A DNA stretch of 48,434 nucleotides from an uncultured Bacilli bacterium (GTDB lineage: Bacteria; Bacillota_I; Bacilli_A; RF39; UBA660). Below, in pieces: positions 1 through 48,434 of the stretch. The notes under the pieces are model-generated. The model saw only the letters and a list, made by a program, of their open reading frames with translations. It was not told where the DNA came from and ran no database searches. The stretch is taken from the NCBI GenBank assembly GCA_947626055.1, contig CANQQP010000005.1:1-48434 (forward strand), written 5' to 3'. Both the position numbers and the translations under genes were made by a program. Position 1 is the first letter of the stretch; each line of letters begins with the position of its first letter.

Positions 1-91
1 TAATTATACTATATTGTATTGTTCGGTATCATTTTAACTAATGTTTAATGGTATCATTTTAACTTACGATTAACAAATAATATAAAAACGT

Positions 92-120
92 TTGCTAAAA
101 TAAGCAAAAGAGTATATAAT
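92..120 (+). promoter_or_regulatory. SigA-type promoter for a small RNA
   Basis: TTGCTA at 92-97 and a perfect TATAAT at 115-120 are separated by 17 bases. The predicted start is near 126. The only thing downstream on this strand before a strong terminator is about 80 nt of non-coding sequence, so the promoter most likely drives a small RNA. Confidence 0.7.
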
Positions 121-125
121 AAAGA

Positions 126-205
126 TGTAAGTGCTATACAAGGCATCTACAAGGTTGTGGACACCAGTCTAAGAATTACTTCTTAAACTCTGGTGTCTTT
201 TATTT
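126..205 (+). ncRNA. Candidate antisense RNA (antitoxin) with its own terminator
   Basis: An approximately 80-nt transcript is predicted from the promoter at 92-120 to a terminator. The terminator has GACACCAG at 160-167 pairing with CTGGTGTC at 190-197, followed by TTTTATTTT. The region has no plausible open reading frame. It is antisense to the 3' end and 3' untranslated region of the small hydrophobic-peptide gene at 200-277 on the minus strand. That arrangement is what type I toxin-antitoxin pairs show. The antitoxin role is inferred; the promoter and hairpin are seen directly. Confidence 0.5.
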
Positions 206-277
206 TAAATTATCATTTCTGATATTTAAAAGTTTTATAATGATTAATTCTAGCAGTAAAATTATTATGTTACTCAT
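200..277 (-). CDS. Small hydrophobic peptide, type I toxin-like (25 aa)
   Basis: ATG on the minus strand at 277 is preceded by a GAAAGGTAG ribosome binding site. The 25-residue product is almost wholly hydrophobic after Ser-Asn (a run of Ile/Leu with one Glu and one Lys) and ends in a short polar tail, ending NDNLK. This is the general shape of membrane-acting type I toxins of Gram-positive bacteria; no named family is claimed. Its messenger leader can mask the ribosome binding site, and an antisense RNA overlaps its 3' end. It resembles in design, not in sequence, the peptides at 27356 and 36030. Being so short, it could also be a chance frame, but the leader structure argues against that. 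Confidence 0.5.
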   Translation of the reverse strand: MSNIIILLLELIIIKLLNIRNDNLK

Positions 278-287
278 AACCAAATCA

Positions 288-372
288 CTACCTTTCTAAC
301 CATACCCCCTGAAACTCAAGGTTTATGAATTACAAAGATGAAAAAAGGTAGACACCAGTGTATAACACTTGG
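288..372 (-). promoter_or_regulatory. Toxin leader with sequestered ribosome binding site
   Basis: On the minus strand TATAAT lies at 383-378, placing the start near 371. The leader opens with a hairpin (AGTGT/ACACT). CTACCTTT in the leader (plus strand 344-351) is complementary to the ribosome binding site AAAGGTAG (plus strand 288-295). CTGGTGTCT in the leader (plus 350-358) is complementary to AGACACCAG just after the stop codon (plus 190-198). Both pairings would hold the full-length messenger inactive, as in Hok- and AapA-type systems. No good -35 is visible, only A/T-rich sequence. Confidence 0.45.
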
Positions 373-456
373 GATTTATTATAAAAAATAAAATAAAAAA
401 AAAATAAAGAAAAAGTGTCCGTCAAAAAGCGACAGGAATTCGACATTACTTCACTC

Positions 457-486
457 TTGCTTAAATGCTCATTTTTTTTATATAAT
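457..486 (+). promoter_or_regulatory. Promoter of ftsY
   Basis: TTGCTT at 457-462 and TATAAT at 481-486 have an 18-base spacer. The start near 493 leaves a leader of only about 10 nt before the ftsY ATG at 503, with GTGGTGAT as a modest ribosome binding site. Confidence 0.6.
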
Positions 487-502
487 TATAGTGGTGATTT
501 AA

Positions 503-1483
503 ATGGGACTTTTTGATAAGTTAAAAAATATTGTTAAGAAAAAAGAAAAAGAAGAAACAAAAGAAGTAAAAGTATATGATAAAGGCTTAGAAAAAACTCG
601 TGATGAGTTTGTTTCTAAATTAAATATTCTAGGAATTAAATATACAAAAGTAAGTGAAGAATATTTTGAAGAATTAGAAGATTTACTAATTATGGCTGAT
701 ATTGGTGTTAAAACAGTTTTTAAATTCTTAGACCGTTTACGAAAAAGAGTTAAAGAAGAAAATATTACGGATACTAAATATTTAAATGAAGTTATTATTG
801 ATGAATTATTTATCATTTATGTTGAAGGCGAAAGTTTAAGTGATAAAATCCATGAAGCCCAAAGTGGTCCAACTGTTTTGCTTTTTGTTGGCGTTAATGG
901 CGTAGGAAAAACAACAACAATCGGTAAGATTGCTCATCGTTATAAAAATAGTGGTAAAAAAGTTATGCTTATTGCGGGGGATACCTTTCGAGCAGGGGCT
1001 GTCGAACAATTAAAACAGTGGGCTACCAAAACAGATTCAATCTTTTATGGTAAAGAAAATACTGATCCAGCCGGAGTAATTTATGATGGCCTTGTAAAAG
1101 CTAAAGAAGAAAATGTCGATATAGTTTTAATTGATACCGCCGGAAGGTTACAAAATAAAGTTAATTTAATGAAAGAACTAGAAAAAATTAATAAAGTTAT
1201 TAAAACCCATATTGAAAATGCTCCTCATGAAACTTTATTAGTTATTGATGCTACAACTGGTCAAAATGGAATTTCCCAAGCGAAAGCCTTTAAAGAAATA
1301 ACTGACATCACCGGGATTGTTTTAACTAAATTAGATGGTACAGCCAAAGGTGGCATAGTCTTAGCTATTAAAGAAGAAGTAAACTTACCGGTTAAATTTG
1401 TTGGTCTAGGGGAAAAAAGTGAAGACTTACAAACATTCGATATTGAAAATTATATTTATGGTTTATTTAAGGATATGATGTAA
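503..1483 (+). CDS. ftsY: Signal recognition particle receptor FtsY
   Basis: FtsY is the SRP receptor GTPase that docks ribosome-SRP complexes at the membrane and hands nascent membrane proteins to SecYEG. The 326-residue protein starts with a short, strongly charged Lys/Glu segment (about residues 8-25), much shorter than the acidic A domain of enterobacteria but normal for low-GC Gram-positives. The N helical domain spans about 30-115. The G domain follows, with GVNGVGKTT at 130-138, the GDTFRAGAVEQL motif, DTAGR, and TKLDG near the end. Its TAA overlaps the ATG of ylxM by one base, so the two are translationally coupled. The identification is secure. Confidence 0.97.
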   Translation: MGLFDKLKNIVKKKEKEETKEVKVYDKGLEKTRDEFVSKLNILGIKYTKVSEEYFEELEDLLIMADIGVKTVFKFLDRLRKRVKEENITDTKYLNEVIIDELFIIYVEGESLSDKIHEAQSGPTVLLFVGVNGVGKTTTIGKIAHRYKNSGKKVMLIAGDTFRAGAVEQLKQWATKTDSIFYGKENTDPAGVIYDGLVKAKEENVDIVLIDTAGRLQNKVNLMKELEKINKVIKTHIENAPHETLLVIDATTGQNGISQAKAFKEITDITGIVLTKLDGTAKGGIVLAIKEEVNLPVKFVGLGEKSEDLQTFDIENYIYGLFKDMM

Positions 1484-1773
1484 TGGATAGAATTTATTTG
1501 AATGAACTTTTTGATTATTATGGTTCATTATTAACATTAAAAGAACAAAATATATTTATTGAACATTATGAAGAAGATTTATCACTCCAAGAAATTGCTG
1601 ATAATTTACAGGTTAGTAAATCAGCTGTTGGTAAAACTTTAAAAATAGTAGAAAATAAATTAAATGATTATGAAAGTAAATTACATTTAAAAGAAAACAA
1701 AGATAAAATAAATAAACTATTAGAGAAAATAAATGATAAAAAATTAATTGACGAAATAAAAGCATTAATTTAA
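1483..1773 (+). CDS. ylxM: YlxM/p13-family SRP-associated helix-turn-helix protein
   Basis: This 96-residue protein of the UPF0122/YlxM family has a sigma-70 region-4-like helix-turn-helix (about residues 15-60, with LSLQEIADNLQVSKSAVGK) and a Lys/Glu-rich helical tail. Family members bind SRP in streptococci and modulate FtsY targeting. In most Bacillota ylxM sits beside ffh; here it is one base past ftsY, and ffh is not in the window. Start and length agree with the family. The gene overlaps the ftsY stop (TAATG), indicating one operon. No terminator is obvious directly after it. Confidence 0.9.
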   Translation: MDRIYLNELFDYYGSLLTLKEQNIFIEHYEEDLSLQEIADNLQVSKSAVGKTLKIVENKLNDYESKLHLKENKDKINKLLEKINDKKLIDEIKALI

Positions 1774-2100
1774 AAAAGAGTGTATTATTTTTGATATAGC
1801 TTATAACTCATATGATAATTTAATTAAAGTTGTTAGAACTTTAATTTATCAACATATTTATGCTTTTGATATTATTTTAATGATGATAAAGTTTTAGTAT
1901 TCAAAGATTAAGTAAAAAGGTAAGTTATTACCAAGTGAAAAAGTATTAATATTTCTGATTTTTATTCTTAACAAGATTTAAAAGAAACAATAGAAGAAAT
2001 AAAAGCCTTTAATAATATTGCTAAAAAGGTAATTAATAAAGCACAAGAATTACCTAAAGAAAAACCATACGACCGAAAATACCATAGAAGAAGATATTAA
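1774..2100 (+). pseudogene. Decayed protein-coding gene with frameshifts
   Basis: No intact frame spans this 327-base stretch, yet all three frames contain segments of coding character that join up by frameshifts. First comes a frame reading IIFDIAYNSYDNLIKVV, then a shift to DDKVLVFKD, then LPSEKVL, then a last frame ending QDLKETIEEIKAFNNIAKK and a basic tail with PYDRKYHRRRY at the stop at 2098-2100. At least three indels or stops are needed to rebuild one protein of about 105 residues. I do not recognise the family. Its stop abuts a terminator whose near-copy also follows the surface cassette at 5612. Confidence 0.45.
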
Positions 2101-2124
2101 CTTGAGATTTACTCAAGTTTTTTT
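2096..2124 (+). terminator. Rho-independent terminator, left copy of a 29-bp repeat
   Basis: AACTTGAG and CTCAAGTT form the stem, with loop ATTTA (TTACTC side included), followed by a T run. The same 29 bases recur at 5612-5640, so identical terminators flank the two-gene surface cassette. Confidence 0.8.
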
Positions 2125-2144
2125 TAAAATGATAACATTCCTCG

Positions 2145-2175
2145 TTGACAATAAGACATGGGGGGGGGGTATAAT
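2145..2175 (+). promoter_or_regulatory. Promoter with G10 tract in spacer (putative phase-variable)
   Basis: A consensus TTGACA lies at 2145-2150 and a consensus TATAAT at 2170-2175. The spacer is 19 bases and contains ten uninterrupted G residues at 2160-2169, in an otherwise A/T-rich genome. Slipped-strand mispairing in such a tract would change the spacer length: 8 G would give the optimal 17, and 10 G gives 19. It controls the dockerin/cohesin surface cassette starting at 2206. Confidence 0.8.
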
Positions 2176-2205
2176 GAACATATAAGATAAGTATGGAGAT
2201 AAATA

Positions 2206-4662
2206 ATGAGGAAAGTTTTAAGTATTATTAAAGAGAAAAAGATTATAATGATTGTTATTTTGTTAATGGGAAGTTTGCTATTATTTAGTGATGTTAAAAA
2301 TGATATTTTTAACAATAAAAAAGAAAATACTTCTGTAATGAATTTAAAAGGAGCAAATGCATTTCGTTATGTAAATTTAGATGGGCTTGATTTTCAATAT
2401 ATAAATTCAGATAAGAAAAATTCTATAACAGAAATTAATATTATAAGTAATGTACATGGTTTATTAAATACAGATAAAATAGAAAAAATTGATGTTGTAA
2501 TTAATAAAATTAAAGCTAACCACCAAGAAGAATCAAAAATAATTTCTCATACAGGATCTGACCAGACTTTTAAAATTAATAATCAAGATAATTTTGTCAA
2601 TTTTAATGATGAAGAAATTAGTTTTGAAATTTATGTTGATGTTTATATATCCGGTCAAAATAAAATATTTTCTAATAAAAAAGTTGTAAGCTATAAAAAC
2701 AATCAATTGATTTTTAATGATGTTTTTGGCAGACTTGAATCTGTTGAACATAGTTTTGATGATGCATGGGGTTTATTTAGTGTTTCTTTTAAAGGAGAAA
2801 TTAGCGATGCTGAAGATAAATATGCATACGTACATATAAAAAATATTACGGAAAATTCTGAGTGGGAATATTCCCATTCTATTCTAGTTGATGAAGAAGG
2901 TACTTTTGAAGAAGTTGAAGATAGTTTTAGTAAGCCTATTGGAAAATATTTAGCATATATAAGTGATGATATTAGAATAGACGAAGGTGAAATCAATCGA
3001 AGTCAAATTATCGAATTTGATTTATTCCCAACTTCCGAAATAGAAACTGATTGTACAATGTGTTCTTTGGAATTAAATAATACTTTGAATTTAAATACCA
3101 GAATGAGTAATAATTATTCTCAATCAGATAAAACGACGGACTTTAAATATGAAATTACTCAAGGAAATGATATTATTGATATTAAAGATAATGGCGAGAT
3201 AACTGCTTTAAAAAATGGGGTGGCTACCGTTAAAATTTCTAAACCTACAGTAAACGGTGGTTATGATAATTATGTATTTACTAAAGAAATAGTAGTTTAT
3301 GTTGGCATTAGTCATAATCCCACTTTGACTGCTACTAATAATTCTATTCGCGTAATTGCTGGTCAAGGAGATTATAAAAAATGGAATATTAAATATTGTG
3401 AATATAATGATGAAGAAAGTAAAAGTAATTGTACACAAAATTTAGGAAATTTAAATGATTATGATGTAAAGGATTTATCTAATATTAATCCCATTTATGA
3501 AATAAAAGAATTAAAGGCGAATCAAAGATACTTAGTGTTAATAACAACAACTGATGAAAATAATGAAAATTTAACTAATTCAGTTATTGACATATATACA
3601 AAATATAATAGGCCTCATAAACCTCAATATGCTCAATCTTTAAATACCGAAGATAAATGGTATAATGAAGAAATCGATCATTTATGTATTAATATTAACA
3701 CTGCGTATAGAGATGAAGAAACTGATTATAAATATCAATATGCTTTGACAACTTCTTTAAATACTAATTTAAAATTTCAGGAAATAAATTTAAATACAGG
3801 ATGTAATTTACCAAATCTTGTATCAGTTAAAATGAATCAACTTCAAAATGGAGAAAATTATTTTTATTCAAAAATTGTTCCTAAAGATGTAAGTAAAAAT
3901 AATGAAAGTGATATATCAGAACCATTAAAAATTCAATATGATGATGTAAAACCAATTATTAATAAAATTGAGAGTGAATTTGTTATGGAAAGTAATAAAA
4001 AGAATGCCAAAGTTACTATAACAGCCACTGATGAATATTCTCAAGTTGCTAAATATCAATATAAAATTGAAGGAGAAAATTCTTGGGTTGATTTTTCTAA
4101 AAATAGTCATACATTTGAATTATTAGATAAAAATGTAGAGTTTAGAGCAGTAGATAAGGCGGAAAATACATCTGATATTAAAAAAATTTTTGTTGGTGAA
4201 CAATCAGTAAAATTAGAAGAAGAATCTTCTTATGAAATTGAAAAATCAACAGATGAAGAAGTTTTATTTATAAGTAATATTACTAAAAATACTAATATTG
4301 CTGATTTTAAAAATAATTTCTCCGCTTTTCAAGCTAAAATATATAACAAAAATGCTACTGTTGATGAAAGTGGTCACGTAAGTCAGGGAGATGAAATTAC
4401 AAGTGGAAAAATTGGCACCGGAATGTTAATTGTTCCTAATAATTTCCAAAATGTTTATCGAGCTGTTGTTAAAGGTGATTTAACCGGAGATGGAGAAATT
4501 AATATTGCCGATGCGACGAAATCACTTAAAAGTATAGCTACAACAGTAAAAACTTTAGAAGATTATGAAGAAAAAGCAGCAGATGTTACTGGAGATAAAA
4601 AATTGGCTGTAAATGATGTGGTTAAAATAGCGAAATTTTTAGTAAAAAAGGCAGATATATAG
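2206..4662 (+). CDS. Large secreted protein with Ig-like domains and C-terminal dockerin
   Basis: The 818-residue exoprotein has a Lys-rich start and a hydrophobic segment at about 13-28, which acts as signal peptide or anchor. A long beta-rich region of no recognised family fills about 45-275. A Big_2-like bacterial Ig domain follows (about 290-385, with the typical DIKDNGEITALKNGVATVKI pattern), then fibronectin-III/Ig-like modules (about 385-690). The last 63 residues (from about 756) are a type I dockerin: two calcium-binding loop-helix repeats, GDLTGDGEINIADATKSL and ADVTGDKKLAVNDVVKIAKF. Dockerins bind cohesins, and the next gene, 12 bases downstream, has a cohesin-like domain. No catalytic domain is visible, so an adhesive or structural role is inferred. 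It is expressed from the G10 promoter. Confidence 0.8.
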   Translation: MRKVLSIIKEKKIIMIVILLMGSLLLFSDVKNDIFNNKKENTSVMNLKGANAFRYVNLDGLDFQYINSDKKNSITEINIISNVHGLLNTDKIEKIDVVINKIKANHQEESKIISHTGSDQTFKINNQDNFVNFNDEEISFEIYVDVYISGQNKIFSNKKVVSYKNNQLIFNDVFGRLESVEHSFDDAWGLFSVSFKGEISDAEDKYAYVHIKNITENSEWEYSHSILVDEEGTFEEVEDSFSKPIGKYLAYISDDIRIDEGEINRSQIIEFDLFPTSEIETDCTMCSLELNNTLNLNTRMSNNYSQSDKTTDFKYEITQGNDIIDIKDNGEITALKNGVATVKISKPTVNGGYDNYVFTKEIVVYVGISHNPTLTATNNSIRVIAGQGDYKKWNIKYCEYNDEESKSNCTQNLGNLNDYDVKDLSNINPIYEIKELKANQRYLVLITTTDENNENLTNSVIDIYTKYNRPHKPQYAQSLNTEDKWYNEEIDHLCININTAYRDEETDYKYQYALTTSLNTNLKFQEINLNTGCNLPNLVSVKMNQLQNGENYFYSKIVPKDVSKNNESDISEPLKIQYDDVKPIINKIESEFVMESNKKNAKVTITATDEYSQVAKYQYKIEGENSWVDFSKNSHTFELLDKNVEFRAVDKAENTSDIKKIFVGEQSVKLEEESSYEIEKSTDEEVLFISNITKNTNIADFKNNFSAFQAKIYNKNATVDESGHVSQGDEITSGKIGTGMLIVPNNFQNVYRAVVKGDLTGDGEINIADATKSLKSIATTVKTLEDYEEKAADVTGDKKLAVNDVVKIAKFLVKKADI

Positions 4663-4674
4663 AGGTGTGGATGT

Positions 4675-5610
4675 ATGAAAAAAATAAATTTAGTCTTAAT
4701 AGGAATTATAGGCTTAATTCTTTTACCTATAGGGGTTAAAGCAAGTGACAATGTAACATTAAGTTTAGGTTGTGATGAATTAATATTAAATAAAACGCAA
4801 AGTTGTAAATTATATGCCGATGTAGCTTCTTCTCATACCTTAAGTGGAGTAAATTTAGAGTTAGAGCTAACAAATTTAACCGTTGATTCTTTTACTAAGA
4901 GTGAAAAATTTGAATTAAGTGAAGTTAGTGATTATGCTGTTAATATTGTCCTTATAAGTACTTCTAATTTATCCGGAAAAGTTGAATTAGGAGAATTTAA
5001 ATTAAAAGCAGGTTCTAAAAATGGAGTAAAATTAACCTTTAAAAATGCGGAGTATTCTATTGATGAAGAAGTATCAGAAGAAGAAACTGAGCCGGTAGAA
5101 TTTGATTTTAAGGTAAAAGAAGCTCAAACATCAGGTAGTACTCCCGGCGATTCTGGTTCTTCGGATAAAGACGACAAAGACGATTCCACCGTAAAAGATT
5201 CTGATTGTACATTAAGTTCATTAAGTGTTGAAAATGAAACAATAAATCCTAAATTTAAAAGTGATGTTTATGAATATGAACTTAAAACTAATGCTAAGAC
5301 GATTACAATTAAAGCTACATCTAATAGTTCTAAAGCTAAAATAAGTGGAACGGGAACTAAAGTTGTTGAAGATAACAAAATTTATAATGTAATTGTAACA
5401 GCAGAAAATGGAAATAAATCTACTTATAAAATAACCGTAAATAAAAATACTGATGGTGTTAATAACAAACAAAATGATGAAGAAAAATCAAATGAGGAGA
5501 ATCCTAATTTAGGAATTAAGAAATTATCTGTAATTATGTTATTAATAATAGTGGGAATTAGTGGTATCATTGTATTTAACAAAAAATTTAACTTATTTAA
5601 AAAAATTTAA
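4675..5610 (+). CDS. Membrane-anchored cohesin-like surface protein
   Basis: The 311-residue protein has a clear signal peptide (about 1-23, ending GVKA). Its N-terminal beta-sandwich (about 24-145) has the cohesin pattern: an opening strand, SGVNLELEL, then SGKVELGEFKLKA. An Asp/Ser/Lys-rich linker follows (about 145-178), then a cadherin-like domain of PF12733 type (about 178-265: CTLSSLSVEN, then VIVTAENGNKSTYKITVNK). It ends in a transmembrane helix (about 283-302) and a basic tail. It would therefore display a cohesin from the cell membrane and could hold the dockerin protein encoded just upstream. The ribosome binding site is AGAGGTG. Its signal peptide resembles that of the secreted protein at 16675. 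The cohesin call is by pattern only. Confidence 0.65.
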   Translation: MKKINLVLIGIIGLILLPIGVKASDNVTLSLGCDELILNKTQSCKLYADVASSHTLSGVNLELELTNLTVDSFTKSEKFELSEVSDYAVNIVLISTSNLSGKVELGEFKLKAGSKNGVKLTFKNAEYSIDEEVSEEETEPVEFDFKVKEAQTSGSTPGDSGSSDKDDKDDSTVKDSDCTLSSLSVENETINPKFKSDVYEYELKTNAKTITIKATSNSSKAKISGTGTKVVEDNKIYNVIVTAENGNKSTYKITVNKNTDGVNNKQNDEEKSNEENPNLGIKKLSVIMLLIIVGISGIIVFNKKFNLFKKI

Positions 5611-5611
5611 A

Positions 5612-5640
5612 ATTAACTTGAGATTTACTCAAGTTTTTTT
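5612..5640 (+). terminator. Rho-independent terminator, right copy of the 29-bp repeat
   Basis: This stem and T-run are identical to 2096-2124 and end the dockerin/cohesin cassette. The bases that follow (AAATGATA) are also similar in both copies. Confidence 0.85.
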
Positions 5641-5689
5641 AAATGATATAATTGTTATGAAATATAACTATTGTTAAAAGGAGAAGTCT

Positions 5690-6352
5690 ATGCTAAAAAG
5701 TAAATATAATATGACTAAAGAAGATAATATCTTCTTTGCTAAAAGAAAATTAGTCGATAATATTTATAAAAGTGCTAACTTAGAAGGAATAGCAGTAACA
5801 TTTGCTGATACTTATTCTTTTATGAATAATGTCAATACGGGTAATATATCGGTTGATGATATGTTAAAATTAAAAGGATTAAAAGATGCTTGGGAGTTTG
5901 TTTTAAATACAATTGATGAAGAACTTACTATCGATTATATAAAGAAAATTCATTTTGAAATATGTAAAGGGCAAAATATTAAACCTTTAGGTGATTTTCG
6001 CGATAAAGGCGTAGGTATAACTGGAACTTCATGGCGTCCTAAGTTACCTAGTGAGTGTGATTATAAAAAAGAATTAAAAGACATATTATCTATAGAAAAT
6101 CCTTTAGAAAAATGTATCCATCTATTTGCTTATATTCAAAGAGCCCAAATGTTTATGGACGGTAATAAACGGGTAGCTAATTTAGTAGCTAATAAAGAAA
6201 TGATTAGATTAGGGCAAGGTATTATTGCTGTTCCTGTTTCGAAAATTGGTGAGTATTTTACTTTACTTATAGAATATTATGAAACGAACAATATTAATAA
6301 ATTAGAAAAATGGCTATATGATAATTGTTTAGATGGTATAGATGACGTTTAA
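5690..6352 (+). CDS. Fic-domain protein with inhibitory helix; motif His replaced by Gln
   Basis: Fic proteins transfer AMP or related groups to target hydroxyls. This 220-residue protein has the (S/T)xxxE(G/N) inhibitory motif in its N-terminal helix (SANLEG, residues 28-33), as in self-inhibited class II Fic enzymes, and a Fic core at about 85-200. The core motif reads QMFMDGNKRVAN (153-164). The catalytic His of HxFx(D/E)GN(G/K)R is Gln153 and the final Arg is Asn, while Asp157, Asn159, Lys160 and Arg161 are kept. Classical AMP transfer is therefore doubtful, though similar RAQxF variants may form a real subfamily. It stands alone behind an AAAAGGAG ribosome binding site; no antitoxin partner gene adjoins it. 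Confidence 0.85.
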   Translation: MLKSKYNMTKEDNIFFAKRKLVDNIYKSANLEGIAVTFADTYSFMNNVNTGNISVDDMLKLKGLKDAWEFVLNTIDEELTIDYIKKIHFEICKGQNIKPLGDFRDKGVGITGTSWRPKLPSECDYKKELKDILSIENPLEKCIHLFAYIQRAQMFMDGNKRVANLVANKEMIRLGQGIIAVPVSKIGEYFTLLIEYYETNNINKLEKWLYDNCLDGIDDV

Positions 6353-6411
6353 AGGAAATAAAACGAAAGGAAAAAGAGTATAAATATTCTTACTTTTTTG
6401 ATACTAATTAT

Positions 6412-7650
6412 ATGAAAAGAAATTTTGAATTTACAATTTTAACTGATAAAGAGTTTAAAAAATTTGCTTATGATCATCCACAGCATAATTTTTTTGAATC
6501 ATTATATATGAAAGAACTTTTAGTAAAAGAGGGAAGAGTTGTTTATTTAGTAGGCGTCCGTGAAAAGAAAAAGATTGTTGCAGCTTCTTTAATTGCCAGT
6601 AGTTTTACTTTTATGGGTAAAAAAACTTTTGAAGCTTTAAAAGGGTTTCTAATTGATTATAATGACTATGAACTTTTAGAATATTTTGTTTTGGAAATTA
6701 AAAAATTTATTAATCTAAAAGATGGTTTTCGTTTAACAATCGATCCTTATATTCCTAACATGCAAAGAGATAGTGAAGCTAATATTATTGAAGGAGGAAT
6801 TAATAATAAACAGGCAGTAACTAATTTAAACAAATTAGGATTTAAACCTTTAAAAAATTCAGCCCAAGTAAAATGGACTTATGTTTTGGATATAAAAGGG
6901 CAAACTGCTGAAGAATTATTTGCTTCTTTTAAACCTAATACAAGAAACTATATTAATCGAACGATTAATAAATATAAATTAGTTATAGAAGAACTTTCTT
7001 ATGATAGTTTAAATATATTTAAAAAGATTACGAGTGATACTTGCCAAAGAAGAGGATTTAAAGATCGTAGTTTAGAATATTATCAAGATGTCTATAAAAT
7101 ATTTAAAGATGATGCTAAAGTTTTAATATGTAAATTGGATTGTAATTTATATTTAAAAACATTAAAAGAGGAAAGAAATACTCTTGAAGAAAAAGTGGCA
7201 ACTTTAAGTGATTCATCTAGCAATAAGAAGAAAAAAGAAACTATGCGAAAAGATATAACGGCAATTAAGCAAAAGATGGAAGAAGTTCAAGCCTTAAAAG
7301 ATGAACATGGTGATTTTGTCATCTTATCGGGAGCAATGTTTATATTATATGGTGATGAAATCGTTTACTTATTTAGTGGATCATATGATGAATATATGAA
7401 ATATTGTGGACAATATCGTTTGCAATGGGAAATGATTAAGTATGCCGCAGATCATGGTTATCAAAGATATAATTTTTATGGTATTAAAGATGTCTTTGAT
7501 AAAAATGGTAAAGATTATGGAGTCTATGAATTTAAAAAAGGCTTTAATGGTTATGTGGAAGAACTTTTAGGAGCTTTTGAATTAGGTACTAATAAAACTT
7601 ATACAATTTATCAATTATTAAAAAAAATAAAAACATTAATTAAAAAATGA
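6412..7650 (+). CDS. FemX/FemAB-family aminoacyltransferase
   Basis: This 412-residue member of the FemAB family uses aminoacyl-tRNA to add amino acids to peptidoglycan precursors at the inner face of the membrane. Two GNAT-like halves are visible: about 1-160, and 160-410 with FKPNTRNYINRTI and, near the end, YNFYGIKDVFDKNGKDYGVYEFKKGF split over two strands. Between about 240 and 300 is the Lys/Glu-rich coiled-coil arm typical of FemA/FemX. No good ribosome binding site precedes the ATG, and a possible -10 (GATACTAAT) lies just upstream, so the messenger may be nearly leaderless. It leads a tight run of three genes with the kinase-like proteins at 7658 and 8605. Which residue it adds cannot be told. 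Confidence 0.88.
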   Translation: MKRNFEFTILTDKEFKKFAYDHPQHNFFESLYMKELLVKEGRVVYLVGVREKKKIVAASLIASSFTFMGKKTFEALKGFLIDYNDYELLEYFVLEIKKFINLKDGFRLTIDPYIPNMQRDSEANIIEGGINNKQAVTNLNKLGFKPLKNSAQVKWTYVLDIKGQTAEELFASFKPNTRNYINRTINKYKLVIEELSYDSLNIFKKITSDTCQRRGFKDRSLEYYQDVYKIFKDDAKVLICKLDCNLYLKTLKEERNTLEEKVATLSDSSSNKKKKETMRKDITAIKQKMEEVQALKDEHGDFVILSGAMFILYGDEIVYLFSGSYDEYMKYCGQYRLQWEMIKYAADHGYQRYNFYGIKDVFDKNGKDYGVYEFKKGFNGYVEELLGAFELGTNKTYTIYQLLKKIKTLIKK

Positions 7651-7657
7651 GGTAATT

Positions 7658-8593
7658 ATGACTAATGAATTGACAAACAAACTATTAAATGATTTAAAAA
7701 CAAAATCTCTTTTTTATATTATAGAAAGTTCCTTTTCTAAAGCAAGCTCTTTAAATAATTTTATTTTAGAACATAATCAAGAAATACTCACTAATATAAA
7801 ACATATTAATAAAGATTTATTTTTAACTAAAAGTTATTTAATTCATCTTAATAAAGAAAATTATGAAGGAATAAATAATCTTATTAAGATAATAGATGAA
7901 CAAATTGCTAAAAACCCTTTATCTTGTTTGCAAGAATTAATAACTTATTATCTAAAAGGTCATTATGATTATAAATCTCAAGAATTTAAATCTTTTGTTT
8001 ATTTAATAGCTAAAGGCATTATTGAAGTATGCGCAGAAGAAAAAGTCGAGTGTAAAGATATAATTTTTAACTTTGATGATTTGCTATATGCTGAGATGAT
8101 TGTTCCTTTTATAGTAAAAATAAATAATATATATCTAAAAATTACACCATTTTATAGATCTTTTGACATATCCCATTTTCCTTATTTAATATCTAGTATA
8201 AATCGTCAAAAATTTAATATTGCTGGTAAAAAAATATATTTAACTGTTACGCCTCGTGTAGATACTAATAATATTACGGAAGAAGACGTTTATGCATTAT
8301 ACAAAAAAGCACGAGAATATGGTTTGATATGGACTGATCCTTCTTTAAAAAATGTCGGAAGGCTTCTAGAAGATAATGTGACTAACTTTAAAGATTGGGG
8401 ACCAGTTCCTTATCAAAATTTAGGGTATACCCAAAGTTTAGGTAGTGAGATTTTAAAAAAAGGGGATTTAGTAATTTTAGATACTGATTATATATTTTTA
8501 GAAAATGCGGAAAATGTTAAATTCGGTAATGAAATAGTAAAGATATTTGAAGCTAGATATCAGGCTGAATTGCGCAAATTTAAATCTAGATAA
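7658..8593 (+). CDS. Kinase-fold-like protein of unknown function
   Basis: The 311-residue protein starts 7 bases after the femX-like gene behind GAGGTAATT. No family is recognised outright. The N-terminal half is helical and Leu/Ile/Lys-rich. The C-terminal half contains GLIWTDPSLKNVGRLLEDN and, 60 residues on, VILDTDYIF. These resemble the catalytic loop (Asp-x4-Asn) and metal-binding DxD of protein-kinase-like or aminoglycoside-phosphotransferase-like folds. The context, between a cell-wall aminoacyltransferase and a second kinase-like protein, suggests a role tied to envelope synthesis or its control, but this is inference. No signal peptide or membrane segment is seen. Confidence 0.6.
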   Translation: MTNELTNKLLNDLKTKSLFYIIESSFSKASSLNNFILEHNQEILTNIKHINKDLFLTKSYLIHLNKENYEGINNLIKIIDEQIAKNPLSCLQELITYYLKGHYDYKSQEFKSFVYLIAKGIIEVCAEEKVECKDIIFNFDDLLYAEMIVPFIVKINNIYLKITPFYRSFDISHFPYLISSINRQKFNIAGKKIYLTVTPRVDTNNITEEDVYALYKKAREYGLIWTDPSLKNVGRLLEDNVTNFKDWGPVPYQNLGYTQSLGSEILKKGDLVILDTDYIFLENAENVKFGNEIVKIFEARYQAELRKFKSR

Positions 8594-8604
8594 GAGTGAT
8601 TAAA

Positions 8605-9357
8605 ATGATATTAGAAAATTCTCCTAAAATTATAAGGATAGATAGTTATCAGAAAGTTAATGATAATCTGGTAAATAAGAATAATTGGTATAAAAAAGCA
8701 GAAAATATGTATTACTTTAAAATTTTGGAGCACGATGAGCAAATTGTAAGTGAACTTTTGGGTAGTTACTTAGCAAAATATTTTCGTTTACCAACAATTA
8801 CTTATCAAATTGCTCAAAAAGGTAATGATTATGGCTTGTTGTCTGCTGATTTAAGAAAGAATCAGCAACTATTTAATAATTATCATATTTGGGATAACTA
8901 TTATACAAATTTAAAAGAATTTTTAATTAATATAGATAAAGAATTTTCTAACAAGTTATTATTACAACAATTTTTTTCGGTAGCTTTACTAAATATTATA
9001 ATGAATGAAGATGATTTTAATATACAAAGCTTTTTGTTTACAGGTCACGATAAGCAAGACTTAAGTTTAATAGGCGTATTAGATTTTGCGGCCGGAAGCA
9101 TTACAATGGCAGATAAAAAGTATTATTTTCCTTTAGCAAATGATTTATTTATTATTGATGTTACAGAGCTATCGGCAATTATAAACAGATTTCCTAGTTT
9201 AGAGGATCTTTTAACCAAATTTTTAAATGTTAATATTTCTTATTTTTTGAACTTAATTGAAAATGATTATGAAATTTCTATTCCTAAGTTTATAAAAAAT
9301 AATTGCTTAGATTATGAACATAATATTAAAAAGTATGTTAAACATAAATTAATGTAA
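8605..9357 (+). CDS. HipA-like kinase-fold protein
   Basis: The 250-residue protein starts at ATG 8605, chosen over GTG 8596 because GAGTG at 8594-8598 is then well spaced. The N-terminal part has a KAENMYYFKI strand, then ELLGSYLAKYFRLP, resembling the ATP-site and helix of HipA-type kinases (K...E..AE.LG..LA...LP). Further on, MNEDDFNIQSFLF and LIGVLDFAAG occupy the positions of the HipA catalytic (N-x-D-x4-N) and metal-binding (D-F/N) elements. It is shorter than HipA (about 440) and no HipB-like regulator is next to it. It follows the other kinase-like gene by 11 bases and closes the three-gene run. Activity is uncertain. Confidence 0.5.
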   Translation: MILENSPKIIRIDSYQKVNDNLVNKNNWYKKAENMYYFKILEHDEQIVSELLGSYLAKYFRLPTITYQIAQKGNDYGLLSADLRKNQQLFNNYHIWDNYYTNLKEFLINIDKEFSNKLLLQQFFSVALLNIIMNEDDFNIQSFLFTGHDKQDLSLIGVLDFAAGSITMADKKYYFPLANDLFIIDVTELSAIINRFPSLEDLLTKFLNVNISYFLNLIENDYEISIPKFIKNNCLDYEHNIKKYVKHKLM

Positions 9358-9373
9358 AATCAGGGTTCATCTC

Positions 9374-9402
9374 TTGCTAATTAAAATAAGTTCTTATATA
9401 AT
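9374..9402 (+). promoter_or_regulatory. Promoter of the T-box-controlled operon
   Basis: TTGCTA at 9374-9379 and TATAAT at 9397-9402 have a 17-base spacer. The start is predicted near 9408. Confidence 0.75.
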
Positions 9403-9407
9403 AAAAG

Positions 9408-9534
9408 AAAGAAGCGAAGACGGATGTGGAAAATCTAACAGCTATATATTTAGAAAGTGATTCTCAAAAAAGAATAAGTAAGGTGGAACCGCGTAGTTAT
9501 CTGCGTCCTTACATATTCTTTTTGAGTTTTTTTA
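9408..9534 (+). promoter_or_regulatory. T-box leader (glycyl-tRNA-responsive, inferred)
   Basis: The hallmark T-box sequence AAGGTGGAACCGCG is at 9480-9493. A terminator follows, pairing CTCAAAAAAGAATA (9463-9476) with TATTCTTTTTGAG (9514-9526) and ending in seven T. Uncharged tRNA would stabilise the antiterminator and allow expression of the LOG gene and glyS. Only about 70 nt lie between the predicted start and the T-box, far less than a full Stem I plus Stem III, so the tRNA-reading part is unusually short. GGA in GACGGATG (about 9419-9426) is a possible glycine specifier, not proven. Confidence 0.85.
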
Positions 9535-9552
9535 ATTAGAAAGGAACAAGAT

Positions 9553-10101
9553 ATGAAAGTTTTTATTGGAAGTAGTGCCAGTAAAACTATTGATGAGTCT
9601 TATCTTATCATGGCACGGGAAACAGCAGAATATTTGGCTAGTAAAGGATTAGATTTAGTTTTTGGGGGCGCTAATTTTTCAATGATGGGCGAATGTTTTC
9701 GAACCTTTATTGAAAAAGGGCAAAAAGTAGATGCTTTTACGGTCAATTTTTATAAAGATGATTTAAAAGAACTAGATGGAGCTACATGCCATTTGGTTCC
9801 CAATACTTTAGAGAGATTTTATAAAATGTATCATATGGCCGATATTTTTTTGATTCTGCCAGGAGGTATTGGAACTTTAGCTGAATTTGTTTGTGCTCTA
9901 GAAGAATATCGCAGTAAAAAAGAAAATAAATTAATCTTAATCTATAATAAAGATGGTTATTATAATAATATATTTGAATGGATGAATGAAAACATAAATA
10001 AAGGATTTTTATCTCAAACTTTAAATAATGACTTTAAAGTGGTGGAAAATTTAGATTCCCTTAAATATTATGTTGAAGAATTTATGGAGGCGGAAAAATG
10101 A
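9553..10101 (+). CDS. LOG-family protein (TIGR00730-type)
   Basis: The 182-residue protein has the Rossmann fold and signature LPGGIGTLAEF (about 112-122) of the LOG family. Characterised members are cytokinin riboside 5'-monophosphate phosphoribohydrolases, which release ribose-5-phosphate from modified AMP; bacterial roles are mostly unknown. The N-terminus KVFIGSSAS and GLDLVFGGANFSMMG fit the nucleotide site. The ribosome binding site is AAAGGAAC. The gene lies directly behind the T-box leader, and its stop overlaps the glyS start by four bases (ATGA). It is therefore co-regulated with glycyl-tRNA synthetase, an unusual pairing. Confidence 0.88.
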   Translation: MKVFIGSSASKTIDESYLIMARETAEYLASKGLDLVFGGANFSMMGECFRTFIEKGQKVDAFTVNFYKDDLKELDGATCHLVPNTLERFYKMYHMADIFLILPGGIGTLAEFVCALEEYRSKKENKLILIYNKDGYYNNIFEWMNENINKGFLSQTLNNDFKVVENLDSLKYYVEEFMEAEK

Positions 10102-11474
10102 AATTAAATATGGAAGATATAGTTAATTACTGTAAAGGTTATGGTTTTATATTTCAAGGAAGCGAAATATATGGCGGTTTAGCTAATTCTTGGGATTATG
10201 GACCTTTAGGCAAAGAGTTAAAAGAGAATGTCAAAAAAGCGTGGTGGAAAAGATTTATTCAAGAAAATCCGTATAATTATGGCTTAGATGCTGCTATTTT
10301 AATGAATCCGGAAGTATGGATAGCTTCGGGACATGTTGCTTCTTTTGCTGATCCGTTAATAGATTGTAAAAAGTGTAAAGCACGTCATCGTGCAGATAAA
10401 TTAATCGAAGATTATACGCAAGGTCAAGAGACTGGTGATGGTTGGGATAATGAAAAATTAGAAAATTTTATTAAAGAACATCAAATATGTTGTCCTAAAT
10501 GTGGCCAAAGTGATTTTACACCAATTCGAAAATTTAATCTTTTATTTGAAACTCATATGGGTGTTACGGAAGAAGCTAAAAGTAAAGTTTATTTAAGAGG
10601 GGAAACGGCTCAAGGTATTTTTACTAACTTTTTAAATGTGCAAAGAACAATGCGTGCAAAATTACCTTTTGGAATTGGGCAAGTAGGTAAAAGTTTTCGT
10701 AATGAAATTACACCTGGTAATTTTATTTTCCGAACGAGAGAATTTGAACAAATGGAATTGGAATTTTTTTGTAAACCCGATACGGATTTAGAATGGTTTG
10801 GCTATTGGAAAAATTATTGTTTAGACTTTCTCAAAGATTTAGGCCTAAAAAAAGAAAATTTAAGATATCGTGATCACTCTAAAGAAGAGTTGAGCTTTTA
10901 TAGTAAAGCTACTACAGATATTGAATATTTATTTCCAATGGGCTGGGGTGAACTTTGGGGAATTGCCGATCGAACTGATTATGATTTAACTTGTCATATG
11001 AATCATTCTAAAACGGATTTAAGATACATAGATCCGGAAACTAATGAAAGATATATTCCTTATGTTATTGAACCTTCTGTTGGTTTAGATAGAATTATTT
11101 TAGCTTTGTTAAGTGATTGTTATACTAAGGAAATTTTAGATAATAATGAAGAAAGAGAAGTTTTAAAAATAAATCCTTATTTAGCTCCTTATAAAGCCAC
11201 TATCTTACCACTAGTTAAAAAAATTCATCGCGAAAAGGCAATGGAAATATATGCTAATTTAGCTAAAGAGTTTAATGTGGCTTATGATGAATCTGGTTCA
11301 ATTGGAAAAAGATATCGTCGTAGTGATGCCATTGGAACGCCATTTGCTATTACAATTGATGATGATACTTTAGAATATAATACTGTAACTATTCGCGATC
11401 GAGATACTATGAATCAAGAAAAAATAAATATTAAAGATTTAGAAAAATATATAAAAGATAGAATAAAATTTTAG
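10098..11474 (+). CDS. glyS: Glycyl-tRNA synthetase, homodimeric type
   Basis: Class II GlyRS charges tRNA-Gly with glycine. The 458-residue length and layout match the single-chain alpha2 enzyme of Mollicutes and many Bacillota, not the two-chain GlyQ/GlyS type. It opens with YCKGYGFIFQGSEIYGG and has a zinc-knuckle pair (CKKC at about residue 90, CPKCG at about 132). Motif 2 is FGIGQVGKSFRNEITPGN, and motif 3 is PYVIEPSVGLDRIILALL. The anticodon-binding domain occupies the last 110 residues (from about YKATILPL). It is translationally coupled to the LOG gene and controlled by the T-box upstream. The stop codon lies inside its terminator hairpin. Confidence 0.97.
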   Translation: MKLNMEDIVNYCKGYGFIFQGSEIYGGLANSWDYGPLGKELKENVKKAWWKRFIQENPYNYGLDAAILMNPEVWIASGHVASFADPLIDCKKCKARHRADKLIEDYTQGQETGDGWDNEKLENFIKEHQICCPKCGQSDFTPIRKFNLLFETHMGVTEEAKSKVYLRGETAQGIFTNFLNVQRTMRAKLPFGIGQVGKSFRNEITPGNFIFRTREFEQMELEFFCKPDTDLEWFGYWKNYCLDFLKDLGLKKENLRYRDHSKEELSFYSKATTDIEYLFPMGWGELWGIADRTDYDLTCHMNHSKTDLRYIDPETNERYIPYVIEPSVGLDRIILALLSDCYTKEILDNNEEREVLKINPYLAPYKATILPLVKKIHREKAMEIYANLAKEFNVAYDESGSIGKRYRRSDAIGTPFAITIDDDTLEYNTVTIRDRDTMNQEKINIKDLEKYIKDRIKF

Positions 11475-11487
11475 CTATCTTTTTTTA
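11454..11487 (+). terminator. Terminator of the glyS operon
   Basis: AAAGATAG (11454-11461) pairs with CTATCTTT (11475-11482), followed by a T run. The hairpin overlaps the last glyS codons. Confidence 0.7.
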
Positions 11488-11583
11488 ATTGAAAATAAAA
11501 AAAGGAAATTCTAAAAAAAGGGATAATATATTATATTGAGAGTAAGATGAAACGCAAAACACAAACAAATGTTTTAAAAAATG

Positions 11584-11612
11584 TTGACAAAATTAAAGTA
11601 GTATATTAAAAT
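11584..11612 (+). promoter_or_regulatory. Promoter of recA
   Basis: TTGACA at 11584-11589, a 17-base spacer, and TAAAAT at 11607-11612. No Bacillus-type LexA box (GAACN4GTTC) is visible nearby, so SOS control is not supported by the sequence. Confidence 0.65.
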
Positions 11613-11646
11613 TAATTTGTAAAGATAAATATAAAAGGAGAAAAAC

Positions 11647-12675
11647 ATGAAAGTTACAAAAGATAATAAAGATAAAGATAAGGCCTTAGAACAAGTATTG
11701 GCTGATATTGAAAAACAATTTGGAAAAGGAGCCATCATGAAACTTGGTGGTGATGAACATTTAGAAATTGATGTGACGTCTACGGGTTCAATTTCTTTAG
11801 ATATTGCTTTAGGAGTAGGTGGCTTTCCAAAGGGGCGAATTATTGAAATATATGGTCCGGAATCATCAGGTAAGACAACTTTTGCTTTACAAGCTATTGC
11901 TGAAGTTCAAAAAGAAGGAGGAAGAGCGGCATTTATTGATGCTGAACATGCTCTTGATCCCGTTTATGCTAAAGCTTTAGGAGTTAATATTAATGAATTA
12001 TTATTATCTCAACCCGATACTGGTGAACAAGCTTTGGAAATATGTGAAGCTTTAGTTCGTAGTGAAGCAGTTAATATTGTAGTTATAGACTCGGTAGCGG
12101 CTTTAGTTCCCCAAGCAGAAATTGAAGGAGAAATGGGCGATTCTCATGTAGGTTTACAAGCTCGTTTGATGTCTCAAGCTTTAAGAAAATTATCAGGAAC
12201 AATAAATAAAACTAAGACTACAGCCATTTTTATTAATCAATTACGTGAAAAAGTTGGTGTTTTATTTGGTAATCCAGAAACTACTCCAGGAGGAAGAGCT
12301 CTAAAATTTTATTCTACTATTCGTTTAGATATTAGAAGGGCTGAACAAATAAAACAAGGAGATCAAGTAATAGGTAATAGAACTAATATTAAAGTAGTTA
12401 AAAATAAAGTAGCTCCACCTTTTAAAACAGCTAGTGTAGATATTATGTATGGTGAAGGTGTATCAAAAGAAAGCGAAATTATTGATTTAGCCAGTGCTGT
12501 AGATATTGTTGAAAAAAGTGGAGCTTGGTATGCTTATAACGGAAATAAAATTGGGCAAGGTAAAGAAAATACTAAAATATTCTTAAAAGAAAATCCAGAT
12601 TTATGTGATGAAATAGAAGCTAAAGTTCGAGAACATTATGGAATTTCGAAGAAGCAAACAAAACAAGAAGGTTAG
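11647..12675 (+). CDS. recA: Recombinase RecA
   Basis: RecA is the DNA strand-exchange ATPase for homologous recombination and the SOS co-protease. The 342-residue sequence begins with a charged N-terminal helix, then [12 protein letters not shown]. Walker A, GPESSGKT, is at 70-77; the [16 protein letters not shown] loop and PGGRALKF follow. The C-terminal domain ends in a Lys/Gln-rich tail. Length and motifs are standard. It is monocistronic, with its own promoter, an AAAAGGAG ribosome binding site, and a terminator overlapping its stop codon. Confidence 0.99.
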
Positions 12676-12696
12676 AGGTTAACTCTGACCTTTTAA
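12668..12696 (+). terminator. Terminator of recA
   Basis: AAGGTTAGAG (12668-12677) pairs with CTCTGACCTT (12683-12692), with one G-T pair, then TTTT. The recA TAG stop is within the stem. Confidence 0.75.
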
Positions 12697-12790
12697 AATA
12701 TTGCTTGCTAAATATTTAAAATAATTTTATAATTAAAATGTAGATGTTTATTAAAAATGAATGTTTATAAATAAAAAATAAGGAGGAAAT

Positions 12791-14344
12791 ATGGGAATAT
12801 TTACAACCCCCATTATAACTCTTTTGATTGGAATTTTATCGGGTTCAGGGCTTGTAACGCTTACTGTTTTTATTAAAAATAGTAGAGCTGAAAGTAAAGC
12901 TAATAAATATTTGCAAGATGCAAAAAAAGAAGCTGAAAAACATAAACGTGATACAATTTTAGAATTAAAAGAAGAATCTTATCGTTTAAAACAAGAAACT
13001 GAAAAAGAAATTAAAGAGAAAAAACAAGAAATTTCTTTAAATGAAGAAAAGTTAATGCAAAGAGAAGCTAATCTTGATAAAAGAGAAGAAATGCTTCAAA
13101 ATCGTGATGCCTTACTTGATCAAAAAGATAATAATTTATTAGCTAAACAAAAAGAATTGCAAGAAAAAGAAGTTAAAATGGATGAACTTTTAAAAGAACA
13201 AATGCAAGAATTAGAAAAGATATCCAAATTTTCTAAAGAAAAAGCTCATGATTTAATCATGAAAAGAGTCGAAGATACAATGGCTAAAGAAATAGCTAAT
13301 TATATCAAAGAAGAAGAAGCTAAAGCAAAATTAGAGGCTCATGAAAAAGCCAAACAATTAATTGTAGGTAGTATGCAAAGATATGCTAATGATGTTACAA
13401 GTGAACAAACTGTTAGTACAATTGAGTTACCTAATGATGAAATGAAAGGCCGCTTGATTGGTCGTGAAGGTCGTAATATTAGGTCTATTGAAGCTGTTAC
13501 TGGTGTTGATTTAATTATTGATGATACTCCGGAAGCGATAGTAATATCATCTTTTGACCCATTAAGAAGAGAAATGGCCAAAATAACCATTGAAACTTTA
13601 ATTAAAGATGGACGTATTCATCCTACGAGAATTGAAGAAGTTTATGAAAAAGTAACTAATGATATGAATACAAAAATTACCGAAATAGGTAATGAAGCAG
13701 TATTTGAATTAGGACTTACTAAAGTAGATCCAGATTTAGTTAATCTAATTGGTAAATTACATTTTCGAACTAGTTATGGGCAAAATGCTTTACAACATTC
13801 GAAAGAAGTTGCCCATTTAACTGGTTTAATGGCAAGTGAATTAGGAGAGAATGTAGCTTTAGCGAAACGGGCTGGTCTTTTACATGATATTGGTAAAGCT
13901 ATTGATTTTGAAATTGAAGGAAGCCATGTAGAAATTGGTGAAACTATTGCTAAAAAGTATCATGAAGATAAAACAGTTATTAATGCTATTTCTTCACATC
14001 ATGGCGATGTGGAACCAAATTCCGTTATTTCGATATTGGTGCAAGTAGCTGATACTTTATCGGCGGCTCGTCCTGGGGCTCGTAATGATTCTTTAGAAAA
14101 TTATATTAAACGTCTTGAACAATTAGAAGAAATTGGAAATTCTTTTGAAGGTGTAGAAAAAACTTATGCTATGCAAGCAGGACGTGAACTACGAGTTATT
14201 GTCAAACCAGATGAAGTCGATGATAAAGAAAGTTATAAAATTGCAAGAGATATTAAAACGAAAATTGAAGAAGAAATGCAATATCCTGGTACTATTAAAA
14301 TTAATGTTATAAGAGAAACAAGAGTACAAGAAGAAGCAAAATAA
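12791..14344 (+). CDS. rny: Ribonuclease Y
   Basis: RNase Y is the membrane-anchored endoribonuclease that starts mRNA decay in Bacillota. The 517-residue protein has an N-terminal transmembrane helix (about 5-28), a long Lys/Glu/Gln-rich coiled coil (about 35-200), and a KH domain with GRLIGREGRNIRSIEAVTG (about 222-240). The HD domain carries ALQHSKEVAHLTG and LLHDIGKAID, whose His-Asp pair binds metal, and SSHHGD further on. The ribosome binding site is AAGGAGG. The gene is next to recA, as in many relatives, and 32 bases before priA. Confidence 0.98.
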   Translation: MGIFTTPIITLLIGILSGSGLVTLTVFIKNSRAESKANKYLQDAKKEAEKHKRDTILELKEESYRLKQETEKEIKEKKQEISLNEEKLMQREANLDKREEMLQNRDALLDQKDNNLLAKQKELQEKEVKMDELLKEQMQELEKISKFSKEKAHDLIMKRVEDTMAKEIANYIKEEEAKAKLEAHEKAKQLIVGSMQRYANDVTSEQTVSTIELPNDEMKGRLIGREGRNIRSIEAVTGVDLIIDDTPEAIVISSFDPLRREMAKITIETLIKDGRIHPTRIEEVYEKVTNDMNTKITEIGNEAVFELGLTKVDPDLVNLIGKLHFRTSYGQNALQHSKEVAHLTGLMASELGENVALAKRAGLLHDIGKAIDFEIEGSHVEIGETIAKKYHEDKTVINAISSHHGDVEPNSVISILVQVADTLSAARPGARNDSLENYIKRLEQLEEIGNSFEGVEKTYAMQAGRELRVIVKPDEVDDKESYKIARDIKTKIEEEMQYPGTIKINVIRETRVQEEAK

Positions 14345-14376
14345 TTCTTCTTTTTTCATAATAGGAGGTAGAGAAT

Positions 14377-16563
14377 ATGTATGCCAATGTTTTAGTTGAA
14401 TATAATGTAAAAACTTTAGATAAAACTTTCACTTATAAAGTAGCTGATAAAATAAAGAATACTTTAAAAGTTGGCATGAAAGTAAAAGTCCCTTTTGGTC
14501 ATACATATGTAAACGGTTTTGTCTTGGGAATGTCAAGCTATTTTCAAGGGGATGTATCTAAATTAAAAGAAGTCTCGATTATTACAAATTCGCACTTAGT
14601 TTTAAACCAGGAACTATTAGAATTGGGAGTTTATTTAAAAGAAAAAACTTTATGTTCATTAATTAGTGCTTATCAGACGATGCTCCCACCTTCTTTAAAA
14701 ATTAAAAATCAAAAAAGTAAATATGATCTTGAGATTAGCTATATTTCTCTTAATGAAAAGGCCGATGTAAATAAATATATCAACGAAAATAAAAGAAGTG
14801 TCAAGCAAATAGCCATTTTAAAGCGTTTGCAATTAGAATCTAAAATTTTAAAAAAAGAAATTAATTCAAGCAGTTTACAAACATTATTAGCTCGTAATAT
14901 TGTAAAAGAAGAAAAAGCAAAGCAATACAGAATAAACATTAATAGAAAATTAATAGATGATAATCCTTTAACCAAAGAACAACAAGAGGTTTTTGATAGA
15001 GTTAAAAATTCATTAAATAAAGAAGAAACATTTTTATTACATGGGGTAACAGGTAGTGGTAAAACAGAAGTTTATATTCATTTAATAAAAGAAGTAATAA
15101 AAAATCAAAAAAGAGCTTTATTATTAGTGCCAGAAATAACTTTAACGACACAGCTTGTAGAAAGATTTTATGAACGCTTTGGCAATAAGGTGGCTTTATT
15201 TCACAGTGCTTTATCAGAAGGAGAAAAATATGATGAATATCAAAAGATTTTAAATGATGAAGTTGATGTGGTAGTAGGTACCCGTAGTGCTATTTTTACC
15301 CCAATAAACAATCTGGGGATCATAATTATTGATGAAGAACAATCGGAAAGTTATAAACAAGAGAATATGCCTCGTTATTATACTTTAGATATGGCTTTGT
15401 TTCGTTCACGTTATAATAAAATTCCTTTAGTATTAGGAAGCGCTACACCTAGTTTAGAAACAATGGCCCGAGCTAAAAAAGGAGTATATACTTTATTAAC
15501 TCTTTCTAAAAGAGTTAATAAGGCTATTTTGCCCAAAATTACTTTAGTAGATATGCAACAAGAAATGAAAAAAAGAAATCCTATATTTAGTGAACTTTTA
15601 ATAAATAAGATTACAAAATGTTTAAATCAACAGGAGCAAGTTATAATTTTTCTAAATAGAAGAGGATATTCAACAATTATTACTTGTCAAAATTGTGGTT
15701 ATACTTATAAATGTCCACATTGTGATATTTCTTTAACTTATCATAAATCAACAAATAATTTGCGCTGTCATTATTGTGGTTATACAATATTTAAACCGAC
15801 TAAGTGTCCAGAATGTCACGAAGAATCTTTAAATTATTATGGTTTGGGAACAGAAAAACTAGAACAAGAACTTTTGAAAAAGATTCCTTTAGCTAAAGTA
15901 ATTCGCATGGATGTTGATACAACTACAAAAAAAGGCGCTCATGAAAAAATTTTAAAAGAATTTCAAGATGGAAAGTATGATATCTTATTAGGAACCCAAA
16001 TGATATCTAAAGGTCTAGATTTTGCCAATGTTACTTTAGTAGGAGTTATTAATGCTGATTTGTCATTAAATATGCCCGATTATAAAGCCCGCGAGAGAAC
16101 TTTTAGTTTACTTACGCAAACAGCAGGAAGATCGGGAAGAGGTGAAAAAGCCGGCGAAGTTATTATTCAAAGTTTTAATGTTGATAATGAAATCTTTAAA
16201 TTTGTGCAAGAAAATAACTATAATGCTTTTTATAATTACGAAATGCTCAATCGTCATAAATTAGATTATCCCCCTTATTATTATTTAGCTAGTTTAAAAG
16301 TAGCAAGTAAAGATTATGATTTAGCCAGTAGTGAAGCTCAGAAAATTTATAAATTTTTGACGGACAATTTAGAAAAAACAACAATGGTTTTAGGACCAAC
16401 AACAGCTAATCAATTTCGATTAAATGGGATTTTTCGTTTTCAACTAATTATTAAATATAAGAAAGATACTAAATTAGATGCTTGCTTAAAACAATTAGAT
16501 AATATTTATATAATGAATAAAAAGGTAAATTTAGAAATAGATACTTCCCCTTTGTCGATTTGA
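14377..16563 (+). CDS. priA: Primosomal helicase PriA
   Basis: PriA reloads the replicative helicase at stalled forks. The 728-residue protein has the 3'-DNA-binding N-terminal domain (about 1-105), Walker A GVTGSGKTEVY (about 224-234), and a Walker B region reading IIIIDEEQSESYKQE. Two zinc-binding pairs follow (CQNCGYTYKCPHC, then CHYCG and CPEC), with helicase motifs GLGTEKLEQEL, GTQMISKGLDF and TQTAGRSGRG. Most PriA proteins have DEEH in motif II; here it is DEEQ, a change at a residue that couples ATP hydrolysis to unwinding. It starts after AGGAGGTAG. Its stop codon overlaps the promoter of the next transcript. Confidence 0.97.
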   Translation: MYANVLVEYNVKTLDKTFTYKVADKIKNTLKVGMKVKVPFGHTYVNGFVLGMSSYFQGDVSKLKEVSIITNSHLVLNQELLELGVYLKEKTLCSLISAYQTMLPPSLKIKNQKSKYDLEISYISLNEKADVNKYINENKRSVKQIAILKRLQLESKILKKEINSSSLQTLLARNIVKEEKAKQYRININRKLIDDNPLTKEQQEVFDRVKNSLNKEETFLLHGVTGSGKTEVYIHLIKEVIKNQKRALLLVPEITLTTQLVERFYERFGNKVALFHSALSEGEKYDEYQKILNDEVDVVVGTRSAIFTPINNLGIIIIDEEQSESYKQENMPRYYTLDMALFRSRYNKIPLVLGSATPSLETMARAKKGVYTLLTLSKRVNKAILPKITLVDMQQEMKKRNPIFSELLINKITKCLNQQEQVIIFLNRRGYSTIITCQNCGYTYKCPHCDISLTYHKSTNNLRCHYCGYTIFKPTKCPECHEESLNYYGLGTEKLEQELLKKIPLAKVIRMDVDTTTKKGAHEKILKEFQDGKYDILLGTQMISKGLDFANVTLVGVINADLSLNMPDYKARERTFSLLTQTAGRSGRGEKAGEVIIQSFNVDNEIFKFVQENNYNAFYNYEMLNRHKLDYPPYYYLASLKVASKDYDLASSEAQKIYKFLTDNLEKTTMVLGPTTANQFRLNGIFRFQLIIKYKKDTKLDACLKQLDNIYIMNKKVNLEIDTSPLSI

Positions 16564-16656
16564 CATATAATATTAAAAGTGCTACAATGCTTTTAGCAAT
16601 GGGGATTGGTTGATATAAAAAATTAGTGAGAATCCTTATTGTAAGGATTTTTTGTT
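16560..16656 (+). promoter_or_regulatory. Promoter and structured leader with terminator (possible attenuator)
   Basis: A near-perfect promoter (TTGACA 16560-16565, 17-base spacer, TACAAT 16583-16588) overlaps the priA stop. About 40 nt after the predicted start is a terminator: AATCCTTA (16631-16638) pairs with TAAGGATT (16642-16649), then TTTTTG. GGGATT at 16602-16607 could pair with AATCC instead and block the terminator. This is either an attenuated leader of the secreted-protein gene at 16675 or a free small RNA of about 60 nt. I recognise no known riboswitch class. Confidence 0.5.
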
Positions 16657-16674
16657 TATAAGGGGGAATAATAA

Positions 16675-17568
16675 ATGAAAAAAATCAATTTAGTAATAGT
16701 TGCTTTTCTAGCATTTGTGTTAATTATCGTACCAGTTAAAGCAGATAGTCGTAAGAAAGTTCAAACTAATTATCAATATAAACTAGTGTGTGGTTATTAT
16801 AATGGCAGTGATCAATTGACATGGGGTGCTCAAGAGAATATTGGTGATTTTAAAAGTATGGATGGTTCGGAAAGTAATAGTAATCGTGCCTGTGGCACAA
16901 CGACAGCTACGAAAAATTATCCGATAGGAGATGCGGCGTTTGGAAATTTACCAAGAGAAGTTACAATGACTTTTGATAATTGTAATGGTAGTACTGGAAA
17001 ACAAAAAGCTTGGGTAGGCCAAAGTTGTGCCCATGAAGGAAAAGTTCGAACTTGTACGGTAAAATGGACGGGATATTGTTATAAAGAAACTAAAAAAACT
17101 AGCAAATCCCAAAAAACAACTAAAAAAACCAATCAAAGATTTACTTTAAGCCGTACGAGTCTTAAAGTAGGGGAAGAAACGAAAATTAAAAAACAAGGAT
17201 CATGTTATAAATTTTCTGTCGATGATGATAGCATTTTAAAATATGATGGGCAAACTGCCAGTTTTAAAGCTGTGTCAGAAGGAAAGACTTATATAAATTG
17301 TTATGATGAAGATGGAACTTATTTATATCATAAAATAGTTAGAGTAAAAACCGCTCCTGAAAAGATAGAATATCGTTATGTTAATAAAGATTCTAGCTTT
17401 TATAAAATAGATGATGGAGTAAGAGAATACGTACGTACTTTAAAAAGGGGTAGAAAAGTGCAATATCTTAATGTTTCTCAAAACGGATATTGTAAAATTA
17501 AATCAAATTTTACAACTGGGTATATTAAATGTGAAAATTTAAATGTTGAACCAGTTAAAAATGCCTAA
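16675..17568 (+). CDS. Secreted SH3-domain protein
   Basis: The 297-residue exported protein has a typical signal peptide (about 1-23, ending PVKA) nearly like that of the cohesin protein at 4675. The first half (about 30-140) is rich in Cys, Gly and Trp, and several Cys could form disulfides; the family is not recognised. A Lys/Thr/Ser-rich linker (KKTSKSQKTTKKTNQ) follows, then a Cys-containing beta-domain. The last 65 residues have the pattern of a bacterial SH3 domain (YRYVNKDSSFYKI, then GRKVQYLNVSQNGYCKIK, then TTGYIKCENL), suggesting cell-wall binding. The gene has its own promoter and leader, and AAGGGGG as ribosome binding site. Confidence 0.65.
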   Translation: MKKINLVIVAFLAFVLIIVPVKADSRKKVQTNYQYKLVCGYYNGSDQLTWGAQENIGDFKSMDGSESNSNRACGTTTATKNYPIGDAAFGNLPREVTMTFDNCNGSTGKQKAWVGQSCAHEGKVRTCTVKWTGYCYKETKKTSKSQKTTKKTNQRFTLSRTSLKVGEETKIKKQGSCYKFSVDDDSILKYDGQTASFKAVSEGKTYINCYDEDGTYLYHKIVRVKTAPEKIEYRYVNKDSSFYKIDDGVREYVRTLKRGRKVQYLNVSQNGYCKIKSNFTTGYIKCENLNVEPVKNA

Positions 17569-17627
17569 GAAATGTAAACAAATTTGTTTGCATTTTTATT
17601 TTGTGCTAAAATAAAAATGGTGAGAAT

Positions 17628-20138
17628 ATGAAACACGTATTAGAGCGAATTAGTGAATATACTATGGAAGACTTAATGGGCGATAGATTTTCTAAATATG
17701 CCAAATATATTATTCAAGATAGAGCTATACCTGATGTGCGTGATGGTTTAAAACCAGTCCAAAGACGTATTTTATATGCTATGTATAAAAATAAAAATGT
17801 CTATGAGCATGGTTTTGTTAAGAGTGCTCAAACGGTTGGAGAAGTTATTGGTAAATATCATCCCCATGGTGATACATCTGTTTATGATGCGATGGTGCGC
17901 ATGAGCCAGGATTGGAAACAGAGTAATGTCTATATTGAATTTCAAGGTAATAATGGTTCAATAGATGGGGATCCTCCTGCTGCTTACCGTTATACCGAAG
18001 CTAAACTATCGAAAATCAGTAACGAAATGTTACGAGACATTGAAAAAGATACAGTGGAGATGGCGAAAACTTTTGATGATTCCCGCGAAGAACCAACTGT
18101 TATGCCTTGCCGTTTCCCTAATTTATTATTAAATGGTGCAACGGGGATTTCGGCGGGGTATGCCACTAATATTCCGCCTCATAATTTAGGCGAATTAATT
18201 GATGCTACTATTAAATTAATTCAAAAACCGGATACTAAACTAGGGGAAATAATGCAAATTGTTAAAGGCCCTGACTTTCCTACCGGCGGTATCATTTATG
18301 GGGAAAATGGTTTATTAAGTGCTTATACAAATGGTAAGGGTAAAATAATTGTTCGAAGTCGTTATACATTTGAAAAAACTAAAGGCAAAGATCAAATTAT
18401 TATTAGTGAAATTCCTTTTGAAGTAAATAAAGCTTTATTAGTTCGAAAAATCAATGAAATAAGAATAGATAAAAAAATCGATGGAATTGCGGAAGTGCGC
18501 GATGAATCAGACAAAGAAGGTCTAAGAATAGTTATTGATTTAAAAACCGGAGCTGATAGACAAAATATTACTAATTATCTTCTAAAAAATACAGATTTAC
18601 AAATATCATATTCTTTTAATATGGTAGCTATTGTTGATAAAAGACCTAAGCAACTAGGAATTATTCCTATTCTTAAAGCTTATATCGCTCACCAAGAAGA
18701 AGTTGTCACGAGAAGAACTAAATTTGATTATGAATTTGCCTCACGAAAATTACATATTACCGAAGGTCTTGTCAAAGCTTTAGCAATTTTAGATGATGTT
18801 ATTAGAGTGATTAGAGCAAGTAAAAATAAAGCTGATGCTAAAGTGAATTTAATCAATGAATTTGCTTTTTCCGAACAACAAGCTACTGCTATATTAGATT
18901 TACAATTATATCGTTTAACTAACCTTGATGTTTTAGAATTAGAAAAAGAATTAGAAAATTTACAAAAAGTTATTGCTTTCTTACAGAGTATTTTAGATAG
19001 TGAAGAAATGTTACATAAAGTAATTATTGATGAACTTAAGAAAATTAAAAAGGAATATAGTAAACCACGTAAAACCGATATTGTAGCAGAGATAGAAGAA
19101 ATCAAACTTGATGCTAAAACAATGATTCCCGAATACAATGTTGTTGTTGTAGTTACTAATGAAGGATATGTAAAAAAAGTTAATTTGAAATCGTACGCTT
19201 CTCGTAACAATGAAGAAACTACTTTGAAACCTGGTGATTATGTTACAGGCTTATATGAAGTGACCACTTTAGATACCTTACTATTGTTTACTAATTTAGG
19301 AAGATATTTATACGTTCCCGTTCATGCCATAGTGGACGCAAAATGGAAAGAACTAGGTAAACATATTAATAATGTGATTCCGATGGAACAAGAAGAAAAA
19401 ATTATTGGTTCCTATGTTGTCGATAATAAAGAGGACGAAATTGTTTTATTTACTAAAAATGGGCAAATTAAAAAAACTAAAGTTCAAGATTTTGAAGTAT
19501 CTAGATACTCTAAACCACTTACAGCTATTAAGCTTAAAGAAGATGATGAATTGGTAAGTATCAGTCCAGCTCAAGAAAATGTCTTAATTACGACTAAAAA
19601 TGGGTACTATTTGAAATTTAATATTAATGAAGTGCCACTTGTTGGTGTAAAAGCTAGCGGGGTTAAAGGGATTAATTTAAAAGATGATGATTGGGTAATT
19701 AATGGTTCTGCACTTGATAATAATATCCAATATATAGATATTTTCACTAATAACAAAACTGCTAAAAGAGTAAAAAATGAGGAATTAACTATAGCTAGTC
19801 GAGCTAAAAGAGGAAGTACTTTAATGAAAAGACCGAAAACAGTAAACTATGAGATTTGTTATGCTATTGCGACAAATTCGAAAGAAGATATCGGTATTAA
19901 GTCGGATAGTGAAATTAAAATATTAAAAAATAGTGATATTCCTATTATGGATTTAAATTCTACAGGCTCAGCTATTAGTAAATATAATATTGATTCGGCC
20001 TTTAAAGTTGTCAATTTAATATCTTTTATAAAAGATAAGAAAAAAGTAAATAATGAAGAAAAGGATAATGAAGAAGAACTAAATTTGGAACCTCACGAAT
20101 TAACTATTGATGATTTTATTGATGATTTTAAGTTATAA
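17628..20138 (+). CDS. parC: DNA topoisomerase IV subunit A
   Basis: This type II topoisomerase A subunit decatenates daughter chromosomes. The 836-residue protein has GDRFSKYAKYIIQDRAIPD (ParC-like opening, Bacillus pattern), DGLKPVQRRILYAM, the quinolone region HPHGDTSVYDAMVRM, and the catalytic Tyr in AAYRYTEA. The C-terminal part holds beta-propeller blades (VTNEGYVKKV, FTKNGQIKKTK, TTKNGYYLKF). ParC is preferred over GyrA because of the opening motif and the degenerate GyrA box. parE normally precedes parC but is absent here. In the quinolone region the positions matching S. aureus GrlA Ser80 and Glu84 are Thr and Asp. The tail is acidic. Confidence 0.9.
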   Translation: MKHVLERISEYTMEDLMGDRFSKYAKYIIQDRAIPDVRDGLKPVQRRILYAMYKNKNVYEHGFVKSAQTVGEVIGKYHPHGDTSVYDAMVRMSQDWKQSNVYIEFQGNNGSIDGDPPAAYRYTEAKLSKISNEMLRDIEKDTVEMAKTFDDSREEPTVMPCRFPNLLLNGATGISAGYATNIPPHNLGELIDATIKLIQKPDTKLGEIMQIVKGPDFPTGGIIYGENGLLSAYTNGKGKIIVRSRYTFEKTKGKDQIIISEIPFEVNKALLVRKINEIRIDKKIDGIAEVRDESDKEGLRIVIDLKTGADRQNITNYLLKNTDLQISYSFNMVAIVDKRPKQLGIIPILKAYIAHQEEVVTRRTKFDYEFASRKLHITEGLVKALAILDDVIRVIRASKNKADAKVNLINEFAFSEQQATAILDLQLYRLTNLDVLELEKELENLQKVIAFLQSILDSEEMLHKVIIDELKKIKKEYSKPRKTDIVAEIEEIKLDAKTMIPEYNVVVVVTNEGYVKKVNLKSYASRNNEETTLKPGDYVTGLYEVTTLDTLLLFTNLGRYLYVPVHAIVDAKWKELGKHINNVIPMEQEEKIIGSYVVDNKEDEIVLFTKNGQIKKTKVQDFEVSRYSKPLTAIKLKEDDELVSISPAQENVLITTKNGYYLKFNINEVPLVGVKASGVKGINLKDDDWVINGSALDNNIQYIDIFTNNKTAKRVKNEELTIASRAKRGSTLMKRPKTVNYEICYAIATNSKEDIGIKSDSEIKILKNSDIPIMDLNSTGSAISKYNIDSAFKVVNLISFIKDKKKVNNEEKDNEEELNLEPHELTIDDFIDDFKL

Positions 20139-20139
20139 A

Positions 20140-20164
20140 AATTGGTGTAATACATCAATTTTTT
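20140..20164 (+). terminator. Terminator of parC
   Basis: AATTGGTG pairs with CATCAATT around TAATA, followed by a T run, immediately after the parC stop. Confidence 0.75.
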
Positions 20165-20209
20165 CTATATAGTTTAAAATATTCATGATATTATGGAAGA
20201 GGTGAGATT

Positions 20210-21073
20210 ATGAAAGTGGTAAATGATTTTCAAGAATATCAAATAATAGGTATGAATAACGGAATGAAAACGGAAGTTTGGCATGATGTTATTTTAAAAA
20301 GACCAGACCCGCAAATTATATGGGAAGATTACGAACCTGATGTTAAAATAGATGCTATTTATCATCGCAGTAATAAAGGGGGAGGATCATGGGAAATAAA
20401 AAATAAATCTTTAAATTCATCTTGGCAAATTCATTATCATGATTTGACCTTTAATTTGAAATTAATGGGTTTTAAACATACTGGTTTATTTCCCGAACAA
20501 GCTTATAATTGGAACTTAATTATGCAAAAAATAAAACAAGCTAATAGGCCTATTAAAGTTTTAAATTTATTTGCTTATACCGGGGCCGCAAGTATTGCTG
20601 CTTTAAAGGCGGGAGCAGAAGTTGTCCATGTGGATTCTTCCAAAGGCATGGTGGAATGGGCTAAAGAAAATGTTAAATCTTCTCATTTAGAAGATAAACC
20701 AATTCGTTTTCTGGTTGATGATGTAGTCAAATTTGTTAAAAGAGAAATTAGAAGAGGTCATCAATATGACATAATTTTAATGGATCCTCCTTCTTTTGGC
20801 CGCGGTGCCAATAAAGAAGTATGGTCTATTGAACATGATTTATTTAACTTAGTAAGTTTATGTCAGGAAATATTTAGTGAAGATGGTATTTTGTTTTTAA
20901 TTAATTCTTATACGACAGGACTATCTAAAACAGTATTAGAAAATATTTTAATTAAAACAATTAATAAAAAGATTCCTGGCTATGTTTCTAGTGATGAGTT
21001 AGGAATAAAAATGGCAAATAGTAATTTGATTTTACCTTGTGGTATCTATGCTCGTTGGGAAAAAGAAAAATAG
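20210..21073 (+). CDS. RlmI/RlmK-like class I SAM-dependent methyltransferase
   Basis: This 287-residue cytoplasmic methyltransferase has the Rossmann motif VLNLFAYTGAASIAALKAGA (about 119-138), an acidic strand end VVHVDSSKG, and catalytic ILMDPPSFGRG (about 193-203). The NLFAYTG and DPPSFGRG pattern is that of the RlmI/RlmK/YwbD group of 23S rRNA methyltransferases. The protein lacks the N-terminal PUA domain of RlmI (about 390 residues), so the target is open. The ribosome binding site is GAGGTGAG. It is a single-gene unit between parC and spoVS. Confidence 0.85.
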   Translation: MKVVNDFQEYQIIGMNNGMKTEVWHDVILKRPDPQIIWEDYEPDVKIDAIYHRSNKGGGSWEIKNKSLNSSWQIHYHDLTFNLKLMGFKHTGLFPEQAYNWNLIMQKIKQANRPIKVLNLFAYTGAASIAALKAGAEVVHVDSSKGMVEWAKENVKSSHLEDKPIRFLVDDVVKFVKREIRRGHQYDIILMDPPSFGRGANKEVWSIEHDLFNLVSLCQEIFSEDGILFLINSYTTGLSKTVLENILIKTINKKIPGYVSSDELGIKMANSNLILPCGIYARWEKEK

Positions 21074-21133
21074 CGGTGTTCTTTTTTCTTTTTTTATTAC
21101 ATATAGTTAAATGTAAATTAAAAAGGAGGAAAT

Positions 21134-21394
21134 ATGGAAATATTAAAAGTATCTACTAAGTCTAACCCTAGTAAAGTGGCAGGTGCTATTGCTAATATAT
21201 TTCGTGAAAAGAAAACCGTAGAAATCCAAACAATTGGTGCTGGATCTTTAAATCAAGCAATTAAAGCGGTGTGTATCGCTCGAGGTTTTTTAGCACCTGG
21301 AGGAGATGATATAGTAGTCATTCCATCATTTAATGATATTGAAATTGATGGTGAACAAAAAACCGCTATGAAAATAGTTATAGAAAAAAGATAA
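21134..21394 (+). CDS. spoVS: Stage V sporulation protein S
   Basis: SpoVS is an 86-residue protein with an Alba-like fold, needed in B. subtilis for spore coat assembly and normal septation. The sequence is highly typical: EILKVSTKSNPSKVAGAIA at the start, TIGAGSLNQAIKAVCIARG in the middle, and an acidic-basic end. It has a strong AAAGGAGGA ribosome binding site and its own terminator. It is one of six sporulation-linked genes in the window, supporting an endospore-forming organism. Confidence 0.97.
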   Translation: MEILKVSTKSNPSKVAGAIANIFREKKTVEIQTIGAGSLNQAIKAVCIARGFLAPGGDDIVVIPSFNDIEIDGEQKTAMKIVIEKR

Positions 21395-21415
21395 GACACG
21401 TTTGTGTCTTTTTAT
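21393..21415. terminator. Terminator between spoVS and the minus-strand pair
   Basis: AAGACAC (21393-21399) pairs with GTGTCTT (21404-21410), then TTT. It could serve both converging transcription units. Confidence 0.7.
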
Positions 21416-21801
21416 AATCGAGAAATAAATAAATAGGCAATTGCCAAACCAAAAGAAACGGTACAGCCAATAATGAAAGCTATAGTTATAAAGCCATTGG
21501 GCTTGTAGACTAACGGAGTTCCTGTTTCTTCATCTTTTTTAGAATAAGTTGGTGTAATTAAACTAGTTAGATTTTTTTCGTAATTAAATACAACTTTTTG
21601 TTGAACGCTATTTAAGTTATTGCTTTTTTTATCTGTTAGCATTTTGCAAAATAAAATATATTCTTGCAAAATATTAAAGTTTTTATTATTTAAATAATGT
21701 TGATTTTGATAAGCCTCATTCATACTTTGCATAAAAGCTTCGACTTCTTCGGAATATTCATTATTGTTTGTTTTATCAATAAATGCTTTAAAAGATAACA
21801 T
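21412..21801 (-). CDS. Small tail-anchored membrane protein, unknown
   Basis: This protein of about 129 residues starts at ATG 21801, supported by GAAGGTG eight bases upstream; an upstream in-frame ATG at 21840 lies inside the preceding gene. The N-terminal two thirds are charged and helical, with no signal peptide. The last 27 residues are a transmembrane helix (ITIAFIIGCTVSFGLAIAYL) with a very short tail, so it is probably tail-anchored facing the cytoplasm. I recognise no family. The start is one base past the end of the 83-residue gene, with which it forms a two-gene operon. Confidence 0.65.
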   Translation of the reverse strand: MLSFKAFIDKTNNNEYSEEVEAFMQSMNEAYQNQHYLNNKNFNILQEYILFCKMLTDKKSNNLNSVQQKVVFNYEKNLTSLITPTYSKKDEETGTPLVYKPNGFITIAFIIGCTVSFGLAIAYLFISRL

Positions 21802-21802
21802 T

Positions 21803-22054
21803 TTAAACACCTTCTTTATTACTATTAAAAATAGAAGCATTTAATTTAATAATGGCAAATAAATCTTGAGCTTGCATATTACTAAGATCTAATTTTAACT
21901 GATAACTTTCAAAAATAGATTCTAAATTAAAATCCCCTAAATCAATTTCTTCATTTGCAAATTTTAAAATATTATTATGAATAGCTATTTTATTAAATTC
22001 TGAGTTGTATTGTTGAATAACATTTAGAACAATTTCATTAATATGATTAAGCAT
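21803..22054 (-). CDS. Small hypothetical protein (83 aa)
   Basis: This is the first gene of a two-gene minus-strand operon, with AGGAG nine bases before its ATG at 22054. The product is acidic and mostly helical (LNHINEIVLNVIQQYNSEF at the start), with no Cys, signal or membrane segment. Its last codons contain the ribosome binding site of the next gene, giving tight coupling. No family or function is recognised. Its promoter region overlaps that of sufB, transcribed the other way. Confidence 0.6.
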   Translation of the reverse strand: MLNHINEIVLNVIQQYNSEFNKIAIHNNILKFANEEIDLGDFNLESIFESYQLKLDLSNMQAQDLFAIIKLNASIFNSNKEGV

Positions 22055-22114
22055 ATACTACAACTCCTATTCTATAACTAATTTTACTAAATTTATAAAA
22101 TTTTGTCTATTCTT

Positions 22115-22143
22115 TTGATAAGTATAATATTTAGTAGTATAAT
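22115..22143 (+). promoter_or_regulatory. Promoter of sufB
   Basis: TTGATA (22115-22120), a 17-base spacer, and TATAAT (22138-22143). The start near 22150 leaves a leader of about 9 nt, which supports ATG 22159 and not GTG 22150 as the sufB start. Confidence 0.75.
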
Positions 22144-22158
22144 CATTATGTGATATTT

Positions 22159-23445
22159 ATGGAAAAAATTTCAAAAGAATTTATTATAAATTTATCAAAA
22201 GAAAAAAATGAACCGGAATGGATGCTAGATTTTCGTCTTAAGTCTTTTGAATGCTTTTTAAAAATGGATAATCCTAATTTTGGCCCTAAGTTAGATATCG
22301 ATTTTGATAAAATAGTTTACTATAAAAAAGAAGATCAAAAAAAGACTAATGACTGGCAAGAGGTCAAAAAAGATATTAAAGATATTTTTGATGATTTAGG
22401 AGTTATAAAAGCGGAAGAAGAATATTTAGGGGGAGTCAGCAATCAGATTGAAAGTGAAGTATTTTATCATAAGCACCAAAATGATGAAGTTATTTTTGAA
22501 AGTACCGATGAAGCTTTAAAAAATCATCCCGATTTATTTAAAAAGTATTTCAATAGTTTAGTAAAATATAATGAAAATAAATATACGGCTTTAAATGGAG
22601 CTATGTGGAGTGGTGGTTCTTTCATATATGTTCCCAAAGGCATCAAAGTTGATCGACCTTTACAAAGTTATTTTCGGATTAATAGTAAGGCTTTAGGCCA
22701 ATTTGAAAGAACAATTATTATTGTAGAGGATGAAGCTCAGTTATCTTATATTGAAGGCTGTACGGCGCAAAGTTACTCCGCTAATTCCTTGCATGCGGGG
22801 GTTGTCGAAATTTTTGTTGGTAAAAATGCCCAAATGCGTTATTCGACAATTCAAAACTGGTCTTTAGATGTTTATAATTTAGTAACTAAACGGGCTATAG
22901 TGGAAGAAAATGGTTTAATGGAGTGGGTAGATGGAAATATTGGCAGCAAAGTAACTATGAAATATCCTTCTTGTATTTTAAAAGGAAAGGGGGCAATCGG
23001 GAACTCGATTAGCATAGCTTATGCGAAAAAAGGGCAAGTTTTAGATGCTGGAGCAAAGATGATTCATTTAGGTAAAAATACCCGTAGTAACATTGTAAGT
23101 AAGTCAATTGCTGAAGATACTGGCATTGCAAATTATCGCGGCACGACGCGAATTGCTAAAGAGGCAACGGGAAGTAGGGCCAGTATTAAGTGTGATACAA
23201 TTTTATTAGATGATAAATCTAGGAGTGATACCTATCCTCAAAATATCGTTGCTAATGAAGATAGTATTTTAGAACATGAAGCAACAGTATCAAAAGTAAG
23301 TGAAGAAGAATTATTCTATTTAATGAGTAAAGGCCTTAATGAACAAACGGCTAAAGAACTTATTATTATGGGCTTTATTCAAGATTTCAAAAAGGAATTA
23401 CCAATGGAATACGCAGTAGAATTAAATCGCTTATTAAAAAGTTAA
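22159..23445 (+). CDS. sufB: Fe-S cluster assembly scaffold SufB
   Basis: SufB is the scaffold of the SUF iron-sulfur pathway and works with the ATPase SufC and with SufD. The 428-residue protein carries the right-handed beta-helix core with VDRPLQSYFRIN, EGCTAQSYSANSLHAGVVEIF and NYRGTTRI, then SRASIKCDTILLDDKS with the conserved Cys and DTYPQN. The helical C-terminal end has LFYLMSKGLNEQTAKELII. It is slightly shorter than the usual 465 residues, at the N-terminus. sufC, sufD, sufS and sufU do not adjoin it and are not in the window, so the operon is split or reduced. It has a nearly leaderless mRNA and a terminator at 23449. Confidence 0.93.
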   Translation: MEKISKEFIINLSKEKNEPEWMLDFRLKSFECFLKMDNPNFGPKLDIDFDKIVYYKKEDQKKTNDWQEVKKDIKDIFDDLGVIKAEEEYLGGVSNQIESEVFYHKHQNDEVIFESTDEALKNHPDLFKKYFNSLVKYNENKYTALNGAMWSGGSFIYVPKGIKVDRPLQSYFRINSKALGQFERTIIIVEDEAQLSYIEGCTAQSYSANSLHAGVVEIFVGKNAQMRYSTIQNWSLDVYNLVTKRAIVEENGLMEWVDGNIGSKVTMKYPSCILKGKGAIGNSISIAYAKKGQVLDAGAKMIHLGKNTRSNIVSKSIAEDTGIANYRGTTRIAKEATGSRASIKCDTILLDDKSRSDTYPQNIVANEDSILEHEATVSKVSEEELFYLMSKGLNEQTAKELIIMGFIQDFKKELPMEYAVELNRLLKS

Positions 23446-23448
23446 ATT

Positions 23449-23479
23449 TTACGAAAATTAAAAATTCGTAATTTTTTTT
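23449..23479 (+). terminator. Terminator of sufB
   Basis: TTACGAA (23449-23455) pairs with TTCGTAA (23465-23471), followed by T7. A second hairpin without T run (CGCAAAAAA/TTTTTTGCG, about 23536-23556) lies further on in the A/T-rich gap before ssb. Confidence 0.75.
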
Positions 23480-23610
23480 ATTTAAAAATTAATTTTTTGC
23501 TTAAACAAAAATAAAATTTTTGCTCTTAAACCTTCGCAAAAAAACCTTTTTTGCGATTTGTTTTATCTAGAAGTGTTTTGTTATTATCATTGCTAGAAAG
23601 GAGGTATTAA

Positions 23611-23964
23611 ATGTTGAATCAAGTTGTCTTAGTTGGCAGATTAACAAAAGATCCGGAAATAATAACTACGGAATCCGGAAAGAAAAAAACTGTTGTTAAT
23701 ATTGCTGTTAATCGGCCGTTTAAAAACAGTGAAGGAATTTATGAAACAGATTTTATTCGTTGTATTTTGTGGAATGGTATAGCAGCAAATACAAGCGAAT
23801 ATTGTGCAAAAGGAGACGTTGTCGGTATTAAAGGACGTTTACAAGCAACAACTTATGAAGAAAATGGTGAAAAAAAATATCTTACAGAAGTTATTGCCGA
23901 AAGAGTTTCCTTTGTTAGCAGTAATAAAAAAGAAGAATCGGATCAATCCAACTCTTCGTCATAA
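23611..23964 (+). CDS. ssb: Single-stranded DNA-binding protein, short form
   Basis: This 117-residue OB-fold SSB has LNQVVLVGRLTKDPEI at the start, then VNIAVNRPF, TDFIRCILWNGIA, GDVVGIKGRLQ and EVIAERVSFV. The core is complete. The C-terminal tail is only about a dozen residues, ends in a Ser/Asn run, and lacks the acidic DDDIPF-like tip through which SSB recruits repair and replication proteins. It may be a second, specialised SSB. The strong ribosome binding site is AAAGGAGG. It is not in the usual rpsF-ssb-rpsR operon. Its 3' end overlaps the converging XRE gene by 22 bases. Confidence 0.9.
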   Translation: MLNQVVLVGRLTKDPEIITTESGKKKTVVNIAVNRPFKNSEGIYETDFIRCILWNGIAANTSEYCAKGDVVGIKGRLQATTYEENGEKKYLTEVIAERVSFVSSNKKEESDQSNSSS

Positions 23965-24140
23965 AAGATATCATCGGGCTTCATTTTAAAAATAGCAGCG
24001 ATTTTCTTGGCTGTTTTATAATAAAGCCCTCTTTTTTTATTTTCAATTTGCCAATAAAAAGCTGTACACATTCCAAGTTTTTCGGCCATTTGAGCACAAG
24101 TAAACCCGTTACTTTTTCTAATTTCTTTTAATTTTTCCAT
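23943..24140 (-). CDS. XRE-family helix-turn-helix regulator (65 aa)
   Basis: This is a small single-domain DNA-binding protein: MEKLKEIRKSNGFTCAQMAEKL, CTAFYWQIENKKRG, then TAKKIAAIFKMKPDDIF, the standard five-helix Cro/CI fold with an acidic tail. ATG 24140 is chosen because the promoter (-10 at 24161-24156) would start near 24149, leaving a very short leader; GTG 24149 is the other option. It is transcribed away from the second XRE gene at 24262, a common toggle-like arrangement. The last 22 bases overlap the end of ssb on the other strand. Confidence 0.8.
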   Translation of the reverse strand: MEKLKEIRKSNGFTCAQMAEKLGMCTAFYWQIENKKRGLYYKTAKKIAAIFKMKPDDIFYDEELD

Positions 24141-24155
24141 ATCAATCACAATTAT

Positions 24156-24241
24156 ATTATAGAAAAAAATACCGCACTGCGCAAGACAAAAGTTTCATAT
24201 TTGTCAACTTTCGACATTTTGCGTTTTGTAAAGTTTATAAT
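24156..24241. promoter_or_regulatory. Divergent promoters with repeated GACA/TGTC half-sites
   Basis: On the minus strand TTGCGC (24184-24179), a 17-base spacer and TATAAT (24161-24156) serve the 65-aa regulator. On the plus strand TCGACA (24211-24216), a 19-base spacer and TATAAT (24236-24241) serve the 119-aa regulator. Between them GACAAA (24185-24190), TTTGTC (24200-24205) and CGACA (24212-24216) form overlapping inverted repeats, a plausible shared operator. The regulator that binds is unknown. Confidence 0.55.
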
Positions 24242-24261
24242 ATGAAGCTAGAGGTGAGATG

Positions 24262-24618
24262 ATGTTTAAAGGAGAAAGATTAAAAGCTTTAAGAAAGAAA
24301 AAAGGACTTACGCAAACGGACTTAGGAAATATGTTAGGTTTGGATAAATCAACAATCTGCTGCTATGAAAAAGGCACGCGCCAGCCACCTATTGAAAATA
24401 TTATCGACTTCATGCAAATCTTTGCTGTAACGGCTGATTATCTTTTAGGAACAGATCACTTAATTAAGACAGTAGAAGATCCTAACTATGTGGTAAAAAC
24501 TATGTCTAAAGAAGAAATTACTTTTATGGAAGAACTTCGTAAAGATAAAATGACATATGATATTTTATTGCAAGATCCCAAAAGAGGAGCCGATATTGTA
24601 AAAAAACATTTGAACTAA
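24262..24618 (+). CDS. XRE-family transcriptional regulator (118 aa)
   Basis: The N-terminal HTH (about 1-60: GERLKALRKKKGLTQTDLG, then KSTICCYEKGTRQPP) is followed by a helical C-terminal part with YLLGTDHLIK, as in SinR/Xre-like repressors. The second of two adjacent ATGs (24262) is chosen because GAGGTGA at 24251-24257 is then four bases away instead of one. It is transcribed divergently from the small XRE gene, with shared inverted repeats between. Targets are unknown. No phage genes surround it. Confidence 0.82.
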   Translation: MFKGERLKALRKKKGLTQTDLGNMLGLDKSTICCYEKGTRQPPIENIIDFMQIFAVTADYLLGTDHLIKTVEDPNYVVKTMSKEEITFMEELRKDKMTYDILLQDPKRGADIVKKHLN

Positions 24619-24660
24619 TTTTTTAAAAACTTTTTCATATAGTTATATTAGGTGAATTAT

Positions 24661-25431
24661 ATGAAAAAGTTTTTTCAAATCTTGGGCCTATGTAGTATTA
24701 TGGTCTTTAGTTTTTATTATACTGATAAAATTGCTTTTTTAATTCAACAAAAAAATCCCGTTTTAAAAGAAATTAAGGAAAAGGAAGCGGATTTAAAAAT
24801 TCCTTCTACTAATGCTACTATCATAGATGATTATATAATTCCCGGTTTAGCAGGCAGTAAAGTAAACATTGAAAAAAGTTTTTTAAATATGAAACCTTTA
24901 AATGAATACAATGAATATTATTTAGTATATGATGAGATAAAACCGACTATTTCTTTACAAAACAATAAAGATAAGATTATTATTAGCGGAAATAAAAAGC
25001 AAAATAAAGTATCTTTAGTCTTAGAATATAATGAAAAAACTCTAAACTTACTAAATGGTTATAATGTTAATTTACTAATAAATAAAGATAATTATAGTCC
25101 GAATACTAACTTTGAACTTATTAATAATGAGAGTAATTCTAAATTATATAGACAAGTAAATACTCTTTTAGACAAAGATAAATTAAATAAAAATATCTGT
25201 GTTTTAAATGAGTATAATAAAAAAATTTGTTTAGAAGATGACAATTATTTAATAAAACCTAGCTTAACTTTGACTGCCAGTAGTATAATAGAAGTGAAAA
25301 ATGCTCTGGAGAATGGCTCAATTATTTTCATAGATAAAACTGCTAAATTAGAAGATATTAAAATTTTATTAAAACAAATAAAATTTCAAGATTTAGATAT
25401 TGTGTATTTAAGTGAGCTCATTCAAGAGTAA
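24661..25431 (+). CDS. Membrane-anchored extracytoplasmic protein, unknown
   Basis: The 256-residue protein starts at ATG 24661 behind AGGTGAA. It has an N-terminal membrane segment (about 5-24) and a Lys/Asn-rich extracytoplasmic domain. The pattern DDYIIPGLAGSKVNIEKSF near residues 55-73 recalls an N-terminal domain found in some Bacillota proteins that continue into a polysaccharide deacetylase. The C-terminal part here (SSIIEVKNALENGSIIF, then LKQIKFQDLDIVYLSEL) could be a reduced remnant of such a fold, but no catalytic motif is visible. It ends 12 bases before murE, with which it is probably co-transcribed, pointing to the cell envelope. Confidence 0.6.
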   Translation: MKKFFQILGLCSIMVFSFYYTDKIAFLIQQKNPVLKEIKEKEADLKIPSTNATIIDDYIIPGLAGSKVNIEKSFLNMKPLNEYNEYYLVYDEIKPTISLQNNKDKIIISGNKKQNKVSLVLEYNEKTLNLLNGYNVNLLINKDNYSPNTNFELINNESNSKLYRQVNTLLDKDKLNKNICVLNEYNKKICLEDDNYLIKPSLTLTASSIIEVKNALENGSIIFIDKTAKLEDIKILLKQIKFQDLDIVYLSELIQE

Positions 25432-25443
25432 TGGAGGTATAAA

Positions 25444-26799
25444 ATGTTAAATATTAAAATTGATTCGCGCAAAGTGGAAAAGGGCGATACATTTGTAGCA
25501 ATTAAAGGGGCTAATGTCGATGGCCATGATTTTATTGAGCAAGCGATTGCCAAGGGAGCTACTAAAATTGTGATGTCAGAAGATAGAGAAGTTAATGTTG
25601 AAAAAGTGTTAGTATCAAATACGGAAACTTATTTAACTAATTATTTAGTGGATCATTATGCTGAAAAAATAAATAAAATTCATTTGATTGGGGTAACAGG
25701 AACTAATGGAAAAACGACGAGCTGTTTTTTAATATATCAATTGTTGCAAAATTTAGGAAAAAAAGTAGCTTATATTGGGACAATAGGATACTATTATGAA
25801 AATGAAAAAATAGAGTTACCTAATACTACTCCCAATATTTTAGATTTATATGACATGATTTTAACTTCAATTTCTAAAGGCTGTGAGTATGTTGTAATGG
25901 AAGTAAGTTCGCACGCTTTAGATTTTAAGAGAGTAGAAGGGTTGAAATATGATGTTGTTGCTTTTACTAACTTAACTCAAGATCATTTAGACTATCATAA
26001 AACGATGGAAAATTATTTAAAAGCTAAATTACAAATTCTCAATTATTTAACTCCGGAAGCTACTGTAATTGTAAATGCTGATGATGAATACAGTAAATAC
26101 TTTAGACAGGGAAATTATAAAACAATTAGTTTTCAAAATGGCGATTATAAAGTAATAGATTATCAAGATAATACTGATCAAACTTGGGTAAAGTTTACTT
26201 ACGCTAACCAAGATTATGAAGTTAATATTAATTTAAAAAATAAGTTTAATATTTATAATTATTTAACTGCTTTAGCGTGCGTTCATAATTTAGGTTTTAA
26301 GATCGAGGATATTTTAGCAAAAACCCAAAATATAAAACCTCCTAAAGGTAGATGTGATATGGTTAAAGTAAAAGAAGGAATTGCCGTGGTCGATTATGCG
26401 CATACACCTGATGCAGTCTTAAAAATTATTACTTCCTTTGCCGAACATAAAAAAGCTGATATTATTACGATTGTTGGATGTGGCGGAGATCGAGATCCGA
26501 AAAAACGTCCTATAATGGGCGATATTGCTACCCAATATTCGGATTACGTTATTTTTACCGATGATAATCCGCGTACGGAAGATAATAAAAAAATTATGCA
26601 AGATATTCTAGCGGGGGTTAGAAAAGATAATTATGAAGTAATATATAATCGTAAAGAAGCTATAAAAAAAGGGATTTCTATGATAAAAAAAGACACTATA
26701 TTATTAGTTTTAGGAAAGGGTCATGAAGATTATCAAATTTTAGGAAAAGAAAAAGTTCATTTTGATGATATGGAGATAATATTAGAATGTACTAAATAA
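25444..26799 (+). CDS. murE: UDP-MurNAc-tripeptide synthetase (meso-DAP-type) MurE
   Basis: MurE adds the third amino acid to UDP-MurNAc-L-Ala-D-Glu in peptidoglycan synthesis. The 451-residue Mur ligase has an N-terminal UMP-binding domain (SRKVEKGDTFVAIKG), ATP site GVTGTNGKTT (about 80-89), central EVSSHALDFKR and DHLDYHKTMENY, and C-terminal DYAHTPDA. The DNPR motif in FTDDNPRTED (about 372-382) marks meso-diaminopimelate specificity as opposed to lysine. It is slightly shorter than Bacillus MurE (494). The ribosome binding site is GGAGGT. It is not in a dcw cluster; a membrane-anchored unknown precedes it and a STAS-like protein follows. Confidence 0.96.
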   Translation: MLNIKIDSRKVEKGDTFVAIKGANVDGHDFIEQAIAKGATKIVMSEDREVNVEKVLVSNTETYLTNYLVDHYAEKINKIHLIGVTGTNGKTTSCFLIYQLLQNLGKKVAYIGTIGYYYENEKIELPNTTPNILDLYDMILTSISKGCEYVVMEVSSHALDFKRVEGLKYDVVAFTNLTQDHLDYHKTMENYLKAKLQILNYLTPEATVIVNADDEYSKYFRQGNYKTISFQNGDYKVIDYQDNTDQTWVKFTYANQDYEVNINLKNKFNIYNYLTALACVHNLGFKIEDILAKTQNIKPPKGRCDMVKVKEGIAVVDYAHTPDAVLKIITSFAEHKKADIITIVGCGGDRDPKKRPIMGDIATQYSDYVIFTDDNPRTEDNKKIMQDILAGVRKDNYEVIYNRKEAIKKGISMIKKDTILLVLGKGHEDYQILGKEKVHFDDMEIILECTK

Positions 26800-26865
26800 C
26801 TTTTAGAGTTATTTCTTGTAAATTTTTAAATTTATGTTAAGATATATGACGCTGGAGGAATTGAT

Positions 26866-27213
26866 ATGAAAATTGTTATAGCTACTGATTTTACAGATAC
26901 TCCTGGAGGACGTAATAAAGTTGACGGTCCTTTTTCGGGAGAGGAATTTAGAGAAAAATTTTTAGTGCCCGCTTTAAATCAAGCTTTAAGTACTCAACAA
27001 AAACTTGTTATTGATTTAAATAATCTATATGGTTATCCAGTAGGCTTTTTAGAAGAAGCTTTTGGAGGATTAAGAATTTATTTTAGCCCTGAAGAAATAT
27101 TAAATACATTAGATTTTAAATTAGACGATGATATTAAAGTTATAGATACTATAATTGAATTTATTAAATCATCTGACCGAGATAATCCTCGGATGGTCTA
27201 TAAAAATAAATAA
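26866..27213 (+). CDS. DUF4325/STAS-like domain protein
   Basis: The 115-residue protein matches the STAS-like DUF4325 pattern: DFTDTPGGRNKVDGPFSGEEFREK at the start (given here in parts: TPGGR, GPFSGEEFRE), KLVIDLNNLYGYP, and FLEEAFGGLR. STAS-like proteins often take part in partner switching or nucleotide sensing; this family has no settled role. The domain fills the whole protein; no kinase or helix-turn-helix is fused to it. The ribosome binding site is TGGAGGA. A terminator follows at once, marking the edge of the conserved block before the accessory island. Confidence 0.8.
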   Translation: MKIVIATDFTDTPGGRNKVDGPFSGEEFREKFLVPALNQALSTQQKLVIDLNNLYGYPVGFLEEAFGGLRIYFSPEEILNTLDFKLDDDIKVIDTIIEFIKSSDRDNPRMVYKNK

Positions 27214-27240
27214 TCTAGTTAAGTAGATTAGCTTTTTTTT
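27211..27240 (+). terminator. Terminator at the left edge of the accessory island
   Basis: TAATCTA (27211-27217) pairs with TAGATTA (27224-27230), followed by GC and T8. It overlaps the stop of the STAS-like gene. Confidence 0.8.
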
Positions 27241-27355
27241 ATTCAACTTTAAAATTATTGTATCAAGAACATTTGTTTGATATAATTATTTTAGAAATAC
27301 TTAGTTAGTTTAGGTACTATTCTCCTTTACTTTTAAAGTGGAAGGAGGTGAAGTT

Positions 27356-27448
27356 ATGAGAAAATCAGAGAAATATCTTTGTAATATCATAATACTCCTT
27401 ATTATTGTGATTTTAATCATATTAATAAAAATAGTACCATCTGTATAA
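27356..27448 (+). CDS. Small hydrophobic peptide, type I toxin-like (30 aa), copy 1
   Basis: The 30-residue peptide begins MRKSEKYLCN, runs through a 17-residue Ile/Leu/Val helix and ends KIVPSV. The positive start and single membrane helix are typical of small membrane toxins. A very strong ribosome binding site (GGAAGGAGGTG) sits inside a hairpin. The twin at 36030 differs by only two residues (Ile to Thr and Ser to Thr), although the DNA differs more, so the protein sequence has been kept. Function as toxin is inferred from architecture; an antisense RNA partner is likely but its promoter could not be fixed. Confidence 0.65.
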   Translation: MRKSEKYLCNIIILLIIVILIILIKIVPSV

Positions 27449-27474
27449 GTTGGTACTAAACTGAAATAATTTTA

Positions 27475-27515
27475 GGATAGTACCTAACTCATCAAAAATT
27501 AGGTATTCCTTTTTT
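27475..27515 (+). terminator. Terminator of toxin-like element copy 1
   Basis: GTACCTAA and TTAGGTAT form the stem, preceded by GGAT and followed by CC and T6. The left arm also pairs with the messenger leader (see the repeat entry), so terminator and fold-back pairing compete. Confidence 0.7.
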
Positions 27516-27588
27516 ATTTTATGCAAGTTTCCTTGGCAAATTCATCATAGCATAAAAACGTACTTTTATCAAGTACGTTTTATCAGAG

Positions 27589-27601
27589 CACCAGATAGAC
27601 A
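27589..27601. other. 13-bp inverted copy of the tRNA-Arg 3' junction
   Basis: CACCAGATAGACA matches the end of tRNA-Arg plus its flank (minus strand at 38492-38480) exactly, but in the opposite orientation to the copies at 36256 and 38483. It sits just after element copy 1. It could be a scar of integration or inversion; 13 bases alone are weak evidence. Confidence 0.35.
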
Positions 27602-27700
27602 AAATAAACAAATCATTAATCAACGGATAGTATAAAAAATCTATTATTCTGTTTAATTATTCCGTATTTAATGGTATAATTTAAATAGGTGGAGTGTCAT

Positions 27701-28159
27701 ATGTACTTTTATGAACTAATAAAAAAATTATCAAAGAGCCAGAAAACAAGAATCTATGTTGATATGGATGGTGTTATTGCTTCTTTAGATTTTGGGAAAC
27801 CTCTGGATTTTATAAATAAAAGACCATTAACTACAAATATTAAAACTTTAAATGCGTTATGTAAATTGGAAAATGTGGAATTGTTTATTCTTTCAGTATG
27901 TAGGCTTAATAGTCAGATAATCGAAAAAAATTGCTGGCTAGATAAATATGCACCTTTTTTTGATAAAGATAAAAGAATTATAATATCAAAAGAGAGTAAT
28001 CCATATTTTTCATCAAAGGAATTAAAACTAAATTATTTAAAGTCTTTAACGATAGAAGAACAATTAATTTTTATAGATGATGATATTGCAGTTTTAAAAA
28101 CGATTCACAATAATATTAAAAATATAATTTTATATCAAGATTCAGAATTAATTGACTAA
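27701..28159 (+). CDS. HAD-superfamily phosphatase (nucleotidase-like)
   Basis: The 152-residue protein starts at ATG 27701 (AGGTGGAG upstream). HAD motif I is YVDMDGVIAS (about 18-27, with nucleophile and acid Asp), motif II is FILSVC, the motif III Lys is likely KESN, and motif IV is IFIDDD (about 126-131). The small cap and the DMDGV form resemble 5'(3')-deoxyribonucleotidases and polynucleotide 3'-phosphatase-like HADs. It has a plausible promoter (-10 TATAAT 27675-27680) and is 13 bases before the 2H phosphoesterase-like gene. It is the first gene of the accessory island. Confidence 0.75.
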   Translation: MYFYELIKKLSKSQKTRIYVDMDGVIASLDFGKPLDFINKRPLTTNIKTLNALCKLENVELFILSVCRLNSQIIEKNCWLDKYAPFFDKDKRIIISKESNPYFSSKELKLNYLKSLTIEEQLIFIDDDIAVLKTIHNNIKNIILYQDSELID

Positions 28160-28172
28160 AGGAGAAATATCT

Positions 28173-28631
28173 ATGTTAAGTTATGAAGGAATTTTTTTTG
28201 AAGCAGATGTAGTAGAATTAATACATTCATTAGAAACAGAAAAGTTGGCTAAAGTTAATGATGAAATTCATTGTACATTTAAATATCATCCAAATGACGA
28301 AGAAGTATTTGATGAATTAGTTGGTAAAAACTTTGAAGTTTTTCTTGTAGGGTATGGAAACGATGGGATGAATAGTGGATTTCAAATATCATTACCTGAT
28401 GAGTTAATGCCATATTATATAAACTACGATGAGCAAAATCCAGATGTACTAAAAGTGCCTCATATAACTGCATCTTTATCCGAAGGAGCAAAAGCGTCTA
28501 ATACCAAGAACTTAAAATTTATCCCTTTAGAAAGTCCTATTAGGATAACAGGGAAATTTGGTTATTGGATTAAAGAAGAAAATGATGAATACATTTCTTA
28601 TGAACCATATTCTAAAAATAAAACAAGATGA
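28173..28631 (+). CDS. 2H phosphoesterase-like protein
   Basis: The 152-residue protein starts at ATG 28173 behind AAAGGAG. Two H-x-T motifs, HCTF (about residue 29) and HITAS (about 100), are the signature of 2H phosphoesterases, which act on 2',3'-cyclic phosphates and related RNA ends. FLVGYGNDGMNSGFQISLP between them and SEGAKASNT after the second motif recall bacterial RNA-repair-like members of this superfamily. It is probably co-transcribed with the HAD phosphatase. The family call is by motif; the substrate is inferred. Confidence 0.6.
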   Translation: MLSYEGIFFEADVVELIHSLETEKLAKVNDEIHCTFKYHPNDEEVFDELVGKNFEVFLVGYGNDGMNSGFQISLPDELMPYYINYDEQNPDVLKVPHITASLSEGAKASNTKNLKFIPLESPIRITGKFGYWIKEENDEYISYEPYSKNKTR

Positions 28632-28660
28632 ATGACTTACTTAGAAAAAAATTTATATAA

Positions 28661-28686
28661 AAACTCGAAAATTTCGGGTTTTTTCA
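28661..28686. terminator. Bidirectional terminator
   Basis: AACTCGAAA (28662-28670) pairs with TTTCGGGTT (28672-28680), with a T run on the plus strand and an A/T-rich flank on the other. It separates two converging operons. Confidence 0.65.
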
Positions 28687-29328
28687 TTTTATTAATTTCC
28701 TTTGTTGGGTTTGGATATATAAATATTCTTCGATATCAATTTGGTGAAAATCCGGATTATAATTTTGCAAATTATTAAAAAAATCCATCATTAGTAAATT
28801 AAATGGTTTATATCGGCTACGAGCAGTTCTAATTCTGATACTTCTTATATATGGTAAATCTCTTTCATAATAGGTAAATTTTAATTTAAAATATTCGCCT
28901 TCATTACTAATAATCATGGCATTAGCATTCTTATAATCAAAAGAAATGCTATCGTCACTAATCCAGATTATTTTATCATTAGAAAAAACTTTTTTATATA
29001 TTTCCGTATTTTTTAATTTTTGATTTTCTTCTTGGATTTTTGTGTATAATTTTTTTTGTTCTTCCAAACTATTACATTGAGTCAAATTAAACTCAGTTAC
29101 CTGGAATACAATTGTCTCTTTAAATGATTTTAGTAGGTCAGCAAATAAATTATATATAATTATATTTTCTTTGGTAATATCAAATTCTATTTCGGAACCC
29201 TGTTCAAATGGCGTAAAATATAAATCTCCATTGTCGCAAAATATTATCCCTAATTTTTTATCATCATTTATCAAATAATAACTATAATAACCAAGATCAT
29301 TTTCGGTTTTAGTTCTCAATACTTTCAA
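28684..29328 (-). CDS. Hypothetical protein (214 aa), last gene of a radical SAM/ATP-grasp operon
   Basis: No family is recognised. The start is TTG at 29328, supported by GAAGGTG seven bases upstream. The protein is soluble, rich in Tyr/Phe/Asn and acidic residues; a central charged helix (about 85-110: SLEEQKKLYTKIQEENQKL) may be a coiled coil. No catalytic motif stands out, and there is no signal peptide. Its place, 16 bases after the radical SAM gene and in line with the ATP-grasp gene, suggests it acts in the same pathway, perhaps as a partner or recognition protein. Confidence 0.65.
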   Translation of the reverse strand: MKVLRTKTENDLGYYSYYLINDDKKLGIIFCDNGDLYFTPFEQGSEIEFDITKENIIIYNLFADLLKSFKETIVFQVTEFNLTQCNSLEEQKKLYTKIQEENQKLKNTEIYKKVFSNDKIIWISDDSISFDYKNANAMIISNEGEYFKLKFTYYERDLPYIRSIRIRTARSRYKPFNLLMMDFFNNLQNYNPDFHQIDIEEYLYIQTQQRKLIK

Positions 29329-29344
29329 TAAAAAGCACCTTCTT

Positions 29345-30361
29345 TTATTTTTTTATATTTATTAGAACTTTATCATAACAATTGCACTGTCTATTAAAAA
29401 TTAAATTATCTAATAATTTTCTCCTGTAATTTTCATCGTTATTAGCTAAATATTTAGTATAAAATATCATTAGATCATCATGGCATTTGGAACAAGAAAT
29501 AGGCAATATAGAGTGTTCGTTATTGTAATATTTTAATTCTCGATTTCCATACCAAGCTATAAATATTTTGGGTAAATAGCTTACTGGAAGCTGGTTTAAA
29601 ATTTCTATTAATAACCAATGCGATACTATTTCATAATCATTAGAATTGTATAACTCTTCTAATAAAGTATAAGGTTTGACATTGATAGGAAATAATGTTA
29701 TTTCATCTATTTTATTATCTATGCACCATCTAATAGAATTTATACAGTCGCATATTTGCTCCTTTTCGGTTAAAAAAGGGATTCCAACTAATAAATTTAC
29801 TATTACTTCCATATCGAAAGAGTGAATAAGACTTACAGTTTTTAAAAATTCAGCATTATCTATATCTTTTAATAAATTATTTTTTCTAATTTGCGAATTG
29901 GCTGTTTCTAATCCTAATTCGAAACGGATAACTTTATTTTTTAAGATGCTTTTTATGAGTTCTAATTTTTCTTTCGTAATTGTTTTAGGATGTGTTTCAA
30001 ATATAATCGTTTTAATATTTGTATTTTTAACTTTATTTAATAAACTAAGAAAACATTCTTCACTTATTTCATTTGAATCTAATATACTTCCATAGGAATT
30101 TAGTAAAAGAATATTAATTTTTTCTTTACTTTCTTGAATAGCCATATCAAATGCTTTTTCCAATTCTTCTTTAGTTAAATTTGTTCCTTTACCATAATCA
30201 CACATTAAACAAAGACCGGCTAGATAGAAAGAACACCCTTTACTTTTAAAACAGATTTGAAGTACGCCATTATTTTCGTATGTAGTATATAAAATATCTT
30301 TAGGGGTTAAAGGCCTTTTAGCTCTTATGTTTTTATTTCTTAAAATTAATTTTGAATCCAT
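29345..30361 (-). CDS. Radical SAM protein, TIGR01210/RaSEA-like
   Basis: The 338-residue protein starts at ATG 30361 (GAAAGGAAT upstream), one base past the ATP-grasp gene. Cys43, Cys51 and Cys54 in GCSFYLAGLCLMCDYG form a C-x7-C-x2-C cluster site, with YGKGTNL following. The wider spacing of the first pair, compared with the usual CxxxCxxC, is that of the Elp3-like and archaeosine-lyase (RaSEA)-like radical SAM proteins. LLNSYGSILD and RFELGLETAN are further radical SAM barrel motifs. It ends with Cys residues (CSKCHDD, RQCNCYD) that could hold metal. The substrate is unknown; RNA or small-molecule modification are options. Confidence 0.85.
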   Translation of the reverse strand: MDSKLILRNKNIRAKRPLTPKDILYTTYENNGVLQICFKSKGCSFYLAGLCLMCDYGKGTNLTKEELEKAFDMAIQESKEKINILLLNSYGSILDSNEISEECFLSLLNKVKNTNIKTIIFETHPKTITKEKLELIKSILKNKVIRFELGLETANSQIRKNNLLKDIDNAEFLKTVSLIHSFDMEVIVNLLVGIPFLTEKEQICDCINSIRWCIDNKIDEITLFPINVKPYTLLEELYNSNDYEIVSHWLLIEILNQLPVSYLPKIFIAWYGNRELKYYNNEHSILPISCSKCHDDLMIFYTKYLANNDENYRRKLLDNLIFNRQCNCYDKVLINIKK

Positions 30362-30362
30362 A

Positions 30363-31484
30363 TTATTCCTTTCGATAAATAGATTTGTCAAATATGAAAG
30401 AACCTAAATAAGTCATTTGTTCTTTTGATATATTTTTATCTATTGAATCTAATTCTTCTATATAATTCATAGGGAAAGTTGTATTGCTTTCTGTGTTTTC
30501 GTTTATATAACAACTATAATTGACAGTAAATTTTGGTAATTTAATTTTTTTGTTATAAAAGCAATTGTAATGTAATTCTTGGAGCGAAGGGAGATTATTT
30601 TCTTGTAAAGATTTATTTAAAATGGTTGAAGAGTTTTGAAATCTCGTATTTATTTCCATTAAATATATTTCATTATTATAAAGAATATAATCAATTCCAC
30701 AAATCCCTTTATAGCCCATTTTTTGAAGATGACTAGCGATTATATAACTATAATTATTCATTTTTTGATTAAGCTGATTAGAAATTAATTTTTGATAGGC
30801 AATATAATCACAGCCTTTATAAATAAGTTTATTATCACTTAGTTCTATTATTTGAAGAGAAGGTGGTAATAATTCTATCTCTTGGTCTGAGATTAATACA
30901 TGAACATTTAAGGGAATGTTGTCTTGACAATATTTGCTAACCATATAATTTTGATTTTTATTAAATATTAAATTATTTTCGTTTTTCGAATTTATTAAAA
31001 AAGTTCCCGATCCTCCCGAACCAATTGCTGTTTGGATTACATATTCGCTAGTTTTAGTAGGAAGTTCTTGTTGAATTTTCGCTATACATAAATCTTGACC
31101 TTTTATTAATATGTAATCTAGTACGGGTACGTAATTTTTAAAATATTTCTTAAGCTTAAATTTGTTGGACAGTTTTTCAATCAAATCTTGGTTATTTAAA
31201 CATATCACATGATTAAGTAAGCCAAGTTTTTCCATGCTTCTATAACTATTTATTTGACTGTAGTACATAAATTTTATATGAGGTTTTTCTTGGATTATTT
31301 TTTGAATTTCTTTATTAAAAAAGTCGTCTATAATTGTAAAATTTTTAGAATCATTATGATTTAAACATCTATTTAATTTATTTTGCATTGATATATTGTT
31401 ATTACCAAATATGGTAATGGAATCTTTAACGAAATTAGTATATTTTATTTCTGATTCTCTTATTCCTACCCAATATATTTCCAT
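30363..31484 (-). CDS. ATP-grasp domain protein
   Basis: The 373-residue protein starts at ATG 31484 behind AGGTGG. The ATP-grasp fold is seen from about residue 105: KFKLKKYFKNYVPVL, glycine loop GSGGSGTF (about 155-162), and near the end GICGIDYILYN and LMEINTRFQNSS, the metal-binding Glu/Asn signature. The first 100 residues form a pre-ATP-grasp domain. Such enzymes join a carboxylate to an amine or thiol through an acyl-phosphate. Next to a radical SAM enzyme this suggests a small biosynthetic or modification pathway; no precursor peptide gene is evident within the operon. It is the first gene of the three-gene minus-strand operon, with its own promoter. Confidence 0.82.
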   Translation of the reverse strand: MEIYWVGIRESEIKYTNFVKDSITIFGNNNISMQNKLNRCLNHNDSKNFTIIDDFFNKEIQKIIQEKPHIKFMYYSQINSYRSMEKLGLLNHVICLNNQDLIEKLSNKFKLKKYFKNYVPVLDYILIKGQDLCIAKIQQELPTKTSEYVIQTAIGSGGSGTFLINSKNENNLIFNKNQNYMVSKYCQDNIPLNVHVLISDQEIELLPPSLQIIELSDNKLIYKGCDYIAYQKLISNQLNQKMNNYSYIIASHLQKMGYKGICGIDYILYNNEIYLMEINTRFQNSSTILNKSLQENNLPSLQELHYNCFYNKKIKLPKFTVNYSCYINENTESNTTFPMNYIEELDSIDKNISKEQMTYLGSFIFDKSIYRKE

Positions 31485-31502
31485 GACAATCCACCTATAT
31501 TT

Positions 31503-31531
31503 ATTATATTATAGGAAAATTTCTTAGTCAA
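31503..31531 (-). promoter_or_regulatory. Promoter of the ATP-grasp/radical SAM operon
   Basis: On the minus strand TTGACT (31531-31526) is followed by a 17-base spacer and TATAAT (31508-31503). The start falls near 31497, about 12 bases before the ATG at 31484. Confidence 0.75.
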
Positions 31532-31590
31532 AAAAGATTTACTACCGAAGATAAAAAAATATGATATATTTATTATAGGATGTGATAATA

Positions 31591-32166
31591 ATGAAAGATG
31601 AAAATATAAAGTTATATTATAGTGATTTATATAGTGAAGATACACCTTTAGTTTTTACGGATGGTAGCAAGGTTTATAATGAATTAAAAAAAACCTATAT
31701 TACTCATAATAAAGGCTATTTTATTTATGGTCCATCAGGAGTAGGTAAAACTTATTTTATTAACAAGCAAAAAGAGAAGAATTGGATAGATGGCGATGTT
31801 CTTTGGGAGGCCGCCAAAGCTTTTCCTAATGATGATTGGTGGAATAGATCAGGGAAAGAAATAGATGCAATTGAAAGAAGAGCAGATGTCATTACTGAAC
31901 AAGCTAAAAGACTAGGATTTTGGATTATTGGAGCAAGCAGTGTAAATGTAATTCCTGATGCTATTGTAATTCCCGAATTTGAAACTCATTTAAAGTATAT
32001 AAAATATAGAGAAAATCATAACTATGATGGGGGAATGAAGGGTAATAACTTAGACAAAATTAAACATAATAGAGAATATTTCTCAAGATTTGCTAAGGAT
32101 GGAGTACCAATTTTTAAAAGTGTCGATGAGGCTGTTGATTATATTGAAAATCAAAAGGATAAGTAA
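31591..32166 (+). CDS. P-loop kinase-like ATPase (191 aa)
   Basis: The protein starts at ATG 31591 (AGGA ten bases upstream; GTG 31582 is less well spaced). Walker A is GPSGVGKT (47-54) after a GYFIY strand. A WIDGDVLWEAAKAFP segment follows, like the acceptor site of nucleoside or polynucleotide kinases, then a basic lid-like region (AIERRADVITEQAKRLG). The size and single P-loop fit a small-molecule or polynucleotide 5'-kinase. It diverges from the ATP-grasp operon and converges with the histidine-phosphatase-like gene, sharing 53 bases at the 3' ends. Kinase activity is inferred. Confidence 0.7.
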   Translation: MKDENIKLYYSDLYSEDTPLVFTDGSKVYNELKKTYITHNKGYFIYGPSGVGKTYFINKQKEKNWIDGDVLWEAAKAFPNDDWWNRSGKEIDAIERRADVITEQAKRLGFWIIGASSVNVIPDAIVIPEFETHLKYIKYRENHNYDGGMKGNNLDKIKHNREYFSRFAKDGVPIFKSVDEAVDYIENQKDK

Positions 32167-32944
32167 TTCCATTTACATTAGCGACAATTTGATTAAATTC
32201 ATCTAATATAAATGATATTCCACCACAATATTCAACACTTACAATCGCTGATTTTTCCCAATTTAAAATTTTTTGTTTAACTAAAGGACTTATTAAATCA
32301 TAGTGTGTGCCATTCCAAATAATAAGTTTACTATTAGGATGTTTTAAATGAAACAAAGAGCTATATTTTTGTAAAGCTGCAATGTAATGCATAGTTCTAT
32401 CAACAATTTGATCAGGACCTTCGGCATTCAACATTTCTCTTTTATCTTTTGATAAATCTTCTTCAAAGTCAATCCAAAAATCTTTATTAATTCCGTTATG
32501 TTTCGTTTTTAAAAATTCCAAATAGCCGGTATTATCTGTAAACATTTGGGGTTCGGTTAGACTTTTGCTTTCATGAATAGAATTTTTATAATTGGCGTTT
32601 TCATCTAAATTGATTATATGATTTACAGGAATATTATTTTTTTGGAAAAATTCTTTAATTAATTCCATTGCTATGTTAGTTGTTTCTATACATCTTTTAA
32701 AATCGATGTTAGAAGTCGTATTACTAGCTGTAAAAAGAATATAAGTTTTATTTAAATTATCTAAAGGTAAACTATCAATAAAAGATTTTACAACTTCTTC
32801 TTGATGATGAGTCGAATCTTCCATTAAGGTATCATTTGCTCGATCGTAATTACAATGCCTCTGAAAGATTAATTGAGTTTGATTTACTTTAGTTAAAGAT
32901 GTAATAGCTGTTGAATCAACATTTAAATTCAAATTATTATCCAT
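32114..32944 (-). CDS. Histidine-phosphatase-superfamily-like protein
   Basis: The 276-residue protein starts at ATG 32944 with AAGGAG upstream. FQRHCNYDR (about 28-36) fits the RHG motif with Cys for Gly. TASNTTSN, then KRCIETTNIA, match the downstream S..R..ET element, and WNGTHYDLI (about 226-234) supplies the second catalytic His. The layout is that of phosphoglycerate-mutase-like phosphatases, but it is divergent. No signal peptide is seen, so it is cytoplasmic. The last 53 bases overlap the end of the P-loop kinase gene on the opposite strand. The substrate is unknown. Confidence 0.65.
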   Translation of the reverse strand: MDNNLNLNVDSTAITSLTKVNQTQLIFQRHCNYDRANDTLMEDSTHHQEEVVKSFIDSLPLDNLNKTYILFTASNTTSNIDFKRCIETTNIAMELIKEFFQKNNIPVNHIINLDENANYKNSIHESKSLTEPQMFTDNTGYLEFLKTKHNGINKDFWIDFEEDLSKDKREMLNAEGPDQIVDRTMHYIAALQKYSSLFHLKHPNSKLIIWNGTHYDLISPLVKQKILNWEKSAIVSVEYCGGISFILDEFNQIVANVNGITYPFDFQYNQQPHRHF

Positions 32945-33018
32945 AAGCATCTCCTTAAAATTTGGCATTTTCCTAGTTGTAAATATATCTATAAATATTC
33001 TAACATAAATTTAAGCAC

Positions 33019-33052
33019 ATTAAAACTCGAACTATTAAAAACTCGAGTCAAG
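33019..33052. repeat. Degenerate copy of the sequence downstream of tRNA-Arg
   Basis: ATTAAAACTCGAACTA at 33019-33034 and the following CTCGAGT resemble 38447-38479, the hairpin downstream of tRNA-Arg (TTTTAAAACTCGAACTA, CGAGTTTT). The stem is poorer here. It may be a terminator for the histidine-phosphatase region or a remnant of tRNA-flank duplication. Confidence 0.3.
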
Positions 33053-33085
33053 ATTCAACTGTTTCCTAAAGAAACACAAAGCCTT

Positions 33086-33970
33086 TTATAAGCTCTTTTC
33101 TAACATTTCTTTGTATTTTTTGTCTAGAACATCTGTAATGAAAGTATCTTTTAAAATTTGCTTAATGAAATCTTTATCACCAGTGTTAATAATTTTATTA
33201 ACGATGGCCTCTTCATTCACTTGTTGAACGCCACCTATGTATTCGCTTAAATACGCAACATTTTTAGAATTAACAAAAAAATCATCTAATAAATTATAAT
33301 CATAGCCTAGACAATCAAAATTCATACCTAAACGCCATATATTTTCTAAAGCATTATCATAATTTTTAGCTACGTTTATTAAATCATCAAAACTTTTTTG
33401 ATCGATATTAGGAATATATTGTACCGAAATATAAGAAGTTATTAATAACATCAATTCTAAATCACTCATATTTTTAGCAATACTAATATACGTTTTATTG
33501 TTAATGAGCAAATTAAATATTCTTTCATATTCAGACGTATTATCAAGTATTAAATTTTCTATATTTTTATCTTCATTTTTTATAGATACTAATAAATCAG
33601 TTATATCTTCAATATATTTTGCTCCCGCTTTAGATTTTAAAAATAAATTTATTTCCTCAATTAAAATATCTTTTTTAATTAGCTTATTTATATATTTATA
33701 AACACTTTTAACAAAATAATTATTTTTTAATATTATCGAAAAAGTTAATTCGTTATTATTATGATGTATAAATATTTCTCCTGGTTTCCCCAAATTAAAC
33801 TTTGTATTTTTATTTAATTGAACTTCGTATATATTTTCATCATAAAAAATTTTAATAATAGAGTTTGGTTTTAATTTATCAATTGTTTTAATAATTATTT
33901 TATCTTTTTCAATGTTACATTCACAATTAATTGTGTGATTATTAATTGATAAACTTATGTCTCTAAACAT
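33086..33970 (-). CDS. Hypothetical protein (294 aa)
   Basis: No family is recognised. The start ATG 33970 is well supported by GAGGTG. The N-terminal third is beta-rich with alternating charged and Ile residues (about 1-85). The rest is helical, with several acidic-hydrophobic helices (EYERIFNLLINNKTYISIA, DLELMLLITSYISVQYIP). There is no signal peptide and no Cys cluster (three Cys, scattered). It lies downstream of the GH18 gene, with 94 bases between. It may belong to the same minus-strand unit as the two glycosidases, but its role is unknown. Confidence 0.65.
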   Translation of the reverse strand: MFRDISLSINNHTINCECNIEKDKIIIKTIDKLKPNSIIKIFYDENIYEVQLNKNTKFNLGKPGEIFIHHNNNELTFSIILKNNYFVKSVYKYINKLIKKDILIEEINLFLKSKAGAKYIEDITDLLVSIKNEDKNIENLILDNTSEYERIFNLLINNKTYISIAKNMSDLELMLLITSYISVQYIPNIDQKSFDDLINVAKNYDNALENIWRLGMNFDCLGYDYNLLDDFFVNSKNVAYLSEYIGGVQQVNEEAIVNKIINTGDKDFIKQILKDTFITDVLDKKYKEMLEKSL

Positions 33971-34064
33971 TTTTTACACCTCATTTAAAAAATATCTTTG
34001 TTAATATTAAAGTTGCCTACGCCGTATAATAGCACTTGTATACTATTAAAATAAAATTTTCTAT

Positions 34065-34946
34065 CTAATTTTTATGTTTTAGAGCTATATTTATTGCTTT
34101 AAGTAAAGATGTATTATCATATGTATCATAATTTAAAGCCCAAATCATAATGCCGGCAATTTTTGCTTTTTTTACTAATTTAGCTTTTTTAGATATTGTA
34201 TTTGGACTATTATAAAATTCATTTTGATAATTATCATGTTGTGAATTTGTTTTAGAAATTTTAATTAGTTGGTTATAGGGTATATTAGAAGGTCTAGAAT
34301 AAAATGGCACTCCTAAAATTAGTTTATTGTTAGGACATTTCAGATTATGAAGCCAAAAGTCTAAAGAAATTTCTGCAAAGTGCAAAGAAGAGTGATTTTC
34401 TTCTTTGCAATTATCATAAATCATTAGATTAATCCAATCAACAAGATTTATAATTTTGTCAGATATTGCTTCAATATTAGAAATACTACCATCAATGTTA
34501 ATACCAGATGGTGTAGCAATTGATAAACCTTTGTTTTGAATTTTTAATTTATTATTTAATAATGTTATTAAGTGTTCATAAGCTTTTACATATTTTTTAG
34601 AAGGAAATTCCCAATCTATATCCACGCCATCGAAATTATATTTTTTTACAACTTTTAAAATATTTTCAACAAGTACATATACCAATTGGTTATCACAAAT
34701 ATTTTCAAATACTGTATTGAGTATTTTATCTTCATAACACCAACCACCAACGGAAATAAAAACTTGAATCTTATTTTTATGACATTTTTCAATTAATTCA
34801 CTAACTTTATTAAAATCTAAATCTAATACTGTACCATCGTTTTTAGGTATTAAAAAAGCATAGTTAATATGGGTTAAATTTTTAAAATCAATCTTCTCAA
34901 TATCAATATCATTATCCCATGACGTAAAATAGCCAATTATTTTCAT
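34065..34946 (-). CDS. Glycoside hydrolase family 18 protein, no signal peptide
   Basis: The 293-residue TIM barrel carries the full GH18 motif FDGVDIDWE (105-113), with Glu113 as the proton donor. SVGGW (65-69), INYAF (27-31) and LMIYD and MIWALNYD near the end are the other GH18 strand signatures. GH18 enzymes act on chitin, GlcNAc-containing glycans or peptidoglycan by substrate-assisted catalysis. It starts directly with the barrel (MKIIGYFTSW) and has no signal peptide, wall-binding module or dockerin, so it appears cytoplasmic. Its start overlaps the GH5 stop by four bases, giving a coupled GH5-GH18 pair. Confidence 0.9.
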   Translation of the reverse strand: MKIIGYFTSWDNDIDIEKIDFKNLTHINYAFLIPKNDGTVLDLDFNKVSELIEKCHKNKIQVFISVGGWCYEDKILNTVFENICDNQLVYVLVENILKVVKKYNFDGVDIDWEFPSKKYVKAYEHLITLLNNKLKIQNKGLSIATPSGINIDGSISNIEAISDKIINLVDWINLMIYDNCKEENHSSLHFAEISLDFWLHNLKCPNNKLILGVPFYSRPSNIPYNQLIKISKTNSQHDNYQNEFYNSPNTISKKAKLVKKAKIAGIMIWALNYDTYDNTSLLKAINIALKHKN

Positions 34947-35869
34947 ATATTCACCTTATTAGCTATTTCTAATAATTTGTCTTTAATAAATTTCCCGGTT
35001 TCAGATAAATTGTCATCAGACAAATCATCATAATTCTTTACGTTTTCCTTTAAAATAGATAATTTATGGTCAAAGGCTGATAAAGACCAATAAAAATGGC
35101 TTCTATTTAGTTCATTCAGTTTGTTAATAAACTTTTCACTTTCATCTTTGTAAAAATCTTTGCCCCATGCATCAGCTACACCAAATTCTGTTACAAAAAT
35201 TGGAATTTTCTTACTTACTGCTTTAGTTAGTTTATTGATATTAGTATCAGTATGCTGACTATCAGATGTTGGATAAAAGTGAAAAGTATACATGATATTT
35301 TCAATATTTAAATTTTCAATTTCTTCAATATTATTAGACCAATTTGGTGTACCAACAATGATAATGTTATTTGAATTGTTGTTTCTAATAGTTTTAATAA
35401 TGTCTTGAGCATAGGGTTTTATAGAATTTTCAAAATTCACATTTTCTCCATGAGGCTCATTACAAATCTCATATAAAATATTAGGATATTTACCATATTT
35501 TTTTGAAATATATTTAAAAAATTCTTTAGCTTCTTTTAGATGTGATAACGGATTACCATCGTAATATATATGCCAATCGACAAGACAATATAATTCTGTT
35601 TCAATACAGTAATCAATTATTTCAGTTACTTGTTTAATTTGTTCTTTATGATTACAATAACCCATTTTTCCATCAGCAAGAACAGCAATCCTAAAACAAT
35701 TTATATGCCAATCTTTTTTTAAAGTTTCTAATGTTTTTTTTGTTATTTTATATTTATCTTCTCCCAAACTAAATGAACTAATTCCAAAAAGTTGAATTAT
35801 TTCGTTTTTTTCATTAATAATATTAGCATCTTTTACTTTTAAAAATCCATTTTCTGTTATATAACTCAT
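34943..35869 (-). CDS. Glycoside hydrolase family 5 (cellulase-like), no signal peptide
   Basis: The 308-residue TIM barrel carries the GH5 acid/base in YEICNEPHG (Glu138) and the nucleophile in FVTEFGVADAWG (Glu228). CFRIAV (58-63), LVDWHIY (96-102) and YTFHFYP (194-200) are the other active-site strands. GH5 covers endoglucanases, mannanases and others; the LVDWH pattern is closest to endoglucanases of the cellulase type. No signal peptide precedes the barrel. The ribosome binding site is AAGGAAG. It is the first gene of the minus-strand GH5-GH18 unit inside the island, beside element copy 2. Confidence 0.9.
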   Translation of the reverse strand: MSYITENGFLKVKDANIINEKNEIIQLFGISSFSLGEDKYKITKKTLETLKKDWHINCFRIAVLADGKMGYCNHKEQIKQVTEIIDYCIETELYCLVDWHIYYDGNPLSHLKEAKEFFKYISKKYGKYPNILYEICNEPHGENVNFENSIKPYAQDIIKTIRNNNSNNIIIVGTPNWSNNIEEIENLNIENIMYTFHFYPTSDSQHTDTNINKLTKAVSKKIPIFVTEFGVADAWGKDFYKDESEKFINKLNELNRSHFYWSLSAFDHKLSILKENVKNYDDLSDDNLSETGKFIKDKLLEIANKVNI

Positions 35870-35930
35870 TTTTATATCTTCCTTTATAAATTGTTCGTTT
35901 AATTAAATAATTAAAGACTATTTTCACTTG

Positions 35931-36256
35931 TTATGTATAAAGAACATCCGTTTATATAATAATTGTAGGAATACTTAGTTAACTTAGGTACTATTCTCCT
36001 TTACTTTTTAAAGTGGAGGAGGCAACATTATGAGAAAATCAGAGAAATATCTTTGTAATATCATAATACTTCTTACTATTGTGATTTTAATTATACTAAT
36101 AAAAATAGTACCAACTGTATAAGTCGGTACTAGACCTAAAATTTTAGGATAGTATCTAACTCATCGAAACTAGGTATTCCTTTTTTGTTTTATGCAAGTT
36201 TCCTTGACATATTCATCATAATATAAAAACGGGCTTTTATCAAGCACGTTTTATAT
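35931..36256 (+). repeat. Type I toxin-like element, copy 2 (about 320-bp direct repeat)
   Basis: This is the same layout as 27258-27584: TATAAT at 35955-35960 (with a weaker -35), a leader hairpin masking the ribosome binding site (CTCCT/AGGAG), the 30-codon gene at 36030, and a terminator at 36146-36186. The 5'-3' pairing is kept: TTAGGTACTAT (35984-35994) faces ATAGTATCTAA (36149-36159), where the changed base still forms a G-U pair. Together with the surrounding A/T-rich bases it fills the gene-poor stretch 35870-36368. Confidence 0.78.
36030..36122 (+). CDS. Small hydrophobic peptide, type I toxin-like (30 aa), copy 2
   Basis: The 30-residue twin of the peptide at 27356 has the same basic start MRKSEKYLCN, the same single membrane helix, and ends KIVPTV. 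It has a strong AGGAGG ribosome binding site inside a leader hairpin. Two amino-acid changes against more base changes suggest selection on the protein. The toxin role is inferred from architecture. Confidence 0.63.
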   Translation: MRKSEKYLCNIIILLTIVILIILIKIVPTV

Positions 36257-36270
36257 CTATCTGGTATCCT
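36256..36270 (-). other. att-like copy of the tRNA-Arg 3' end
   Basis: Fifteen bases (TCTATCTGGTATCCT on the plus strand) repeat 38483-38497, the 3' end of tRNA-Arg and its flank, in the same orientation with one mismatch. The two copies bracket the 663-residue gene at 36369-38360, as attL/attR sites of an element integrated at a tRNA 3' end would. No integrase is present. Confidence 0.5.
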
Positions 36271-36368
36271 AAAAGGAAAGAGTACAACAACTTTTTATAA
36301 TAAAAAAGTTAGTAATAAAATTATTAACTAACTGTCATATAACATAAATTTTGAAATTAATTATATTT

Positions 36369-38360
36369 TTAACTCGCTTGTCTATTTGTAAGAACAAGTT
36401 GTTTATAAGCTTCTCCATCCATAGCTGTTACTTGATTACCATTTATTTCATATGCTATTGAGATTGAATAATCCGGATAATTTTTTAAAATTTCTTGTAA
36501 TTTTTCATCACTTATTCCTAATTCGTCTTTATTAGATAGAATATATTTAACATCTTCCTTATCTTTTTCATAACGAAAAGCATAACTACCTTCAACAGCA
36601 CTTTGTTTACTAGCTAAAGTATATTCTAATGGTAAAATATTGAAAATTGAACCATAAACATTAACTTGTTGGATAAACTCTGCTAATTTAGTATTATCTA
36701 AAACTCTTACACCAAGTAAAAATTTATACATTTCATTGATGTTAAAACTTTTAGCCATAAGATTATTTTTATACTCATAAATAGGGAATACAGAAATATT
36801 AATACCAAATAATTTAGCTTTAAACCCAAAATCTTGAACTTTACGATAATAGGGAAGTTGTTCTTCTTTATGAACATTCAACGGGTTATGAACAATTCCA
36901 TTTGCATCGACATAATCTCTTTTATATTTATTTGGAGTCATAAAACTCATAAGAGAGTCAAATAAAGATGAAGCAACGCTATCTGTGGTATCTACTTGTT
37001 GATTTTTTAAAGATAGTTCTGTTGATTCTTTTGCAATTCTTGTTGTAAGCATACAAGCTTCTGCGTATAACTTAGAATCACATAACATTTCAAAAGATTC
37101 TTGTTTACTAAATTCAGCTCTTAATTTTTCCATGTACTCAGTTGGTACAAACATATCAATATCACCAAAATCACGACTTTCAGGAGCATTATTTAGAATA
37201 TAAGGAATAGTACCTCCATAAAAACATATATGTTTAACTATATCAGAATCTAAAATTTTTAAATTTTGGTAAAACTCTTGTATTTGTTTTAAAGTATGTT
37301 TTTTTTCAGTAATAGAATCTTTATCAATATGAACAAAATCACCATTAACACCGGGAAACATTTCAGGATTATTTTTTTTAGTTTGATATATATCATCTAA
37401 TTTTTTTTGTTCTCTTTCATGTATTTCCATAAATTTAGCAAATTCAGTGTTTTGTCTTTCTACATAATCTAAACATGCTTTTTTATGGATTTCCATTGCC
37501 TCATCAGATGAAATTCTATCAGCTATTTTCAATATTATTTGTTCCATTTCACGATCAGAGCTATTATAATCACTAGTTACAGTACATATATGTGTTATGA
37601 ATCCTTGTTTATTTCTTACAACATTAATATTAATATCATTTAAATAAGACATTCCCAACAATTTTGCCACATCTTTATCCGTTTTTACTTTAATGTTATC
37701 TTTCATTTTAAAATAATGGTGCTCTTTAGTAATGTTTAATGAAAATGCAAAGTCTTCTACTACTTGAACATTAATAGCATTACTGAAATCATCTTGAAAT
37801 AATTTTTCTTTTTCTTCACCTTCAATTACCTCTGTTTTTGCAAATATTTTTAACCAATAAGGAGTATAAAATAATGCTATTACACTTGGATTTGAAAAAT
37901 CTATTATTTCACCTTTTTTAAAATACATCGTTATTATAGCAGCTACATCAGGGCAACCTTCTTTAAGCATAATCATTTTATTATCGTTTTTTCGATTTGG
38001 CAAAAGCTCCTTTTTAAGCCCTTTTACTAAATCTATATCATAAGAACTCATATGAGAAAAAAGCCAATCATCAAGATAAAGATAATCGTCTTCAGATAAA
38101 TAAATTTTACCCTGCCAATTATCTGATACAGTTATAGATTTATAAATCTTATTAAATGCAATTTCATTTTCTTCAGCATCTGGATTTTTTTCCCAAATCA
38201 AAGAATCAGAATTAAAGCAAGTGTTAAAATTTCTTCCTTTTAATTCTTCAATTAACCAATCCTTTTTATATCTAACGATATCACCTTTTTTTCTATAAGC
38301 ATCTTCATCATCTTCTAAATATCTCAAATAAATATAATCTTTTCTTTTAAAGTTTTTCAT
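36369..38360 (-). CDS. Large protein with nucleotidyltransferase-like motif (663 aa)
   Basis: No overall family is recognised. A nucleotidyltransferase-fold signature is seen at residues 379-403: CFYGGTIPYILNN, then SRDFGDIDMFV, giving Gly382-Gly383, Arg396 and the metal pair Asp400/Asp402, as in MNT/AbiEii-type enzymes. The final 120 residues, with KFLLGVRVLDN and KDKEDVKYILSN, fit the helical C-terminal part of such proteins. The first 370 residues have no recognised domain but include a Glu/Lys helical stretch (about 300-330). It is cytoplasmic, with AGTGAGGTG as ribosome binding site. It lies alone between two att-like repeats, so a mobile defence or toxin role is possible but unproven. 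Confidence 0.65.
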   Translation of the reverse strand: MKNFKRKDYIYLRYLEDDEDAYRKKGDIVRYKKDWLIEELKGRNFNTCFNSDSLIWEKNPDAEENEIAFNKIYKSITVSDNWQGKIYLSEDDYLYLDDWLFSHMSSYDIDLVKGLKKELLPNRKNDNKMIMLKEGCPDVAAIITMYFKKGEIIDFSNPSVIALFYTPYWLKIFAKTEVIEGEEKEKLFQDDFSNAINVQVVEDFAFSLNITKEHHYFKMKDNIKVKTDKDVAKLLGMSYLNDININVVRNKQGFITHICTVTSDYNSSDREMEQIILKIADRISSDEAMEIHKKACLDYVERQNTEFAKFMEIHEREQKKLDDIYQTKKNNPEMFPGVNGDFVHIDKDSITEKKHTLKQIQEFYQNLKILDSDIVKHICFYGGTIPYILNNAPESRDFGDIDMFVPTEYMEKLRAEFSKQESFEMLCDSKLYAEACMLTTRIAKESTELSLKNQQVDTTDSVASSLFDSLMSFMTPNKYKRDYVDANGIVHNPLNVHKEEQLPYYRKVQDFGFKAKLFGINISVFPIYEYKNNLMAKSFNINEMYKFLLGVRVLDNTKLAEFIQQVNVYGSIFNILPLEYTLASKQSAVEGSYAFRYEKDKEDVKYILSNKDELGISDEKLQEILKNYPDYSISIAYEINGNQVTAMDGEAYKQLVLTNRQAS

Positions 38361-38450
38361 TATAGCACCTCACTTGATAGGTATCTATTATATTATATTT
38401 ATCTTAAAATTGGAATACTTTGAAAATTTCAATTTAATAGTTAGCATTTT

Positions 38451-38480
38451 AAAACTCGAACTACAAAAGTCCGAGTTTTC
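38451..38480 (-). terminator. Terminator after tRNA-Arg
   Basis: AAAACTCG (38451-38458) pairs with CGAGTTTT (38472-38479). On the minus strand it lies just downstream of the tRNA and ends in TTTTAAAAT. It may also end the plus-strand direction. Confidence 0.65.
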
Positions 38481-38491
38481 TGTCTATCTGG

Positions 38492-38566
38492 TGTCCTGAG
38501 GGGGATTCGAACCCTCGACCGTACGCTTAGAAGGCGTATGCTCTATCCAGCTGAGCTATCAGGACA
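38492..38566 (-). tRNA. tRNA-Arg (anticodon TCT)
   Basis: The gene folds into a full cloverleaf: acceptor TGTCCTG/CAGGACA, D arm with AGCTCAGCTGGATAGAGC, anticodon stem TACGC/GCGTA with loop CTTCTAA (anticodon TCT, reading AGA/AGG), and T arm with GGTTCGAATCC. CCA is encoded directly after it (plus-strand TGG at 38489-38491). AGA is a frequent Arg codon in this genome. Its 3' end is repeated at 36256 (direct) and 27589 (inverted), pointing to use as an integration site. Confidence 0.97.
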
Positions 38567-38609
38567 GCAAGCTTTCGTAAATTGATTATAAATCAAATTA
38601 CTGGGATTT

Positions 38610-39557
38610 TCAACATTTTTTCGAGCATTTGTCGATTTCTTGATTATTAACTGAAAATATTACTTCTTCAATATCCAAATTATCTTTAATAGAAAGGGAA
38701 ATAGTATATTTTACTTCTTCTTTTATTTTTTGCTCCTCTAATTCATTAAATAGATTTTCATTAAAAGATAGGTTAATACTATTTTCTTTAATTTCGTAGT
38801 CTTGTAATTCCGCATTGGCTTTTAAATAGCTCATTAAATTAGTTTGATAAATTGGATTGCTTTTAAGTTCACTAATAATTATTTCTACTTTATCTCGGGC
38901 ATCATTATTGATTTTAGTAATAGGAACATAATAATAATTATTGGCAAATTTGCTAATATAATAAACTGTTGTTTTAGTGGTGTCTTTATAATTATCTAAG
39001 TCATAGACTTTATTAATGCCATAACGACGATCTAATACTTCAGGTAAACTTTTTTTAGAATTGGGTAGGGCATTTAAAATTTCACCATCTACAAATATCA
39101 TGACTTTCTTAACTTCATCAATACTTGTAAGAGAATAAACAATTGCTTCAATCATTTTTTCTTCGTTTTCTAAAGAGACATCTAAAAGCTTTTTCGAAAA
39201 GTCTACTTTTAATAAATTATTTTCTAATTGTAGAGAATTAATCTTCGTGTTTTTGGGAATTATTGCCTTAAAACCATTGGGAATATATTCACTTTTTTTG
39301 CTGCCTATAACTAATGTTTCTAATAGCTCACGGGCTTTTTTTTCGGGAGTTTTATTATTTATGACGATATCTGTCATGGCTACATAATTATTTTCATCAA
39401 TTAAAAAAATATTATTCTTATTTTCGGTGACACTAATATATTTTTTCTCTGTTTGGTAGCGAGTATCATTTTTAGTAGGGAAAAGATATAAAATTCCTAA
39501 AATTAATAGAGCACAAGTTGCTATAGTTAGTTTTCTTAAAGTCGCACGTTTAAGCAT
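38610..39557 (-). CDS. gerM: GerM-like sporulation/germination protein
   Basis: The 315-residue protein starts at ATG 39557 (AGGTGAT upstream). An N-terminal membrane segment (about 10-27: IATCALLILGILYLF) is followed by two GerM domains (about 55-170 and 185-310). The first is recognisable by TPEKKARELLETLV, PNGFKAIIPKNTKI and DFSKKLLDVS, the second by EVIFSVN near the end. In B. subtilis GerM is a mother-cell lipoprotein needed for spore cortex formation and germination and helps localise SpoIIIAH/SpoIIQ. Having gerE and spoIIIAH as upstream neighbours fits that. It lacks a clear lipobox. No promoter is obvious. Confidence 0.85.
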   Translation of the reverse strand: MLKRATLRKLTIATCALLILGILYLFPTKNDTRYQTEKKYISVTENKNNIFLIDENNYVAMTDIVINNKTPEKKARELLETLVIGSKKSEYIPNGFKAIIPKNTKINSLQLENNLLKVDFSKKLLDVSLENEEKMIEAIVYSLTSIDEVKKVMIFVDGEILNALPNSKKSLPEVLDRRYGINKVYDLDNYKDTTKTTVYYISKFANNYYYVPITKINNDARDKVEIIISELKSNPIYQTNLMSYLKANAELQDYEIKENSINLSFNENLFNELEEQKIKEEVKYTISLSIKDNLDIEEVIFSVNNQEIDKCSKKC

Positions 39558-39626
39558 ATAAATCACCTAATAAAGTATATAAAAAGTCAAAAAAAATATA
39601 CCAAAATAAAAAAGTCATTAAGACTT

Positions 39627-39833
39627 TTATATTGATAATTCCCCTAATTTTATTAATTCTACAACGGCTTGAGCACGTCCTTTAACACCAAGCTTTTGCA
39701 TGGCATTGGAAATATGATTTCTGACAGTTTTTTCACTAATGCCTAAAAAAGTTGCTATTTCCTTGGTTGATTTATTTAAAACTAGAAGTTCAAATACTTC
39801 TTGTTCTCTTTGCGTTAGGATATTTTTTTTCAT
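39627..39833 (-). CDS. gerE: GerE-type LuxR-family regulator
   Basis: The 68-residue single-domain LuxR-type HTH reads LTQREQEVFELLVLNKSTKE, IATFLGISEKTVRNHISNAMQKLGV, then a short helix. It consists only of the DNA-binding domain, like B. subtilis GerE (74 aa), the late mother-cell regulator of coat genes. About 40 bases upstream CATAAAATA (minus strand, 39880-39872) matches the sigma-K -10 form CATAnnnTA, which would suit gerE, though the -35 is not clear. It lies between gerM and spoIIIAH on the same strand. Confidence 0.85.
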   Translation of the reverse strand: MKKNILTQREQEVFELLVLNKSTKEIATFLGISEKTVRNHISNAMQKLGVKGRAQAVVELIKLGELSI

Positions 39834-39923
39834 GACTTAACCTCACTTTCATTTTATAACCATTTCCATTTTATTTTATGAATGAAGGTATATATAAGTG
39901 AGAGTTAAAGACCTAAAAAACTC

Positions 39924-40415
39924 TTAAGATTGAAATTTTACTGTTATATACATTCGGGTTTCAAAGCTCTTTTGTACTGTTCTTATAATGCTATTTGCTA
40001 GTGCTTCATCATGTTGTTTATTTGAAATGACAACTTGAATTTGATCGCCTTTAATTTTAACAAAACTTTTTAATTTGTGATTTTCGCTGATGCTTTTTTC
40101 AATTTCTTCTTCTTTACCTTTATTTTGATTTAGTTCTTTTAAAGCTTCGTAGGCATCATTTTTTTCTTCAACAGTGGCGCTTTCATTTAGTAATACTTCT
40201 TGAAGCGTATTCATTTCATTTAATGTTTCTTCATCTGCTTCGACACGTAAAGCCGCTAAAGCATCGCTATCTTTTAATTCAACGGTTTCTTTAGTTTCGT
40301 TATTTGTTGATTTAATTGTTTGTAGGACTTCATCGGGCATTGTAAGATAATAAATACTTAAAACTAAGATAAGACTAAATAGGGTCAAAAACCACAAATT
40401 TTGTTTGTTAATCAA
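39924..40415 (-). CDS. spoIIIAH: Stage III sporulation protein AH
   Basis: The 163-residue protein starts at TTG 40415 (GGAGGTG six bases upstream), giving INKQNLWFLTLFSLILVLSIYYLT, the typical SpoIIIAH membrane anchor. The ATG at 40430 overlaps the ribosome binding site. An acidic helical region (about 50-110, with ALRVEADEETLNEMNTLQEV) and a C-terminal YscJ/FliF-like ring-building domain (about 95-163) follow. SpoIIIAH in the mother-cell membrane pairs with SpoIIQ to form the feeding channel to the forespore. The other spoIIIA genes (AA-AG) do not precede it here, so it is detached from the usual eight-gene operon. Confidence 0.88.
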   Translation of the reverse strand: MINKQNLWFLTLFSLILVLSIYYLTMPDEVLQTIKSTNNETKETVELKDSDALAALRVEADEETLNEMNTLQEVLLNESATVEEKNDAYEALKELNQNKGKEEEIEKSISENHKLKSFVKIKGDQIQVVISNKQHDEALANSIIRTVQKSFETRMYITVKFQS

Positions 40416-40547
40416 TGTTAACACCTCCATGTATTCTAATAATTATTATGCGGACGGAAAGAAATTATTACTTTTTTAAAAAAATTTTCAGGAAAAAAAG
40501 GAAATCGATTATTTATCTATAATATTACTAATGAAGGGAGGGAAAAT

Positions 40548-42620
40548 TTGCAGAAAAATGTTATTGTAAGACAAGCTGATTTAAAAGATTGTGGGGCCTG
40601 TTGTTTACTTTCAATTATTAAATATTTTGATGGTTATATTCCTTTGGAAACTATAATTCAAGACACTTTTACAACTAGACTAGGAACAACAGCATTTCAT
40701 ATAATTGAAGCTGCGAAAAAATATGGCTTTGATGCTGTGGGATTAAAAGTTGATCCTGAGAAAATAAAAGAAATGACTTTTCCCGTAATCGCTCATTTGC
40801 AGTTGGAAAATCAATATAGTCACTTTGTCGTAATTTATGGATATAATCAAATGAAAAATACCGTTATGCTTATGGATCCTGCTAAAGGAATAGTTAATAT
40901 TAATTTGGCAGAATTTTGCTTAGCTTGGACTAATGTTATTATAAAACTAATTCCAGCCTCTAAACTTCCAAAAATGGCTAAACCCCAAAACATTCTAAAT
41001 TACCTTATTAACTTAGTACCAAGCGAAAAAAATCTCATTATAAAGTTACTCTTGACAAGCGTCATTTTTACCTTAATCAATATCATAACTAGTTTTTACT
41101 TTAAAATATCTATAAATGAAATTAATAATAATAATCTAAAGACTTTTAAGACTTTATGTATCTTTTTTCTGTTTTTAACCGTATTTAAAGTCGTATTAAG
41201 TTATCTTAAAGATTATTATGAAACTTATTTAAATAAGAATATTGATTTAAAAGTTATGATACCTTTTTTAAACCACTTATTTTCTCTTCCTTTAAATGTT
41301 ATTAATAATAGAACAACCGGAGAAATAGTAACTAGAGTTCAAGAAATAAATGAGATTAAAGATTTATTTTCAAAAATTTTTGTTACTATTTTCCTTGATC
41401 TATTATTAGGCATTGCCTCGGCCATTTTTCTTTATAATATAAATAATAAATTATTTTTCCTTCTTTTGCTAATTATAATTATTTATATTATAGCCGGATT
41501 AATATTTAGTCCTATTATCTACAAGAAAATTGTTCGAAATATCGAGTTTGATACCAAATTTAATAATGAAGTTATTGAAAAGGTTGATAGTTTTTTAACT
41601 CTTAAAAATATGCACAAACCCGATATGATAAAAAAACAGATTGAATATAAATATTGTCTATTTTTAAAAGATACTTTTCGCTTTAATAAGTTAATTACTT
41701 ATAATAATTTTGCCAAAAATTTTATTCATGAAGTTGGTATTTGTTTAATCACCTCATTTGGCTGTTATTATATTCTAAAATCCCACCTTACTCTCATTGA
41801 TTTAATAACTTTTAACTCCCTTTTAGTTTATATGTTAGATCCAATTAAAAATATAATTAATTTATTACCAAAAATAAATTATCTGAAAGCATCATTAAAC
41901 AAAATAAGTGAGTTTACTAACCTTAAAGAGGAAAACTTACAAAATACTAATGAAAAGTTTTTAATGGGCGATATTGTCTTTGAAAATTTAACTTATACTT
42001 ATAATAATTATGATTACATATGTAAGAACTTAAACCTGACAATTAAAGAAAAACAAAAAGTGATGTTTAAGGGCAAATCTGGTTGTGGCAAAAGTACCCT
42101 TTGCAAGTTACTATATCGTCTTTATGATGTTAAGGAAGGAGCTATCAAAATAAATAACATAAACATTTTAGATTATGGACTTAATACTATTCGAAAAAAC
42201 ATAACTTATCTTGCTCAAAAAGAAAGTTTATTTACCGACACTATTTATAATAATATAGTCCTTGATCAAACTGTGAGCACTCAAAGATTTAAAATGATAT
42301 GTGAAATATGTCATTTAGAAGAAATAGTAAAGAAAAAGCCGTTAAGATATGACACTATGATAAGTGATAACATAGCCAACTTTTCAGGTGGTGAGCGGCA
42401 GCGGATTTTGTTAGCTAGAGCATTACTTAAAAAATCTTCAATTTTAATTTTAGATGAAGCATTAAGTGAAGTGCAAACAGATTTAGAAAAAAACATAATC
42501 CAAGATATTTGTACCAAATTTAATGATAAAACAATTATTTATATTACCCATCGAAATTTAGAAGATTTATTTGAACAAGTTATTGATTTTGAGGAGTTAA
42601 ATAATGGTTCATTACTATGA
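40548..42620 (+). CDS. Bacteriocin-processing peptidase/ABC exporter (C39-type)
   Basis: The 690-residue protein starts at TTG 40548 behind AGGGAGGG. The N-terminal C39 peptidase has Cys15 in KDCGACCL, His92 in SHFVVIYGY and Asp110 in MDPAKG, and cleaves after double-glycine leaders. A six-helix ABC membrane domain follows (about 150-430). The ATPase domain carries Walker A GKSGCGKST, signature FSGGERQRI, Walker B SSILILDEA and the switch His in YITHR. It exports and matures the two GG-leader peptides encoded downstream. Its last 17 bases overlap the accessory gene. It is transcribed divergently from spoIIIAH. A -10 TATAAT (40518-40523) lacks a good -35. Confidence 0.93.
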   Translation: MQKNVIVRQADLKDCGACCLLSIIKYFDGYIPLETIIQDTFTTRLGTTAFHIIEAAKKYGFDAVGLKVDPEKIKEMTFPVIAHLQLENQYSHFVVIYGYNQMKNTVMLMDPAKGIVNINLAEFCLAWTNVIIKLIPASKLPKMAKPQNILNYLINLVPSEKNLIIKLLLTSVIFTLINIITSFYFKISINEINNNNLKTFKTLCIFFLFLTVFKVVLSYLKDYYETYLNKNIDLKVMIPFLNHLFSLPLNVINNRTTGEIVTRVQEINEIKDLFSKIFVTIFLDLLLGIASAIFLYNINNKLFFLLLLIIIIYIIAGLIFSPIIYKKIVRNIEFDTKFNNEVIEKVDSFLTLKNMHKPDMIKKQIEYKYCLFLKDTFRFNKLITYNNFAKNFIHEVGICLITSFGCYYILKSHLTLIDLITFNSLLVYMLDPIKNIINLLPKINYLKASLNKISEFTNLKEENLQNTNEKFLMGDIVFENLTYTYNNYDYICKNLNLTIKEKQKVMFKGKSGCGKSTLCKLLYRLYDVKEGAIKINNINILDYGLNTIRKNITYLAQKESLFTDTIYNNIVLDQTVSTQRFKMICEICHLEEIVKKKPLRYDTMISDNIANFSGGERQRILLARALLKKSSILILDEALSEVQTDLEKNIIQDICTKFNDKTIIYITHRNLEDLFEQVIDFEELNNGSLL

Positions 42621-43044
42621 AAATAATCAAGGGTATCTGTTAAGTTTGAAGCCGCAGAATTATTTTAGTATCACGCTTTTGAGCATTTTGTTGGTAATTT
42701 TTTTCTTGATATTTAGCTTTATTTATAAAATAACTGATTATAAGGAGGTGAAAATGATAATAGCTTGTGAAAATAGTTGTTCATATTATTTATATAGTAC
42801 CTTAGAGGATATCAATGATATCCAAAAAGTCAAAAATATTTTAATTGATAAAAATAACTATCCTTTTACTATAGAAAAAGTAGGAGCAATTAAATATGAT
42901 GAAGTCTATCAAGTTAATTATCAATTATTAAAATTAGATATAAAGTTACCCAAAAAGTACCAAATAGATAATTTATATTTACCAGTTAAAGTTAAGATAA
43001 AAGAAGAAAAACTGATTCATAAATTGAAAACTATATTATTTTAA
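42604..43044 (+). CDS. Bacteriocin export accessory protein (single-pass membrane)
   Basis: The 146-residue protein overlaps the exporter gene by 17 bases. After a polar start (about 1-20) one membrane helix (about 21-41: FSITLLSILLVIFFLIFSFI) precedes an extracytoplasmic beta-rich domain (about 45-146) with two Cys near the start (CENSC). Position and topology match the HlyD-like accessory or membrane-fusion proteins of class II bacteriocin exporters, though it is far shorter (those have about 450). The assignment rests mostly on context. Confidence 0.65.
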   Translation: MVHYYENNQGYLLSLKPQNYFSITLLSILLVIFFLIFSFIYKITDYKEVKMIIACENSCSYYLYSTLEDINDIQKVKNILIDKNNYPFTIEKVGAIKYDEVYQVNYQLLKLDIKLPKKYQIDNLYLPVKVKIKEEKLIHKLKTILF

Positions 43045-43054
43045 AGGAGTTGAT

Positions 43055-43201
43055 ATTATTAAGAAATTAGATAACACGGAATTAATGGATATTAGTGGGG
43101 GATCACTTTCGGTTGGCGCCTGCGCTTTAATAGGAGCGGGGGTTGTATTTTTAATAGGAGTCATAGATGGCATTGTGCGCCCTTATGCATGCAATAGTTA
43201 A
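43055..43201 (+). CDS. Double-glycine-leader bacteriocin peptide 1
   Basis: This frame has no ATG, GTG or TTG before the leader. AAAGGAG (43043-43049) is properly spaced from two ATT codons (43055, 43058), so a rare ATT start is inferred. The product reads KKLDNTELMDISGG, then a 32-residue core SLSVGACALIGAGVVFLIG... with two Cys that could form a disulfide. The leader matches the L-x3-E-L-x2-I-x-G-G consensus of C39-processed peptides. The core is hydrophobic with small-residue GxG spacing, as in two-peptide class IIb bacteriocins. The gene starts 10 bases after the accessory gene and ends 11 bases before peptide 2. Confidence 0.72.
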   Translation: MIKKLDNTELMDISGGSLSVGACALIGAGVVFLIGVIDGIVRPYACNS

Positions 43202-43212
43202 AGGAGGTACAA

Positions 43213-43371
43213 ATGAAGTTAGAAAATGCACAGTTAATTAATATTCAGGGAGGTTCTAGCATAACCTCTGGCATGCTAAATGCTATTAGTCGAATTATTG
43301 ATAGTATTATGGATGTAGGAAGAAGTTTGGGGACAGCAATCCGAATGATTTATAGCAATCGCTCATGTTAA
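43213..43371 (+). CDS. Double-glycine-leader bacteriocin peptide 2
   Basis: The 52-residue precursor starts at ATG 43213 behind AAAGGAGG. Its leader, MKLENAQLINIQGG, follows the double-glycine consensus. The 38-residue core starts SSITSGMLNAISRIID and ends with basic residues and Cys (GTAIRMIYSNRSC). It is predicted amphipathic-helical. Being paired with peptide 1 suggests a two-peptide bacteriocin; a signalling pair is the alternative. Its stop overlaps the start of the next small gene (ATGTTAA). Confidence 0.78.
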   Translation: MKLENAQLINIQGGSSITSGMLNAISRIIDSIMDVGRSLGTAIRMIYSNRSC

Positions 43372-43523
43372 ACACAATTAAAAATAGTAAAGTACTAAAA
43401 GCAATTATTATAATACTACTTATTCCCTTAATTTGTTTTTTTCTAAGTGAAATTATAACTTTTTTGTTACACTTAGGTAGAATTGTGGGCACAATTATCT
43501 ATAATATCAGTCATTTAAGTTAA
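43365..43523 (+). CDS. Small membrane protein, likely bacteriocin immunity
   Basis: The 52-residue protein overlaps the end of peptide 2 by seven bases. It has a basic start (MLNTIKNSKVLK), a membrane helix (about 13-35: AIIIILLIPLICFFLSEII) and a second amphipathic stretch ending GRIVGTIIYNISHLS. Immunity proteins of class II bacteriocins are often small membrane proteins encoded directly after the structural genes, as here. Its C-terminal GRIVGTI resembles GRSLGTAI of peptide 2, so it could mimic the peptide or, less likely, be a third active peptide. It has no GG leader. Confidence 0.6.
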   Translation: MLNTIKNSKVLKAIIIILLIPLICFFLSEIITFLLHLGRIVGTIIYNISHLS

Positions 43524-43546
43524 AGAAGAGCAATCTTCTTTTTCTT
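43523..43546 (+). terminator. Terminator of the bacteriocin operon
   Basis: AAGAAGA (43523-43529) pairs with TCTTCTT (43534-43540), followed by TTTCTTG. Confidence 0.75.
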
Positions 43547-43598
43547 GTGTCTAAATTTAATATAGTTTATAATAAAAACAGAATAAGGAGGAATAAAA

Positions 43599-44693
43599 AT
43601 GCCTAAAAAAAATGGTTTTATTGCAATATCTATAATTTATTCCTTTTTCCTTTGTTTTATTATGTTGATGATGGGAATGCTGGCTAATTATACTCATTCA
43701 AAATTAATTTTAAGAAAAACTAATGAACCTCTTATTTTTGAACAAGATAGTCATCTTACTGCGAAAATAATGCAAAAATATCCATCAAGGAAAACAATAT
43801 CTGACTTTAGTCAAGGATGTCCAACTAGTAGTGATAACTCCTGCAGTGGCTTATTTCAAACTGTTGACGATGATGGAGATAGTTATTATTTTCGCGGCGC
43901 AATCGATAATAATTATCTTAAATTAAGTTCAAGCAATAGTAATTTATGGCGCATTGTTCGTATTAATGGTGATGGTACAATAAGGTTAATATTAGATGGT
44001 GATATAGGGACAAGCGCATTTAATACAAATTATAATGAAAGAAAATATGTAGGCTACACATATGGAAATAATAGTGCTTGTACAAAAGATAGTCCCTGTA
44101 CAAGTAATTATAGTAGTGGTAATTTTAAAAATTCAAAGGGTGGAAACAATAGTACAATAAAAGATCAATTAGAGAATTGGTATAAAACTAACATATCTTC
44201 CTTTGATTCCAAAATAGCCTTAACAACTTATTGTAATGATACATCATTTGGAAGCGGAAGTGAAACAGGTACATTATATTACGGCGCATATCAAAGATTA
44301 TCTAATTCATCAATTAACCCCCAACTAAAGTGTCCCAACCCAACTCAACAGGATAAAAGTTTAAGAGATTATGGCGGCGTATATAAATTAAAGATAGGTT
44401 TAATAAGCGCAGATGAAATAGTGCTAGCGGGATTTAAGCCAACCAATTCTACTGGAGTAACAACATCCAATTATCTATATTATAGTAATGCTTCTTCTGA
44501 TTACTTCTGGAGTATGTCCCCTAATTATTCTATTACTAATGGTGCTTACAGCTTTAATGGTTACCTGAATTATCGATACTTGAGCAACACCAATGTGCAT
44601 ACTACTTACCGCGTGCGTCCAGTTATTAATATAAATGGTGATGTAATTGCTACCGGAGATGGAACTAAAGATAATCCCTATATTATAAAATAA
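43599..44693 (+). CDS. Surface protein with prepilin-like anchor and lectin-like (DUF6273-type) domain
   Basis: The 364-residue protein has a prepilin-like N-terminus: KKNGFIAISIIYSFFL and a long hydrophobic helix (about 8-30), with Gly-Phe at the cleavage position but no Glu5. A short helical region follows, then a large domain (about 70-364) starting YYFRGAIDNN, with NLWRIVRINGDGTIRLI, LENWYKTNI, GLISADEIVLAG and, at the end, YFWSMSPNY and YRVRPVINI. This pattern is that of the C-type-lectin-like/FGE-like domains on gut Bacillota surface proteins. The last 40 codons before YRVRPV are rich in AAY/TAC/AGC/ACC and other C- or G-ending codons, unlike the rest of the gene. It is a single gene with a strong AAGGAGGA site. 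Confidence 0.75.
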   Translation: MPKKNGFIAISIIYSFFLCFIMLMMGMLANYTHSKLILRKTNEPLIFEQDSHLTAKIMQKYPSRKTISDFSQGCPTSSDNSCSGLFQTVDDDGDSYYFRGAIDNNYLKLSSSNSNLWRIVRINGDGTIRLILDGDIGTSAFNTNYNERKYVGYTYGNNSACTKDSPCTSNYSSGNFKNSKGGNNSTIKDQLENWYKTNISSFDSKIALTTYCNDTSFGSGSETGTLYYGAYQRLSNSSINPQLKCPNPTQQDKSLRDYGGVYKLKIGLISADEIVLAGFKPTNSTGVTTSNYLYYSNASSDYFWSMSPNYSITNGAYSFNGYLNYRYLSNTNVHTTYRVRPVININGDVIATGDGTKDNPYIIK

Positions 44694-44763
44694 GCAAAGT
44701 TCTTAAAATATTTATAAGAAAAGTACTTTGTTTCTTGCCTTAGTATATTTTCGGTGTTATAAT
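44694..44763 (+). promoter_or_regulatory. Terminator-promoter junction before rpsU
   Basis: CAAAGTTCTTA and TAAGAAAAGTACTTTG form an imperfect hairpin with TTTC after it (44696-44734), ending the surface gene. Then TTGCCT (44735-44740), a 17-base spacer and TATAAT (44758-44763) form the rpsU operon promoter. Confidence 0.7.
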
Positions 44764-44790
44764 ACATTTGTAACGAAGGGAGGGAAAGAT

Positions 44791-44982
44791 ATGACAAAAG
44801 TTAGCGTAAAAGATGGTAACATTGATAGTGCTTTAAAAAAGTTCAAAGCTAAAGTAGCAAGAAGCGGTGTCCCTTCAGAAATAAAGAAAAGAAAATTTTA
44901 TAAAAAACCTGGAATTGTAAAAAGAGAAGAATTAAAAGAAAATATCAAAAATTCTCGAAAGAAGAACAAAAGAAGAGATTAG
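44791..44982 (+). CDS. rpsU: 30S ribosomal protein S21
   Basis: S21 is a small basic protein of the 30S platform that aids initiation. The 63 residues are standard: TKVSVKDGNIDSALKKFKAK, then RSGVPSEIKKRKFYKKPG, and a basic tail. ATG 44791 is chosen because AAGGGAGGG lies just before it and the promoter's -10 is at 44758-44763; the frame extends further upstream but only through the promoter. It heads the rpsU-yqeY-yqfC-yqfD block, as in many Bacillota. Confidence 0.97.
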   Translation: MTKVSVKDGNIDSALKKFKAKVARSGVPSEIKKRKFYKKPGIVKREELKENIKNSRKKNKRRD

Positions 44983-44990
44983 GTGAAAAT

Positions 44991-45431
44991 ATGCTTGAGC
45001 AAATTAACAATGAATTAAAACAAGCCATGAAAACTGGTGATAAATTTAAACTATCAGTTTTAAGAATGTTAAAGTCAAGTTTACAAGCAGAGCAGATTAA
45101 TAAAAAAGGCGACCTTACCGAAGAGGAAATAATTGCTGTTATAAAAAAACAAGTAAAAGTACGTACTGCTTCTCGTGATGAGTATGCCACTTATAATCGT
45201 CAAGATTTAGTGGATAACTTAAATAAGGAAATCGAAATTTTAAAAGTTTACTTACCTGCCGAGTTAAGTGAAGAAGAAATCACCAAAATAATTGAAGATG
45301 TATTTGCTGAAATCAAACCAACAAGTATTAAAGATATGGGTATGATTATGAAAAAGATAACCCCTCTTATTGGAGCACGAGCAGATATGGGTGAGGTAAG
45401 TAAAAAAATAAAAGAAAAATTAACTAAATAG
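44991..45431 (+). CDS. yqeY: GatB/YqeY domain protein
   Basis: The 146-residue YqeY-family protein is homologous to the tRNA-binding tail of GatB. It contains EQINNELKQAMKTGDKFKLS at the start, VLRMLKSSLQAEQI, a middle YLPAELSEEEI and the C-terminal KDMGMIMKKITPLIGARADM. Members may help tRNA-dependent amidation or have other tRNA-related roles. It directly follows rpsU (8 bases), the usual order. A hairpin with T run follows at 45430. Confidence 0.95.
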   Translation: MLEQINNELKQAMKTGDKFKLSVLRMLKSSLQAEQINKKGDLTEEEIIAVIKKQVKVRTASRDEYATYNRQDLVDNLNKEIEILKVYLPAELSEEEITKIIEDVFAEIKPTSIKDMGMIMKKITPLIGARADMGEVSKKIKEKLTK

Positions 45432-45454
45432 ATACTGAAAAGTATCTTTTTTTC
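45430..45454 (+). terminator. Terminator after yqeY
   Basis: AGATACT (45430-45436) pairs with AGTATCT (45441-45447), followed by a T run. It separates rpsU-yqeY from the sporulation-linked genes yqfC-yqfD. Confidence 0.75.
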
Positions 45455-45479
45455 ATAAGATTTTTTAGGTGATTATATT

Positions 45480-45719
45480 TTGAAAATACTAGAAAATATT
45501 AAATCATTTCTCTATGATAAAGAGTACTTTATAAATATATTTGATAATTATGTATATGTTTTTAATTACCTTGATTTAATTAATTTTTCGGAAACTGCTA
45601 TTCACTTGCAGATGGAAAATTTTAAAGTTACAGTGGAAGGGGAAAATTTAAGTATTGTTAAAATGATGGAAAAAGAAATATTAATAGAGGGCACAATTAA
45701 GAAAGTCGTCAAAAAATGA
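45480..45719 (+). CDS. yqfC: Sporulation protein YqfC
   Basis: The 79-residue protein starts at TTG 45480 behind AGGTGAT. YqfC is a small sigma-E-regulated protein of spore formers, always next to yqfD; the family pattern NYVYVFNYLDLINFSETAI and VEGENLSIVKMMEKEILIEGTI is visible. The exact function is unknown. The stop overlaps the yqfD start by four bases (ATGA). It supports an endospore-forming host. Confidence 0.88.
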   Translation: MKILENIKSFLYDKEYFINIFDNYVYVFNYLDLINFSETAIHLQMENFKVTVEGENLSIVKMMEKEILIEGTIKKVVKK

Positions 45720-46894
45720 TTAATATAATCGATCATGTAAAAACGCATCGTGTTGAAGTAGAAGTAACGGGTCCCTTTTTAAACCATTTCTTAATCCATC
45801 TTTATCGTCTGCATATTAATGTTAGCAACATTAAATATATTAATGAAGAGAAAATATCTTTTACAACTAATATTGATAATGTCGAAAAAATAGAGTCAAA
45901 TTTTAAAGATTATCAAATAAAAATAATAAATCAAAAAGGAATTTACAAAATTATTCCGGCTATTTTAAAAAATAAAATATTTTTAACTTGTTTAATCTTA
46001 GGGTTATTTATATTTGGCATATGTCAAAATATCATTGTGAAAGTTGAGGTAATTCACTCTGATAAAATGATTCGGCAACTAGTAGAAGAAGAGCTTGATT
46101 ATTATAATATTAAAAGATTGACCTTTAAAAAAAGTTATAATAAATTGCAAGAAATTAAACAAAAAATCTTAGATAAATATCCTGATAAATTAGAATGGAT
46201 TGAAATAGAAAATGTCGGCATGACTTATAAGGTAAGAGTAGAAGAAAGAATAATTACAAAAATAAAAGATAATAATAATTTATGTAATATCATTGCTAAA
46301 AAAAGTGGAATTATTACCAAGGTGATTAGTAAAAACGGAATGAATTTAAAAGAGCCAGGAGATTATGTGAGCAAAGGTGATATTATTATTGCGGGAGATA
46401 TTAGTGCTAATGAAGAGGTGAAAAATCGGGTCTGTGCCCAAGGAGAAGCTTATGGAGAAGTGTGGTATACAGCTAATATCAGTATCCCTCTTAATTATGA
46501 AGTAAAAGAAAAAACTGGCAAAAAAAGAATAAACTTTATGTTTGATAATGGCAAAGAAAAAAAACAAATTTTTAAAAGCCGCTTTAAAAACGCAATTACT
46601 AAAAATAAGAAATTATTTAGTTTTTGGGGTATTACATTTTATAAACAAACGGAATATGAGGTTCAAGTGACTAAGAAAAAATATACAGCATCACAAGCGG
46701 AGGCGGAGGCTTTAAAGCAGGCCCAAAGTAAAATAAAATTAAAACTAAATGACAAGGAACGTATAATTAAGCAAAAAGTTTTGAATAAAACCATGAAAAA
46801 TAGTAAAATGGAAATAGAGATTTTTGTATCTGTTGAAGAACAAATTGGAGAAAGTGTAAATTATGAGGTACCAAATGAACAAGAGTCTTCTTAG
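45716..46894 (+). CDS. yqfD: Sporulation protein YqfD (stage IV)
   Basis: The 392-residue YqfD-family protein has a cytoplasmic N-terminal domain (about 1-80), one membrane helix (about 90-110: IFLTCLILGLFIFGICQNII) and a large extracytoplasmic part. That part has the VRVEERI motif, CNIIAKKSGIITKVISKNG and PGDYVSKGDIIIAG (a lipoyl/HlyD-like barrel), then a long helical tail. In clostridia and bacilli it is needed for spore morphogenesis in the mother cell. It is coupled to yqfC. In many relatives phoH follows; here a VanZ-like gene does. Confidence 0.93.
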   Translation: MINIIDHVKTHRVEVEVTGPFLNHFLIHLYRLHINVSNIKYINEEKISFTTNIDNVEKIESNFKDYQIKIINQKGIYKIIPAILKNKIFLTCLILGLFIFGICQNIIVKVEVIHSDKMIRQLVEEELDYYNIKRLTFKKSYNKLQEIKQKILDKYPDKLEWIEIENVGMTYKVRVEERIITKIKDNNNLCNIIAKKSGIITKVISKNGMNLKEPGDYVSKGDIIIAGDISANEEVKNRVCAQGEAYGEVWYTANISIPLNYEVKEKTGKKRINFMFDNGKEKKQIFKSRFKNAITKNKKLFSFWGITFYKQTEYEVQVTKKKYTASQAEAEALKQAQSKIKLKLNDKERIIKQKVLNKTMKNSKMEIEIFVSVEEQIGESVNYEVPNEQESS

Positions 46895-46908
46895 AATTGA
46901 GGTATAGT

Positions 46909-47526
46909 ATGATTGAAAATACAGTGGTAAAAACCTTAAATAGTATTTGGCCAATGTTGACAATTTTCTTAGTTATTATAATCTCGGTCAGAATTGCCTA
47001 TCTTTTTATTAATCATGAAAAATTTGTTTTTTATAAAGAATTTTTAGCATTACTATTTATTATTTATGGCCTTATGCTATTTGAACTTGTTACTAATCGA
47101 GATTTAGGAGGACGAGGCATTAATTTAATACCTTTTAAAGAAATCCTAAGATATGATTACAAAAGTGAATTATTTCAGTATAACGTGATTGGTAATTTAG
47201 TAATGTTTGTGCCTTTTGGGTATTTCGTGGCTAACTACATTAAAGCTAAAAAAGTAAGTCATATTTTTGTTCTAACGGCTATTGCCTCATTAACTATTGA
47301 ATTAGTGCAACTGCAAATAGGAAGAGCTTTTGATATAGATGATGTGTTACTTAATATTGCTGGTGGTATTTGTGGCTTTTTAATATATATTGGTCTTAAT
47401 GCTATTAAAAAACATTTGCCGAACGTTTTTCAAAAAGATGGATTTTATAATATATTATGTGGAATTCTTATATTGATAATTGCTTATTTAACATTTAAGT
47501 TTAAAGGATTTGGGTGGTTATTTTGA
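46909..47526 (+). CDS. VanZ-like membrane protein
   Basis: The 205-residue protein starts at ATG 46909 (GAGGTAT upstream; TTG 46897 is less likely). Five membrane helices are predicted. INLIPFKEI, NVIGNLVMFVPFGYF and IELVQLQIGRAFDIDDVLLN are the VanZ-family signatures. VanZ gives low-level teicoplanin resistance in enterococci, but chromosomal VanZ-like proteins are widespread and mostly of unknown role in the envelope. It occupies the place where phoH and pgpH (yqfF) usually stand between yqfD and ybeY. The stop overlaps the ybeY start. Confidence 0.9.
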   Translation: MIENTVVKTLNSIWPMLTIFLVIIISVRIAYLFINHEKFVFYKEFLALLFIIYGLMLFELVTNRDLGGRGINLIPFKEILRYDYKSELFQYNVIGNLVMFVPFGYFVANYIKAKKVSHIFVLTAIASLTIELVQLQIGRAFDIDDVLLNIAGGICGFLIYIGLNAIKKHLPNVFQKDGFYNILCGILILIIAYLTFKFKGFGWLF

Positions 47527-47963
47527 TAAGAATTACAATTAATGAAGAATATAAATATGCAGATTATAAATATTTAAAGAAAGTTTTAAAAAAAGGTTTA
47601 GATCGTTTGCAAATCGATAATGTAACTTTTGAAATAACCTTTTGTGATAACGATTTTATTCGCAAAATTAATAAAGAATATCGCAATATTGATAGGGAAA
47701 CTGATGTTATTTCTTTTGCATTTGAAGATAATGGCAAAATAATGTATAATAAAGAACGGCTATTAGGGGAAATATATATATCCATTCCCAAGATGCAGCA
47801 ACAAGCTAAAGAATATGGTCATAGCGAAAAGCGAGAATTATCTTTTTTAGCTGTCCATGGTATGCTTCACCTTTTGGGTTATGATCATATGCAAAAAGAA
47901 GATGAAGAAGTTATGTTTAATTTACAGGAGTTGATATTAGATGACGCAAATATCTCGAAGTGA
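47523..47963 (+). CDS. ybeY: Endoribonuclease YbeY
   Basis: This 146-residue metal-dependent RNase matures the 16S rRNA 3' end and takes part in ribosome quality control. The zinc motif HGMLHLLGYDH (about 115-125) is complete, and NKEYRNIDRETDVISFAFE is the conserved central stretch. TTG 47523 is chosen as start because GGGTGG lies five bases upstream; it overlaps the vanZ stop (TTGA). Its last 23 bases overlap dgkA. Confidence 0.96.
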   Translation: MIRITINEEYKYADYKYLKKVLKKGLDRLQIDNVTFEITFCDNDFIRKINKEYRNIDRETDVISFAFEDNGKIMYNKERLLGEIYISIPKMQQQAKEYGHSEKRELSFLAVHGMLHLLGYDHMQKEDEEVMFNLQELILDDANISK

Positions 47964-48345
47964 AATAAAAAAGAAGGGCTTTAAACGTTTTTTAAAAAGT
48001 TTTAAATATTCAATTGAAGGTTTAAAATATGCTTATAAAAATGAACAAAGCCTATTAATTCATTTTATTGCGACGGTGTTAGCGATAATTTTAGGTTTAA
48101 CTTTTAAAATTAGTCATATGGAATGGGCTGTACTTTGTATTGCTTTAGGTGTTGTTTTGGCTTCCGAGTTAATTAATACAGCGATAGAAGCGGCGGTGGA
48201 TTTAATTACTTTAGAGATTAATCCGCTAGCGAAGATTGCTAAAGATTGCGGTTCAGCGGCAACATTTGTTTTTTCGATGATTGCAGCGGTTATTGGAATA
48301 ATAATTTTTATTCCTAAAATTATGCATGTATTTCATTTATTTTAA
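47941..48345 (+). CDS. dgkA: Undecaprenol/diacylglycerol kinase
   Basis: This 134-residue DgkA-family membrane kinase phosphorylates undecaprenol (or diacylglycerol) to recycle the lipid carrier. Three membrane helices are seen (about 40-55, 60-80, 108-128), with the catalytic motif ELINTAIEAAVDL and AKIAKDCGSAATF. AGGAG lies ten bases before the ATG, inside ybeY, and the genes overlap by 23 bases. The ybeY-dgkA order is standard in Bacillota, often followed by cdd and era, which would lie outside the window. Confidence 0.95.
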   Translation: MTQISRSEIKKKGFKRFLKSFKYSIEGLKYAYKNEQSLLIHFIATVLAIILGLTFKISHMEWAVLCIALGVVLASELINTAIEAAVDLITLEINPLAKIAKDCGSAATFVFSMIAAVIGIIIFIPKIMHVFHLF

Positions 48346-48365
48346 GACTTTTTAGTCTTTTTTTA
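48344..48365 (+). terminator. Terminator of the yqfC-dgkA operon
   Basis: AAGACT (48344-48349) pairs with AGTCTT (48354-48359), followed by T6, overlapping the dgkA stop. Confidence 0.7.
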
Positions 48366-48369
48366 ATAA

Positions 48370-48432
48370 GCAATTCATCAGAATTGCCACGACCAGAAAG
48401 GTCGTGGAATAAATCCACCCGCTATGCGGGTG
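48370..48432. repeat. Three adjacent perfect hairpins at the window edge
   Basis: GCAATTC/GAATTGC (48370-48387), CCACGACC/GGTCGTGG (48387-48407) and CACCCGC/GCGGGTG (48416-48432) follow each other within 63 bases. The last two are GC-rich against a very A/T-rich genome and have tiny loops, as at the ends of IS200/IS605-type elements or REP-like repeats. The rest of any element would lie beyond the window. Confidence 0.5.
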
Positions 48433-48434
48433 AG

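Follow-up and report, generated by a model that had tools for sequence, protein, structure and literature searches.

A G10 tract between perfect promoter hexamers in an uncultured gut Bacilli bacterium: probably one of at least fourteen slippery switches for surface proteins

What is a run of ten guanines doing between the -35 and -10 hexamers of a promoter in an uncultured Bacilli bacterium? The window considered here, meaning the whole analysed stretch of 48,434 nucleotides, contains a promoter in which TTGACA and TATAAT are both perfect and the spacer (2151-2169) is 19 nt long, made up of ATAAGACAT followed by G10. These letters are exactly those given in a preliminary description, which proposed a phase-variable promoter for surface proteins. 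Apart from the G10 tract, neither strand of the window has six or more consecutive G or C, and 3 overlapping 8-G matches are seen where 0.06 would be expected by chance. The description also stated that long G runs are otherwise absent, which stands for the window but not for the genome, where there are 18 tracts of 8-11 G. The promoter region is laid out as follows, all on the plus strand.

2099..2126, plus strand: intrinsic terminator (AACTTGAGATTTACTCAAGTT and a T run) just 5' of the promoter, read from the sequence
2145..2150, plus strand: -35 hexamer TTGACA, exact sequence match
2151..2159, plus strand: fixed part of the spacer, ATAAGACAT, common to most copies in the genome
2160..2169, plus strand: G10 tract, presumed slippage site, read from the sequence
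2170..2175, plus strand: -10 hexamer TATAAT, exact sequence match
2195..2198, plus strand: GGAG, likely ribosome binding site, read from the sequence

Contig 5 of the 1.05 Mb source genome (60 contigs, 86% complete) begins with the window. Of the 18 G-tracts of at least 8 G in this genome, 14 are placed between a -35 and a -10 hexamer, on contigs C3, C5, C6, C11, C18, C24 (two), C25, C28, C34, C36, C37, C38 and C39; two are cut by a contig end, as C36 and C38 terminate at the tract, and leader repeats coincide with the ends of C28, C34, C36 and C38. The usual layout is mostly TTGACAATAAGACAT-G9..11-TATAAT, and the pattern TTGACAN{6,16}GGGGTATAAT occurs 11 times in the genome, its reversed-pattern control not at all. 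Paralogous copies with an identical prefix vary in their tracts, which hold 9, 10 or 11 G. A spacer of 17 is found at C24:10032, behind a weaker -35 (TCGACA), and in an interrupted copy, GGAGGGGG, at C19:12341. A terminator-like hairpin is observed no more than 70 nt upstream in 11 of 15 promoters of the source genome, compared with a mean of 0.4 in shuffles. The window G10 probably belongs to a set of 14 or more on/off switches for surface proteins, nearly identical to one another and prone to slippage. The remaining four tracts lie in or at the end of sugar/glycan open reading frames (three; C2 twice, C15) and in ftsK (one, a G8 at C1:95168). The G9-G10 tracts within reading frames at C2:10496, C2:14192 and C15:15562, all in frame as assembled, are candidates for phase variation by frameshift; the frames concerned encode a 563-aa glycosyltransferase-methyltransferase fusion, the end of a sugar dehydrogenase and a membrane protein.

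The genes behind these promoters point to the cell surface. Downstream genes are predicted to be exported or anchored in 150 of 198 cases (76%), compared with 107 of 670 control ORFs from the same loci (16%; p ~1e-55). To qualify, a product needed a hydrophobic helix at its N-terminus and no more than one other; this rule is simple, and related genes enter the count repeatedly, but the difference is large. LPXTG-like ends are present in 7.6% of the 198 downstream ORFs and 0.3% of the 670 controls, and the start codon lies a median of 37 nt 3' of the -10. Targets in the source genome include a type IV prepilin operon (C6), small proteins on C11 judged by eye to resemble the secreted WXG type, two long surface proteins (C24) and, behind some of the promoters, a repeated gene family starting MKEKRIEKEIKKAQKKG.

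Judged by pattern matches, the putative promoter design recurs across dozens of gut bacteria, some related and others not. The relatives that have names are mostly rabbit-gut assemblies entered as uncultured Bacilli bacterium. G6TATAAT sites are present in six of the eight other genomes of the genus (31, 1, 11, 9, 20 and 22 sites; reversed control 0), including copies in a sister species (G001) that have a -35 of TTTACA and a spacer of 15-16 bp. Among 385 genomes from the order, 37 contain the full pattern TTGACA-N-G6-TATAAT, with a reversed control of 0 in all; among 392 from the phylum, 14 contain it. A scan of 85,000 species genomes returned at least 119 matching stretches; among the matches listed, the hosts are chiefly gut Bacilli and Clostridia, along with Saccharibacteria, Spirochaetes and Fusobacteria. 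Many Clostridia and others have one to several copies per genome. A further sample consisted of 49 genomes reached through the loci, a set selected for having a match. The cultured fusobacterium Streptobacillus notomytis (G785, L102) has 19 G-tract promoters of the same layout, and the two that were inspected precede small exported-looking proteins. The copies in G032, a genome of another genus of the same family, have a -35 of TTGACC and a spacer of 15-16. There, tandem G7/G8 promoters with this -35 and 15-16-bp spacers (C3 5797-9533; L050, L068) each precede a related short exported protein. Only 2 matches were found in 2.9 million viral contigs, ruling out a feature that belongs mainly to phages.

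Spacer length was analysed in 153 promoters from 40 genomes of the family, with spacers of 14 to 29 allowed. Prefixes range from 5 to 12 nt and tracts from 6 to 16 G, and the spacer has its mode at 19 (91 promoters), followed by 18 (30) and 20 (13). Permuting tracts among promoters gave a spacer variance as tight as that observed in 0 of 20,000 trials, and the result holds with a single row per distinct prefix; prefix length and tract length are inversely correlated (Spearman -0.51). The distance between -35 and -10 is therefore under selection, as expected of a working promoter.

Tract length itself varies. As anticipated by the preliminary description, which had suggested comparing related genomes, orthologous promoters differ: the C38 tract has 11 G and its ortholog in G004 has 9, with upstream DNA 94% identical over 1,487 bp, and the orthologous promoters at L138 and L150 have G8 and G9. 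Several other ortholog pairs have equal tracts, and in the pair formed by C24:12164 and its G003 ortholog, prefix length has seemingly been kept via two opposite 1-bp indels. The lengths compared come from sister-species orthologs and from paralogs, with no data from within one species, so slippage within a population is inferred. All lengths were read from consensus assemblies, two at contig ends, without reads or isolates.

The spacers differ from those of ordinary promoters. Perfect promoters without G-runs have a 17-bp spacer in 17 of 27 cases in the source genome (our own count) and in 18 of 33 cases in the loci of other genomes, compared with only 19 of 293 G-tract promoters with perfect boxes (Fisher p 4e-11; the 293 were pooled by hand from several sets). 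Outside the family, spacers cluster at two modes, 15-16 and 18-19, and are scarcer at 17 (p ~0.03 for unimodality; p 0.004-0.02 for prefix length). These figures raise the possibility that the usual 9-10 G place a promoter one or two bases off a 17-bp optimum, which would leave it poised. With a unimodality p of only ~0.03, this reading is merely suggestive. It is limited further by groups with 17-bp spacers, as the trough is not universal (family f18 and Streptobacillus have several), and by the geometry of the G-run, which could shift the optimum. That 17 bp is the strongest spacing is likewise an inference. Since the 19 bp assembled in the window depart from the 17-bp optimum of the genome's ordinary promoters, the promoter as assembled is inferred more likely to be weak or OFF than ON.

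The best-surviving alternative is that these promoters are static, with the G-tract a fixed spacer that sets moderate strength, 18-19 bp perhaps the true optimum, and length changes incidental or rare. The rise of G-rich DNA, which is A-like, is shorter, and this geometry, the tight hold on a spacer near 19 in the family and the equal tracts of some orthologs are all compatible with such promoters. A static promoter, however, leaves unexplained why a mutable mononucleotide run is kept in front of so many surface genes, and orthologs and paralogs do differ in tract length. Nor would a single shifted optimum predict the second spacer mode at 15-16 in other taxa and, with TTTACA, in G001. Static promoters are consequently considered improbable, without being dismissed.

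Still less likely is a regulon in which either the G-run or the ATAAGACAT prefix is the recognition site of a protein, and in which the genes would be regulated together instead of switching independently. The prefix is indeed nearly identical among the copies of one genome, but this similarity is accounted for by the leaders that paralogs share, and the prefix is unrelated between genomes, even of sister species, while spacer length is kept. An assembly or sequencing artefact, for which it can be said that homopolymer lengths are error-prone and that two copies end contigs, is already refuted as an explanation for the existence of the tracts by their occurrence in dozens of independent genomes from many projects, always between -35 and -10 and with reversed controls of 0, although exact tract lengths remain uncertain.

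These comparisons lend good support to phase variation through slippage. Very probably, the G10 tract is where slippage occurs in a phase-variable promoter of the sigma-70 type, one of a genome-wide set that tunes surface-protein expression; both the slippage and its effect on expression are inferred. What had been predicted of such a promoter (recurrence in many copies, a constrained spacer, tract differences between orthologs and exported products) is borne out comparatively, with the effect on transcription still an inference.

The operon behind the window promoter consists of two genes with a terminator on either side.

2206..4662, plus strand: 818-aa exported protein (ATG at 2206) with an N-terminal hydrophobic helix and a C-terminal dockerin-like domain (about residues 756-810), from Pfam and PDB matches
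4675..5610, plus strand: 311-aa cohesin-fold protein with a signal peptide and a C-terminal membrane helix, from an AlphaFold model and Foldseek
5615..5641, plus strand: operon terminator with the same hairpin sequence as that at 2099, read from the sequence

The dockerin-like domain of the 818-aa protein matches PF00404 below the Pfam cut-off (E 0.0014), and a dockerin chain is the best PDB sequence match (E 0.0097). For the 311-aa protein, a PDB sequence search gave no match; the best domain-sized Foldseek match of its AlphaFold model, which is of moderate confidence (mean pLDDT 61), is cohesin 2vo8 (E 4e-5, TM 0.69 on target), and residues 180-257 resemble a cadherin-like domain weakly (PF12733, E 0.0014, below cut-off). 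The proposal that the controlled genes encode a dockerin exoprotein and its likely membrane cohesin is thus supported by sequence and predicted fold. With dockerin repeats and a cohesin fold both present, the assignment as a cohesin-dockerin pair is supported, while mutual binding is inferred only, in the absence of binding data. The pair is kept in G002 and G005, each with a G-tract promoter: G9 with a spacer of 18 in G005, compared with G10 in the window, and G7 then T, with a spacer of ~15 and a -35 of TTTACA, in G002. The switch layout is therefore maintained at this operon while the length changes. Both flanking terminators (2099-2119, 5615-5635) have the same 21-nt hairpin, giving the operon the look of an inserted cassette, and a Fic-domain protein is encoded directly 3' of it at 5690-6352.

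The genus also carries the signature of a diversity-generating retroelement (DGR). In the source genome, C19 12304-8730 (L076) holds a target gene, a template repeat (TR), a 117-aa ORF and a reverse transcriptase (RT), with the interrupted, 17-bp-spacer G-tract promoter in front. The target gene has a Camelysin-like N-terminus (PF12389). The RT (C19:9833-8730, minus strand; PF00078, E 5.6e-18) contains GLPIGNLSSQ and YMDD, which we take to be a DGR-type RT motif; the 117-aa ORF between TR and RT, which might encode the accessory protein Avd, has no Pfam match. Mismatches between the template and variable repeats (TR/VR) fall at a template A in 20 of 20 cases in G002 and 14 of 19 in C19, so that a DGR-type RT motif and a TR/VR pair with mismatches at TR adenines are both in evidence. 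In G006 and G004, genes behind intact G-tracts carry variable regions with a matching template in the same genome: 23 of the 27 mismatches are at A for the G006 gene on C27, the remainder being at the edge, and 19 of 25 for the G004 gene on C14. A variable region on C39 of the source genome is similar to the template of G004, with 21 of 36 mismatches at A; no matching template for it was found in its own genome. The window dockerin operon gives no sign of being a DGR target.

In the mechanism proposed for the window, replication slippage would add or remove G in the G10 tract, each change shifting the distance between the perfect -35 and -10 by one base and thereby raising or lowering transcription of the dockerin-cohesin surface operon, while the terminator just 5' of the promoter would block read-through. 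With a tract of its own, each of the at least 14 promoters would switch independently, and the joint outcome would be a combinatorial set of surface states in the population. The purpose may be evasion of phage, immunity or rivals, a benefit that is inferred. Loss of mismatch repair was considered as a driver and rejected: MutS was found in all nine genomes of the genus (MutL was not included), so there is no sign of such a loss raising slippage.

A small genome with many repeat-controlled surface loci recalls the phasomes of Neisseria, Campylobacter and Helicobacter, which mostly involve coding-frame tracts in pathogens. The closest single likeness is porA of Neisseria meningitidis, in which a poly-G of 9-11 likewise lies between -35 and -10 of a surface-protein gene. 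There, 11G, 10G and 9G give graded surface expression, which is ~2-fold lower with one G lost and 13-fold lower with two (PMC3639595); graded expression by one or two G is porA's. The window promoter resembles porA in having a homopolymer between recognisable -35 and -10 hexamers, a surface or exported product (by prediction) and a spacer length under constraint (by the permutation test). Whereas porA is a single gene of a pathogen, uncultured gut Bacilli hold up to 14-31 such promoters per genome, whose hexamers are perfect and whose tracts adjoin the -10. In the gut commensal Bifidobacterium breve, pili are switched by intragenic G10-G11 slippage, and the authors mention G-tracts in promoter spacers without details (PMC9187656). 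The likeness lies in a G-tract slippage switch of surface structures; the characterised B. breve switches are translational frameshifts in coding genes at two loci, whereas the Bacilli switch would be a promoter. Given its kinship with porA and B. breve, the proposed slippage mechanism is of a known kind. The retroelement resembles known DGRs in its RT, template repeat, variable repeat and substitutions mainly at template A, and differs from them in that DGR-type variable genes in the genus also sit behind G-tract promoters.

No report of this promoter regulon was found in the literature searched, which was open-access only. What appears new is the scale (a multi-promoter regulon), the lineage (gut bacteria not yet cultured), the set point away from the optimum and the retroelement overlap, and the finding bears on a question posed in a review (PMC11868660). 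Taken together, the observations would fit a two-layer diversification of the surface in commensal gut bacteria: dozens of independently slipping G-tract promoters would choose the surface proteins, and within one family of these a DGR would rewrite the binding region. On this view, the fixed part of each spacer has evolved so that the usual 9-10 G leave the promoter 1-2 bases from the 17-bp optimum, in a state that is poised to give rare ON cells. This composite picture is about as likely as not. A promoter-type phasome that can be recognised by sequence alone can be tested directly on existing metagenome reads, and its spacer statistics amount to a natural experiment on the tuning of -35/-10 spacing. 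Overlap with the DGR would unite expression switching and targeted hypermutation on one surface family.
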